A DNA stretch of 49,355 nucleotides from Spirochaetes bacterium ADurb.Bin215 (GTDB taxonomy: Bacteria > Spirochaetota > Spirochaetia > Treponematales > Treponemataceae): contig MWCL01000012.1 of assembly GCA_002070025.1 (NCBI GenBank), positions 1-49,355 of the forward strand, written 5' to 3'. Under the pieces are notes generated by a model. The model had not been told where the DNA came from. It saw only the letters and a program-made list of their open reading frames with translations, and ran no database searches. Made by a program: the position numbers and the translations under genes. Shown here one piece after another: positions 1 through 49,355 of the stretch. The first letter of the stretch is position 1. Each line of letters begins with the position of its first letter.

Positions 1-516
1 GAGAATATATACACCGACGGTACGGAACGCGAATGACGGATGAAATTCCACCGGTGAAAGCCCGGGAACATAGAGTGCGGCGGAAATACCGCCGAGCAGA
101 AGAATGGAAAGCACCGTCCCCGATTTCATGCCGAGCAGAAAGATGGACAACAGCGGAAAGGAGTATGCCCACAAGACACCGGAGCCCTGGGGCCCGCCGC
201 TGATCGCCAGGAAGATGCAAAGCATCATGTACGGAACAACCGTCATGAATCCCGAGATGATGAAGGGAGCCGCCGTTCTCAGAATGACAAAACCGACAAG
301 CGTCATTCCTGCCATGGAAAAGTCGAACGTAGCCTGATACACGGCTCCGCGCTGCATACTCTCGTACCCGAATAGTACGAGGAGAGTACATCCGAGGAAG
401 ATCATGGAATTGAGAAGAATGTAGCGCACCATGGTATCCATGGTCGCTTCATCGCGCGAGAACAGCGGTTTCCCGCTCGTCATGATGTTCAGGAAAAAGT
501 TTCCTCTTTTTTTCAT
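1..516 (-). CDS. Membrane protein of unknown function, N-terminal part (cut by window edge)
   Basis: The reading frame is open from an ATG at 516 to the window edge and gives 172 residues without a stop. After a polar N-terminus of about 27 residues there are about five hydrophobic segments (roughly residues 30-47, 66-82, 85-104, 115-130 and 132-148). The start is supported by GGAG six bases upstream, inside the end of cheX, and the cheX stop is only 1 nt away, so the genes are translationally linked. In spirochaetes such an N-terminal membrane module is often followed by a GGDEF, adenylate cyclase, histidine kinase or phosphatase domain, but that part lies outside the window. I infer a membrane sensor co-expressed with cheX and cheY; no function can be assigned. 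Confidence 0.75.
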   Translation of the reverse strand, partial: MKKRGNFFLNIMTSGKPLFSRDEATMDTMVRYILLNSMIFLGCTLLVLFGYESMQRGAVYQATFDFSMAGMTLVGFVILRTAAPFIISGFMTVVPYMMLCIFLAISGGPQGSGVLWAYSFPLLSIFLLGMKSGTVLSILLLGGISAALYVPGLSPVEFHPSFAFRTVGVYIL

Positions 517-517
517 T

Positions 518-994
518 TTACGCTCCATGTGAAGCTTCTATCGCGACTGAAAGAACAAAGGTTTCATCATCAAAAATCTTGAAGGGGATACAGATGATGC
601 GGGCCTGGTCGTTCGGCCACTGGATGGCATGGTTCGATCCCCGGATTATGGTGGGGAGCGATATTACCAGGCGGAAGGACTCTTCAAGACCGCGTTTCGC
701 GTTTCCGGCAATGATGTTGATGATCTCGCCAATCGCGTCAATAACCTCGTCGTCCATGCCCGAGTGTTCGGATCCGGTGAGCATACCGGTAAGCCGGCAG
801 GCCAGATCCGCCTTCATCGAGATAACGACAGCGCCCCGGGCTTCCCCGGTTAATCCGATAACCGCAGAAACATCCCAGGAATGAAGGTCGTTCTTGTCCG
901 CAAAGTGGGGACGTTCTGTCTCCAGCTCCACTCCGATGAATTCCTTGAATACGTTTACACAAACATCCACAAACGGCTGAATATACTTTTCCAT
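518..994 (-). CDS. cheX: CheX-like CheY-P phosphatase
   Basis: 158 residues, matching the CheC/CheX/FliY fold. CheX dephosphorylates CheY-P and resets the chemotaxis signal. The active-site signature is visible near residues 92-102 as GEIINIIAGNAK, the E-x-x-N pattern in which Glu and Asn orient water for attack on the CheY aspartyl phosphate. Only one such motif is present, as in CheX and unlike CheC, which has two. The start is supported by AGGAG six bases upstream. The gene follows cheY by 9 nt and precedes a membrane protein by 1 nt, so the three form one transcription unit. In Treponema pallidum cheX sits with cheA, cheW and cheY; here only cheY is adjacent. Confidence 0.88.
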   Translation of the reverse strand: MEKYIQPFVDVCVNVFKEFIGVELETERPHFADKNDLHSWDVSAVIGLTGEARGAVVISMKADLACRLTGMLTGSEHSGMDDEVIDAIGEIINIIAGNAKRGLEESFRLVISLPTIIRGSNHAIQWPNDQARIICIPFKIFDDETFVLSVAIEASHGA

Positions 995-1003
995 TTTTTG
1001 CTC

Positions 1004-1372
1004 CTACAGGCTTACTTTTGAGATTTTCTCGCGGAAACTTTTTTCGTTTACCGGCTTGATGATGTAATCGGTAGCCCCGTTTTTTAGGGCTTCAATCACA
1101 TTATACCGGGCGGCCTCGCTGGTCACCATGATTATGGGAAGACTGGAGTACTTCTCCATGGCCCGTACTTTCTTGAGAAAATCAAGACCGGAAAGTTCCG
1201 GCATGTTCCAGTCCAGAAGTACCAGGTGGATTTCACGGGTCTCCAGCTGTGCTAACGCTTCCTTGCCGTTTCCGGCTTCCACAAAATCGCAGGGAATCCC
1301 CATGGCGCTGAAGGTGTTTTTTACAATGTTTCGCATGATTCTGGAATCATCCACGACGAGTACAGTTCGCAT
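1004..1372 (-). CDS. cheY: CheY-type single-domain response regulator
   Basis: 122 residues forming a receiver domain only. Conserved residues are visible: the acidic pair D8/D9 in VVDDS, the phospho-acceptor D54 in LLDWNMP, the switch residue T84 in MVTSE and the invariant K106 in IIKPV. With no output domain, it should act by protein-protein contact, either as a CheY acting on the flagellar switch or as a stand-alone receiver. The adjacent cheX supplies the likely phosphatase. The start ATG at 1372 is preceded by a G-rich stretch rather than a standard Shine-Dalgarno. A possible promoter (TTGAAC, 16 nt, TAAAAT) lies in the 156-nt divergent gap shared with the HD-domain gene. Confidence 0.88.
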   Translation of the reverse strand: MRTVLVVDDSRIMRNIVKNTFSAMGIPCDFVEAGNGKEALAQLETREIHLVLLDWNMPELSGLDFLKKVRAMEKYSSLPIIMVTSEAARYNVIEALKNGATDYIIKPVNEKSFREKISKVSL

Positions 1373-1411
1373 TTTTCTTTGCCCCCAAACTTTTTCATCA
1401 ATTTTACTGTA

Positions 1412-1504
1412 TTTTCCAGCAAGTTCAATTAACAGTATACCTTTTTATCGGCCAAAATACAATTTTTTCTAAATTTTCTCCAGTATTTACTGCTTGCTGG
1501 AAAA
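1412..1504. repeat. 12-bp inverted repeat flanking the divergent cheY/HD promoter region
   Basis: TTTTCCAGCAAG at 1412-1423 and its exact reverse complement CTTGCTGGAAAA at 1493-1504 lie about 70 nt apart. The right arm contains the -35 region of the HD-gene promoter and the left arm lies in the cheY promoter region, so each transcription unit has the same 12-mer upstream in the same orientation. A smaller palindrome, CAGTA-TT-TACTG (1481-1492), abuts the right arm. This fits a shared operator or a shared promoter element; which one cannot be told from sequence. Confidence 0.5.
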
Positions 1505-1522
1505 CAAACCTGTGACTATATT
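1494..1522 (+). promoter_or_regulatory. Predicted promoter, HD-domain gene (leaderless)
   Basis: -35 TTGCTG (1494-1499), 17-nt spacer and -10 TATATT (1517-1522). The start codon follows after six bases, so transcription would begin at or next to the A of the ATG at 1529. No Shine-Dalgarno sequence is present. Confidence 0.5.
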
Positions 1523-1528
1523 TATACC

Positions 1529-2335
1529 ATGAAGTCACCAAAAGAATTATCAATTGAAAAAAGGATCCTCGAACAGCTGGTACCGGGAACCACGTCCCAC
1601 AAGATAGCCGAACTGCTTATGGAAAATGAAGAATTTCAGCTTATGCAGGAGTATGCGAATACTGTATCCATCATGCGGCTCGGCTACAATGATCACGGAC
1701 CGGTCCATATGCGCACGGTAACGCGGAACGCCGTTACCATGACAACCCTCCTTCACAACGCAGGAGTAGCGCTCAATCTGGAAAAAGAAAAATCGGGAAC
1801 CCTCGATGACAGTCTTTGCGCAATCATCCTCGCGTCCTTTTTCCATGATCTCGGCATGGCGATCGGCCGTCAGGATCATGAACTTCACAGCGCGACCCTT
1901 GCTTTGCCCCTGATTGATTCCGTTCTTGCCGAAGTATTCCCAGGAAGACCGGACAAACGCATCATCATCCGCTCACTCGCCCTCGAGGGAATTCTCGGTC
2001 ACATGGCAAATCGCCAGATTCATTCCATTGAAGCGGGTATCATTCTCATCGCCGACGGCTGTGACATGCAAAAAGGACGCGCGCGCATACCCATGGAACT
2101 GAACAACAAACCCCGTGCGGGAGACATTCACAAATACTCGGCGAATTCCATAGAACAGGTACGGATCGAACCAGGGGTGGATAAACCCATACGCATATCT
2201 GTTGAAATGTCGTCGGATGTAGGATTCTTCCAGATCGAAGAGGTAATGCTCCCCAAGATGAACATGAGTCCGGTAAAGCCCTATCTCGAGCTGCATGCCG
2301 GCATTACCGGGGAAGAGCTCAAAAAGTACCTATAA
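1529..2335 (+). CDS. HD-domain metal-dependent phosphohydrolase
   Basis: 268 residues. The HD superfamily ligands can be seen: H56 in NDHGPVH, the HD pair in SFFHDLGM (about residues 109-110), a further His in ILGHM (about 155) and a distal Asp in IADGCDM (about 173). The C-terminal half has a well-structured region (KPRAGDIHKYSANSIEQV) that may shape the substrate pocket. Family members hydrolyse phosphate esters of nucleotides or cyclic dinucleotides; the substrate here is unknown. The gene is alone on its strand and faces cheY across a shared promoter region. Its stop interlocks with the stop of the convergent chromate transporter (CTATAA). The start is chosen from the promoter geometry: no ribosome binding site is present and the ATG sits where transcription should begin. 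Confidence 0.8.
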   Translation: MKSPKELSIEKRILEQLVPGTTSHKIAELLMENEEFQLMQEYANTVSIMRLGYNDHGPVHMRTVTRNAVTMTTLLHNAGVALNLEKEKSGTLDDSLCAIILASFFHDLGMAIGRQDHELHSATLALPLIDSVLAEVFPGRPDKRIIIRSLALEGILGHMANRQIHSIEAGIILIADGCDMQKGRARIPMELNNKPRAGDIHKYSANSIEQVRIEPGVDKPIRISVEMSSDVGFFQIEEVMLPKMNMSPVKPYLELHAGITGEELKKYL

Positions 2336-2890
2336 AAACACGATACCGAATACTGCCCCGCACAGGATGTACACGGCAGGATGAAGCTGAAACCGCTTGT
2401 ATGCGATACAAACCGCGGCAAAGAACACCAGAACCCGCAGATCAATGAGCTCCGAAATCCGCCCGCTTGCCTGAAAGCGGGCGACCGGGAATACGGCGAC
2501 AGTCAGCACCTGCCAGGCCGCGACCGCGATCATGCCGGTGGTGCCGGCCCTGAGCCCGTAGAACATCGCGCGAACCCAGGGAAGTTCCCGCCATACATGA
2601 AAAAACCGCGCAATGATGATTATCACGACCAGTGATGGTAAAACTGTTCCCGCGGTCGCCACAAGAGCGCCCGGAATTCCGTGGAATTCGAAACCGAGAT
2701 ACGTCGCCATGTTGATTCCGATAGGACCCGGCGTTGACTCCGATACAGCGACCATGGAATAGAAACGATCGGGAGTAATAAACCCGGGCGTAACCAGTTG
2801 TTGCTGCATGAGGGTAAGCGCAACCAGACCGCCGCCGATGGTAAACGTGCCTACATAGAGAAAGGTGAAAAAGAGCTCCGCGTAACTCAT
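2330..2890 (-). CDS. Chromate transporter, half-size CHR protein (second of pair)
   Basis: 186 residues of one CHR domain with about five to six membrane segments. Family signatures are FTIGGGLVALTLMQQQLV near residues 16-33 and the S-x-x-TPGPIGIN motif near 50-60. Short-chain CHR proteins occur as adjacent pairs that are thought to assemble in antiparallel fashion into a transporter equivalent to the long ChrA. Known members export chromate; for many bacterial pairs the natural substrate is not established. The start ATG at 2890 overlaps the stop of the first half-protein by four bases, so the pair is translationally coupled. The 3' end interlocks with the HD-domain gene on the other strand. 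Confidence 0.85.
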   Translation of the reverse strand: MSYAELFFTFLYVGTFTIGGGLVALTLMQQQLVTPGFITPDRFYSMVAVSESTPGPIGINMATYLGFEFHGIPGALVATAGTVLPSLVVIIIIARFFHVWRELPWVRAMFYGLRAGTTGMIAVAAWQVLTVAVFPVARFQASGRISELIDLRVLVFFAAVCIAYKRFQLHPAVYILCGAVFGIVFL

Positions 2891-3450
2891 ACCGCTGCAT
2901 CCTTTTTCCGTTCACGCCGGAGACGTATGATAATTCCGAGCAAAGCCGACACAAGAACGACGAGAACGGCAGGTACGTCCCAAAGGACAATGACGAGAAA
3001 GGCGGTCAGGGCAATGGCTCCGGTAATCCAGTCCGTAACAGTTTTCACTCCGACACGCGACACTGCGAACACGAGGAGAACCGCCACAACCACATTGATG
3101 CCCCGCAGAGCCTTTTGCACCGCGGGAACGTCGGCAAAGGTTCCGAGAAGGCCGGCGATTACGCAAATGACCAGTATTGAGGGAAGGACAATACCCAGCG
3201 TGGCAACGATTGCTCCGGGAATCCCGCGCCGGGAGTGCCCCACAAAGGTGGCTACATTTACCGCGATGATTCCGGGAGTGGACTGTCCGATCGCGAAATA
3301 GTCAACAAGGCGTTCCGCAGTGAGCCAGCGACGGCGCGTGACCAGTTCCCGTTCGAGCATGGGAAGCATGGCGAGCCCTCCGCCGAAGGTAACCGCGCCA
3401 ATCTGAAAAAACACCGAAAAAAGTTCCGCGTACTCCCGCAATTTCTTCAT
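2887..3450 (-). CDS. Chromate transporter, half-size CHR protein (first of pair)
   Basis: 187 residues of one CHR domain. It carries FQIGAVTFGGGLAMLPMLE near residues 16-34, QSTPGIIAVNVATFVGH near 69-85 and several hydrophobic segments. It is the partner of the downstream half-protein (four-base overlap) and they probably form one transporter. It has no Shine-Dalgarno sequence; the ATG at 3450 lies six bases after a TATACT -10 box, suggesting a leaderless message. The gene is divergent from leuS with 118 nt between them. The substrate is inferred from the family only. Confidence 0.85.
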   Translation of the reverse strand: MKKLREYAELFSVFFQIGAVTFGGGLAMLPMLERELVTRRRWLTAERLVDYFAIGQSTPGIIAVNVATFVGHSRRGIPGAIVATLGIVLPSILVICVIAGLLGTFADVPAVQKALRGINVVVAVLLVFAVSRVGVKTVTDWITGAIALTAFLVIVLWDVPAVLVVLVSALLGIIIRLRRERKKDAAV

Positions 3451-3456
3451 ATTTTC

Positions 3457-3485
3457 AGTATAGCGAAACGATTCGGGCGGAGCAA
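3457..3485 (-). promoter_or_regulatory. Predicted promoter, chromate transporter pair (leaderless)
   Basis: On the minus strand: -35 TTGCTC (3485-3480), 17-nt spacer and -10 TATACT (3462-3457), then six bases to the ATG at 3450. There is no Shine-Dalgarno sequence. Confidence 0.55.
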
Positions 3486-3495
3486 TCGTTCAATC

Positions 3496-3524
3496 TTGCG
3501 CAAGAAGTGGCAATTCTATAGAAT
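3496..3524 (+). promoter_or_regulatory. Predicted promoter, leuS
   Basis: -35 TTGCGC (3496-3501), 17-nt spacer and -10 TAGAAT (3519-3524). The transcript would have a leader of about 38 nt with CAGGAG eight bases before the leuS ATG, a conventional arrangement. I see no T-box or leader-peptide structure. Confidence 0.5.
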
Positions 3525-3568
3525 GGAATAAACAGAAAACCCGTACGTACGGTTCAGGAGCAACAGTC

Positions 3569-6151
3569 ATGGCAAAATATCCTTTTGAAACAATTGAGCC
3601 CAAATGGCAACAGTTTTGGGAAACAAACAAGACCTTCCGCGCTGTGGAAGACGCGTCAGTTCCAAAGGAAAAACGGGCCTATGTTCTCGACATGTTCCCC
3701 TATCCCTCCGCGGCCGGACTCCATGTTGGACACCCGGAAGGATATACTGCCACTGATATCTGGTGCCGGTATCTCCGCATGAACGGCTATTCCGTTCTCC
3801 ATCCCATGGGATTCGACTCCTTCGGTCTTCCGGCGGAAAATTACGCCATAAAAACCGGCACCCATCCCCGGATTACCACCGAAGAAAACATCACCAAATT
3901 CCGCCAGCAAATAAAATCATTCGGATTCAGCTACGACTGGGACCGTGAAATTTCCACCTGCGAAGAGGACTACTACCACTGGACCCAGTGGATATTTCTT
4001 CAGCTGTTCAAGCAGGGACTTGCGTATGAAGCGGAGACACCCATCAACTGGTGCCCGAGCTGCAAAACCGGTCTCGCGAATGAAGAAGTAAAAGACGGCC
4101 GCTGTGACCGCTGCGGAACCCAGACCACCCGGAAGAATATCCGCCAGTGGCTCCTGAAGATAACCCAATACGCCGACCGGCTTCTTGCCGACCTTGATAC
4201 ACTCGACTGGCCCGAATCAGTAAAGCTCATGCAGAAGAACTGGATCGGCAAGAGCGAAGGCGCCGAGGTACAGTTCTCGGTGGACGGAACCGGCGAAGAA
4301 CTGACCGTCTTCACCACCCGTCCGGATACGCTCTTCGGCGCGACCTACATGGTCCTTTCTCCGGAACATCCCCTTGTGGAAAAAATTGCCTCGACCGAAC
4401 AAAAAAGCGCTGTGCTTGCCTACCGCGAGGCCGCCGCGAAAAAAAGCGATCTTGAACGTACCGATCTCGCAAAGGAAAAAACCGGGGTATTCACCGGTGC
4501 ATACGCCATTAACCCCGTCAACAACACCCGCATCCCCATCTGGATTTCGGATTACGTACTTATATCCTACGGTACCGGCGCCATCATGGCGGTTCCCGCA
4601 CACGACGAACGCGACTGGGATTTCGCCAAGGAATTCGATCTGCCCATTATCCAGGTTGTTGCATCCGCCGAAGAATGGCAGGAAAAAGGCGCGGACGGCG
4701 ACTATTCGGCAACACCGGACGAATGTACCGCCGCCGATGGATTCTCCGTCAACTCGCCCGGCTTCAACGGCCTGGGCACCCAGGACTGTATCAACAAGAT
4801 TACTGCCTGGCTCGAAGAAAAGAAAATCGGGAAAAGAGCCGTAAACTACAAACTCCGGGACTGGTTGTTCAGCCGCCAGCGTTATTGGGGAGAGCCCATG
4901 CCCCTCGTCCACTGCGAAAAATGCGGCGTGGTTCCCGTACCGGAAGCGGAACTCCCACTCCGGCTCCCCGAAGTTGAGAGTTATCAGCCAACCGGAACCG
5001 GAGAAAGCCCGCTCGCCGGAATTGCTGAATGGGTCAATACCACCTGTCCCTCCTGCGGCGGCCCTGCGCGCAGGGAAACAAACACCATGCCCCAATGGGC
5101 CGGTTCCTGCTGGTATTATATCCGCTACCTCGACCCGAAGAATCCAACCGCGTTCGCGGACAAGAACAAGATTGACTACTGGCTCCCGGTGGATCTCTAT
5201 GTGGGTGGTGCAGAACACGCGGTACTCCATCTTCTGTACGCACGATTCTGGCACAAAGTACTCTTTGACCTCGGTCTCGTAAACAACGAGGAACCCTTCC
5301 AGCGCCTGATCAATCAGGGCATGATCACGAGCTACGCCTACCAGCGCAAAAACAAAACGTTGGTACCCATGGACGAAGTCCGCGAGATTCCCGGCAAACC
5401 CGGCGAGTTCGAAGAAACCGCGACCGGGGAAGCCGTAGAGCGGGTTACCGCCAAGATGTCCAAGAGCCTCAAGAACGTTATCAACCCCGACGATGTAATC
5501 CGCGAATTCGGTGCCGACTCCTGCCGCATGTATGAAATGTTCATGGGACCGCTTGAAGTGTCAAAACCCTGGAATACCCAGGGCCTCGTCGGTATAACCC
5601 GGTTCCTGGAAAAAGTCTGGAGTCTTTCGGAACGATCGATGACGGGCACGGTAACGGATCCGCTGAACGACACCTCCACTCCCCAGGCGGAACAGATAAC
5701 CCGTCTCCTGCACAAGACCATAAAAAAGGTAACCGATGATACGGCCAGTCTCAACTTCAATACCGCCATCAGCCAGATGATGATCTTCATCAACGAGCTC
5801 GCAAAGTCGGATTCCATTCCCCGCGCGGTCTGGTCCGCTTTTGTGCTCCTGATTGCTCCGTACGCGCCGCATCTGGCGGAAGAACTCTGGGAACGGCTGG
5901 GCTATACCAAAACTATCGCGTATGAACCTTGGCCGAAAGCAAACCCCGCGTTCTGTGTAGACGATACCTGTACCATCGTTGTCCAGGTTAACGGTAAACT
6001 CCGCGACAAATTTGAAGCCCCGCTTAATGCTCCGAAGGACGAACTTGAAAAGACCGCACTCGCAACCGATGGCGCCATCCGCTTTATGGACGGAAAAACG
6101 GCAAAAAAAGTTATCGTTGTGCCAAACAAGCTCGTCAATATAGTCGTATAA
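3569..6151 (+). CDS. leuS: Leucyl-tRNA synthetase
   Basis: 860 residues, the usual length for bacterial LeuRS. It charges tRNA-Leu with leucine in the cytoplasm. The class I signatures are present: HVGH (HIGH box, about residues 52-55, within [15 protein letters not shown]) and KMSKS about two thirds along in [11 protein letters not shown]. Between them lies the CP1 editing domain, with a Thr-rich segment ([15 protein letters not shown]) and [15 protein letters not shown], which clears mischarged isoleucine and norvaline. Zinc-type cysteines (CPSC...CDRCG near 159-180) precede it. The start is supported by CAGGAG eight bases upstream. A MATE exporter follows after 25 nt, probably in the same message. 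Confidence 0.98.
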
Positions 6152-6176
6152 CAACTCAGTCTCACAGGAGCATCTT

Positions 6177-7541
6177 TTGAAGACACAAGAATCCCGCGAA
6201 GCAGTACTGGCGGAAGCGCCGGTACTGCGCGCCATCGTCACCATGGCCGTTCCGGTCATCCTGGGCATGTTGGTTCAGGTATTCTATAACATGGCCGACA
6301 CCTTCTTTATAGGACGCCTCAACGACGTTCATCAACTTGCGGCGTCCGGAATCAGTTTCCCCTTTTTCATGATCATGATGTCCTTCGGTACCGTAATAGG
6401 CGTGGGAACTGCGTCACTGGTCTCGCGCCAGCTCGGCATGCAGAAGCGCGCAGAAGCCGGAGAAATAGTCTCGCTTTCGATCGTACTCAATATCATCGTT
6501 GCACTTGTTCTTACGCCGGTTCTCCTGCTTTTCATTGAACCCATACTCCGTCTTCTCGGCGCGCAGGGAGAAACCCTTGCTCATACCCGGAATTACCTGT
6601 TTCCCCTCATTTGCTGTTCGGCGATCAGCATAAGCAATTTTTCACTGGGAAATGTTGTCCGCTCAGAAGGAGCGGTTTTCCATGCGATGACGGGACAAAT
6701 ACTGGGGACCCTCACAAACATCATTCTGGATCCGATCATGATTTTCGCAATGGATATGGAAATAGCCGGCGCGGCATGGGCAACGGTAATCGGCAACCTG
6801 GTAAGCGTACTGTACTACCTCTACTGCTACAGCGATAAATCGCTGCTGAATATCAATTTTAACCGAAAAATATTCACCGTGCGGTATATTACCGGAATAT
6901 TCTCCATCGGAATTCCATCGGGTCTTAACCACGTCTTTATATCATTCGCGATAATCGTAACCAACAATCTTGCAGCGGCGTACGGTGCGGCGGTACTCGC
7001 GGCGATGGGCATTGGCGACTGCCGCAGCCAGCTTACCATCCTTTTTCTGGTAGGACTTGCTGTAGGTTGCCAGCCGCTTGTTGGCTACAACTACGGTGCA
7101 GGAAACCGCCGGCGGCTCAACAGCATCCTGAAAACAGGCTTGATTCTGTCGGTATCATCCGGACTTGTCTTGTCGCTGATTTTCGCTGTATTCAGCCGGT
7201 ACGCCGTTGCCGTGTTTACCGGAAATGCTGAGGTTATCCGTTATGGCACCACCATGCTCCGGGCCATGGCGCTGGCAGCTCCCTTTGTCGGCGTTATCAT
7301 GATCTGCATGAACAGCCTTCAGGCTCTCGGAAAGGCCGTTCCCTCGCTCATACTTTCCAGCGGACGGCAGGGAATCGTCTACATTCCGCTGCTGTTCCTG
7401 TTGAGCCGGTTCTTCGGTCTTACCGGTATCATTTTTTCCCAGCCTATAGTGGACAACCTTGTCAGCATTGCCGCTTCATTCATGCTGTATCATGTACTCA
7501 GGACCGACACGCACCTGGCGAAAAGAGAATCCTTGCAGTAA
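6177..7541 (+). CDS. MATE family efflux transporter
   Basis: 454 residues with about twelve predicted membrane segments in two homologous halves, typical of MATE (MatE domain twice). These proteins export drugs or cationic compounds in exchange for Na+ or H+ across the inner membrane. Family-like motifs are VPVILGMLVQVFYNMADTFF near residues 23-42 and AVGCQPLVGYNYGAGN near 296-311. The start is a TTG at 6177 with CAGGAG six bases upstream; no better ATG lies near. It follows leuS closely and is likely co-transcribed with it. The substrate cannot be deduced. Confidence 0.9.
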   Translation: MKTQESREAVLAEAPVLRAIVTMAVPVILGMLVQVFYNMADTFFIGRLNDVHQLAASGISFPFFMIMMSFGTVIGVGTASLVSRQLGMQKRAEAGEIVSLSIVLNIIVALVLTPVLLLFIEPILRLLGAQGETLAHTRNYLFPLICCSAISISNFSLGNVVRSEGAVFHAMTGQILGTLTNIILDPIMIFAMDMEIAGAAWATVIGNLVSVLYYLYCYSDKSLLNINFNRKIFTVRYITGIFSIGIPSGLNHVFISFAIIVTNNLAAAYGAAVLAAMGIGDCRSQLTILFLVGLAVGCQPLVGYNYGAGNRRRLNSILKTGLILSVSSGLVLSLIFAVFSRYAVAVFTGNAEVIRYGTTMLRAMALAAPFVGVIMICMNSLQALGKAVPSLILSSGRQGIVYIPLLFLLSRFFGLTGIIFSQPIVDNLVSIAASFMLYHVLRTDTHLAKRESLQ

Positions 7542-7562
7542 CCGTACCGAATGCAGTACACT
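7533..7562 (+). promoter_or_regulatory. Predicted promoter, CDF transporter
   Basis: -35 TTGCAG (7533-7538), 18-nt spacer and -10 TACACT (7557-7562), overlapping the end of the MATE gene. The ATG at 7571 is eight bases after the -10 and has no Shine-Dalgarno, so the leader would be nearly absent. Weaker than the other leaderless examples. Confidence 0.35.
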
Positions 7563-7570
7563 AATTCCCC

Positions 7571-8524
7571 ATGAGTAAAAACGTACAGCCCGATTATTGC
7601 GATACTACCAAACGAACCCGCCTGGTCAAAATTGCCGCTATCATTGCGCTTGTGGGCAATCTTGTTCTTGCCGCGGCCAAGCTGATTACCGGTTTTCTCT
7701 CGGGGAGTCTGGCTGTTCTTGGCGACGGGATTGATTCATCCACCGATGTCGCGATCGCCCTCATGGCGCTCGCCGTCGCCTTTGTTATTGACCGTCCCTC
7801 GGACAAAAAGCATCCCTGGGGACACGGCCGCGCTGAAACCATTGCCACGGTTGGTCTCTCGTTCATCGTCATGATTGCCGGTTTCCAGCTCCTTCTTTCC
7901 GCGTACCATGCCCTTGCCTCGGGTTCGGCTACGGAGATACCCCCGAACATGACGTTGCTCGTTACCGCGTTTTCCATAGCGGGGAAACTCCTTCTCGCGC
8001 TCAATCAGTGGAAAATCGGAAAAAAGGCTGGAAGCGCCATGATTCTTGCCAATGCAAAAAACATGACGACGGACATAGCCATTTCCGCTTCGGTCCTTCT
8101 GGGCCTCGGCGCGTCAATTCTGTTTCATCTTCCGATTCTTGATCCGGTAATCGCGCTGCTTGTTGGCCTCTGGGTAATGAAAACCGCGCTTGGCATGTTC
8201 ATGGAACTAAACCTGGAACTGATGGACGGCAATACCGACGATGATCTGTATCGGGAGCTTTTTGAAGCGGTCAACAGTGTTCCCGGCGCCGGGAATCCGC
8301 ACCGGGCCCGTATCCGGAAAATTGCCGCGGCATGGGATATTGATCTGGATATTGAGGTTGACGGAAACAAAACCGTAACCGAAGCACACGCGATCGCCTG
8401 CGGGGTCGAGAAAGCTATCCGGTGCAAAATAGCCGATATATACGATATTGTTGTTCATGTAGAACCGGAAGGACACGGAGAACACACCGAACAGTTCGGT
8501 CTGTGCGCAAAGGACTTTGATTAA
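7571..8524 (+). CDS. Cation diffusion facilitator (CDF) metal exporter
   Basis: 317 residues. The N-terminal part has about six membrane segments (first near 19-40) with CDF metal-site residues: a D-x-x-x-D pattern in LGDGIDSSTDVAI (about 51-63) and a histidine-rich KKHPWGHGRAE segment (about 79-89) that starts the usual HPFGHGR-like motif. A C-terminal cytoplasmic domain follows (about 210-310) with AHAIACGVEKAI and DIVVHVEPEGH, the usual dimerisation and regulatory fold. CDF proteins move Zn2+, Fe2+, Mn2+ or Co2+ out of the cytoplasm by H+ antiport; the metal is not determined here. The stop codon interlocks (TTAA) with that of the convergent VanY gene. Confidence 0.92.
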   Translation: MSKNVQPDYCDTTKRTRLVKIAAIIALVGNLVLAAAKLITGFLSGSLAVLGDGIDSSTDVAIALMALAVAFVIDRPSDKKHPWGHGRAETIATVGLSFIVMIAGFQLLLSAYHALASGSATEIPPNMTLLVTAFSIAGKLLLALNQWKIGKKAGSAMILANAKNMTTDIAISASVLLGLGASILFHLPILDPVIALLVGLWVMKTALGMFMELNLELMDGNTDDDLYRELFEAVNSVPGAGNPHRARIRKIAAAWDIDLDIEVDGNKTVTEAHAIACGVEKAIRCKIADIYDIVVHVEPEGHGEHTEQFGLCAKDFD

Positions 8525-9315
8525 TCCCCTACACCCTTCCATCGTATCCATGCGTCAATGAATTCGAGCATGTATTGCTGAACATCCCCGAACCATTCTT
8601 TCTGAAAAGCCGCCGCTTCCGGGCCGATGTACCGGTAATGCCAACATTCCCACCGGTATCCGGTAACCGCTTCATACCCGTCGGGAAACGAGAGCGACCA
8701 GCCGAAGCGCGCCGCGTTTTCCGCAAGCCACTTTCCGGCGGCGGTTTGCGCGAAATCATCGGTTATTGATCCGAAATCGACCACGGTACCCAGCTGGTGC
8801 TGGCTTGCTCCGGGTGGCGCGGACTCCCTGTCCGCCGCTTCCTTTCCCAGTTGTCGAACATTGCGGTCGTACAAACCTTCCTGATACTTCCAGCTCCGGT
8901 ACGTGGACGAAACAACAAGTTTAATACCGTTTTCTAGTGCGGCCGCTGCCATACGCTCAAGAGCAGCCTCGGTTCCTTTCCGGAGTGAAAGATCTGCCCG
9001 ATTGGGAATATACGACCGTCCGGTGGTAACAGGAACAAGATCCGGCGGACTATACGATTCGGGTAAACGGTGCTGTTTGTCCACCAATACCAGCAGGGTT
9101 TCACTATCGTTTGCAATAAGCTGTTCAAGTGCGGGAACAAACCGTTCTTTCTCCCGGTTTATCTGCTCTATCAGCTCGCGCGGTATGGTGTCGGGAGCGT
9201 TGAACACCGTTTCTTCCCGGACCGGGAGCGGTTCAGCAGGGGGTGTTTTTTTTTCACCGGCAAAACAGGAAACAGCCATCAAACTGACGGACAGCGCAAC
9301 AATGGTATATCTCAT
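8521..9315 (-). CDS. D,D-carboxypeptidase lipoprotein, VanY family
   Basis: 264 residues from the ATG at 9315, which overlaps the stop of the HAD gene (ATGA) and has AAAGGA upstream. An in-frame ATG eight codons earlier would spoil the signal peptide. The N-terminus MRYTIVALSVSLMAVSC looks like a lipoprotein signal ending at Cys17. The catalytic domain (about 120-245) carries VanY/peptidase M15B zinc signatures: SQHQLGTVVDF (S-x-H-x-x-G-x-x-x-D) and ECWHYRYIG. It should trim terminal D-alanine from peptidoglycan stems in the periplasm. It is the last gene of the SpoIIE/STAS/kinase cluster, which makes it a candidate effector of that module. Its 3' end interlocks with the CDF gene. Confidence 0.88.
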   Translation of the reverse strand: MRYTIVALSVSLMAVSCFAGEKKTPPAEPLPVREETVFNAPDTIPRELIEQINREKERFVPALEQLIANDSETLLVLVDKQHRLPESYSPPDLVPVTTGRSYIPNRADLSLRKGTEAALERMAAAALENGIKLVVSSTYRSWKYQEGLYDRNVRQLGKEAADRESAPPGASQHQLGTVVDFGSITDDFAQTAAGKWLAENAARFGWSLSFPDGYEAVTGYRWECWHYRYIGPEAAAFQKEWFGDVQQYMLEFIDAWIRWKGVGD

Positions 9316-9980
9316 TCTGAAAAATCCTTTATCTGCCAACCGCGCCGGCGGGCTATGTGACGAAGCCGGGTATCCGGATGTACCGCAACAGGGCGTCCAA
9401 CCAGTTCAAGCAGCGGAAGATCGTGCACACTGTCGCTGTAAAACGAACAGTACTGCAAATCAGCCCCGCTCCGCTGTGCGAAATCACGAATAATGGAACA
9501 CTTGGTTCGTGAATACACCGGAGAACCGACAATTTTTCCGGTAAAAACCCCGTTCTCAAAAGCGAACTGGGTAGCTACAACATCGGCTGCGCTCAAATCA
9601 AGATATTGGGCCAGCGGATAGACAACCTCAAAGGGCGACGATGTCGCGAGTATCACCCGGATACCCTGACTCTTGAGCGTCCGGATTTCCCGAACCGCGC
9701 CCGGGTAAATTCCGCTCTCAAGATAGGTATCAAACGCTTCCTTAGCCATGGACTGGATTGCTTGACGGGAAATCCCGGCGATGCGGGGAAGACTTTTCCG
9801 GTACAGGGTTTCTATTCCGAGTTTGAAAAAGCGGTACAATACGTAGAGAAAGGGAACAAGAAGGATATAACCCCAGCTTATCAGGCGGCGTTTCATGCAG
9901 GCAAGAATGAACCACAGCGCGGTTGCGTGGCGACTGATTGTGTGATCTACATCAAAAAACGCGATTTGTTCACGCCGCAT
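9312..9980 (-). CDS. HAD-superfamily phosphatase, subfamily IB (SerB-like)
   Basis: 222 residues. HAD motif I is FFDVDHT (nucleophile D10, acid D12), motif II LATSS, motif III the Lys in SRTKC and motif IV YSDSVHDLP with two acids. The order and the C1-type cap fit HAD-IB enzymes such as phosphoserine phosphatase and phospholipid head-group phosphatases. A hydrophobic stretch at about 34-52 (SWGYILLVPFLYVLYRFF) lies in the cap and hints at membrane contact, as in HAD-IB proteins acting on lipid phosphates; this is inference. The gene lies 4 nt after the RsbW-like gene and overlaps the VanY start, so it belongs to the same operon. The substrate is unknown. Confidence 0.8.
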   Translation of the reverse strand: MRREQIAFFDVDHTISRHATALWFILACMKRRLISWGYILLVPFLYVLYRFFKLGIETLYRKSLPRIAGISRQAIQSMAKEAFDTYLESGIYPGAVREIRTLKSQGIRVILATSSPFEVVYPLAQYLDLSAADVVATQFAFENGVFTGKIVGSPVYSRTKCSIIRDFAQRSGADLQYCSFYSDSVHDLPLLELVGRPVAVHPDTRLRHIARRRGWQIKDFSE

Positions 9981-9984
9981 ACAA

Positions 9985-10386
9985 TTACAGAATAATGATT
10001 ATTTCCCGCTTGAACAAGCCTTTCCGGAACACAATGCTCCGCGTGAGGTTGCTGCACATCCGCAAGCCGAGCCCACGGTAGCGGCGGGTTTTCGGGTCAT
10101 AATACGGGGTACACCGGCAGTCGGGCAAGCCGGGAGAACAAATATGGGTGGAAAAATACCGTATCGAGAGACGGGCGGTATCATCTCCGTAAAATCGAAT
10201 CAGTACCGGAATATTGAACAGTGACCGATTATGCATCAGGATGTTCTCAAACACCTCGGTCGCGGCGATTTTCAACCGCATACGTTCCTTCCTGGCGAGA
10301 CCGGTATGATTGTCGACAAAATCCTCAAGTCTGAGGATGCTGGCGGCAGAAAGCGCCAATTGAATCCTGATGTGTTTGTTTTTCAA
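9985..10386 (-). CDS. RsbW/SpoIIAB-like ATP-binding protein (anti-sigma-type kinase)
   Basis: 133 residues of a small GHKL ATPase domain. The N-box is visible as AATEVFENILMHN (E44, N48) and the glycine-rich G2 region as RGLGLRMCSNL (about 104-114). Such proteins phosphorylate a STAS partner on serine and, when free, bind a sigma factor or other target. The STAS partner is encoded 5 nt upstream. Unusually, the segment before the G2 box is cysteine-rich (C83, C90, C92, with H81; C111 follows in the G2 region), which is not typical of RsbW. No sigma factor gene is nearby, so the target is unknown. Confidence 0.75.
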   Translation of the reverse strand: MKNKHIRIQLALSAASILRLEDFVDNHTGLARKERMRLKIAATEVFENILMHNRSLFNIPVLIRFYGDDTARLSIRYFSTHICSPGLPDCRCTPYYDPKTRRYRGLGLRMCSNLTRSIVFRKGLFKREIIIIL

Positions 10387-10391
10387 ACAGT

Positions 10392-10718
10392 TTATATAAC
10401 CTCGGTAAGGGAGTAAATTACCGGGAACATTTCAGAAAACCCGGTAGACTCGATTGCCAAACGAACAATTTCCGAAGGATTCATGACATACAGTTTATGT
10501 CCAACCTCTTCACCGTCATCAACGGCAGCCATGAGAACACCGAGCCCGGAAGACGAAAGATTAACAACCCGGGACAAATCAAGGACCAGATTCGTCTCCT
10601 TGATAAGGGAATACACTTTTTCCTGGAATTCGGTGTACGTGTATGAGTTGACAGTTCCAGCCACTTCAAGAAGTGCATAGTTGGGCCCATTTTTCTCAAC
10701 GATTGAAATGCTCTCCAT
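10392..10718 (-). CDS. STAS-domain anti-sigma factor antagonist (RsbV/SpoIIAA-like)
   Basis: 108 residues forming one STAS domain. The phosphorylation loop reads LDLSRVVNLSSSGLGVL (about 46-62). By alignment with the D-S-(S/T)-G loop of SpoIIAA and RsbV, S56 is the likely phospho-acceptor, although the preceding Asp is replaced by Ser. In partner switching, the kinase inactivates this protein by phosphorylation and a SpoIIE phosphatase reactivates it. Both types of partner are encoded in the same operon: the kinase 5 nt downstream and a SpoIIE-domain phosphatase 13 nt upstream. Confidence 0.88.
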   Translation of the reverse strand: MESISIVEKNGPNYALLEVAGTVNSYTYTEFQEKVYSLIKETNLVLDLSRVVNLSSSGLGVLMAAVDDGEEVGHKLYVMNPSEIVRLAIESTGFSEMFPVIYSLTEVI

Positions 10719-10731
10719 ATCTCTTTACCTC

Positions 10732-12876
10732 TTATTTACTCAAGTATTTGATAACAAGAACAGTGATATCATCTTCAAGTTCCCGGGAGACAAACTCGGT
10801 AAGGTTGTCGCAAAGGAACTTCGCAATGCGTCCTGCAGGATAAGACCGGTTGTCCATAAGCATCCGCTGAACCCGGTCTTTCCCGAAACGTTCACCGCGA
10901 AGATTGGTGGAATCAATAAGTCCGTCAGTAGTCATGAGCAGAATATCTTGCGGGTTAAGGGCGATTTTCTTGACCTTGAGGAATTGTCCAATATTCTTGA
11001 TAAATCCGAGGACCTTGCCCTCGCCCTGAATTTCTATGGCGTTGTTGTAGGAGGCGGTATACAGGAACATCGCAGGCACACCGCAGTTGATGTAAAACAG
11101 CGTGTTGGTCTTGAAGTCGAGCAGGCCGAAAACCCCGGCAAAAAAGGTTCCCTTGGGAAGATTGCTTTTTACGAAACGGTTAACCTTGATTACCAGATGT
11201 TTGAAGTCCTGGGTTTCCCGCAGAAAGGTTCGTAACACGCTCTTGAGAATGACCATGGACATACTCGCGTTCAAACCTTTCCCCGAAACATCGCCCATTA
11301 CAAACAGATACTTTTCGGAATTGAGTTTGATAAAGTCGATGAAGTCGCCACCCAGTTTACGGGCCGATTGGGTAATAAAGTCCGCGTCTATCTTCTCATG
11401 ATCAACCCGGTCAATATTCTCCTGTATTGAGGTAATTACCTGTCCGGAGAATTCAATCTCGCGGTCAACAGTGAGAACTACGGACTCGTTGGCGATATTC
11501 TTGAGATAATACATGACGAGGAAGAAGTTTGAATACAGGTTTGACAGAACGCTGTGATCATAGTCAGTATAATCTCCACCACGCTTTTTGGGTCCAAGCA
11601 GGATGATTCCGACGATTCTATGACCTTCACGAAGCAATATCATGGCATCAGCACGGCCCAGATCGAGGATCTGAAGGATATTCTGTTTGACATCCGCGTA
11701 CAGATGATTCGTGATTGCCTGCGTTTTAAGAATAACCGATTCGTTATAGCTGAGAAGAAAGTCAATTGCCTTGTTCTCATTGATAACGAGCTCATTTTTC
11801 ATGTTCATTGAGGAATATACTGTAATCAGTTTTCCCTTGTCGTCGGATACCAGAACATCAATTGATGCACACCCGACATACTGGTCAAGAAGGGCAACGG
11901 TTTTCTCAACAACCACTTCACCGCCGCTGGTGTAATCTATGGTTTCCAAACCGGCTTCAAGCTCGGCTTCATAGTCCACTCCAACACGGATGTACTTGCG
12001 CATTCTCCGGGAAACCTGTTCCCGAAGAAACAGCATGACGACAATACCGAGTACAAGAAGCACAACCATGGGGACCAGTGCGGTAACCCGGTTCACAATG
12101 AACACGGTAAGCACCGCTGTGGCGATACTGAAAACAAAGTTCAGAACGGCAAAGTTTACCAGCGACGCAATGGCAAGAGTTTTGTCAAAGAGTGTGGTAA
12201 CCGAAACAGCCTGATACAGGAGAACCAGCATGATCGCAAGCCCGAAGGGCAGGGACAGGAACGTTATAAAGTAATGGAAAGACAGGCGGTACAGTATCCA
12301 GGAGGTCGCGAGCCCGGCACAGATTGACAAGGCCACAAACAATAGCCGCTGTCGGTAAATCCGGCTTTTCATGCCGAGAACCCGCAAAAGCAGGGAAATC
12401 ACGGTAATGGACGGAACCGCTATCACGAACACAAGTATATACAGGCCAAGGCTGTCTATGACGCCAAAGGCCTGAACAGATCCAACGTGAATGCTGGCTT
12501 GCTCGCTTTGGGGATTCCAGATCATAAAGGAGGTAATACCGGTAAACACAAGATATCCGCAAAAGAGCAGGACGATCCAGTTAAGCGCTTTGAGAAACTT
12601 GCTGTTTGTATCATACGGTATGGAAACCGCGAACCGCAACAGGGAAAAAACGGTAAAGGAAAAACAAATAAGCACGAGTCGCAGCATGAGCAGCGCGAGG
12701 GTGGTGTTGCCGGTATATGCCAGATGGATCGCAATTGCTGCGAAAAGAGCCGTGAATGAAGAGGCCATACCCACGGTGGTAAAAATGTTGTTTTCCTTTT
12801 CCGAGTGCGAATCAAGATAATAGGAGAAAAGAAACAGAAAAGCGGCCAGTGCATAGTTGAATATGAGCAGATTCAT
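10732..12876 (-). CDS. Membrane-bound SpoIIE-type PP2C phosphatase with GAF-like region
   Basis: 714 residues. The first ~285 residues hold about eight or nine membrane segments similar in layout to 7TM sensor modules. A GAF-like region follows (about 295-455), then a linker and a SpoIIE/PP2C domain (about 500-714). PP2C metal-site motifs are GGDFIDF, VMGDVSGKGLNASM and the terminal LEDDITVLVIKYL. It should dephosphorylate a STAS protein, most likely the product of the next gene, in response to a membrane or GAF-sensed signal. The start ATG at 12876 is two bases after the stop of the preceding SpoIIE gene. Two such phosphatases in one operon allow two inputs to converge on one switch. Confidence 0.88.
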   Translation of the reverse strand: MNLLIFNYALAAFLFLFSYYLDSHSEKENNIFTTVGMASSFTALFAAIAIHLAYTGNTTLALLMLRLVLICFSFTVFSLLRFAVSIPYDTNSKFLKALNWIVLLFCGYLVFTGITSFMIWNPQSEQASIHVGSVQAFGVIDSLGLYILVFVIAVPSITVISLLLRVLGMKSRIYRQRLLFVALSICAGLATSWILYRLSFHYFITFLSLPFGLAIMLVLLYQAVSVTTLFDKTLAIASLVNFAVLNFVFSIATAVLTVFIVNRVTALVPMVVLLVLGIVVMLFLREQVSRRMRKYIRVGVDYEAELEAGLETIDYTSGGEVVVEKTVALLDQYVGCASIDVLVSDDKGKLITVYSSMNMKNELVINENKAIDFLLSYNESVILKTQAITNHLYADVKQNILQILDLGRADAMILLREGHRIVGIILLGPKKRGGDYTDYDHSVLSNLYSNFFLVMYYLKNIANESVVLTVDREIEFSGQVITSIQENIDRVDHEKIDADFITQSARKLGGDFIDFIKLNSEKYLFVMGDVSGKGLNASMSMVILKSVLRTFLRETQDFKHLVIKVNRFVKSNLPKGTFFAGVFGLLDFKTNTLFYINCGVPAMFLYTASYNNAIEIQGEGKVLGFIKNIGQFLKVKKIALNPQDILLMTTDGLIDSTNLRGERFGKDRVQRMLMDNRSYPAGRIAKFLCDNLTEFVSRELEDDITVLVIKYLSK

Positions 12877-12878
12877 GG

Positions 12879-14261
12879 TTACTCCTCGATCTTTGCGACA
12901 AGCATGGTCACATCGTCGCGCAGTTTCTTGTCGCCATTATACTCCATGACCAGATCAGCGATATCATTGACAAAATGGCGTGCAGTTTTGTGCGCGCTGT
13001 TTCGTACGGTATTCATGTACAACTCGGTATCACCCAGTTCTACGCCGGACTCATCCATAACCTCGGATACACCGTCGGAAGCCATGAGCACCACGTCGCC
13101 GCGGTACAGTGGAGCCTCTTCCTGGACTATTTCGTCAAGATCAATAATACCGACGAGACTGCAGGTGGACTGAAGCGGTTTGATCTTGTATCCGCCGGGA
13201 GCGCGGGTAATGATGATGGGGTCTGCCATCGAAGCGTTGACATACCGGATTTTCATTACTTTGGTATCTATGATTCCGATAAACAGTACCGCATACTTGT
13301 CCTGCAGGTGCATGCTCTTGATGGCGGTATCGATAGCCCGGATAACACCGGGAAGATCTTCCTTATTGTCGATGATTTTAACCGTATTGCTGATAACACC
13401 CATGATGAGCGCCGACGCAAGACCTTTTCCGGACACGTCGCCGAGAAGGAAAAAGGTGCGGTTTTCATCGAGCGGTATAACATCATAAAAGTCACCGGAC
13501 ACATTGACGAGCGGACGAAAATAGGCGGCTATATCCAGATGGGGTATCTCCGGCATATTCTGCGGGAGGAAAGACATCTGCGTTTCGGCAACCATGTCCC
13601 ATTCCTTGGAAAGTTCGGAAATGGCGGTAAGCTGGGTAATGGTCTTTGTCCGTTTCTGGAAATTAACGAATTCATAGAACATGGTATCAAACACGGACCG
13701 CTCAAAGACTTTCATGTAACGGCACAGCACGTAGAAATGCAGTTTGCCATACACAAGGAAGAATCCCCGTGCGTTCTGGAAATCGGAAACAAGACCGAGT
13801 TTTTCGTCAATAAGATAGAACCCCTCGGGCCAGTTTTCCGGAAAGTTTCGTGAAAGAACTTCCAGAGTATCCGGATCGGTTGCGATCCGGGTTGGACTGT
13901 TGTAGATGACATAGTTATTCTCCGCGTTAACGTAGAGAACGGAAGAGTCGGCGTCATGTTCAAGAACGGTAGATATGGACTCCATGAGGTCGTCTATGGT
14001 GTATGAAAACCGGAGCCGGTCGATAAACCGGATCATGAGCCGGCTATCCCGTACCTTGAAGGCCCGGTGTTCCAGGCGTTGCCACAGTTCCCGGACGACC
14101 AGGGAAGCGGATGTTCCGGCCATGAAAAACATGACGGCGGCGGCGATCCAGCGGCCTCCGGCCGAAATTTCCGGTAGCATGATAATGAAAAAAAACGAAA
14201 AAACCAGCCCGATCATCGTATCTACTGCCAGCTTGGCAAGCATTTTGCGGGTTTGAATCAT
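12879..14261 (-). CDS. SpoIIE-type PP2C phosphatase with two N-terminal membrane helices
   Basis: 460 residues. Two hydrophobic segments at about 14-31 and 36-58 suggest membrane anchoring. The middle part (about 75-200) looks like a GAF-type sensory region, followed by a short helix and the SpoIIE/PP2C domain (about 235-460). Catalytic motifs are VSGDFYDV, LLGDVSGKGLASALIMG and LRDDVTMLVAKIEE. It is the first gene of the partner-switch operon and is probably a second phosphatase for the same STAS protein. The start has GAGG nine bases upstream, and the message would carry a leader of about 90 nt from the predicted promoter. Confidence 0.87.
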   Translation of the reverse strand: MIQTRKMLAKLAVDTMIGLVFSFFFIIMLPEISAGGRWIAAAVMFFMAGTSASLVVRELWQRLEHRAFKVRDSRLMIRFIDRLRFSYTIDDLMESISTVLEHDADSSVLYVNAENNYVIYNSPTRIATDPDTLEVLSRNFPENWPEGFYLIDEKLGLVSDFQNARGFFLVYGKLHFYVLCRYMKVFERSVFDTMFYEFVNFQKRTKTITQLTAISELSKEWDMVAETQMSFLPQNMPEIPHLDIAAYFRPLVNVSGDFYDVIPLDENRTFFLLGDVSGKGLASALIMGVISNTVKIIDNKEDLPGVIRAIDTAIKSMHLQDKYAVLFIGIIDTKVMKIRYVNASMADPIIITRAPGGYKIKPLQSTCSLVGIIDLDEIVQEEAPLYRGDVVLMASDGVSEVMDESGVELGDTELYMNTVRNSAHKTARHFVNDIADLVMEYNGDKKLRDDVTMLVAKIEE

Positions 14262-14361
14262 CCTGAAGCACCTCTTTGCAGAAAAAAGCTGTTCTTGCCG
14301 GTCAAACTGATTTGCCGGGACACCGTCTCCTGTAACTGCGGAATAATAATCAGCTTCTTCT

Positions 14362-14390
14362 ATTATACCACAGGTAGACCGGTTTGAGAA
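14362..14390 (-). promoter_or_regulatory. Predicted promoter, SpoIIE/STAS operon
   Basis: On the minus strand: -35 TTCTCA (14390-14385), 17-nt spacer and a perfect -10 TATAAT (14367-14362). It lies between dnaJ and the first SpoIIE gene, and I see no terminator after dnaJ, so read-through from the heat-shock genes is also possible. Confidence 0.55.
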
Positions 14391-14419
14391 TAAAAAAGTA
14401 GAAATGGAGATTTACCGCA

Positions 14420-15553
14420 TCAGGACGGGATTTCGGAAAGCGCCATGGGTTCCGGAGAAGAATTCTCGCCTTCAAGCCGGGAAACTTCTTCCAGCAGGGA
14501 TTTCGCCTTCGATGACAGTTTTTCCGGAATCTGTACCATAATTTTGATGTACAAGTCGCCTTTTCGTCCATTCGCCACCGGGACGCCCTCGCTTCTGATG
14601 CGCAGTAGCTTGCCGTTCTGGGTTCCGGCGGGAATTTTGAGCTTGAGATGTTTTCCGTCCAGCGCGGTAACGGTTATTTCGCTGCCAAGCGCTGCCTGGG
14701 TCATTGATACCGGTATCGCACAGTACAAATCCGCACCGGAACGTTCAAACGCGGTATGCGGTTTTACGCGAATAAAGACAAAGAGATCGCCGTAGGGACC
14801 GCCGTTTTGTCCGGCATCTCCCTGACGGGGTATGTTGATCCGTTTGCCGTCTTCCACTCCCGGCGGAATGGTAACGAGAATTTTCTGACGCTTTTTCTGA
14901 ACCCCGCTTCCGGAACACTCGCGACAGGGATTTTCAATTATCGTTCCCTCACCGTGGCAGCTGGGACAGGGAGACGCGATGGAGAAGAAGCCCGAACTGC
15001 GGCGAACCTGACCCGCTCCCTGGCAGGTGGGACACATTTTACGACCGGAACCGCCTGACGCGCCGGAACCTTTACAGGCAGAACACGTTTCGTTGCGGGA
15101 ATACTGAATTTCAGCTTTGGTTCCGTACACCGCATCCTTGAACGATATCTGGAGGTCGTATCTGAGGCTTGCGCCCTGATTGGTGGTACTTCGCCCGCCG
15201 GAACGTTGCCGACCGCCGCCGCCGAACAGGTTTTCAAAAATTCCGGAAAAATCACCGAAAATATCCTCAAACCCCTGGAAGGCACCCGGATCAAAGCCGC
15301 CCGGACCACCGGGACCGCCCATGCCTTCAAGGCCCGCATGACCGTACTGGTCATACACCTGACGTTTCTGGTCGTCAACGAGGACTTCATAGGCCTCTGT
15401 GGCTTCCTTGAACTTGTTTTCCGCTTCCTGATCGCCGGGATTCCGGTCGGGATGGTACTGAATTGCAAGTTTTCGGTATGCTTTTTTTATTTCGTCCTTG
15501 TTCGCGCCCTTTTGGACGCCAAGCACTTCATAATAATCACGTTTAGTAGCCAC
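14420..15553 (-). CDS. dnaJ: Co-chaperone DnaJ (Hsp40)
   Basis: 377 residues, full length. The J domain (about 5-70) has the HPD motif in [12 protein letters not shown] Gly/Phe-rich linker follows (about 75-125). The zinc-binding domain carries four C-x-x-C-x-G-x-G repeats ([32 protein letters not shown]), then the C-terminal substrate-binding and dimerisation domains. It delivers substrates to DnaK and stimulates its ATPase. The start is a GTG at 15553 with GGAG six bases upstream. It follows dnaK by 84 nt that contain GC-rich hairpins. Confidence 0.98.
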
Positions 15554-15576
15554 AAAGAACTCCAGATGAAAAAGAT

Positions 15577-15631
15577 GGCGGCCCGTTCGGGCGGCCGGAA
15601 TGCGCCTGCCGCCGGAAGAACCGACGGCGGC
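15577..15631 (-). promoter_or_regulatory. GC-rich hairpins between dnaK and dnaJ
   Basis: Two potential stem-loops lie in the 84-nt gap: 15577-15596 (nine-position stem with one mismatch, two-base loop) and 15608-15631 (seven-base GCCGCCG/CGGCGGC stem, ten-base loop). Neither is followed by a T-run, so they are not standard terminators. They could stabilise or process the dnaK message and lower dnaJ expression. Confidence 0.4.
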
Positions 15632-15637
15632 GGGGGA

Positions 15638-17569
15638 TTACTTATTATCGTCGTCTACCACTTCGTAGTCAACGTCGTCAGCGGATCCCTTGTTCGGACC
15701 TTTTTCTTCCGCCGAAGCTCCGGCACCGGCGAAATCTTCCGCACCTGCATCGGCGCCGCCGGCGGCCTGCTGGGTCTTGTACATTTCCTCGGCTATCTTG
15801 TAGGAAGCCTGCTTGAGTTCTTCGGTTTTTGCCTTGATTGCCTCGACATCATCACCTTCAAGCGCCTGTTTGAGCGCGGCAACCGCCGCTTCAATCTGCT
15901 GCTTGTCGGCATCTCCAACCTTGTCTCCCATGTCCTTGAGAGTTTTCTCGGTGGTGTAGACCATGGAATCCGCTTCGTTGCGGGCTTCAACCCGTTCACG
16001 TTCCTTCTTGTCCGCCTCGGCGTTTGCCTCGGCTTCCTTGACCATCCGGTCAATTTCGCTCTCGCTGAGGCCGCTGGAGCTTTCGATGCGGATGCGCTGT
16101 TCTTTGCCGGTACCAAGGTCCTTTGCGGAAACATGTACGATACCGTTCGCGTCTATATCGAAGGTTACTTCAATCTGGGGCACGCCGCGCGGTGCGGGAG
16201 GAATACCGACGAGGTCGAATTTTCCGAGTGTGCGGTTCTGGCTTGCCATTTCCCGTTCACCCTGGAGAACATGAATGGATACCGCAGTCTGGCCATCCGC
16301 AGCGGTGGAAAACACCTGACTCTTGCGGGTCGGGATGGTGGTATTGCGGTTGATGAGCCGGGTAAACACGCCGCCCATGGTTTCAATACCGAGCGAAAGC
16401 GGTGTAACGTCGAGAAGAAGAACATCCTTTACGTCGCCTCCGAGAATACCACCCTGAATTGCGGCGCCCACGGCAACAGCTTCGTCGGGATTGGCACCCT
16501 TTGAGCCTTCCTTGCCGAACATTTCCTTTACAAGCTGGGTAATGCGGGGCATGCGGGTTGAACCGCCGATAAGCAGGATCTCGTCGATCTGGTCGAAGGA
16601 AATACCGGCGTCCTTGATTGCCTTCTTGCACGGATCCTTGGTGCGCTCGAAAAGATCATCGCACATCTGCTCGAATTTTGCCCGGGTAAGGGTTTTCTGC
16701 AGATGTTTGGGTCCTGAAGCGTCTGCGGTAATGAAGGGAAGGTTGACTTCGGTACTGGTCACCGCGGAAAGCTCGATTTTTGCCTTTTCAGCTGCTTCAC
16801 GAAGCCGCTGCAGCGCCATCCGGTCCTGTGACAAATCAATACCGGTATCGTTCTTGAACTCCTCTACCAGCCAGTTCATGACCCGACGGTCAAAGTCGTC
16901 TCCACCGAGGTGGGTGTCTCCGTTGGTTGATTTTACTTCGAATACGCCGTCTCCCAGTTCAAGGATGGAAATGTCAAAGGTTCCACCACCAAGATCGTAT
17001 ACCGCAATGGTCTTTTCTTTCTTGGATTCCTTGTTGAATCCGAATGCAAGAGATGCGGCGGTTGGCTCATTGATAATGCGCTTGACTTCAAGGCCGGCAA
17101 TCTTTCCGGCATCCTTGGTCGCCTGACGCTGGGCATCATTGAAATAGGCCGGAACGGTAATGACCGCTTCGGTTACCGTTTCACCGAGATAGTCCTCGGC
17201 AGTCTTCTTCATCTTCTGGAGAATGAAGGCACTTATTTCCTGCGTGGAATACAGCTTGCCGTCAACATCGACACGGACTTCCTCGCCCTGAGGAACCAGT
17301 TTATACGGAACATTCTTCGCTTCGCTGTTGAGCTCGCTAAACCGGTGACCGATGAAGCGCTTGATCGAGTAAATGGTTTTATCGGGGTTGGTAATCATCT
17401 GGTTCTTGGCAGGCTGACCCACGACCCGTTCACCTTTCGAAGTGAATCCGACGATTGAAGGGGTGGTGCGTCCGCCTTCCGAGTTCTGGATTACAACCGG
17501 CTCCCCGCCTTCCATAACAGCGACACATGAATTGGTCGTTCCCAGGTCAATTCCTATAATTTTCCCCAT
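15638..17569 (-). CDS. dnaK: Chaperone protein DnaK (Hsp70)
   Basis: 643 residues, full length. The ATPase domain opens with [20 protein letters not shown] and contains the Hsp70 signatures [15 protein letters not shown] and [13 protein letters not shown]. The substrate-binding domain follows the linker [16 protein letters not shown]. The C-terminal lid ends in an acidic tail ([13 protein letters not shown]) that resembles the EEVD-like end of bacterial DnaK. It folds and protects proteins in the cytoplasm together with GrpE and DnaJ, encoded on either side. The start has AAAGGAG upstream. Confidence 0.99.
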
Positions 17570-17627
17570 AGTATCTAATCTCCTTTCTTTTCACCTTGTA
17601 TGCGTAACGGGTTCACGCCTGTACGTA

Positions 17628-18308
17628 TCATTCAGCCGCAGATTCCTGCGGCATTTTTACCATAACCTTGGCGGCGCGGATCACGCGGCCTTTCAGCTTG
17701 TACCCCTTGAGGTACTCCTCGGCAACCGTGGGTTCCTTGACCGAGGGATCCGGCACGGTTCCAATCGCCTCGTGAATATTGGGATCAAACCCGGTATCCT
17801 TCGAGGGATAGTATTCAAGACCGTACTTCGTTTCAAGCAGGGACCCGAGCTGTTTGCGGATCATTGAAACACCGTCAGAAAAAGCGGTTCCGCCATCCTG
17901 CTCTCCGGTGGACCCACCGGCGTTTATTGCGCGGTCGAAATCATCCAGAACCTGGACAAGATCGAGCAGAAGACCGGTATTCGCGTAATCGATGGCTTCC
18001 TGCTTCTCGCGTATCATCCGCTTGCGGTAGTTGTCAAAGTCTGCGGCTTTGCGGAGATACTGATCCTGAAGATCAGCGTTCTTTTTTTCCAGTTCTTTCA
18101 GCCGTGAATCCGGATCTACACCGGCAGCCGCGCTTTTTTCTGCTTCATCGGTACCGGATTCCGTTGTCCCGCCGGGGACTTCGCCGACGGCAGCTTCCGC
18201 CGCCTGCTGCGTTTGCTCACCGGCATCCGCCCCTTCCGGTTTTTTCATGGTATCGTTCTCATTCGCCCCGGAAGGGTCTTTCACGTGTTCGTCGGTGTTT
18301 TTCTTCAT
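17628..18308 (-). CDS. grpE: Nucleotide exchange factor GrpE
   Basis: 226 residues. The first ~75 are a low-complexity, Ala/Glu/Gly-rich tail of unusual length. A coiled-coil region follows (about 76-120, with RLKELEKKNADLQDQYLRKA) and then the conserved GrpE core with ADFDNYRKRMIREKQEAIDY, VQVLDDFDRAI and a C-terminal beta domain (GYKLKGRVIRAAKVMV). It releases ADP from DnaK. It is the first gene of grpE-dnaK-dnaJ, with GAGG eight bases before the ATG. The usual repressor gene hrcA is not next to it. Confidence 0.95.
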   Translation of the reverse strand: MKKNTDEHVKDPSGANENDTMKKPEGADAGEQTQQAAEAAVGEVPGGTTESGTDEAEKSAAAGVDPDSRLKELEKKNADLQDQYLRKAADFDNYRKRMIREKQEAIDYANTGLLLDLVQVLDDFDRAINAGGSTGEQDGGTAFSDGVSMIRKQLGSLLETKYGLEYYPSKDTGFDPNIHEAIGTVPDPSVKEPTVAEEYLKGYKLKGRVIRAAKVMVKMPQESAAE

Positions 18309-18326
18309 TACTGCAACCTCAAAAAA

Positions 18327-18356
18327 AAGATACTAACATTGCTGCCGCGGGGTCAA
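18327..18356 (-). promoter_or_regulatory. Predicted promoter, grpE-dnaK-dnaJ
   Basis: On the minus strand: -35 TTGACC (18356-18351), 18-nt spacer and -10 TATCTT (18332-18327). No CIRCE element (TTAGCACTC-N9-GAGTGCTAA) is visible around it, so HrcA control is not supported by this sequence. Confidence 0.4.
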
Positions 18357-18393
18357 CCAAATCATGAAAAATTGCACGTATCACGCTCCATTT

Positions 18394-19185
18394 TCACCCG
18401 TTGAGCTCCCCCATGATGAGTTTCCAGGCAACGGAGTAGGGGGACGGTATATTCGGCAGCTCGCTCCGGGAGAACCAGCGGGCTTCCAGGATTTCTTCTC
18501 CGTCGGGGACAAGCTCGCCAGAAGCCCAATCCGCGTGGAAGGCGACCATGTATTGATCCGGGAAGGGCCAGCTCTGACTGCCGGCATAGCGGATGTTTTT
18601 TACGGTAATCCCGGTTTCTTCAAGCACTTCCCGCGCAACACAGGCTTCCAGGGTTTCCCCGTGCTCAACATACCCGGCCACGCAGGAAAAAAGGTGCTGT
18701 ATACGATGGGCATGCCGCACAAGAAGCATTGTGTCGCCGCGGTGAACCAGAACGATAATGGCCGGGGCAAGGCGGGGATAGTAATCCACCCCACAGGAAG
18801 GACACCGCATGGCCGTTTCCGAGGGATGATCTTCAAGCGTTCCGCCGCACCGAGTACAAAACCGCGTTGCCGAATACCAGTTTATCAGTCCGTATGCCCG
18901 CCCGGCATTACGGGCAAGCGGTTCCGGAATTGAGCCGTCCTGGGCAAACAGCGATTTGACCGGCACCCAGGAGCACGCCTTTCCGCTTCCCGCCGCGCAC
19001 GCGTCGAGGACGTCCGCGGAACGGGCGGTCTCTGTCATGAGAACAAGAAACGGTTTCCCGTCAATCCGGATATGCATGCGGGTCGCACAGGCGATAGTTT
19101 CAAGCGCCGGATTCAGGACGGGTAATTCAAATGAGTCCAACAGAACTATTTCATCGGGATGAAACACAAAAACGGAAGATTCCAT
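18394..19185 (-). CDS. nudC: NAD(+) diphosphatase / NudC-type Nudix hydrolase
   Basis: 263 residues. A four-cysteine zinc ribbon (CTRCGG...CPSCG, about 110-131) is followed by the Nudix box GYVEHGETLEACVAREVLEE, fitting G-x5-E-x7-R-E-U-x-E-E-x-G-U. The NudC-specific SQSWPFPDQYM element lies just after. NudC cleaves NADH or NAD+ and removes NAD caps from RNA 5' ends. The ATG at 19185 has GGAG five bases upstream; a GTG two codons earlier is less likely. The gene ends just ahead of the grpE promoter and is divergent from purE. Confidence 0.93.
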   Translation of the reverse strand: MESSVFVFHPDEIVLLDSFELPVLNPALETIACATRMHIRIDGKPFLVLMTETARSADVLDACAAGSGKACSWVPVKSLFAQDGSIPEPLARNAGRAYGLINWYSATRFCTRCGGTLEDHPSETAMRCPSCGVDYYPRLAPAIIVLVHRGDTMLLVRHAHRIQHLFSCVAGYVEHGETLEACVAREVLEETGITVKNIRYAGSQSWPFPDQYMVAFHADWASGELVPDGEEILEARWFSRSELPNIPSPYSVAWKLIMGELNG

Positions 19186-19268
19186 AAACACTCCGGAGTA
19201 TCAGTCCCATTACCATACCGGAAAGACTCACTTTATGTCCATGCGGCGCTCTTTGGGCTGTGAACATC

Positions 19269-19298
19269 TTGAAGCGCAACTTTGATCCGTGATATATT
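19269..19298 (+). promoter_or_regulatory. Predicted promoter, pur cluster (leaderless purE)
   Basis: -35 TTGAAG (19269-19274), 18-nt spacer and -10 TATATT (19293-19298). The purE ATG at 19304 comes after only five bases and no Shine-Dalgarno is present, so the transcript would start at the ATG. No purine riboswitch fits into such a leader. Confidence 0.5.
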
Positions 19299-19303
19299 CG
19301 CGT

Positions 19304-19786
19304 ATGAAAGTAGCAATCTTTTTCGGATCAAAATCGGACACAGACAGTATGAAGAAAGCGGCCGGAGTCCTCAGGGATTTCGGTGTTGAATTTTCTTCAT
19401 TCATCATTTCAGCCCACCGAGCAGGCGAACTCCTCGCTGAAACCGTGGCCCGTGTTGAAAAAGACGGCGCCGAGGTCATTATCGCGGGAGCCGGTCTTGC
19501 CGCGCATCTGCCGGGCGTAATCGCTTCCATGACCGTACTGCCGGTAATCGGCGTTCCGCTTGACGGCGGAAAGGTCGGCGGCCTCGACGCGCTGCTCTCC
19601 ATCGTTCAAATGCCCAAGCAGATTCCGGTAGCTACCGTCGGTCTTGATAACGCCGCGAACGCCGCTTACCTTGCCTGTGAAATTCTTGCCATCAAGTATC
19701 CGGAACTCAAGACAAAACTTCTGGACTTCCGGAAACAACTCAAGACTGACATTGCCGCCGAAGGCGGAAAGGGTGTGGAACTGTGA
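19304..19786 (+). CDS. purE: N5-carboxyaminoimidazole ribonucleotide mutase PurE, class I
   Basis: 160 residues. It shows GSKSDTDSM near the N-terminus, SAHRAGELL with the catalytic His, and GAGLAAHLPGVIAS followed by GLDALLSIVQMPKQIPVAT. These last two elements match class I PurE, which rearranges N5-CAIR to CAIR, rather than the CO2-using class II form described from Treponema denticola. Class I enzymes need PurK to make N5-CAIR, and purK is not in this window. A GTG five codons upstream (19289) is possible, but it would overlap the predicted -10. The stop overlaps the purF GTG start. Confidence 0.93.
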   Translation: MKVAIFFGSKSDTDSMKKAAGVLRDFGVEFSSFIISAHRAGELLAETVARVEKDGAEVIIAGAGLAAHLPGVIASMTVLPVIGVPLDGGKVGGLDALLSIVQMPKQIPVATVGLDNAANAAYLACEILAIKYPELKTKLLDFRKQLKTDIAAEGGKGVEL

Positions 19787-21276
19787 AATCCTTATCTGAC
19801 ACTACCGGCGATTACCTGACGTACGAAGAAGATGAAAAACTCCGGGACCACTGCGGTGTGGTCGGAGTCTACCTTTCAGATCATGAAACCAATGCGTCCC
19901 GGCTTGCGTATTACGGACTCCAGTCATTGCAGCACCGCGGCCAGGAAAGTACCGGTATTGCCGTATCGGACGGCGAGAAGGTTGAACACTACAAGAAGAT
20001 GGGGCTGGTTGCCGACGTGTACAACCATGAAACCCTCGCGCCGCTCAAGGGGTACATCGCCATCGGGCACGTTCTGTATTCAACATCGGGGCACGCAACG
20101 ATCGAGAATGCGCAGCCCTTCGTTTCCCGCTCAAAACTGGGAACCCTCGCGGTAGCCCATAACGGAAGCCTGGTAAACGCCGAACCGATGAAGGAATTCC
20201 TCGAGGAAACCGGATCTACCTTTACCTCCGCGAGCGACACCGAAGTAATCATCAAACTCATTGCGAAAAACTATAAAAAAGGCCTTGAAAAAGCCCTTAC
20301 CGACACGATCCAGCTCATCCGCGGGTCTTTTGCCCTCGCGGTCATGACCGAAAAAACCCTCATCGGCGCCCGTGACCCGAACGGTATCCGGCCGCTGTGC
20401 CTCGGAAAACTCCCCAACGGATGGATTCTCGCGAGCGAATCCTGCGCGATCGACGCCATGGGCGGCGACCTGGTCCGGGATATCGAACCGGGCGAAATCG
20501 TCATCATAAACGACGACGGCGTTCTTTCGTTCAACTTCGGCGAAAAAACCGCCCGCAAGAACTGTATTTTCGAATATGTCTACTTTGCCCGCCCGGACTC
20601 CATCATGGACAATATCCACGTTCTTGAAGCCCGCATCAGGATGGGTGAAGTTCTTGCCCGTGAATCCGGCGTCGCCGCCGATGTGGTCATCGGCGTTCCC
20701 GATTCCGGTCTTGGTGCCGCAATCGGATTCTCCCGCGCGTCTGGCATCCCCTACGCCATGGGTCTGGTCAAGAACAAGTACATTGGCAGAACCTTTATCG
20801 CACCGACCCAGGAAGAGCGGGAACAGATGGTCTTCGTAAAGCTCAACGCCATCAAGTACGACGTATGCGGCAAGCGGGTTGTCATCATAGACGATTCGAT
20901 CGTCCGCGGAACCACCGCGCGCCGGCTCATCCAGATTCTCAGAAAAGCTGGAGCAAAGGAAGTACACTTCCGCATCTCCTCTCCGCCGGTCAAGTATCCC
21001 TGCTATTTCGGCATTGATACCCCGGTGCGGGCAGACCTCATTTCCGCGACCCATGACAGCGCAGAGATCTGTACCGCAGTGGGCGCAGACTCTCTCGCAT
21101 TCATTTCAATGGAGGGAATGGTTGAGGCACTGGAAAGTTGTGAGCCTGAACGTGCCGTGGAACATACCGAGCAGAACGGATCAAAGAAAAGCGAGGCAAA
21201 CGATTGCTGCTTCTGCCAGGGATGTTTTCTCGGTGAATACCCCATGCCCATGATCGGTGAAATTGGAAAACGCTAA
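19783..21276 (+). CDS. purF: Amidophosphoribosyltransferase
   Basis: 497 residues. It catalyses the first committed step of purine synthesis, from PRPP and glutamine to phosphoribosylamine. The nucleophile is C24 in RDHCGVVG, behind a 23-residue propeptide that should be removed to free the cysteine. The PRPP loop is VVIIDDSIVRGTT (about 366-378). Four cysteines, C261 (KNCIFEYVYFARPD), C407 (KYPCYFGID), C478 and C481 (FCQGCFLGEYP), match the 4Fe-4S ligands of the Bacillus-type oxygen-sensitive enzyme. The GTG start overlaps the purE stop (GTGA). Confidence 0.97.
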   Translation: MKSLSDTTGDYLTYEEDEKLRDHCGVVGVYLSDHETNASRLAYYGLQSLQHRGQESTGIAVSDGEKVEHYKKMGLVADVYNHETLAPLKGYIAIGHVLYSTSGHATIENAQPFVSRSKLGTLAVAHNGSLVNAEPMKEFLEETGSTFTSASDTEVIIKLIAKNYKKGLEKALTDTIQLIRGSFALAVMTEKTLIGARDPNGIRPLCLGKLPNGWILASESCAIDAMGGDLVRDIEPGEIVIINDDGVLSFNFGEKTARKNCIFEYVYFARPDSIMDNIHVLEARIRMGEVLARESGVAADVVIGVPDSGLGAAIGFSRASGIPYAMGLVKNKYIGRTFIAPTQEEREQMVFVKLNAIKYDVCGKRVVIIDDSIVRGTTARRLIQILRKAGAKEVHFRISSPPVKYPCYFGIDTPVRADLISATHDSAEICTAVGADSLAFISMEGMVEALESCEPERAVEHTEQNGSKKSEANDCCFCQGCFLGEYPMPMIGEIGKR

Positions 21277-21286
21277 GGAGAACCCA

Positions 21287-22315
21287 ATGATTGATTACCG
21301 GGAAGCCGGAGTAGATGTTGAAGAAGGCTATCGCGCCGTAACCGGATACAAGGAACACGCGAAACGGACCATGGTTCCCGGAGTCCTGAACGGACTCGGG
21401 AGTTTCGCCGGCATGTTCCAGATACCCGCCGGATACCGCGAGCCGGTTATCGTTTCGGGAACCGACGGCGTCGGTACCAAACTGGATATCGCCTTTGCCC
21501 TGAACAAATACGACACGGTCGGTATTGACTGCGTGGCCATGTGCGTAAACGACATACTCTGCCACGGAGCGAAACCGCTGTACTTTCTCGACTACATAGC
21601 CTGCGGAAAGCTCGACGCCGCCATTGCCTCGGACCTCGTAAAGGGCGTGGCAGAAGGCTGCGTGCAAAGCGGAGCCGCCCTGCTCGGCGGAGAAACCGCC
21701 GAAATGCCCGGCTTTTACGACGCGGGCAAATACGACATTGCCGGGTTCGCCACCGGCATCGCGGAAAAGTCTGAAATAATCGACGGATCAGCCATACAGG
21801 CGGGAGATGTCCTCATCGGGCTTGCCTCGAGCGGCGTGCATTCAAACGGTTTCTCGCTCGTGCGAAAACTGGTGCCCGATTTTATGGAAGACTTCAACGG
21901 CAAGCCGATCGGGGAAGTGCTCCTTGAGCCGACAAGAATCTATGTAAAACCGGTGCTCGAACTCCTTGAAAAAACCGCCATACACGGCATGGTTCATATT
22001 ACCGGCGGGGGATTTTTCGAAAACATTCCCCGCATGTATCCTTCCGGCGGCGTTCACGGCGGATCAGCCGGAGAACACCTCGTTTCCGTGCTGAAAAAAG
22101 ACAGCTGGCCGGTCCCGCCCATTTTCGCAGAGTTGGTCCGCCGGGGTGCGAATCCGGACCGCATGTTCCATACCTACAACATGGGAATCGGCTTCATTCT
22201 GGCTCTCGCCCCACAAGACGCGCAAAACGCCATCCGGCACTTTACCGAAGCAGGATTCCCCGCATACGAGATCGGACGGGTTGAAACAGGAACCGACGAT
22301 GTCTCCTTCCGCTGA
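21287..22315 (+). CDS. purM: Phosphoribosylformylglycinamidine cyclo-ligase (AIR synthetase)
   Basis: 342 residues. It closes the imidazole ring of AIR using ATP. Family motifs are GFAGMFQIP-like (SFAGMFQIP), the ATP-binding VSGTDGVGTKLDIA, GIDCVAMCVNDIL, GGETAEMPGFY and SSGVHSNGFSLVRK. The ATG at 21287 is chosen because AAGGAG lies six bases upstream; an earlier in-frame ATG would run inside purF and lacks this support. The 3' end overlaps purN by 17 nt. Confidence 0.97.
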   Translation: MIDYREAGVDVEEGYRAVTGYKEHAKRTMVPGVLNGLGSFAGMFQIPAGYREPVIVSGTDGVGTKLDIAFALNKYDTVGIDCVAMCVNDILCHGAKPLYFLDYIACGKLDAAIASDLVKGVAEGCVQSGAALLGGETAEMPGFYDAGKYDIAGFATGIAEKSEIIDGSAIQAGDVLIGLASSGVHSNGFSLVRKLVPDFMEDFNGKPIGEVLLEPTRIYVKPVLELLEKTAIHGMVHITGGGFFENIPRMYPSGGVHGGSAGEHLVSVLKKDSWPVPPIFAELVRRGANPDRMFHTYNMGIGFILALAPQDAQNAIRHFTEAGFPAYEIGRVETGTDDVSFR

Positions 22316-22934
22316 TCCGGCGGCTACGCCGGTCCGCCTCGCGGTTTTTGTTTCCGGCGGCGGGACCAACCTCCAGGCGCTCATTGACGCCCTGGAGGCA
22401 GACCCCTCCCTGCCCTACCGTATTGTCTGTGTCGTCGCCGACCGGGAAGGTACCGGCGGCCAGGAGCGAGCGGAAAAGCACGGCATACCCGCCGCGCTCG
22501 CCCTCGCGCCCCGGGGCATTCCCCGGCCCGACGCTCGGAGAATCATTTCCGACAAGGCCCTTGCCGTCTGCCGCGAACACCGGGCCGAAGCGCTCGTGCT
22601 CGCCGGATTTTTGACCATCATGAGCGGAGATATCATCACCGCTTATTCAGGAAAAATGATCAACCTCCACCCCGCCCTCCTTCCCAAATTCGGCGGTCCG
22701 GGCATGTGGGGGCATCATGTGCACGAGGCGGTCCTTGCCGCGGGCGAAACCGAATCCGGTTGCTCCATTCATCTCGTGGATGCTGGCTGCGACACCGGCG
22801 AGGTGCTCATTCAGCGAAAGGTTCCGGTTCTTCCGGGAGATAGCGCGGAAACACTCGCCGGGCGGATTTACAGCGAAGAGCACATTGCCATCGTTGAAGG
22901 AGCGGTCGAACTCTCGAGACGGCTGCGATCATGA
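22299..22934 (+). CDS. purN: Phosphoribosylglycinamide formyltransferase
   Basis: 211 residues from the ATG at 22299, preceded by an ACAGG site within purM. It transfers a formyl group from 10-formyl-THF to GAR. Signatures are FVSGGGTNLQALIDA near the start, LAGFLTIMSG, INLHPALLPKFGGPGMWG (catalytic Asn/His) and the Asp in HLVDAGCDTGEVL. A longer reading frame extends upstream inside purM, but its extra residues do not resemble PurN. It overlaps purM by 17 nt and is followed by purH after 39 nt. Confidence 0.95.
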   Translation: MSPSADPAATPVRLAVFVSGGGTNLQALIDALEADPSLPYRIVCVVADREGTGGQERAEKHGIPAALALAPRGIPRPDARRIISDKALAVCREHRAEALVLAGFLTIMSGDIITAYSGKMINLHPALLPKFGGPGMWGHHVHEAVLAAGETESGCSIHLVDAGCDTGEVLIQRKVPVLPGDSAETLAGRIYSEEHIAIVEGAVELSRRLRS

Positions 22935-22973
22935 ACTGCTACCAAAATTGTTGAAATATATCAGGGGGATTAC

Positions 22974-24635
22974 ATGAAAAAACGCGCACTTATCAGCGTA
23001 TTTTACAAGGACGGCGTGCTGGACCTGGCACGATATCTTTCAGGCAACGGATGGGAAATCCTTTCGACCGGCGGAACCAAACAGCACCTCGCGGATGCGG
23101 GCGTTCCGGTAACCGATGTAAGCAGCGTAACCGGGTTCCCCGAATGCCTCGACGGACGGGTTAAAACCCTGCACCCCAAGATCCACGCGGGGCTTCTCGC
23201 CATCCGCGCGAACAGCGACCACATGAAAACCATGGAAGAACTTGCCGTTGACCCCATCGACCTCGTCTGCGTCAATCTCTACCCCTTCTTCGAGAAAGTT
23301 CAGGCAGGCCTTTCCTTCGACGAAACCGTCGAGTTTATCGATATCGGCGGACCGACCATGCTCCGCTCCGCGGCGAAAAACCACCAGGACGTGCTGGTTC
23401 TCACCGAAGCGGGCGATTACGCCGAAGTCATGGAAGCCCTCGATACGGCGAGTCAGAATGTTTCGTCCATCCCGCTCGATCTCAAACGGCGCCTTGCCGG
23501 GAAGGTATTCAATCTGACGAGCGCCTACGACGCGGCCGTTTCCCGGTTCATGCTCGGGGAAGCCGGGAAGCCCGTTTCGGAGAATTCTCCCCGATGGCCG
23601 CAGTACTACACCGTTCCCTACACGCTTTCCCAGTCGCTCCGGTACGGTGAAAACGGTCATCAGCAGGCGGCACTCTACCTGACCGGAGACGCTACCGGTG
23701 CCTTCGGCGGCATGAAGCAGCTTCAGGGAAAGGAGCTTTCCTACAACAATATGCGCGATCTCGATATCGCATGGAAAGCCGCCTGCGCCTACGACGAATT
23801 CCTGCAGGCGCTTCCGGCGGAATTCCCCGCGAAAGCTGAACTTGACCGGTCCAGGGAAACTGCGCCGGTTATTTGCGTGGCCCTCAAGCACAATACTCCC
23901 TGCGGCGCCGCCCTCGGAAAAACCGTCCTCGAAGCCTATCAGCGGGCCCATCTGGTGGATCCCGTTTCCATATTCGGCGGTATCGTCGGCTGCAACAAGA
24001 AGATTGACCGCGCCGCCGCCGAGGAAATGATCAAAACCTTCCTCGAAGTCGTGGTGGCTCCGGATTTTGACCAGGACGCTCTCGATGTCTTCGCGCAAAA
24101 AAAGAATCTCCGCCTCATCAAGGCAGACGTCAAGCCGAGCAGTTTTACCGAGTCCCTGAGCGTGGACGGGGGTATTCTCGTACAGGAACGCGACAACCAG
24201 CTTTTCTCGGACTGGAAGGTTGTTACGAAGAAGAAGCCGACTCCCGACGAGGCGGCGGAAATGGCGTTCGGCATGACCATCGCCCTTTTCGTAAAGAGCA
24301 ACGCCATCGTTATCGTTAAAGACCGTATCGCGCTCGGTATTGCCGGCGGACAGGTAAACCGCATTTGGCCTACGGCCCAGTCGCTTGAGCGCGCAAAAGC
24401 GCTTACCGATCAGGGAACCCCCGATCTTGCCGGCACAATCACCAAAACGCCGGCACCGGTTCTCGTATCGGATGCGTTCTTCCCCTTCGCAGATGTGGTT
24501 GATACCGCTGCAAAATTCGGCATTACCGCGATCGTGCAGCCCGGCGGCTCCATCCGCGACCAGGAATCGATCGACAAGGCAAACGAACTCGGCATAGCGA
24601 TGGTCTTTACCGGCACCCGGCACTTCAAACACTAA
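22974..24635 (+). CDS. purH: Bifunctional AICAR transformylase / IMP cyclohydrolase
   Basis: 553 residues, near the usual ~520-550. The N-terminal IMP cyclohydrolase part (about 1-200) has the MGS-fold opening RALISVFYKDGVL, SGNGWEILSTGGTKQHL and GRVKTLHPKIHAGLL. The C-terminal AICAR transformylase part has SLRYGENGHQQAALY and CVALKHNTPCGAALG (Lys-His active site). It performs the last two steps to IMP. The ATG at 22974 has an AGGGGGAT site upstream. It is the last gene of the pur cluster; no clear terminator is visible before the next promoter. Confidence 0.97.
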   Translation: MKKRALISVFYKDGVLDLARYLSGNGWEILSTGGTKQHLADAGVPVTDVSSVTGFPECLDGRVKTLHPKIHAGLLAIRANSDHMKTMEELAVDPIDLVCVNLYPFFEKVQAGLSFDETVEFIDIGGPTMLRSAAKNHQDVLVLTEAGDYAEVMEALDTASQNVSSIPLDLKRRLAGKVFNLTSAYDAAVSRFMLGEAGKPVSENSPRWPQYYTVPYTLSQSLRYGENGHQQAALYLTGDATGAFGGMKQLQGKELSYNNMRDLDIAWKAACAYDEFLQALPAEFPAKAELDRSRETAPVICVALKHNTPCGAALGKTVLEAYQRAHLVDPVSIFGGIVGCNKKIDRAAAEEMIKTFLEVVVAPDFDQDALDVFAQKKNLRLIKADVKPSSFTESLSVDGGILVQERDNQLFSDWKVVTKKKPTPDEAAEMAFGMTIALFVKSNAIVIVKDRIALGIAGGQVNRIWPTAQSLERAKALTDQGTPDLAGTITKTPAPVLVSDAFFPFADVVDTAAKFGITAIVQPGGSIRDQESIDKANELGIAMVFTGTRHFKH

Positions 24636-24667
24636 CAAAGGTGAGTTAGTCACAGAAGGGACCGCGT

Positions 24668-24682
24668 GTATACGAGTATACT
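24668..24682 (+). promoter_or_regulatory. Promoter region of the tlpA-ccdA pair with a GTATAC direct/inverted repeat
   Basis: GTATAC-GA-GTATAC lies at 24668-24681. The second copy provides a -10 TATACT (24677-24682) six bases before an ATG at 24689. The first copy could provide TATACG (24669-24674) with -35 TTAGTC 17 nt upstream. The two overlapping -10 candidates point to different starts (see the tlpA entry). Confidence 0.35.
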
Positions 24683-24700
24683 TGAGTCATGGAGATACCT

Positions 24701-25303
24701 ATGAAAATCAAGATGTTCAGCGCGTTTTCCCTTCTGGCACTGACCCTTGCGGCCTGTACCCCGTCCAAAGCCAAAGCGGAAGACCAGGCAGTAACAACTC
24801 CGGTTGAACCGGTGTCAGCCGAACTTGCGGTATACGAGGACCCGGCAACAGTTCTCGCCGGGCTGGGCTTTTATGTATTTCCCGAACCGATCCGGCTTCC
24901 CGAATTTAATGCACCCGGTCTCGCGGGCGGCATGATTGAAAGCACGGAATTCGCGGGAAAAGTTACACTCCTCAATTTCTGGGCTACCTGGTGCCCGCCC
25001 TGTCGCAAAGAAATGCCTTCCATAGAGCGCCTTCACGCCGCCATGAACGGGTTCGATTTTTCTATAGTAGCAATAAGTGTTTCAGAAAAAAAGAACACGG
25101 TCGAGGAATTTATCGCATCCGCCGGATACACGTTCCCGATATATCTTGATGAACGGGGAAGCATAGGCTCGGCCCTTGCATCCCAGGGAATACCCACCAC
25201 GTACATTCTTGACAAAAATGGTCTGGTTATCGCGGGAATAGTTGGTTCGTTCGAATACGATAATGAAACACTCGTGAACGTATTCCGGGAGATGGCGAAA
25301 TGA
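24701..25303 (+). CDS. TlpA-like thioredoxin-fold lipoprotein
   Basis: 200 residues. The signal peptide MKIKMFSAFSLLALTLAAC has a lipobox ending at Cys19, so the protein should be tethered in the periplasm. The thioredoxin domain has the redox-active WCPPC in FWATWCPPCRKEMPS, and IPTTYILDKNGLVI with the cis-Pro region. It probably reduces or resolves disulphides in envelope proteins, or in cytochrome c maturation, receiving electrons from CcdA encoded next (four-base overlap). The start at 24701 has GGAG six bases upstream. An in-frame ATG at 24689 lies six bases after a TATACT box and could be a leaderless start adding four residues. Confidence 0.9.
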   Translation: MKIKMFSAFSLLALTLAACTPSKAKAEDQAVTTPVEPVSAELAVYEDPATVLAGLGFYVFPEPIRLPEFNAPGLAGGMIESTEFAGKVTLLNFWATWCPPCRKEMPSIERLHAAMNGFDFSIVAISVSEKKNTVEEFIASAGYTFPIYLDERGSIGSALASQGIPTTYILDKNGLVIAGIVGSFEYDNETLVNVFREMAK

Positions 25304-26106
25304 TGGGCCAACTTCCATCCGTCGCGCTTTCATTTGCCGCGGGACTATTATCGTTTCTCAGTCCCTGTGTCCTCCCGCTCATACCGGTGTACCTTTCATT
25401 CATTTCCGGCGAATCGGTCCTGTCAGTTTCCGATAACAGGGAAGCGCGGGGAAGGCTTTTCGGTAGAACATTGCTGTTCGTAGCGGGTTTTTCCGTTGTT
25501 TTCGTTCTTCTCGCCATCATTTTCGGCGGGGGCATGCGCTTTCTCGGAAGCTCGGCCACGAGTATCATTACCCGGGTTTCGGGAATACTGGTTCTCGTGA
25601 TGGGAATAAACCTCGTGTTTAACCTTCTTCCCTTCCTGGCGCGTGAATTCCGCCTGGATGCCGCCGGAAAACTTGACAAGCTCGGATGGGTACGCGCTCC
25701 GCTGTTCGGCATGGCGTTCGCCGCGGGGTGGACTCCCTGCATCGGGCCCATTCTTTCCTCAATACTCCTGTACGCAGGTCAGTCCGGAAACGCCCTTCAC
25801 GCGGCAATCCTTCTTTCAGCCTATTCTCTTGGACTCGGCCTTCCCTTTATCCTGGCCGGAGTCTTTTTTGACCGTGCACGTCCTGTTATGAACTGGTTCA
25901 AACGCCACATGACCGCAGTACGGATTGTTTCCGGACTCCTGCTGGCGTTCTTCGGTATTGCCATACTTTCCGGAGGCCTTTCAGGAATAACCACCTTCTT
26001 CATGAAGGCAGGATTCTTCTTCGAAAAACTATCAGAAACGGGTCCTGAATGGTTCCGTCCCCTGGCAGGTTTTCTTGCACGGTGGATGACCTTTCAGGGG
26101 CTGTAA
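25300..26106 (+). CDS. CcdA/DsbD-like membrane thiol-disulphide carrier
   Basis: 268 residues with about six to seven membrane helices. The two redox cysteines of the CcdA/DsbD core are in GLLSFLSPCVLPLIPVY (about residue 25) and AAGWTPCIGPILSS (about 147), each in a Pro-rich setting. CcdA passes electrons from cytoplasmic thioredoxin across the membrane to a periplasmic thioredoxin-like partner, here most likely the TlpA-like lipoprotein encoded immediately upstream with an ATGA overlap. The mraY homologue that follows has its own predicted promoter. Confidence 0.92.
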   Translation: MMGQLPSVALSFAAGLLSFLSPCVLPLIPVYLSFISGESVLSVSDNREARGRLFGRTLLFVAGFSVVFVLLAIIFGGGMRFLGSSATSIITRVSGILVLVMGINLVFNLLPFLAREFRLDAAGKLDKLGWVRAPLFGMAFAAGWTPCIGPILSSILLYAGQSGNALHAAILLSAYSLGLGLPFILAGVFFDRARPVMNWFKRHMTAVRIVSGLLLAFFGIAILSGGLSGITTFFMKAGFFFEKLSETGPEWFRPLAGFLARWMTFQGL

Positions 26107-26124
26107 CCGGTCGAAAACGGGGGA

Positions 26125-26154
26125 TTGTGCAAACGGCAAAATTGGCGCTAAAAT
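26125..26154 (+). promoter_or_regulatory. Predicted promoter, mraY homologue (leaderless)
   Basis: -35 TTGTGC (26125-26130), 18-nt spacer and -10 TAAAAT (26149-26154), then five bases to the ATG at 26160. There is no Shine-Dalgarno. A second ATG at 26153 overlaps the -10 and lies in another frame. Confidence 0.5.
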
Positions 26155-26159
26155 GACTG

Positions 26160-27218
26160 ATGCTGTTTCATCTGGCGTCTTTATTTCAGGGCATTTTCGG
26201 CCCGTTCCGGCTTCTGCAATCGTACCTGGTTCTCATCATCGTGGCATTATATGCAGGTTTTATCTTTACCGTGCTCCTGCTTCCCCGTTTTTACAAATAC
26301 CTGCCCAAGGATCGGGGAAGGGAATTTGCCATTCACGCAGAAAACGCGCTGGGTAAACCTACCGGCGCGGGAATAGTGTTCATTTCCATATTTTTTATCC
26401 TCTCGTTTCTCATATCACCGGTCAATCTCTCCCAGATTACCGTGCTCTTTTTCACCTGGCTGGTCATGTTCACCGGATACCTTGACGACCGGGCGCACCA
26501 CAGCTGGGGAGAATACCGCAAAGGAGCGATAGACCTTGTTCTTTCGGTCGCTGCTTCCGTTGCCCTGCTCTATTGCCAATTCGGTGGTGAAGTGTACTTC
26601 TGGCTGCCCTTTGTAACCAACGAAGTAGCCGTTCACCCGGTAGTATTCGTGCTGGTCTCTACGCTGGTTCTCTGGGTTTCCATCAATACCACCAACTGTA
26701 CCGACGGCGTAGACGGCCTTTCGGGGACCCTTGTTCTGTTGGCCCTCATCTCTCTGGGATTAATTTTCTATTTTGTGCTCGGTCATACGAAAATTGCCAG
26801 TTATCTGTTGGTTCCCCACATGGAAGACGGGGCCCGCTGGGCGGTACAGGTTTTTGGTCTCTCGGGGGTTCTCATGGGATACCTGTGGCATAACGCATTT
26901 CCCAGCAAGGTACTCATGGGAGACGCGGGCTCACGGTCTCTGGGATTTTTCATCGGAATCTGCGTAATCCTTTCGGGGAATCCCTTTCTCCTGCTCATGA
27001 CCAGCGCGATGATCCTTATCAACGGCGGCACGGGACTGCTCAAGGTTGCCCTTTTGCGATTTTTCAATATCAGGATTTTACATTCAATCAGGTTTCCCCT
27101 GCACGATCACATGAGAAAAAACCGGCTCTGGTCGCCCACACAGGTTCTTCTCAAATTCATGATCATGCAGGTTCTGATAACCCTGGCCGTTCTCGGCCTC
27201 TTCTTTAAAATTCGTTAG
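26160..27218 (+). CDS. mraY: Phospho-MurNAc-pentapeptide transferase-like (MraY family)
   Basis: 352 residues with about ten membrane helices, the usual size for MraY. Catalytic acids are visible: the DD pair in TGYLDDR (D109/D110), NTTNCTDGVDGLSG (D182, D185) and LMGDAGS (D255). MraY attaches phospho-MurNAc-pentapeptide to undecaprenyl phosphate to form lipid I at the inner membrane. Two signatures differ from textbook MraY: the PTMGG segment reads PTGAG (67-71), and the HHH motif reads HDH (315-317). A related polyprenyl-phosphate hexosamine transferase (WecA-like) is the main alternative. The gene is away from the mur cluster and its stop interlocks (TTAG) with the convergent LPP20-like gene. 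Confidence 0.8.
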   Translation: MLFHLASLFQGIFGPFRLLQSYLVLIIVALYAGFIFTVLLLPRFYKYLPKDRGREFAIHAENALGKPTGAGIVFISIFFILSFLISPVNLSQITVLFFTWLVMFTGYLDDRAHHSWGEYRKGAIDLVLSVAASVALLYCQFGGEVYFWLPFVTNEVAVHPVVFVLVSTLVLWVSINTTNCTDGVDGLSGTLVLLALISLGLIFYFVLGHTKIASYLLVPHMEDGARWAVQVFGLSGVLMGYLWHNAFPSKVLMGDAGSRSLGFFIGICVILSGNPFLLLMTSAMILINGGTGLLKVALLRFFNIRILHSIRFPLHDHMRKNRLWSPTQVLLKFMIMQVLITLAVLGLFFKIR

Positions 27219-28261
27219 CGGGACAGGAAATCGGAAAAAACGGCCCCGAATTCGGTTTGTATCTTTTTTTCCGCTGCACGTACCGCGCGATGTTCCGCTT
27301 CAGGCAAGGTCGCGTGTCCTTCACGACCACTGATGGTCCATGGCAGCACCGATGTAGCGTTTTGGGCATCGGTCAGGCGGGACTCAACCTGATACCGGGC
27401 AAATTTATTCGGATTCTTCGGCAGTTCAGTTTCCGAAAGACGAAGAACAGCCTGCAGGGTATACCGTGATCCGGATTCGGCAATCTTGAATCCCGCGCCC
27501 GAAATAACGGACGAAAACGCGCTCCGTATACGGTCCTCCCGGTCATTCTCCACCTGAACCGTTATGGGAATTTTTTCCGCGATTTTCCGGCATTCAAGCC
27601 GCATATCTTCCACCATCGTGAGTCCGCTTCTTCTGGCAGCGGCGGCGCCCGGGCTTACCACGGAAAGAACATTGACAAAGCCCGCATTGGCCTCGGCAAT
27701 GGTCGCCGCAAGATCAAACCGGGCATAGGCATCAAGGGTATTCCGCTCCGCGGCAGGAATCGCGGTGAGGCTTTGTATCGAGGATTCATTGGCTTCAATG
27801 AGTTCCGCATACAGTACCATGGCGCGGGATTTGTCCATCACAGCAACAGCATAGGTAGTACGGTTGCCGTCGAACCAGGTATCCTTTATTTCTGCACCGA
27901 CTATCGTATCCTGTTCCCATGAACTGGTAACCGCCTGCTGGACCGCACTGTCTTCTGTAACCAGAACCCTGCCTTCCCGGACTGCTTCGGTATACTGCGA
28001 CGTTACCACGGTTTCGCCGGAGACATTCTGGCCGAACACGGCGACAAGCGCGCCGAGCGCACTTTTCTCGGCCGATTCACGGTCAGGACCATATCCCACA
28101 GCGGCAACATACCGTGCGTCGGAGTATACTTCCCGCGGATTGTCCACCCATACGGGTTTCGGGGGATCATTTTTGTCAATTTTTCCGGTACCCGTTGCCG
28201 GACTGCTCGCACAGCCGGTAAGCGCCGCAAGAGCCAGAACCAACGCAATTATTGCATGCAT
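27215..28261 (-). CDS. LPP20-family lipoprotein
   Basis: 348 residues. The signal MHAIIALVLALAALTGC has a clear lipobox ending at Cys17. The following region (about 35-120) matches the LPP20/FlgP-type lipoprotein domain: KPVWVDNP, a VAAVGYG segment, then a helix with SAEKSALGALVAVFGQNVSG. The C-terminal half has another mixed alpha/beta segment with RYTLQAVLRLSET. It is expected in the outer membrane or periplasm. The start overlaps the end of the COG3014-like gene by 13 nt, so the trio LpoB, COG3014 and LPP20 is one operon. Exact function unknown. Confidence 0.78.
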   Translation of the reverse strand: MHAIIALVLALAALTGCASSPATGTGKIDKNDPPKPVWVDNPREVYSDARYVAAVGYGPDRESAEKSALGALVAVFGQNVSGETVVTSQYTEAVREGRVLVTEDSAVQQAVTSSWEQDTIVGAEIKDTWFDGNRTTYAVAVMDKSRAMVLYAELIEANESSIQSLTAIPAAERNTLDAYARFDLAATIAEANAGFVNVLSVVSPGAAAARRSGLTMVEDMRLECRKIAEKIPITVQVENDREDRIRSAFSSVISGAGFKIAESGSRYTLQAVLRLSETELPKNPNKFARYQVESRLTDAQNATSVLPWTISGREGHATLPEAEHRAVRAAEKKIQTEFGAVFSDFLSR

Positions 28262-29592
28262 ACAGCCTCCAAAAGATTCAACCGGTTACTTTTAATCTCA
28301 ACACCGTCATAAACCGTTTGTTGCACCAGATTGTTACCGGAATCATACCAGGTAACCGTCACGGTATACACGCCGGGATCAACGGTAATTCCGCCTACAT
28401 GTGCCCGATCAGGGAAATAGCGGGACATACGTAAATCAGCCTGTTCGCTCGCCTCGGCATATACCTGGGTTCCCAGGGACAAGAGTCCGAGCAAAAGCGC
28501 CGCGCCGGGATCGTCAGCATGACTTGCCCCTTCGTCAAGAAGAGCCGACGAGGTAGTCTTGGTCAGTGAGCGTAAAATGGTCTTAACATAGATTATCGCC
28601 GCACGCTGTTTGAATGTTTCCCGCGCTACAGTTCCCAGTTTTTCAATGAGCTCAAGTTCGAAGTTTTCTCCGGAATCAAGACTCACTACAGTACGGGCAA
28701 CCCGCGAAGGACGTTCGCGAAATTCGGGAATGGAAATCTTTATCCAGTTGCTCCCGGATATCGGGATTCGGGTAACTTTTTCCGCTTTCAGGGGAGATCT
28801 GCCGGAAAAACCGAGTACATTTAACCGGGCTTTCTCCCGGGGAATGCTCAATTCCTCATCAAGAGTTTCGGGCAACGGAAAATCGTACATTGCCGGCTGG
28901 TTGGCGAAAGCCAACCGCACCTGGTCGCGGTCGATCCGTGCGTCGTCCCGCTTACCCTCCGCCCGGTAGAACAACATGCCCAGATAACGCGCAAGTGCGG
29001 AATTGGTAAACTCGACCCGGGCGGCCTCTTTGTCGTAGGGGATACCGGAATCCTTTTTAAGAAGATCCTGTTGCGCCTTGGTCAGAACGGTACCATATTT
29101 GGTGGATAGATACCGAATCTTGTTGTCCATACGGCGCACTTCCACCATCGCGCCTTCCATGTTCTCCCGATGATAGTAGTTGAGCGCATTAAATACGTTC
29201 AGATACAGGTCTTCGTAATCCTCTCCCGGGTATTCACGCATGGTGTCATTTACCAGAAAGGTAGCAGCCTCCAGGGAGATACTCTTCGTAAACGCTGCCT
29301 CAATGGATTTTTCCGCTTCTTGCAGATATTCCGACGATTTTTCGTAACTCCCGGCAAAGTGGGAAATCATGCCGGCGTCAAGGTAATAGACCACGGCATC
29401 CTTGTCCCGGTAGCCCTTTCCTTTCGCTTCTTTAACCAGGGTCAACCCCCGGTCATAGTTCCCGGAGAGGACGGCGGCATCAATTTTTTCATAGTGGGAA
29501 ACCGAAGCGCACGAAACAAGCAGGAACGCTGCCGCCGCGCAGACTAATGACCGGAAGCTGAACAGCTTCCGGTTATTGACCGTATCAATCAT
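28249..29592 (-). CDS. COG3014-like lipoprotein with TPR-like helices
   Basis: 447 residues. The N-terminus ends in the lipobox FLLVSC (Cys28). Residues ~35-250 are helical with TPR-like spacing (NYDRGLTLVKEAKGKG, YYLDAGMISHFAGSYEKSS, NVFNALNYYHRENMEGAMVEVRR), the pattern of the uncharacterised COG3014 family. The last part (about 330-447) is probably beta-rich. It is presumably an envelope protein working with the LpoB-like and LPP20-like products encoded on either side. No Shine-Dalgarno precedes the ATG at 29592; the gene starts 9 nt after lpoB, and a strong hairpin occupies codons 6-15. Confidence 0.78.
   Translation of the reverse strand: MIDTVNNRKLFSFRSLVCAAAAFLLVSCASVSHYEKIDAAVLSGNYDRGLTLVKEAKGKGYRDKDAVVYYLDAGMISHFAGSYEKSSEYLQEAEKSIEAAFTKSISLEAATFLVNDTMREYPGEDYEDLYLNVFNALNYYHRENMEGAMVEVRRMDNKIRYLSTKYGTVLTKAQQDLLKKDSGIPYDKEAARVEFTNSALARYLGMLFYRAEGKRDDARIDRDQVRLAFANQPAMYDFPLPETLDEELSIPREKARLNVLGFSGRSPLKAEKVTRIPISGSNWIKISIPEFRERPSRVARTVVSLDSGENFELELIEKLGTVARETFKQRAAIIYVKTILRSLTKTTSSALLDEGASHADDPGAALLLGLLSLGTQVYAEASEQADLRMSRYFPDRAHVGGITVDPGVYTVTVTWYDSGNNLVQQTVYDGVEIKSNRLNLLEAVCMQ
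29546..29577. repeat. 15-bp inverted repeat (hairpin) at the 5' end of the COG3014-like gene
   Basis: The arms 29546-29560 and 29563-29577 pair over 15 positions with a single imperfect pair and a two-base spacer; the inner ten pairs (CCGGAAGCTG / CAGCTTCCGG) are perfect. It lies 15-46 nt after the first base of the start codon on the sense strand. Such a structure could limit ribosome entry or protect the lpoB message. Confidence 0.6.
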
Positions 29593-29601
29593 GAATTTCT
29601 A

Positions 29602-30210
29602 TCACAGTTTGGCGGCGGGCCGTTTGATTATCTTTTTAATCTCGCTGTTTTCGCCGATCCAGAGTTTCCGGTTTGACTCGATGTCAATCAGCTCCGCGTA
29701 GACAAAATAGGTACGGGTCGCTGTTTTTCCCGCGCTGTCGATAATGGTCTTGACCGAACCGATGAGCATGAAATCCGCGCCGGTCTCGTTCGCAAGAGCC
29801 TTTGCGGTTTCTTCGCTGGACCAGGACTGTTGTTCGGTCCGCTCATCCCGCAGTTCAAGACGCTCGTCGCTGCTTGCCACGAAGTCCGCCTTGCCGCTGT
29901 TGAGGATGGCTGTTTCCATGCGCTTCTGGATTATTGAGGTATCAATGTGTTCGTCGCTCTGGTTCCGGAAAGAACCGACAATAATGACCGGAAGCTCGCC
30001 GGTGCGCTGTTCAAAACCCGCAACACGAGGCGAAGACAGACAATCATTGATCAGACTTTCACAAACAATGCGTACATCGGTGTCGTTCCAGTAGCCGCTC
30101 AGGTCAACCTGTGTGTCTGAGTCGACACGGGTAACCTTGGGCGTGGACGTACAGGCGCCAATAAACACCATTGTCAGGGCAATAATAATCAGCATAACGT
30201 TCTTTTTCAT
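29602..30210 (-). CDS. lpoB: Penicillin-binding-protein activator LpoB-like lipoprotein
   Basis: 202 residues from the ATG at 30210, which has GGAGG five bases upstream. The signal MKKNVMLIIIALTMVFIGAC ends in a lipobox at Cys20. The mature part has the LpoB fold features: GYWNDTDVRIVCESLINDCL, PVIIVGSFRNQSDEHIDTSI and GADFMLIGSVKTIIDSAGK. In enteric bacteria LpoB is an outer-membrane lipoprotein that activates PBP1b; spirochaetes carry homologues whose PBP partner is less certain. First gene of the lipoprotein trio. Confidence 0.85.
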   Translation of the reverse strand: MKKNVMLIIIALTMVFIGACTSTPKVTRVDSDTQVDLSGYWNDTDVRIVCESLINDCLSSPRVAGFEQRTGELPVIIVGSFRNQSDEHIDTSIIQKRMETAILNSGKADFVASSDERLELRDERTEQQSWSSEETAKALANETGADFMLIGSVKTIIDSAGKTATRTYFVYAELIDIESNRKLWIGENSEIKKIIKRPAAKL

Positions 30211-30232
30211 ATAATCCTCCATACCAACAATC

Positions 30233-30261
30233 AGTATAGCCCACGATGATGGCACAAACAA
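30233..30261 (-). promoter_or_regulatory. Predicted promoter, lpoB trio
   Basis: On the minus strand: -35 TTGTTT (30261-30256), 17-nt spacer and -10 TATACT (30238-30233). The leader to the lpoB ATG would be about 16 nt and contains an in-frame ATG four codons ahead whose next bases form the GGAGG site. Confidence 0.45.
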
Positions 30262-30293
30262 GAAAAGGTTTCGTTTGTGCCCGCGAATTTACG

Positions 30294-30656
30294 TCACTCT
30301 TCGATAAAGTCGAGTTCAACACCGTTCGGATCAACGGCCGTCATGATTTTTTTCCCGTCCTTGATGGTCTTCGGTGTGGAAAGGATGCGTACCTTGTTGT
30401 CCGTCATGTGTTTTTCCGCCCATGCAATCTGGTCAACAATAAACGTGAGGGAAACACTTCCCGACGTGCAGACTTCTCCCCGCTCATTATGCAGAAGCTC
30501 AAGTTTTGCTCCGCTTTCCGGATCTGAAAGAAAGGCGATCTGCTTTCCGGGCGCGGCTGAAATCATGCCGTCAAAAGAAAAACCCATGATTTTTTCATAG
30601 AAATTGATTGATTTCTGGATATCAGTGGTTCTGATAACCACACTCTTCATTTTCAA
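30294..30656 (-). CDS. VOC-family (glyoxalase/dioxygenase-fold) protein
   Basis: 120 residues of one vicinal-oxygen-chelate domain made of two beta-alpha-beta-beta-beta units. Recognisable elements are TTDIQKSINFYEKIMGF near the N-terminus, AKLELLHNE mid-protein and AVDPNGVELDFIEE at the end, where Glu residues could bind metal. The His at the first strand of many VOC metal sites is absent (VVIRTTD). The substrate is unknown. The start is placed at TTG 30656, with GGAG eight bases upstream; ATG 30650 is the alternative. It follows aroA after 51 nt and may share its message. Confidence 0.75.
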   Translation of the reverse strand: MKMKSVVIRTTDIQKSINFYEKIMGFSFDGMISAAPGKQIAFLSDPESGAKLELLHNERGEVCTSGSVSLTFIVDQIAWAEKHMTDNKVRILSTPKTIKDGKKIMTAVDPNGVELDFIEE

Positions 30657-30707
30657 AATGATCACTCCTTGCAATGCGTTGTATGTTCTCTTAAGGATAC
30701 TGCAGGT

Positions 30708-32018
30708 TTACTCATCTGTGCAAACAAATCCCGCATGAATTCCGTTCATAACCGTATAGAAATCAGGAAAAGAGATGGCGCAACATTCGGCGTCGCGAAC
30801 AAAGACGCCGTCGCCGGGAATGGCCAGGCCGGCTACGGCAAGCGCCATGGCAATGCGATGGTCATCATGACTGTCTACAATACCCCCATGCATGCCTTCT
30901 CCGGCATTCCCGTGAATTTCCATCCAGTCCGGCCCTTCATGCACAACAGCGCCCAGCGTTTCCAGTTCTTTTTTCATAAGCGTAATACGGTCAGTTTCCT
31001 TGAGACGGCATACACCGATATCCTCAAGCCGGGTTACGCCACGGGCAAAACAGGCCGCTACCGCCAGCGAAGGAACCGCGTCCGGGTAACCGGCACAGTT
31101 GAAGGTTCCACCCGAAAGCGGCTTCGCACCGCGGCTGTTAACCAGAAGTTCTTCCTTGGCTTCGTCGATCACGATATCTGCGCCCATTTCAACAAGATTA
31201 TCCACGATTGCCGCGTCGCCCTGGCTTCCGGAACAGTCGATTCCGGTTATGGTGATGGACGAGCCGGTTATGACCGCGGCAACCAGCGGAAACGCAACCC
31301 CTTCCCAGTCCGAAGGAATCCGCCGTTCAAAGGACGGGATGGCAACCGGTCCGGTAATTTCAAAGCGGTTCATTCGCAGTTTGTCATAGCGGACGGTTAC
31401 ACCGAGCGATTCAAGCCAGGTGCACGTCATCTGCAGAAAGGGAACTTCCTTGGGATTCCGGAGAGAAATGACGGTGGTTCCGGCAACACGGGATGCTGCC
31501 ATCATGATTCCGCTCGCGTATTGTGAAAGGTTCCCCTCAAGTTCAACAGTACCGGCTTTGAGCGGCCCGCGCACCACCGCAGGAGGGGCGTCGCTGTCGT
31601 CCCGTGTAGTAAACGCCTCGGCTCCCAGAGAGCGCAAGCCGTCAAGCAGGGGTCTGACAGGACGGGTGCAGATGGATGCGTCTCCGGTCAAAACGGTCCA
31701 ACCGGGAAGTGTTGCGGCAACAGGCGTAATAAAATACAGGACGGAACCGGAATTTCCTACATCCACAACCTTTGCCGGTACGCGGATCCCTGCCGGTGGT
31801 GCAGTAACGGTCCAAACCCCCGGTTCTATGCGTACCTCCGCGCCGAACGCGGAAATCGCGTCCATGCAGGAAAGACAATCGGCACTTTCCAGGGGATTGC
31901 GGATAATGGACGTACCCGAGGCAAGCAGGGAGAAAATTCCCGCACGTATGGTGTGGCTCTTGGAACCGGGAACTGAAACTGTTCCGGAAAGTTCTGTTTT
32001 GTTTGATCGTATTGTCAT
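30708..32018 (-). CDS. aroA: 3-phosphoshikimate 1-carboxyvinyltransferase (EPSP synthase)
   Basis: 436 residues, full length. It joins PEP to shikimate-3-phosphate in the pathway to chorismate. It shows SVPGSKSHTIRAGIFSLLASG (S3P binding, including the Lys-Ser pair), VDVGNSGSVLYFITPVAA in place of the usual GNAGTxxR segment, and the C-terminal CRLKETDRI and HDDHRIAMALAVAG signatures. The loop GNSGSVLYF lacks the Arg common in the GNAGTAMRP motif, which marks a divergent subgroup. The ATG overlaps the thioesterase stop (ATGA). Chorismate feeds the nearby trp operon. Confidence 0.93.
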   Translation of the reverse strand: MTIRSNKTELSGTVSVPGSKSHTIRAGIFSLLASGTSIIRNPLESADCLSCMDAISAFGAEVRIEPGVWTVTAPPAGIRVPAKVVDVGNSGSVLYFITPVAATLPGWTVLTGDASICTRPVRPLLDGLRSLGAEAFTTRDDSDAPPAVVRGPLKAGTVELEGNLSQYASGIMMAASRVAGTTVISLRNPKEVPFLQMTCTWLESLGVTVRYDKLRMNRFEITGPVAIPSFERRIPSDWEGVAFPLVAAVITGSSITITGIDCSGSQGDAAIVDNLVEMGADIVIDEAKEELLVNSRGAKPLSGGTFNCAGYPDAVPSLAVAACFARGVTRLEDIGVCRLKETDRITLMKKELETLGAVVHEGPDWMEIHGNAGEGMHGGIVDSHDDHRIAMALAVAGLAIPGDGVFVRDAECCAISFPDFYTVMNGIHAGFVCTDE

Positions 32019-32401
32019 GATGCCGGGGTACTCCTGCAGCGGTCACTTTTTATCAGAGGAGTTTTTTCCCCTTCCGCATTTACCGAAACGAACGTTACCG
32101 TATTCGAAAATATCAGTATTTCATCGAAATGTCCCGGTCTTTCGGCGTAAACATCAACCGAATATCGGACCGAGGTTCTTCCTTCATGTACCCGCTCCAT
32201 GTGAAACCGGAGTATTGAGCCGTTCGGTACCGCATGTGAAAACTCGCTGTTGTTCATTGCCCGGGTAACCAGTACCGACGCGCAGTAGTCCCGCGTCGCG
32301 GCAAGCCAGGCATACTCGTCTACCCACTTGAGCAGTTGTCCGCCGAAGAGGTTTCCCTGATGATTCAAATGCCCGGTTCTCACGAGCGTAAAGGTATCCA
32401 T
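32015..32401 (-). CDS. Acyl-CoA thioesterase, hot-dog fold (YciA/Acot type)
   Basis: 128 residues. The hot-dog signature is HLNHQGNLFGGQLLKWVDEY near residues 11-30, with Asn/Asp residues of this family's active site, followed by ATRDYCASVLVTRAMNNSEF. Such enzymes hydrolyse acyl-CoAs in the cytoplasm; chain length is not predictable. The start has GGAG seven bases upstream. It lies 15 nt after the hybrid kinase gene and overlaps aroA by four bases, so all three are probably on one message. Confidence 0.88.
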   Translation of the reverse strand: MDTFTLVRTGHLNHQGNLFGGQLLKWVDEYAWLAATRDYCASVLVTRAMNNSEFSHAVPNGSILRFHMERVHEGRTSVRYSVDVYAERPGHFDEILIFSNTVTFVSVNAEGEKTPLIKSDRCRSTPAS

Positions 32402-32416
32402 GCTGTCTCTCCGATG

Positions 32417-34156
32417 CTATATGGTAAAATCGGGGAAATATTCCCTGAATTCTTCCGGACTATAGGGCCGGTGCAAAAATCCGTCGAACACGTAATCATC
32501 GTCCGTTTCTTCATGATCCGGTTCGACAATACCCAAAATCGGGCATTCTTCACCGACCAGATCCCTGATGCGGACAAGAGCCGGTTCCCCGGCGTTACGC
32601 GCAAGATTGATATCCACAGCGATCGCATCATAATACCCGGAAGCACCCGACTGACACAAGTCGAGCGCGTTTTCCATCGATGTTGCGGTAATACCGGTAT
32701 ACCCGAGTGTGTTCAACAGGGCAACAGCTATTTCATTGTTGATTTCCGCCGGATCCGCCAGCAGAACCTGACCATGTCGATTTTTAATCCGTGGAGGTTC
32801 CTTTCCGTCATGCCGGCCCGTTCCGGCGGGGTCCTGAAGGAGAACCACAAAATGGAAAACGGATCCCTTGCCCGGAGAACTGTCCACCCAAATAACACCC
32901 TTCATGAGTTCAACAAGACGTTTGCAGATGGCCAGCCCGAGACCGGTTCCTTCCTGACTCTTCACAAGCACCTGTCCGAATTGTTCAAAATCGGTGAACA
33001 ATTTGCCTACCTCATCCTCGGATAGCCCGCAGCCGGTATCCCGTACGGAACAACGCAGAATGATATCAGCACCAATTTTCTCATAGTTGAGAGAAACGGC
33101 TACAAGCCCCTGGTCGGTGAACTTGATGGCATTCCCGACAAGATTCATGAATATCTGGGTAAGACGGAACTGGTCGCCGTACACCTGAAGCGGATCTGAG
33201 CAGTTGAATTCCACCTGAAACTCAAGACCCTTCTGTTCAGCCTTGAGTGTAAAGAGGTCAAGAAGAATTTTCCGCAGATCGTATACATTGAACGTTTCGG
33301 GGTTCAGGCTGAATTTGCTCTCCTGCATCCGCGAAAAGTCCAGTATGTCATTTACCACACCGAGCAGGAGCTCCGACGCGTTTTCTATTTTCTGGATGTA
33401 CTCCCGGCACTTCTCGTTCTCGCTCAACTTTTTCGCAAAATACGCCATGCCGAGAACAGCGTTTATCGGGGTACGGATTTCATGACTCATGTTCGCGAAG
33501 AAATTGTCGCGGGCCGCTGCATGACGGTGGGTTTCTTCAAGCTGGCGGGATAGTTTTTGCTTTATCGCGTCTTCCCGGGTCCGGTCTTCCAGACTGATGA
33601 TGCTTATTCTCCCCAGCTGATCATCCTGTGCGGAATAATAGCCGCATTTGAAACAGCGTACTCCGGACGGGAGAAAAACCCGGTACTCACGGCTGAAACT
33701 CTCGCCGGATTCCAGGGCCTGGGCGAGTTTTTCCGATACGGGCAGCAACATCGGGTCAACAAGGCGTGAATAATGAGCGAGAAGAGGATGATCCTGTTCA
33801 TTACAGCCGATAAAGTTGCAAAAGGCATTGTTGATGTACCGTACTTTGGCATACCGGTCCAGAACCAGTACGCCGGTTGAAAGTCCGTCGAATACCAGCT
33901 TGTACAGTCGTATTACGCTTTGGTTGATCCTGTTCCGGTAATCAACACGTTTTCGTACTACAAGAAGGCTGACGGTCAATAAAAAACAGACCAGGAGTAT
34001 GGCCAGCACTCCGGTGAGACAGCCAACCCGCGATTCGGGCACCCCCGGCAGGGAGCCCGGCCGGGTATATCCGAATGCGTAATACATGTCCAGTACGATA
34101 AGGATCAGCAATAAAAAGGCCAACGCCAGCAAAAGAACTCTATAGATCTTTTCCAC
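32417..34156 (-). CDS. Hybrid sensor histidine kinase with degenerate receiver domain
   Basis: 579 residues. Two membrane helices (about 7-30 and 46-67) frame a very short external loop. A PAS domain follows (about 85-200, [18 protein letters not shown]). The HisKA domain has the phospho-acceptor His in [19 protein letters not shown] (about 227-245). The HATPase domain has an N-box ([15 protein letters not shown]), RDTGCGL and [15 protein letters not shown]. The C-terminal ~120 residues resemble a receiver with Asp in AIAVDINLA, but the acidic pair is reduced to LLADPAE and the invariant Lys is Arg in LHRPYSP. The start is a GTG at 34156 with a weak upstream site. The signal is unknown. Confidence 0.9.
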
Positions 34157-34198
34157 GATATCAGCCTGTTAATCCGGTTATAGTAATCATTACCAGTA

Positions 34199-34228
34199 AG
34201 TATAACGACTGACGGGTCGTTTATGCAA
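34199..34228 (-). promoter_or_regulatory. Possible promoter, hybrid kinase-thioesterase-aroA
   Basis: On the minus strand: -35 TTGCAT (34228-34223), 18-nt spacer and -10 TATACT (34204-34199), in the 73-nt gap after trpA. The spacer holds a small ACGAC/GTCGT inverted repeat. I see no terminator with a T-run after trpA, so read-through is also possible. Confidence 0.4.
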
Positions 34229-34229
34229 A

Positions 34230-34982
34230 TCAGATTTTTTTACCGGTCAGCTCTGCCGCCTTCTCACGAACCGCCCGGAACACCGCGTCGGCACCCCCTG
34301 AAGCATTTTCCCGTATCAGGTTCACAAACACGGAGCCAGCGACGACCGCATGCACATGCGGCGCCAGAAGGGCAACCTGTTCACCGGTGCGGATGCCAAA
34401 CCCGCCAAGGACCGCGGAACCGGATGCGCCAACCGTTTCAATAAACGAAATTGTCCGTTCGTCTATTGATGTTTCCTGCCCGGTTATACCGGAACGGAGC
34501 GCCGCGTAGATGAACGGATAGTGTTTGCCCACCAGTGTATTCAACCGGTCTGCGCCCATGGATGGTGCCGCTACCGGAACACAGGACAAACCTTTATGCG
34601 CACACGCAAGCGCCAGTCCTTCGTCTCCATCGAATGGAAGATCGGGAATGATGAGACCATGGACACCCGCGTCGGCAGCCTGCTGTACGAAGGTCTCAAT
34701 ACCACCGCTCCAGGCAAGATTCGCGTAGGTCATTACAAAAACGGGAATGCCGGGATAACTCCGACACAGTCGATTGATAAAGGCAAACGCATCCGCTACC
34801 CGGTATCCCCGGGACAGCACTTCAGAAGAAGCGGTTTGAATGGCAGGGCCATCCGCCCCCGGATCACTGAAAGGAATCTGCACTTCAAAATACGCCACGC
34901 CGCCTTCCGCGAGCCCCCGGGCCGTGGCAAACGCCAGTTCATCAGTCGGGTACCCCGCCACAAGATGTGCCATTACATTCAT
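34230..34982 (-). CDS. trpA: Tryptophan synthase alpha chain
   Basis: 250 residues, slightly shorter than the usual ~265. It cleaves indole-3-glycerol phosphate to indole. Catalytic Glu lies in ARGLAEGGVAYFEVQIPFSD (about 22-41) with the PFSDPGADGPAIQ signature; the catalytic Asp is in GLIIPDLPFDGDEG. C-terminal GGFGIRTGEQV and VVAGSVFVN bind the phosphate. The ATG overlaps the trpB stop by four bases, which couples synthesis of the two subunits. Last gene of the trp operon. Confidence 0.96.
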   Translation of the reverse strand: MNVMAHLVAGYPTDELAFATARGLAEGGVAYFEVQIPFSDPGADGPAIQTASSEVLSRGYRVADAFAFINRLCRSYPGIPVFVMTYANLAWSGGIETFVQQAADAGVHGLIIPDLPFDGDEGLALACAHKGLSCVPVAAPSMGADRLNTLVGKHYPFIYAALRSGITGQETSIDERTISFIETVGASGSAVLGGFGIRTGEQVALLAPHVHAVVAGSVFVNLIRENASGGADAVFRAVREKAAELTGKKI

Positions 34983-36238
34983 CGCTCCACTCCCTCCCCA
35001 TGAATCTCACGCCCGGCATTCAGCCGTTCCAGTTCGGCAGCAAGAAAATCCCGCCATTCCCGCGGCCGGAACTCCGGCGAGGTTATAAACAGGTCCTTGT
35101 CGCCACGGCCGGACATATTCACCACGATCGCCTTGCCGCGGGGGAGTTCCTTCGCGAGCCGCATCGCGGCGGCGCCGGCATGCGCACTTTCGAGCGCGAA
35201 CAGGACACCTTCATTCCGGGCAAAAAACGAGAGCGCTTCCAGCGCTTCTTTGTCTTCTACGGACGTATACTCGATACGGCCCTGTTCACCGAGAGCGGCA
35301 AGCTGGGGTCCGATACCGGGATAATCGAGCCCGGCGGAGATGGAGCGTGTTTCGGCAACCTGGCCGTCTTCGTCCATGAGAAACCGGCTCTTGTAGCCGT
35401 GAATAATACCGTCACGGGCAGCAGTGCCCGTCATCCGCGCGGCATTCTCTCCAGCGCCCGGACCAACACCGCCGGCCTCGGCGCCGACAAGCCGGGGAGC
35501 CGGCTGATCGATGAACGGCGAGAAAAATCCGATGGCGTTTGAACCGCCGCCCACACAGGCAACAAGCGCAGCAACGTCCAGTTTCCGTTCGGCGATTTGT
35601 GTTTTTGTCTCTTCACCTATAATCGACTGGAACGTACGAACCATGTCGGGGAACGGCGCCGGTCCAAGCGCTGAGCCGATGAGGTAGTGGGTAGTCTCAA
35701 ATGACGCGGCCCAGTCCCGCATGGCTTCATTGATGGCATCCTTGAGTATGCGGGAGCCGGAGTGTACCGGAACCACGGTCGCGCCGTAGAGCTCCATGGC
35801 CGCAACATTCGGCTGCTGCCGGCTCACGTCCACCGCGCCCATGTATACCACACATTCCAGGCCGATTTTCGCGCATGCCGCGGCGGTCGCGAGCCCGTGT
35901 TGTCCGGCTCCCGTTTCGGCGATTATCCGTTTTTTCCCCATACGCCGGGCCAGAAGTGCCTGACCTACGGCATTATTGATCTTGTGGGCGCCGGTATGGG
36001 CGAGCCCTTCCATCTTGATATAGATATCCGCCCCGCCGAGTGCGCGGGACGCGTTTGCGGCATGCAGGAACGGCGTTGGCCGCCCGATAAAGTCGGCCCG
36101 GAGCATCTGAAGTTCATCGAGAAACCCCGGATCCGCCATGGCGTCAGTAAAAGCGGCTTCCAGCTCATCGAGCGGCCTCCGCAAAATCTCGGCGACATAT
36201 CGTCCGCCGAACCGGTCAAAAAAGCCTGTCGTTGTCAT
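34979..36238 (-). CDS. trpB: Tryptophan synthase beta chain
   Basis: 419 residues, TrpB1 type. It joins indole and serine using PLP. The PLP lysine is in the motif HTGAHKINNAVGQALLA, the phosphate-binding loop is CVGGGSNAIGFF and the catalytic Glu lies in IIAETGAGQHG. The N-terminal GRFGG-like opening (DRFGGRYVAEIL) is also present. It pairs with TrpA and channels indole internally. The ATG overlaps the trpCF stop (ATGA). Confidence 0.98.
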   Translation of the reverse strand: MTTTGFFDRFGGRYVAEILRRPLDELEAAFTDAMADPGFLDELQMLRADFIGRPTPFLHAANASRALGGADIYIKMEGLAHTGAHKINNAVGQALLARRMGKKRIIAETGAGQHGLATAAACAKIGLECVVYMGAVDVSRQQPNVAAMELYGATVVPVHSGSRILKDAINEAMRDWAASFETTHYLIGSALGPAPFPDMVRTFQSIIGEETKTQIAERKLDVAALVACVGGGSNAIGFFSPFIDQPAPRLVGAEAGGVGPGAGENAARMTGTAARDGIIHGYKSRFLMDEDGQVAETRSISAGLDYPGIGPQLAALGEQGRIEYTSVEDKEALEALSFFARNEGVLFALESAHAGAAAMRLAKELPRGKAIVVNMSGRGDKDLFITSPEFRPREWRDFLAAELERLNAGREIHGEGVER

Positions 36239-37734
36239 GATGCAATCTCCCTGAAAAAACTTGCAATAAGGGTTCCGTCTTTTTTCCCCGGCGCGGATTC
36301 AAGCGAACTTGAAACATCCACGAGTTCCGGGGAGAACTCTTCAAGATACCGTCGTATGTTCGCCGGTCCGATCCCGCCGGCTAGCCAGAGACCGCCATGA
36401 TCCCGTACTTTTCGTACCAGGTTGCGCGGAATGGTCTTGCCGGTACCGCCGGCGATTCCCTCCACCCGGGCATCCACCAGAACACGGGGTTCCCCGTTCT
36501 CCAGAAGAGTGTCGATGCGGGAAAGATCGGCTTCCGAGCCCAGCCGGACCACCGAGTACTTTCCGATACCGTAGTCTCCTCCGGCACGGTCGATACGCGG
36601 AAGATCCCGTCCGGGATTCTCACCGTGGTACTGAATCGCGTCCAGTACGCCCTCGCATACGAGGGAAAAAGCTTCCCTGGCGGCAGCGCTTTCCGTTTCC
36701 GTAACAACTCCCACAAGCAGGGGCAGTTTCCCGGGCAGGGAATACCCCTCGGCGGAAATCTTCGCCCCGATGGCGCGTACGGTTGCCCCATCCGTTTTAC
36801 GGGGACTTTCGGCGAAAATGAACCCGAGCAGATCCGCGCCGTTCTTTGCGGCAAGCAGGGCATCGTCGGTATTGGTAAGACCGCAGACCTTGACGAGCGG
36901 CCGTCCCTTTTCACGGGCTGCCTGAAGGCGTTGTCCCATTTCCCGCCAGAATTGACCGGCCCAGTCCGGCCGAGCTGACGAAAAGGCAGAGACCAGGCGT
37001 CCAGCGTTTTCCGGACTCCGGGCCGCCGCTTCCCCGATCAAAAGCCCTTCAAAACCGAGTCGGCGGGCAAACTGGCAGGCGCCCGGGGTTGTCGCTCCGG
37101 ACTCGAAGACCGAGGTCCCGGGCAGTTTTCTCCGCATGATCGCCGGGACCAGGGGATCGATCTGAAAGGTCGCGAGGTCGCGGGAATTCACGCCGGCAAT
37201 AACCGGCCCGCCCGCTGCCGCAGCGGAAAGCTTATCTAGATCGGCGCTCTCACGCACCTCGATAAGCGGAGTCATGGAAAATGAACGGCAGCGCTGAGCG
37301 AGCCGGAGCAGGGTTTCCGTTTCGAGGATTCGCGCGATGAGGAGCACCGCATCGGCTCCGGCCCGCCAGGACACGTCGATCTCGTCTTCGTAAAGAATGA
37401 AGTCCTTGCGGAGCAGTGCCACATCATAGATACGATCTGATACCGCGAGAAAATCGTTCAGTGAACCTTTAAAAAAGCGTTCCTCCGTCAGAATGGAAAT
37501 GTTTTTCGTTCCGGCTTCACGGTAGTGCCCGGCAAGGGTAACCGGATCAAGATCCGGAGCAATATCGCCACGGGACGGGGACGCGCGCTTTATTTCCAGA
37601 ATCGTTCCCGGTTCCCGGAGAAAGGGAACGAGGGGACGTTTCCGGTGATCCGGCACGGCCACGCCGAAGGTTGCGCCTTTTTGCCGGTAATCCGCGCGCC
37701 GTGCCGAAACTATCTGCTCGAGAATGTCAGGCAC
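36235..37734 (-). CDS. trpCF: Bifunctional indole-3-glycerol-phosphate synthase / phosphoribosylanthranilate isomerase (TrpC-TrpF fusion)
   Basis: 499 residues. The N-terminal TrpC part (about 1-255) has TILEIKRASPSRGDI, ILTEERFFKGSLNDF, LLRKDFILYEDEI and AGVNSRDLATFQID. The C-terminal TrpF part (about 275-499) begins PLVKVCGLTNTDDALLAAKN with the catalytic Cys and includes LLGFIFAESPRK and WLAGGIGPANI. The start is a GTG at 37734 with GGGAGG six bases upstream; an ATG eight codons earlier has weaker support. It overlaps trpGD by 8 nt. The same C-F fusion occurs in Escherichia coli. Confidence 0.95.
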   Translation of the reverse strand: MPDILEQIVSARRADYRQKGATFGVAVPDHRKRPLVPFLREPGTILEIKRASPSRGDIAPDLDPVTLAGHYREAGTKNISILTEERFFKGSLNDFLAVSDRIYDVALLRKDFILYEDEIDVSWRAGADAVLLIARILETETLLRLAQRCRSFSMTPLIEVRESADLDKLSAAAAGGPVIAGVNSRDLATFQIDPLVPAIMRRKLPGTSVFESGATTPGACQFARRLGFEGLLIGEAAARSPENAGRLVSAFSSARPDWAGQFWREMGQRLQAAREKGRPLVKVCGLTNTDDALLAAKNGADLLGFIFAESPRKTDGATVRAIGAKISAEGYSLPGKLPLLVGVVTETESAAAREAFSLVCEGVLDAIQYHGENPGRDLPRIDRAGGDYGIGKYSVVRLGSEADLSRIDTLLENGEPRVLVDARVEGIAGGTGKTIPRNLVRKVRDHGGLWLAGGIGPANIRRYLEEFSPELVDVSSSLESAPGKKDGTLIASFFREIAS

Positions 37735-39319
37735 AACTTGCCTCCCGGACCTTTTCAATCAGGTCGGAGACGCGTCCGTCGGCAATGGCTTCCTTCGCGC
37801 GGGCATATCCAGCCCCGATATCCGGTGCTTCACCGCATATATACAATGTTGCGGCCGCGTTCAGGGCGACCGCTTCCAGAATGCCCTTCCTTCCGGATCC
37901 GTCGAGGACCTCCCGGGCAAGCCGGGCATTTTCCCGTGAATCTCCGCCGAGAAGATCCTCCATCTGACACCCGGTTATACCGAAGGTCTCAGGATTGATG
38001 GTGTATTCGGTAATGGTGCCGTTTCCGTCAATCTCCACCACATCGGTGAGGGCACAGGGTGAAATTTCATCCATTCCGTCGCGGCTGCACACCACCATGA
38101 CCCGGGTGGACCCGAGCATTTTGGAGGCCTGCGCGACCGGGTGCATAAGACTTTTGTCGTACACACCGATCATCTGGAATCGTGCGTTCGCCGGATTTGA
38201 AAGCGGCCCGACCAGATTCATGATGGTCTTTACACCGAGAAGGCGGCGGACCGGCGCGGCAAAACGCATGGCGCTGTGGTACACGGGCGCGTACAGGAAG
38301 CCGAATCCGGTTTTTTCGATCACGTCCGCCGTTTTCGCCGGCGGCACATCGATGCAAATGCCCAGCGCTTCGTAAAAATCAGCCGAACCGGATTTGCTCG
38401 ATACCGCACGATTCCCGTGTTTGGCAATTTTAGCGCCACAGGAAGCAGCCACGAGCGCGGCCATCGAACTGATGTTGAAGCTGCCTATACCGTCACCGCC
38501 GGTGCCGACGACATCAACCAGTTCTCCGGAAACCTGAATGGGAGTCTTTTTTTTGCAGAGAACGGAAGCGCATCCGGCAATTTCCGCCGCCGCGGGACCC
38601 TTTGACGAAATGGCGGTAAGTATGGCCGAAGTTTGCCGTTCATCCAGCGACCCTTCCGTCAGATCTTCCATGAAAAGTTCGGCCGTCTCCCGGTTCAGAT
38701 CCTTCCCGGCAAGAAGCGAAGAAAGAATGGTGCTGAAGGCGAGTCCTTCACGGCGGTACGAAAGAAAAGCCTTGAACAGTTCATCGCCTTTTTCTGCCGC
38801 TATGGATTCGGGATGAAACTGGACGCCTTCAATCGGGAATTCGCGGTGGCGGATCCCCATGATCTCGCCGTCGTCTGCCCGGGCGGTTACTTCCAGTTCT
38901 GCCGGCAGCGAGGCTTCCTCGGCCGCAAGACTGTGATACCGGGTAAAAACACCCTTTTTCCCGATAGTGCGAAACACGCCCTTCCCGTCCAGGGAAATTT
39001 CCTCGGCAATGCCGTGTTTGATGTGTTTCGCCTGCACTATTTTTCCGCCGAATGCCTGGGCAATGGCCTGATGTCCGAGACAAACGCCCAGTATGGGAAT
39101 CTTACCGGCGAAATGCAAAATTGCTTTGATACTTATTCCCGCATCCTCCGGACGGCCCGGACCGGGTGAAATGACCAGGCGGGAGGGAGCAAGCGCAATG
39201 AGTTCCTCAAGGGTTATTTCGTTGTTTCTCACTACCCGGATTTCTTCCGGAGAAAGGCGGGTAAGATACTGGTATACATTGTAGGTAAACGAATCATAGT
39301 TATCGATCAGGACAATCAT
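37727..39319 (-). CDS. trpGD: Anthranilate synthase glutaminase / anthranilate phosphoribosyltransferase (TrpG-TrpD fusion)
   Basis: 530 residues. The TrpG glutamine amidotransferase part (about 1-190) opens MIVLIDNYDSFTYNVYQYL and has the nucleophile Cys in LGVCLGHQAIAQAFGG and the catalytic His/Glu in GVQFHPESI. The TrpD part (about 200-530) has VDVVGTGGDGIGSFNISS (PRPP loop), KHGNRAVSSKSGSAD and MNLVGPLSNPA. The ATG at 39319 overlaps the trpE stop and has GGAGGGG upstream; residues further upstream in frame do not look like TrpG. Enteric bacteria have the same fusion. Confidence 0.95.
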   Translation of the reverse strand: MIVLIDNYDSFTYNVYQYLTRLSPEEIRVVRNNEITLEELIALAPSRLVISPGPGRPEDAGISIKAILHFAGKIPILGVCLGHQAIAQAFGGKIVQAKHIKHGIAEEISLDGKGVFRTIGKKGVFTRYHSLAAEEASLPAELEVTARADDGEIMGIRHREFPIEGVQFHPESIAAEKGDELFKAFLSYRREGLAFSTILSSLLAGKDLNRETAELFMEDLTEGSLDERQTSAILTAISSKGPAAAEIAGCASVLCKKKTPIQVSGELVDVVGTGGDGIGSFNISSMAALVAASCGAKIAKHGNRAVSSKSGSADFYEALGICIDVPPAKTADVIEKTGFGFLYAPVYHSAMRFAAPVRRLLGVKTIMNLVGPLSNPANARFQMIGVYDKSLMHPVAQASKMLGSTRVMVVCSRDGMDEISPCALTDVVEIDGNGTITEYTINPETFGITGCQMEDLLGGDSRENARLAREVLDGSGRKGILEAVALNAAATLYICGEAPDIGAGYARAKEAIADGRVSDLIEKVREASCA

Positions 39320-40734
39320 TTTTCCCCTCCGGTAAGTACAGATTGCATGGCGGCCAGTTTTTCTCCGGTCTCTTCCCATTCGCGTTCGGGATCCGAGGCG
39401 TACACGATTCCGGCTCCTGCCTGGAGAATCCATCGCGCGCCCTTCTTGAGCGCACAGCGGATTGAAATACAGAAATCCAGGTCGCCGTCCGCCTCGATAT
39501 AACCGACGGCCCCGGCGTAAAATCCGCGCCGTACCGATTCAAGGCGTGAAATCGTTTCAATGGCCTGAATTTTCGGGGCCCCGCTCACGGTTCCCGCGGG
39601 AAAGGCGGAACGCAACACATCCACACCGGTTACCGGACCATGCAGTCCTTCCCCGATCTGCCCTACGACATCCGAAACGATATGCATGATATGGGAGAAT
39701 TTTTCCACATCCATGTTCCGGGAAAGCCGAACCGACCCGGGAAGACACACACGACCAAGATCATTCCGCGCAAGATCCACGAGCATCAGATGTTCCGCCC
39801 GTTCCTTGGGATCGGCCAGAAGTTTCTTGCGCAGTTCATCATCTTCCGCCTGGTCCTTGCCGCGTCGGCAGGTTCCGGCAATCGGCCGGATGGAAGCTAC
39901 GGAGTCGCGGACACGCACCAGACTTTCGGGAGACGCACCGACTATCTGGTGGGTACCGAAGTCGAGATAGAAAAGATAGGGGGACGGACTCGTTGACCGG
40001 AGTCGTCGGTACACCTCGAAGGCGGATTCCGGCGAATCAATCTCCAGCCGCCGCGAAAGCACCGCTTGCAGCAGGTTCCCGGCGATAATTTCTTCGCGAA
40101 CCGTCTGAACGCCGGACACAAACTCGTCGTGACTTTTCTGCATATCCGTTACGACGGTACACGGTGCCCGGTCCGCCGGAGGCGCGAGATAGGAAAAGTC
40201 CAGATCTTCAAGACGCCGCTTTATGTCCGCCACCGTCTCTTCAAGATCAATTTCGTGTTGTTCATAATTCAGGGCAAATATGTGAATCGTATCGGTAAAG
40301 TGGTCAAATACGAGGTACACATGGCCTACAATGAACTCCGATTCGTTCAGGGCCAGCGGATCCTGCTGTTCGGCAAGAGTAATGGTATCCGTCCGCTGAC
40401 AGAATTCATACCCAAGATATCCGATTCCAGCGCCGGGAAGAGGAATCCCGTCCGCTGGCAACGCGTTTTGCCCGGCGATTTCCATGAGTACATCGAGAAT
40501 GTCTCCTTTTCCCGCCGGAACATTTTTTCCGTCTATTGCGTAATGTACACCTGCGTCATTCTGAACAACCCGAAATGCCTCTCGAGCCAGAATTATGGAA
40601 TACCGGTCACGTCCATGCGTAAATGACGCTGATTCCAGAATGGCCAATGCTCCAAGTTTTTTTGCCAGCGCGAAGGGGGTGTACCGTTCGCCGGGAACTG
40701 ATACGGCCAGCGCATCTCTCCGCATTTTTTTCAT
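39316..40734 (-). CDS. trpE: Anthranilate synthase component I
   Basis: 472 residues from the ATG at 40734, chosen because AGGAG lies seven bases upstream; an ATG nine codons earlier has no such site. It converts chorismate to anthranilate with TrpG. The feedback-binding motif is AILESASF near residue 31, close to the LLES of tryptophan-inhibited TrpE. The chorismate-binding C-terminal half has PIAGTCRRGKDQAEDD, LVDLARNDLGRV and SAFPAGTVSGAPKIQAIE. First gene of trpE-GD-CF-B-A, all genes overlapping. Confidence 0.96.
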   Translation of the reverse strand: MKKMRRDALAVSVPGERYTPFALAKKLGALAILESASFTHGRDRYSIILAREAFRVVQNDAGVHYAIDGKNVPAGKGDILDVLMEIAGQNALPADGIPLPGAGIGYLGYEFCQRTDTITLAEQQDPLALNESEFIVGHVYLVFDHFTDTIHIFALNYEQHEIDLEETVADIKRRLEDLDFSYLAPPADRAPCTVVTDMQKSHDEFVSGVQTVREEIIAGNLLQAVLSRRLEIDSPESAFEVYRRLRSTSPSPYLFYLDFGTHQIVGASPESLVRVRDSVASIRPIAGTCRRGKDQAEDDELRKKLLADPKERAEHLMLVDLARNDLGRVCLPGSVRLSRNMDVEKFSHIMHIVSDVVGQIGEGLHGPVTGVDVLRSAFPAGTVSGAPKIQAIETISRLESVRRGFYAGAVGYIEADGDLDFCISIRCALKKGARWILQAGAGIVYASDPEREWEETGEKLAAMQSVLTGGEK

Positions 40735-40763
40735 TGTTTCGCTCCTGCCGGTAATTTTCATTC

Positions 40764-40781
40764 GTTACTATCCATAGTAAC
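40764..40781 (-). promoter_or_regulatory. Operator-like palindrome at the trp transcription start
   Basis: GTTACTAT-CC-ATAGTAAC on the plus strand: perfect eight-base arms around two bases, 18 bp in all. It begins six bases after the predicted -10 box, covering about +1 to +18. Its length and half-site form (NTACTA) resemble the TrpR operator, but TrpR itself is not in the window. Confidence 0.55.
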
Positions 40782-40787
40782 ATCGGA

Positions 40788-40817
40788 ACCATACCCCGAA
40801 GAGAGCGTTTCTGTCAA
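40788..40817 (-). promoter_or_regulatory. Predicted promoter, trp operon
   Basis: On the minus strand: perfect -35 TTGACA (40817-40812), 18-nt spacer and -10 TATGGT (40793-40788). It gives a leader of about 45-50 nt to trpE, too short for a leader peptide with an attenuator. Confidence 0.65.
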
Positions 40818-40837
40818 TAGAAACAAATAAAAAAGAC

Positions 40838-40869
40838 AAAAAAAACCGCACCCTGAATCCAGGATGCGG
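40838..40869 (-). terminator. Rho-independent terminator after mmsB
   Basis: On the minus strand CCGCATCCTG-GATT-CAGGGTGCGG (40869-40846) forms a ten-position stem with one G.U-type or mismatched pair, followed by eight T residues (40845-40838). It ends the sugar-transporter operon just ahead of the trp promoter. Confidence 0.9.
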
Positions 40870-40910
40870 CAGGAGAGGTTACGGAAGCATTCGCTGTCCG
40901 TTGAAAAAGA

Positions 40911-42092
40911 CTACTTCGCTTTAGCCCGTTTTTTCGACAGAATATCGAATATGACTGCAGCGAGCAAAACGATACCCTTTACAGACTTTTGCCAGTTCGC
41001 GTCAATTCCAAGTATGGACATACCATTGTTCAGAACACCCATGAAGATGGCACCGACGATTGCTCCACCGACGGTTCCGGTTCCACCGTACGCGGAGGCA
41101 CCACCGATGAAGCACGATCCGATGGCATCAAGCTCATAGTTCGTACCCGCGGCAGGGAATGCAGAATTGAACCGGGCAATACTGGCCAGTGCGGCTACTG
41201 CCGAAAGGAAACCCATGTTCGTGTAAGCGAAGAACAATACCTTGTTTGTATCGATACCGGACAGTTTCGCGGCCTTTTCGTTGCCACCCAGAGCATAGAG
41301 ATGTCGTCCGGGAACTGTTTTTTTCGTGAAATAACTGTAGACCAATACAATCACGGTAAGCAGTATGAGAACGACGGGGATACCCTTGTGCTGGGCAAGG
41401 AACCAACCAATAAGAAGGACAACGACGCTGATGATAACAACCTTGATAATCATGAAAACCATGGGCTCGACATCATAGCCCTTCTTTTTCTTGGTAATTC
41501 TGTCAAGAATTTGAAGGACGATGAACAGTCCGCACACAACGAATGACACGATCATCGTAATGTTGAAGATCGTCGTAGCGTTGGCATCACCAGGCAGATA
41601 ACTGGTGAAATACTTGAGGTAATTGTCCGGGAAGGGGGATATGGTCAAACCGTTAAGAATGGTCATTGCAAGACCCCGCCACAGGAGCATACCGGCAAGG
41701 GTGACGATGAACGGTGGTATGCGGATATACGCTATCCAGAAACCCTGCCATGCGCCGATCGCGATTCCACACAGGAGCGCGATTGCCATACCGACATAGA
41801 TATTCATGCCCATGGTAACGATCATCGTACCGGCGATGGCACCGACGAGGGAGACAATCGAACCTACGGAAAGGTCGATGTTACCGCCGGTAAGGATACA
41901 TAAAAGCATACCAGATGCGAGAATGACGACATACGCGTTCTGGCTGATGATGTTGGAAATGTTCGCGGGATTAAACAGCGATCCCTTATTGAAGGAAACG
42001 ATGAGAAACTGAAATAGGAACATGACAACAACCAACGCAATGAGCATTGTGTTTTTCTTGAGGGTATTCTTTACCCCGAGTGTATGTGCCAT
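40911..42092 (-). CDS. mmsB: Multiple-monosaccharide ABC transporter permease (MmsB/GguB type)
   Basis: 393 residues with about ten membrane segments, of the BPD_transp_2 family. Family signatures are ILTGGNIDLSVGSIVSLVGAI near the N-terminal third, IPPFIVTLAGMLLWRGLA, a cytoplasmic basic loop (ITKKKKGYD), RHLYALGGNEKAAKLSGI and GTVGGAIVGAIFMGVLNNGM. It forms the membrane channel for sugars delivered by the ChvE-like protein. Its ATG overlaps the mmsA stop by one base (TAATG). A strong terminator follows. Confidence 0.92.
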   Translation of the reverse strand: MAHTLGVKNTLKKNTMLIALVVVMFLFQFLIVSFNKGSLFNPANISNIISQNAYVVILASGMLLCILTGGNIDLSVGSIVSLVGAIAGTMIVTMGMNIYVGMAIALLCGIAIGAWQGFWIAYIRIPPFIVTLAGMLLWRGLAMTILNGLTISPFPDNYLKYFTSYLPGDANATTIFNITMIVSFVVCGLFIVLQILDRITKKKKGYDVEPMVFMIIKVVIISVVVLLIGWFLAQHKGIPVVLILLTVIVLVYSYFTKKTVPGRHLYALGGNEKAAKLSGIDTNKVLFFAYTNMGFLSAVAALASIARFNSAFPAAGTNYELDAIGSCFIGGASAYGGTGTVGGAIVGAIFMGVLNNGMSILGIDANWQKSVKGIVLLAAVIFDILSKKRAKAK

Positions 42093-43630
42093 TATTCGAC
42101 TCCTTTTCCGGATTGTAGGATATGTGTCATTATTGCTTCTTGCGTAGCGTTTTTCTGATCAAGCTCGGCGACCATCTTGCCCTCGTTCATCACGTAAATT
42201 CGGTCGCTGATGCCGAGAATTTCCGGCATTTCGGAGGAAATGAACAGAACGGTCTTTCCTTCCTCGACGAGCTGGTTGATGATGCAATAGATCTCGTACT
42301 TCGCACCGACATCGATACCGCGGGTCGGTTCGTCCAGTATGAGTATTTCCGGGTCAGCGAACATCCACTTGGCGAGAAGAACCTTTTGCTGGTTGCCTCC
42401 GGAGAGGTTCCCGGTATTCTGCATGACGGAAGTGCATTTTGTATTCAGCTTGGCCGCAAATTCCTCAGCGACCTGTACCTCGAGGTCCCGGTCAAGGATG
42501 TTGAACTTGCTGATCTTGCTCATGCGGGCCATCGTCGTATTCTCGCAAATCGGAGTAGACAGTATCAGTCCGTTGCCCTTGCGGTCTTCCGTTACATAGG
42601 CGATCTTGTGCGCAATCGCTTGCTTGACAGAGTTGAGATGCACGAGTTGTCCGTTGATGTATGTTTCCCCAGAAATGTCGACTCCGTAGCTCTTGCCAAA
42701 CAGGCTCATCGCAAGCTCGGTTCTACCGGCGCCCATGAGCCCGCTGATTCCGACCACTTCGCCCTTTCTCAGATTGAAACTTACATTATCGCAAACCTTG
42801 CGGCCCTCAAAAATGGGATGGTATACGGTCCAGTTCTTCACCTCGAAGGTAACGTCACCGATGGTATGATTGCGTTTCGGGAACCGGTCCACGAGACTTC
42901 GGCCAACCATGCCGCTGATGATGTCGTCGTCGGTAAATGTATCAGTGCGCTTGTCCAGGGTCTTGATCACCGCTCCATCGCGAATGATGGTGATACGGTC
43001 GGCGACATAGGAAACTTCGTTTATCTTGTGGGATATGATGATCGAGGTCATTCCCTGTTTCTTGAATTCCAGAAGCAGGTCAAGAAGCTTCCTGGAATCG
43101 GTTTCGTTCAGGGACGCGGTCGGTTCGTCGAGAATAAGGAGCTTGACGTTCTTCGCAAGCGCCTTCGCGATTTCGACCAATTGCTGTTTACCGACGCCGA
43201 TATCCTTTATAAGCATCCTCGATGACTCTTTCAGGCCGACCATCTTGAGCAGGGAGTCAGCTTTGGTATACGCCTCGTCCCAATCAATATTCAAATAGGA
43301 ACCGCGTTCGTTCCCCAGAAACATGTTTTCGCCTATGGACAGATATGGTACCAGGGCGAGTTCCTGGTGGATAATAACGATTCCCTTGTTTTCGCTATCC
43401 TTAATGTGATTAAACTTGCAGAGCTTGTCTTCAAATAGAATTTCGCCGGTGTACTCACCGAAGGGATAAATACCGCTCAGGACGTTCATCAATGTTGATT
43501 TACCGGCCCCGTTTTCCCCTACAAGCGCATGGATTTCGCCTTCAGTAATTTCCAGATTAACCGAATCGAGTGCAACAACGCCTGGAAACGTTTTGGTAAT
43601 ATTTCTCATCTCGAGAAGTGCGGTACCCAA
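42092..43630 (-). CDS. mmsA: Multiple-monosaccharide ABC transporter ATP-binding protein (MmsA/GguA type)
   Basis: 512 residues with two ABC domains in tandem, as in RbsA, XylG and MglA. The first domain has Walker [10 protein letters not shown] and Walker [12 protein letters not shown]. The second has a degenerate Walker A ([11 protein letters not shown]) but a good signature region [15 protein letters not shown] and [16 protein letters not shown]. It powers uptake through MmsB. The start is a TTG at 43630 with GGAGG five bases upstream. An 80-nt gap with a long hairpin separates it from chvE. Confidence 0.94.
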
Positions 43631-43657
43631 TTTGTCCTCCCAGCAGATATCAAAAAT

Positions 43658-43686
43658 ACAGACAGGCAGTAAATCTGCCTGTCTGT
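43658..43686 (-). promoter_or_regulatory. 12-bp hairpin between chvE and mmsA
   Basis: ACAGACAGGCAG (43658-43669) and CTGCCTGTCTGT (43675-43686) form a perfect 12-bp stem with a five-base loop. On the minus strand it is followed by ATTTTT. It can serve as a 3' stabiliser and partial terminator, keeping the binding protein more abundant than the ATPase and permease. Confidence 0.8.
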
Positions 43687-43710
43687 TGAAGTTCGAGAAT
43701 ATAGCCCGAT

Positions 43711-44790
43711 TTACTTAACGGCTATATCCGCTTCTGTGTAGTATCCGCTATCGATAAGAAGTTCTTTGTAGTTATCGAGAGTGGCAAATATGGGATCGCA
43801 AAGGAACGAGGGAATGATCCCGGTTCCGTTATCGTAGGTCTTCTTGTCGTTGACGGGAACAGTGTCTCCCTTGGCGATTGCGTTAACCATTTCGACAACC
43901 TGTGCAGCGAGGGTGCGGGTATCCTTGAAGATACTCATGCTCTGGAGGCCCAGGAGCATGTTCTTTACGGATGCCTTGTCGCAGTCCTGACCGGTCAGCA
44001 GCGGGAAATTTGCCTTGGTGTATCCGGCTCCGACGAGAGCGTTGGTAACGCCCTGTGCGGTGGAGTCATTGGACGCCATGACAGCATCGAGCTTCACGCC
44101 CTTCGGGCCGTAGCCAACGGAGGTAATGATGTTCTCGAAGCGCTTCTGTGCTTCTTCGGTTGACCAGGAGGGAGTCGCACACTGTGCGAAAGTCTTCTGA
44201 CCGGACAAGATTTTGATCTTGCCGCTGTCGATATAGGGCTTCAGGATGGAGAGTGCACCATTGAAGAAGAATCCGGCATTGTTGTCTCCGGGGTCACCAG
44301 TGATCAGTTCCATGTTGAAGGGACCGGCGGCAGACTTGAGATTCAGCTTGTCGCGGAGGTATTCACCCTGGATAACACCAACCTTGAAGTTGTCGAACGA
44401 CGCATAGTACGATACGGCGTCGCTGTTCATGATAAGCCGGTCATACGCGATAACCGGGATATTGTTCGCTTTCGCGTCCTTGAGAACCTCGGTCAGCGAC
44501 GAACCGTCGATAGCCGCGATTACGAGAACCTTGCAGCCGCCAACGATCATGTTTTCGATCTGGGCAACCTGGGTGGGGATATCATTGTCGCCCGCATACT
44601 GCAGGTCAACCGCATATCCGGCAGCCTCAAGCTTGGCCTTCATGTTGGCTCCGTCCTGGTTCCAGCGCTGGAGACTCTGGGTCGGCATCGAAACACCGAT
44701 TTTTGCCTTGCCAGCGTCCGCTTTGCCACCGGCAAAAACGAGGCCGGTTGCCAGCACGAGTGCTACAGCAATCATTACGATTTTCTTCAT
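43711..44790 (-). CDS. chvE: ChvE-like multiple-monosaccharide binding protein
   Basis: 359 residues from the ATG at 44790, with GGAGG seven bases upstream. A signal peptide ([20 protein letters not shown]) is cleaved or processed near GGKAD. The mature protein is a periplasmic-binding type 1 fold of the ChvE group: [50 protein letters not shown] and [15 protein letters not shown]. ChvE proteins bind several aldoses such as glucose, galactose, arabinose and xylose. Here it feeds MmsA and MmsB. Sugar preference is not decided by sequence alone. Confidence 0.93.
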
Positions 44791-44824
44791 ACGTATTCCT
44801 CCAAAGAAAAGAGATAGATAATTC

Positions 44825-44853
44825 ATTATGTGGGCGTTTTGGAGGACTGTAAA
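44825..44853 (-). promoter_or_regulatory. Predicted promoter, chvE-mmsA-mmsB
   Basis: On the minus strand: -35 TTTACA (44853-44848), 17-nt spacer and -10 CATAAT (44830-44825). The leader of about 30 nt includes the GGAGG site. The 80 nt upstream of the -35, up to the end of the xylF-like gene, is where the AraC-type regulator would be expected to bind; I see no clear repeat there. Confidence 0.65.
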
Positions 44854-44933
44854 GCGTAATTATTTCACATAGACGGGTAAAAATTTAACCAGAAAGGAGA
44901 AAGCACCCCCGGAAGGGTAATATCATCATGCGA

Positions 44934-46007
44934 TTATTTTACCCGTTCAGGCAAATTCCGGTATACATCTTCCCGGGAATGAAAACCGTCCCGGATAACG
45001 GTGGTGTCCATATTGTCACTGAAAACGGACAACGGTTGTTGCATATAGAAGGGAATCATCACACCGCTCTTGTTGTCCACCACAAGCTCGGTCGGTACCC
45101 GTTTCCCGTATGCCAGGGCCACGGCTACCCCGGCCGCGCTGTTCGCGAGCTTCGCGATCGGTTTATACACCGTCATCAACTGGGTACCCTCGACTACCTT
45201 CTGACAAGCGCCGATATCCGCGTCCTGACCGACCACCGCGACCTTGCCGGCGAGACGATATTCGGACAGAAGCTGAATGGCAGCGCTTGCAATCTGATCA
45301 TTCGCGCAGGAAATTGCGTCGATGTCGCGGGTTCGCTCCAGCACCTTGCCGAGCTTTTCCAGGGCCTCGTCGGAACTCCACTGATCGAGCCAGAGTTCCT
45401 CTACAACATGGACGTCCTTTCGGTTGATCGCGGGATCAAGCTCCTCATGAAGTCCGGAATTAACCTCAAAACTGTTGTTGTCGTGAACGGAGCCGTTCAC
45501 AATCACGTAGTTTCCCTTTGGAACGGCCTCCAGAAGCGTCTTCCCGAAAAGCTTGCCAACCTGCTTGTTGTTGAAAGATACATACGCGTCGATGGGAACG
45601 CCCATGATCAGGCGATCGTAGGCGATAACCGGAATCTTCGCGTCTTTTGCCTTCTTTACGACCCCGGAAAGCATGTCCGTATCGTGGGCGACCACGACAA
45701 GGACGTCGATATCGCTCGCAAGAAGAAAGTTGATCTGTGCTATCTGCTCCTTGGTTCCCCCCGCGGAAAGTTGTACCAGAACGTCGGCCCCCAGGTCTCG
45801 CGCGGCCCCGGTGAATATCTTGATGTCCTTGTTCCATCGCTCGATGATAAAAGTGGCTGTCGCTATCGAAAACCCGATCAGGATCTTGTCTTTTTTGACT
45901 GATGTCTTTGCGCGCGAACAGGAAGTTCCGCTGGCAAAGAGAACCAGAAGGCACAGGGCCATCAGGAACAGACGCCGGGAGGCCAGCTTAATAATTCTGA
46001 TTTCCAT
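44934..46007 (-). CDS. XylF-like sugar-binding lipoprotein (possible sensor partner)
   Basis: 357 residues from the ATG at 46007, with GGAG five bases upstream; it overlaps the end of the response regulator gene by 20 nt. The N-terminus (about 1-30, LFLMALCLLVLFASGTSC) has a lipobox, so the protein is membrane-anchored. The mature part matches XylF-type xylose-binding proteins: [54 protein letters not shown] and TQLMTVYKPIAKLA. Its place in the two-component operon, not the transporter operon, suggests a sensing role like XylFII, which presents xylose to LytS in Clostridium. It could also supply MmsAB with substrate. Confidence 0.88.
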   Translation of the reverse strand: MEIRIIKLASRRLFLMALCLLVLFASGTSCSRAKTSVKKDKILIGFSIATATFIIERWNKDIKIFTGAARDLGADVLVQLSAGGTKEQIAQINFLLASDIDVLVVVAHDTDMLSGVVKKAKDAKIPVIAYDRLIMGVPIDAYVSFNNKQVGKLFGKTLLEAVPKGNYVIVNGSVHDNNSFEVNSGLHEELDPAINRKDVHVVEELWLDQWSSDEALEKLGKVLERTRDIDAISCANDQIASAAIQLLSEYRLAGKVAVVGQDADIGACQKVVEGTQLMTVYKPIAKLANSAAGVAVALAYGKRVPTELVVDNKSGVMIPFYMQQPLSVFSDNMDTTVIRDGFHSREDVYRNLPERVK

Positions 46008-47466
46008 ATCGACTCCTTTCCGCGTACATGCTCGGCGACATGCCGACCGTTTTACGGAATATCTTGCTGAAATAGTTGGGATCCTGATATCCGACAGCAT
46101 ACGCGACCTCTTTTACCGTCAACCGGTTTTCCCGAATCAACTGCTCCGCGTGCCCAACCCTGATTTCGGTCAGGTAATCGACGAAGGTACTGCCCAGGTG
46201 ATCGGAAAAAAGCTTGCTGAGGTACGCGGTTGAAACATGCGCAGCATCCGCAACTTCGGAAAGCTGAATTTGCCGCTCGAAGGACGTTTCGATAAAGGCG
46301 AGCGCGCGTACCAGGGGAACAGGAAACTGTCCCGTACGCTTTCCCCGGGTCATGGTATAGATCCGGTTAAAAGTCGCGAGCGACCAGTCCTTCCAGGCGG
46401 CAAGATCCTCCAGACCCATAATCTCCTCTGCGGGATCGAAGGGAACCGCAGTATCGGAATGACTCTGGTAACAACCGGTGGCGTCGTCGATAAGCAGCGA
46501 AAAGAAGGCCGCCATCTTCGCCTTGGCCATCTCGAAACTATAGGAGGCGAAAATCTCGCTCCAGTATTCAGAGAACAGGGCCCGAACTTCCTCGCAATCG
46601 CTCAAGCCCATCTTGCGCCTGATCTGAATGACACGCAACCGCTCCCGGATACGTACGTCGGTGCTGTCGCGCCGTTTCTGGAGTTCTGACAGTGCCTCCG
46701 TGCAGGAGAGATGAAGCTCGGTACCGGACCGGACGCTTCCCGAGCCGACGATACACAGGACTCCGGCGGGCACACAGTCCTTGAGTGTACGCTCAAGGAA
46801 GGCATCAGCAGCTTCTTTGTCGACCGGACACGGAAAAAAATACATCCCGAGATTCAGGTGAATGGTAAAGAGAAACCGGAACTTGAGCTCGAGGGCTGCG
46901 TTAATCCCGACGAACAGATTCTCCTGCTCGGAATCGAGCCCGACGAAGCAGACGAAGCCGCCGTCCGACTCGAGGCCGAGCGACTCGCGAATTGCGATCG
47001 ACTGTTCCGGACCAAGTTCTTTCCAGATAGTCTCGCTCAGGAACTTGTTGGTACGAAGTCCTGAATCCGGAGAGACACGGCCGCTCCTTCGCTTGCAGAT
47101 CTCCACGCGTACCGCATCGAGCGTTTCCAGAAAGGTCTTTCTCGTAACCGGTTTGACCAGGTACTTGAATATTCCAAGCGGGATTGCCCGGCACGCGAGG
47201 TCGAACCGCTCGTATGCGGTTGAAAGAACGAAGACTGTCCCGGGAAAGTAATCATGGACCCGTTCGATGGCCTCAAGCCCGTCGAGCCCGGGCATGTTGA
47301 TGTCCATGAACACGACATCCGGTTTGAGTTCGTGTATACGGGCGATTGCCTCGGAACCTGAACGCGCGGTTCCGGCAAGCCGGAAATTCTCGACGCCGCT
47401 TTCCAGGATAAAGGAATAGCTCTCAATGACGGGCTCTTCGTCGTCGACGATCAGGACGGTATACAT
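45988..47466 (-). CDS. AraC-type response regulator (YesN family)
   Basis: 492 residues. The receiver domain (1-125) has D8/D9 in VDDEE, phospho-acceptor D55 in FMDINMPG and the conserved Lys in YLVKPVTRK. A middle region of about 250 residues resembles the linker of YesN proteins. The C-terminal AraC domain (about 390-485) has two helix-turn-helix motifs: LSEVADAAHVSTAYLSKLF and VKEVAYAVGYQDPNYFSKIF. It should activate sugar genes when phosphorylated by the adjacent kinase. The most obvious target is the chvE promoter. Overlaps the kinase gene by 16 nt. Confidence 0.92.
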   Translation of the reverse strand: MYTVLIVDDEEPVIESYSFILESGVENFRLAGTARSGSEAIARIHELKPDVVFMDINMPGLDGLEAIERVHDYFPGTVFVLSTAYERFDLACRAIPLGIFKYLVKPVTRKTFLETLDAVRVEICKRRSGRVSPDSGLRTNKFLSETIWKELGPEQSIAIRESLGLESDGGFVCFVGLDSEQENLFVGINAALELKFRFLFTIHLNLGMYFFPCPVDKEAADAFLERTLKDCVPAGVLCIVGSGSVRSGTELHLSCTEALSELQKRRDSTDVRIRERLRVIQIRRKMGLSDCEEVRALFSEYWSEIFASYSFEMAKAKMAAFFSLLIDDATGCYQSHSDTAVPFDPAEEIMGLEDLAAWKDWSLATFNRIYTMTRGKRTGQFPVPLVRALAFIETSFERQIQLSEVADAAHVSTAYLSKLFSDHLGSTFVDYLTEIRVGHAEQLIRENRLTVKEVAYAVGYQDPNYFSKIFRKTVGMSPSMYAERSRYGNQNY

Positions 47467-48941
47467 AGGTCCCTGCCTGTATCAATTCTGATAAGAATCT
47501 CCGTCCCCGCACCCGGTTTCGAGTTGATCGCAATGATCCCGGGATCGTCGGGGAAGAAAAAAAACAACCGCTGGATAACATTTTCGAGCCCCATGACCTT
47601 TGTGTCGGACTCGTGATTCCGCACCGGATGAAGCAGGGACTTGATTACGTCGGCAGAGATTCCGACACCATTGTCCGCGACGGAGAGGCAAAGCCGTCCC
47701 TCCTCACAATACACGCGGACGACAATCGAATTCCGCTCCTGCCGGTCCTTGAAAGCATGAATGACGGAGTTCTCTACAAGGGGTTGAAGGATCGAGGCAG
47801 GAATCTGATAGTCATCGAGCATATCGCGCGGATAATCGAGGACGAGATCAAGGTTCTTGGGGAAGCGCACATTGAGTATGTAAAAATACGACTCGAGACC
47901 CTCAATCTCGTGACGAAGCGGAACGATCACGTTCTTTTCGCGGATGTTATGACGAAACAGCTTGGCAAGATGCTCCATGTAATTTCCGGTACGTTCAGCC
48001 CCCTCGACTATGGCGAGCTGGATGCCGGTATTCAGGGTGTTGAAAAGAAAGTGGGGATTCATCTGTGCCTGGAGGGTGTAGAGCTCCATCTTCCTGAGCA
48101 TGTGCTCCATGCGCATGTTGCGCACCCGCTCCTGCATGTATTCCTGCTCGACGTTTCTCTGCCAGCGGATCTCCTGGATATAGGTATGGAGGTCTTTCTT
48201 CATGCGGTTGAAGGCGGAGACGACATGGTCTATCTCATAAAGCCTGGTCATCCCGATATCCTCGATCTCGAAATTACCCGCGGAAAGCTGGGCAGCCATC
48301 TGCGAAAGATTGACCATCGGACGATTTATCTTCTCGACGGTATGGACCAGGATGGATAGCGAAAATAACGAAATGAATAGGATGAACATGAGATTCCAGA
48401 ACTGTATTTGACCGGAGGTTTCGATAAAACGCTCATACTCGGACAACTGTCCGGCAAACCGCGCGCTCGATATGCTCTCGATCTCCCTGTTGATGTATCC
48501 GTCGATAGCCTGCATCTCGTCGAAAAGGCTGGTGTACCTGGGAATGTCCATACCGCGCTTCTCCTCGATTACGGTGTTCGCGAGATCGAGATAGGCAAAC
48601 ATGAGAGAGTACACCTCCTTCTCCTGGAGGGAAAGCGGATCCTTCGGTACAGCTTCGAAAACCGGAATGACCTCGTGCATCTTTTGCGTCATGACGAGAA
48701 GTTCTGACAAGGCGTTCGAGGATTTCGTCGAGAGGAAATCGAGAAAGGGTCCCTGGAATTCCTCGAGCCGGTCCTGCATGTCTTTGAGATACCGCTGCTG
48801 GAAAAAATTGCGGTCGACAATACCCTGCAGACGGATTGTAGAAAAAAGGATATACGCGGCCGAGAACATCAGTATGATTAACACACCGATAATATTGACG
48901 AGCATCTGAACCCGGAATGAGTTGTAGAAACTGCGCTTCAT
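47451..48941 (-). CDS. LytS/YesM-family sensor histidine kinase
   Basis: 496 residues. Two membrane helices (about 13-35 and 181-203) enclose an external domain of about 145 helical residues. A HAMP-like segment follows (about 204-260) and a coiled coil. The His_kinase domain has the phospho-acceptor in LQAQMNPHFLFNTLNTGIQ, then the N-box LQPLVENSVIHAF and ADNGVGI in the ATPase domain. The external domain has no obvious sugar-binding fold, so signal entry probably depends on a binding protein encoded beside it. The ATG overlaps the upstream binding-protein stop by four bases. Confidence 0.92.
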   Translation of the reverse strand: MKRSFYNSFRVQMLVNIIGVLIILMFSAAYILFSTIRLQGIVDRNFFQQRYLKDMQDRLEEFQGPFLDFLSTKSSNALSELLVMTQKMHEVIPVFEAVPKDPLSLQEKEVYSLMFAYLDLANTVIEEKRGMDIPRYTSLFDEMQAIDGYINREIESISSARFAGQLSEYERFIETSGQIQFWNLMFILFISLFSLSILVHTVEKINRPMVNLSQMAAQLSAGNFEIEDIGMTRLYEIDHVVSAFNRMKKDLHTYIQEIRWQRNVEQEYMQERVRNMRMEHMLRKMELYTLQAQMNPHFLFNTLNTGIQLAIVEGAERTGNYMEHLAKLFRHNIREKNVIVPLRHEIEGLESYFYILNVRFPKNLDLVLDYPRDMLDDYQIPASILQPLVENSVIHAFKDRQERNSIVVRVYCEEGRLCLSVADNGVGISADVIKSLLHPVRNHESDTKVMGLENVIQRLFFFFPDDPGIIAINSKPGAGTEILIRIDTGRDLCIPS

Positions 48942-49355
48942 TCCTGTCTCCTGAATCTGTCCCTGTCCGGCCGCCGGACCGACTCGTTTTTCGCCTCGAG
49001 GACATCAATACCGGAATCGACCGACGTCGAGGTGTAGCCTGTCGTGCAGAGCTCGGAAAGGGACTTCATCGCCTGGTAACCCATGAGAAAGGGATTTACC
49101 ACAAGAGATCCCTTCACAATGCCCATTTCGATAAAATGGCGAATTGAGGGATCGTTGCCGAAGGCCACAACGTGGATGCGTCCAACCTGATTGAGGTCGA
49201 TCAGGGTCTGCGTTCCGGCGAGGGTGTCGTTGAGGTCGGTAAAGAGAATTGTGTTTACCTCGGGCTCGTTTCGCAGAAGCTGATAAACGGTCTTTTCCGC
49301 GTCGCGGGGATTGAGATCCGTATGATGAATCGATATGGGCCCCGACAGCCGGGAA
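48938..49355 (-). CDS. Sugar-binding protein, C-terminal part (cut by window edge)
   Basis: 138 residues are visible, reading in from the window edge in the frame that begins at 49354. They match the C-terminal half of a periplasmic-binding type 1 protein: VNTILFTDLNDTLAGTQTLIDL, VGRIHVVAFGNDPSIRHFI, MGIVKGSLVVNPFLMGYQAM. The N-terminus lies outside the window. Four-base overlap with the kinase gene places it first in the sensory operon, as a likely signal-binding partner of the kinase. It differs from the XylF-like protein encoded at the other end of this operon. Confidence 0.85.
   Translation of the reverse strand, partial: SRLSGPISIHHTDLNPRDAEKTVYQLLRNEPEVNTILFTDLNDTLAGTQTLIDLNQVGRIHVVAFGNDPSIRHFIEMGIVKGSLVVNPFLMGYQAMKSLSELCTTGYTSTSVDSGIDVLEAKNESVRRPDRDRFRRQE

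Follow-up and report, generated by a model that had tools for sequence, protein, structure and literature searches.

A probable two-operator, lineage-specific TrpR regulon for tryptophan synthesis and uptake in spirochaetes

Introduction

What reads the palindromic DNA at the start of a spirochaete trp operon, and could it be a relative of TrpR, the textbook repressor? The question arises in a stretch of 49,355 nucleotides from Spirochaetes bacterium ADurb.Bin215, hereafter the window, for which a first-pass annotation had proposed a TrpR-like operator at the trp transcription start. A spirochaete-wide TrpR system with its own operator would fit poorly with a gammaproteobacteria-only picture: a regulon survey of the Proteobacteria finds TrpR in gammaproteobacteria only (PMC5343134; PMC-numbered sources are cited from excerpts throughout), and according to a 2005 paper trpR arose within the gammaproteobacteria, spirochaete TrpR not being treated in the available part of its text (PMC1173090). 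PMC1475646 concerns tRNA synthetases, and no earlier description of a spirochaete TrpR regulon was found in the open-licence PMC literature.

Results

Two palindromes at the trp promoter

The trp genes of the window lie on the minus strand in the order trpE-GD-CF-B-A. Pfam matches identify trpE (39316–40761), trpGD (37727–39319), trpCF (36235–37758, IGPS and PRAI domains) and, together with NCBIfam, trpB (34979–36238); trpA (34230–34982) was named from its sequence and then served as the query for trpA in relatives. The longest open reading frame of trpE opens at 40761, but the ATG at 40734, which by eye follows an AGGAG, is the likelier start because the matches of relatives begin at query residue 6 at least. 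For trpGD the frame opens at 39433 and the start at 39319 was picked by eye. Both trpGD and trpCF are gene fusions (36235–39433), and the reading frames of adjacent trp genes share a few bases.

Directly upstream, also on the minus strand, a sugar-type ABC transporter cluster (40911–49355) includes genes for binding proteins, for a response regulator and for a sensor of the His_kinase family. It ends in a terminator-like hairpin on the same strand (40845–40870; one found, 0.3 in shuffles), which separates it from the trp promoter.

Only one promoter-like match was detected within 40700–40920 (0.1 in shuffles): on the minus strand, a -35 hexamer TTGACA (40812–40817) and a -10 hexamer TATGGT (40788–40793), separated by an 18-bp spacer and together holding 10 of 12 consensus bases, read into the trp operon. 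Six bases (TCCGAT) past the -10 begins the predicted proximal operator, 40764–40781, which reads GTTACTATCCATAGTAAC on the plus strand and in which a 2-bp centre separates two perfect 8-bp arms; from this distance, transcription would start on the first bases of the palindrome. A predicted distal operator, GTTTCTATTGACAGAAAC on the minus (coding) strand, occupies 40807–40824 and encloses the -35 hexamer, with the two centres 43 bp apart. These two are the only matches in the window with up to three mismatches, compared to 0.05 expected from shuffles. The first-pass annotation had thus described the 18-bp palindrome, its perfect arms and its position six bases past the -10 of the TTGACA promoter correctly. 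Its single operator at the start corresponds to our proximal site, and the second one, over the -35, had been missed.

Further copies in the same genome

The genome of the window (2.6 Mb in 189 contigs) was searched with the relaxed pattern GTTNCTNTNNANAGNAAC, its reversed form serving as control; matches without mismatch are called exact sites. Three exact sites were found, none with the control. Two are those of the trp promoter and the third, C19:25696, encloses a TTGACA ahead of a second, solo trpB (TIGR00263, 522.5 bits). Allowing two mismatches removed any enrichment (70 sites versus 75 in the control). With one mismatch there are six sites, of which C4:65188 (GTTACTACACATAGTAAC) stands 14 bases ahead of a gene for a PF04392 substrate-binding protein. 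The best NCBIfam model for this protein is TrpX, the binding protein of a tryptophan ABC transporter, at 246.7 bits, below the cut-off of 390. Another, on C118, is inside a gene, and the rest are on C20, C66, C73 and C131.

Sites upstream of tryptophan genes in relatives

A sample of 98 genomes from the order was analysed, in which the TrpR family was found in 82 genomes, trpE in 40, trpX-like genes in 65 and trpA in 40. Within 300 bp upstream of trpE (30 loci, out of the 40 genomes with a match), an exact site was present at 17 loci and a site with at most one mismatch at 22; the misses include two loci that begin inside the gene (L072, L075) and one with 6 bp of upstream DNA (L085). For trpX, 50 of the 65 genomes with a match were taken, the remainder being weaker paralogues, and the corresponding counts were 21 and 37 (14 and 24 in a first batch of 30, 7 and 13 in the further 20), with misses that include loci having 2 bp (L089) and 57 bp (L156) upstream. 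The solo trpB sample came from the 25 genomes of a clade with 76–100% identity, out of 81 with a match; one locus without upstream DNA (L376) was omitted, and 15 of the other 24 had an exact site and 20 a site within one mismatch. By comparison, 300-bp control windows taken from other parts of these loci had exact sites in 0/992 and sites within one mismatch in 2/992 (exact 0/335, 0/309, 0/96 and 0/252, and within one mismatch 1, 1, 0 and 0, for trpE, trpX, the further trpX batch and solo trpB). Two checks suggested by the first-pass annotation, for the palindrome in orthologous operons and for more copies at tryptophan-related genes, therefore gave positive answers, the former in the 22 trpE loci and the latter at trpX and solo trpB.

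The paired arrangement is also conserved. Leaving the window itself uncounted, 8 of 10 full-length or partial trpE loci from its genus have both sites within one mismatch, the distal one holding TTGACA, and the trpE locus of G005 has one site. In most of the genus the starts of the two operators are separated by 42–44 bp, in G008 by 48 bp and elsewhere by 34–52 bp; a fixed helical phasing of the pair was considered and dropped, as this spacing varies among relatives. Of 85 collected sites, 69 have bases complementary to each other at positions 4 and 15, which are free in the search pattern; the conservation of the fixed positions follows from site selection and carries no evidential weight.

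By BLAST, trpE, trpB-like, trpC or trpX genes are adjacent to the exact site in 32 of 46 loci, a set made of 29 returned by the motif search and 17 chosen, among the sites listed, as still unexplained, and hence not a random sample. In G028 both trpX and the solo trpB are preceded by sites. Tryptophan transporters of the TrpP family lie beside the site in L122 (the same locus as L221) and L218 (34.4 and 47.5 bits, cut-off 27.2), and a transporter of the sodium:neurotransmitter symporter family (PF00209) in L209. An exact site in G020 (L134:1501) is shortly ahead of a gene resembling indolepyruvate ferredoxin oxidoreductase (IOR_alpha model, 538.5 bits, below the cut-off of 650.9). Genes near the exact sites of L124, L206, L207, L210, L211, L212, L219 and L220 have no evident link to tryptophan.

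One and the same exact site, GTTTCTTTTAATAGAAAC, is found 114–129 bp ahead of RelA/SpoT-like genes in L211:1800 (G070) and L212:1828 (G084), the gene being recognised by family scan in G070 and by similarity to the G070 sequence in G084. These sites may be due to chance, or tryptophan may be linked to the stringent response.

Solo trpB in genomes without trpE and trpA

The solo trpB of the window's genome (L018:2750–3955, on C19) has no trpA beside it, and its clade (L352–L376) is present in 25 of the 98 genomes. In 13 of these 25, no match to trpE or trpA was obtained. Of the 12 such genomes with upstream DNA, 11 have a site within one mismatch ahead of the solo trpB. As no trpA would supply indole there, the solo TrpB would need indole from outside. 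This suggests an indole salvage through solo trpB under putative TrpR control, which recalls, by analogy, the trpRBA genes of Chlamydia.

Sites and TrpR occur together

The genome of the window encodes one TrpR-family protein, of 107 residues (L017:3159–3482; C77:8706–8954; PF01371, 63.3–63.5 bits, cut-off 27), so that the trpR which the first-pass annotation had recommended looking for does exist. Among the 98 genomes, the TrpR-positive ones contain 111 exact sites versus 10 for the control pattern, and the TrpR-negative ones 8 versus 6. Exact sites occur in 54 of the 82 TrpR-positive genomes, the other 28 having none, and in 4 of the 16 TrpR-negative genomes (Fisher p 0.004, a generous value because related genomes are treated as independent).

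The gene neighbourhood provides a second connection. In G071, G079, G090 and G093, trpR and trpX are divergent neighbours, with exact sites between them in G071 and G079 and two-mismatch sites only in G090 and G093. Within 250 bp upstream of trpR, a site with up to one mismatch was detected at 4 of 74 loci, and the two exact ones are those shared with trpX, which indicates that TrpR self-regulation is not general.

These data bear on the possibility that the palindrome is indeed an operator of the tryptophan pathway, but is read by another transcription factor that the TrpR-bearing genomes happen to retain as well. Four genomes speak for it: G017, G054, G083 and G084 have sites at tryptophan genes, yet no TrpR was found in them by the family search or by a search with a spirochaete profile, the latter without a positive control of its own. 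These are drafts with completeness values of 70, 93, 94 and 88%, respectively, so either incompleteness or another reader of the motif may explain them. The operator word of the TrpR consensus, TGTAcTnGTnnACnAgTACA (PMC9413887), is moreover not matched by the spirochaete sites. Against this, the sites and TrpR co-occur, trpR adjoins trpX with exact sites between them in two genomes, and the TrpR family is a known family of tryptophan-sensing repressors. We consider a different reader unlikely, and TrpR the protein most probably acting at these sites.

Reach across the phylum

The spirochaete TrpR profile matches 223 of 392 genomes of the phylum, and exact sites are present in 159 of the 392. 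Outside the order, 31 genomes with strong profile matches (E-value 3.3e-33 or better, among the matches listed) were analysed; 22 of them have a site, with 38 sites versus 12 in the control, an enrichment weaker than within the order. We also picked by eye, among the matches listed, 20 motif-bearing regions from other spirochaete families whose genes were not known beforehand. In 18 of them the motif leads into trpE-like or trpB-like genes, the former with 37–61% identity to trpE and the latter of the solo type or distant. A search of a broader sequence collection gave 437 confirmed loci, and the best 80 are all from spirochaetes, including Treponema, Breznakiella and Brucepastera parasyntrophica.

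Two families depart from this pattern. The 36 small genomes of family f7 have no TrpR among the matches listed, and the site is present in 1 of 36 (by eye). In family f30, the TrpR profile gives weak hits in 27 of 29 genomes, and the motif occurs in 2 of 29 (by eye); the TrpR-like protein of this family may recognise another DNA word or another ligand.

The spirochaete TrpR protein

The TrpR equivalog model TIGR01321 is the best model for the protein, although its score, 56.8 bits, is below the cut-off of 67.25. The TrpR model matches 23 of 23 aligned members and the YerC model 17 of 23; identity with HisR/YerC (TIGR02531) was rejected on score (22.4 bits, cut-off 42.2). An AlphaFold model of the protein shows six helices with a mean pLDDT of 89.6. 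With Foldseek, the 42 best rows are TrpR-family structures, the first 41 at a probability of 1.00, with a best E-value of 0.0065 and none below 0.001. With VIA, the 24 best rows are also TrpR-family, led by 3frw at Z 11.2, and the next, unrelated row is at 5.8; values below 13 are not strong for helical folds. The putative TrpR/HisR-type entries 3frw, 3g1c and 3kor (Z 10.2–11.2) score slightly above E. coli TrpR (6f9k, Z 9.1, rmsd 3.6, 101 aligned). The modelled spirochaete protein thus has the TrpR fold.

Residue conservation was measured in 74 of the 82 TrpR sequences, with the DNA-contacting positions of E. coli TrpR taken from PMC9413887. In the alignment to E. coli TrpR, R67, T81 and R82 correspond to the DNA-contacting Arg69, Thr83 and Arg84, and L77, C78 and K79 replace Ile79, Ala80 and Thr81. 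R67, L77, C78, T81 and R82 are present in 74/74 sequences and K79 in 73/74. In the E. coli pocket, Arg84 contacts the carboxylate of tryptophan, Thr81 the indole nitrogen and Ser88 the amino group, with Arg54 against the ring (PMC8248821; tryptophan-contacting residues also from PMC8081663). The equivalents of Arg54 and Arg84 are kept in 74/74 sequences and that of Thr44 in 72/74; Thr81 has become Lys and Ser88 Glu in 73/74. The Glu at the Ser88 position is predicted to be able to pair with the amino group of tryptophan.

The Lys and Glu replacements could also mean that TrpR reads the sites but responds to something other than tryptophan, perhaps a second amino acid or a different indole compound, in the manner of HisR and histidine. 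Members of the family are known to change ligand, HisR being the example (PMC9413887), and one exact site is that ahead of the indolepyruvate oxidoreductase-like gene. The invariant Arg54 and Arg84 equivalents, the nearly invariant Thr44 and the role of most identified targets in tryptophan synthesis or import argue in the other direction, and make a different ligand quite improbable. Tryptophan is the corepressor that we infer.

Discussion

We propose, as a highly probable explanation, that the window's locus belongs to a two-operator, lineage-specific TrpR regulon that covers the trp operon, the solo trpB and the trpX-like uptake gene. A tryptophan-loaded dimer of the TrpR-family protein would bind at both operators, over the -35 as well as at the start site, and would keep RNA polymerase off the trp promoter; at low tryptophan the dimer would release the operators. 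The same TrpR would also control the solo trpB and the trpX-like gene. An action of the palindrome in RNA, within a leader hairpin or riboswitch, would suit the proximal copy, which would sit at the 5' end of the transcript, but is hardly credible given that the distal copy over the -35 would not be transcribed, that site-to-gene distances vary, that the leader would be some 47 nt long and that an Rfam scan of 40500–41000, after which this reading was dropped, gave no family at threshold (sole match isrC, 17.6 bits versus 39).

Beyond this TrpR regulon, a further and tentative proposal, which we regard as possible rather than probable, is that spirochaete TrpR is a distinct class, marked by a one-base shift of the half-site and by a charged Lys/Glu pocket that holds the corepressor in a new way, re-used for indole salvage by solo TrpB and uptake in genomes without trpE and trpA. 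The regulon predicts which spirochaete genes should respond to tryptophan, among them uptake genes and the solo trpB where trpE is absent. With an operator of its own, and with changes in the recognition helix and the pocket that look matched, a TrpR system spread through the spirochaetes would be a second, natural design to set beside E. coli TrpR, a protein that also serves as a biosensor scaffold (PMC8081663).

The proposed regulon shares with that of E. coli and other gammaproteobacteria a PF01371 protein, a dyad of 18–20 bp over the trp promoter, and trpE and transport genes as targets; as in a TrpR-type regulon, the operators are at promoters of both tryptophan biosynthesis and tryptophan transport genes. 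It differs in that sites are rarely found upstream of trpR and that solo trpB and trpX are among the targets. The core of the TrpR regulon is described as trpR and trpE, with a motif that changes by taxon (PMC5343134). By eye, the proximal site of the window agrees with the consensus of PMC9413887 at 7 of 16 fixed bases. The 18-bp frame and the outer G are the same, but the CT is one base nearer the dyad: the spirochaete half-site is GTT(A/T)CT with a 6-bp spacer, that of the consensus GNACT with an 8-bp spacer. In the protein, Ile79, Ala80, Thr81 and Ser88 of E. coli are Leu, Cys, Lys and Glu. As far as can be judged from the sequences, the kept Arg67 and outer G, and the changed Leu-Cys-Lys and shifted CT, would fit a co-evolved pair. 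The first-pass annotation was therefore right that the operator is unlike the CTAG-core word of E. coli, and its TrpR-like label is supported, with the amendment that neither the protein nor its DNA word is the same as in E. coli.

HisR (YerC) has the same fold (3g1c versus the spirochaete model, Z 10.3, rmsd 3.0, 95 aligned), but has another motif, cacTTTAnnnnnnTAAAgtg, and his genes as targets (PMC9413887), and the spirochaete protein scores below the cut-off of its model TIGR02531. In streptococci, trpX of the trpXYZ operon is tuned to tryptophan supply by T-box control (PMC9382623), that is, by an RNA element that senses tRNA, whereas a DNA palindrome stands ahead of the spirochaete trpX. 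A close likeness for the solo trpB is with Chlamydia trachomatis, where trpB, although the trp pathway is not complete, is under the control of a tryptophan-dependent TrpR (PMC7755916), as the solo trpB would be in the spirochaetes. The gene arrangement differs: in Chlamydia a single operon holds trpR and trpBA, whereas the spirochaete trpB stands alone.
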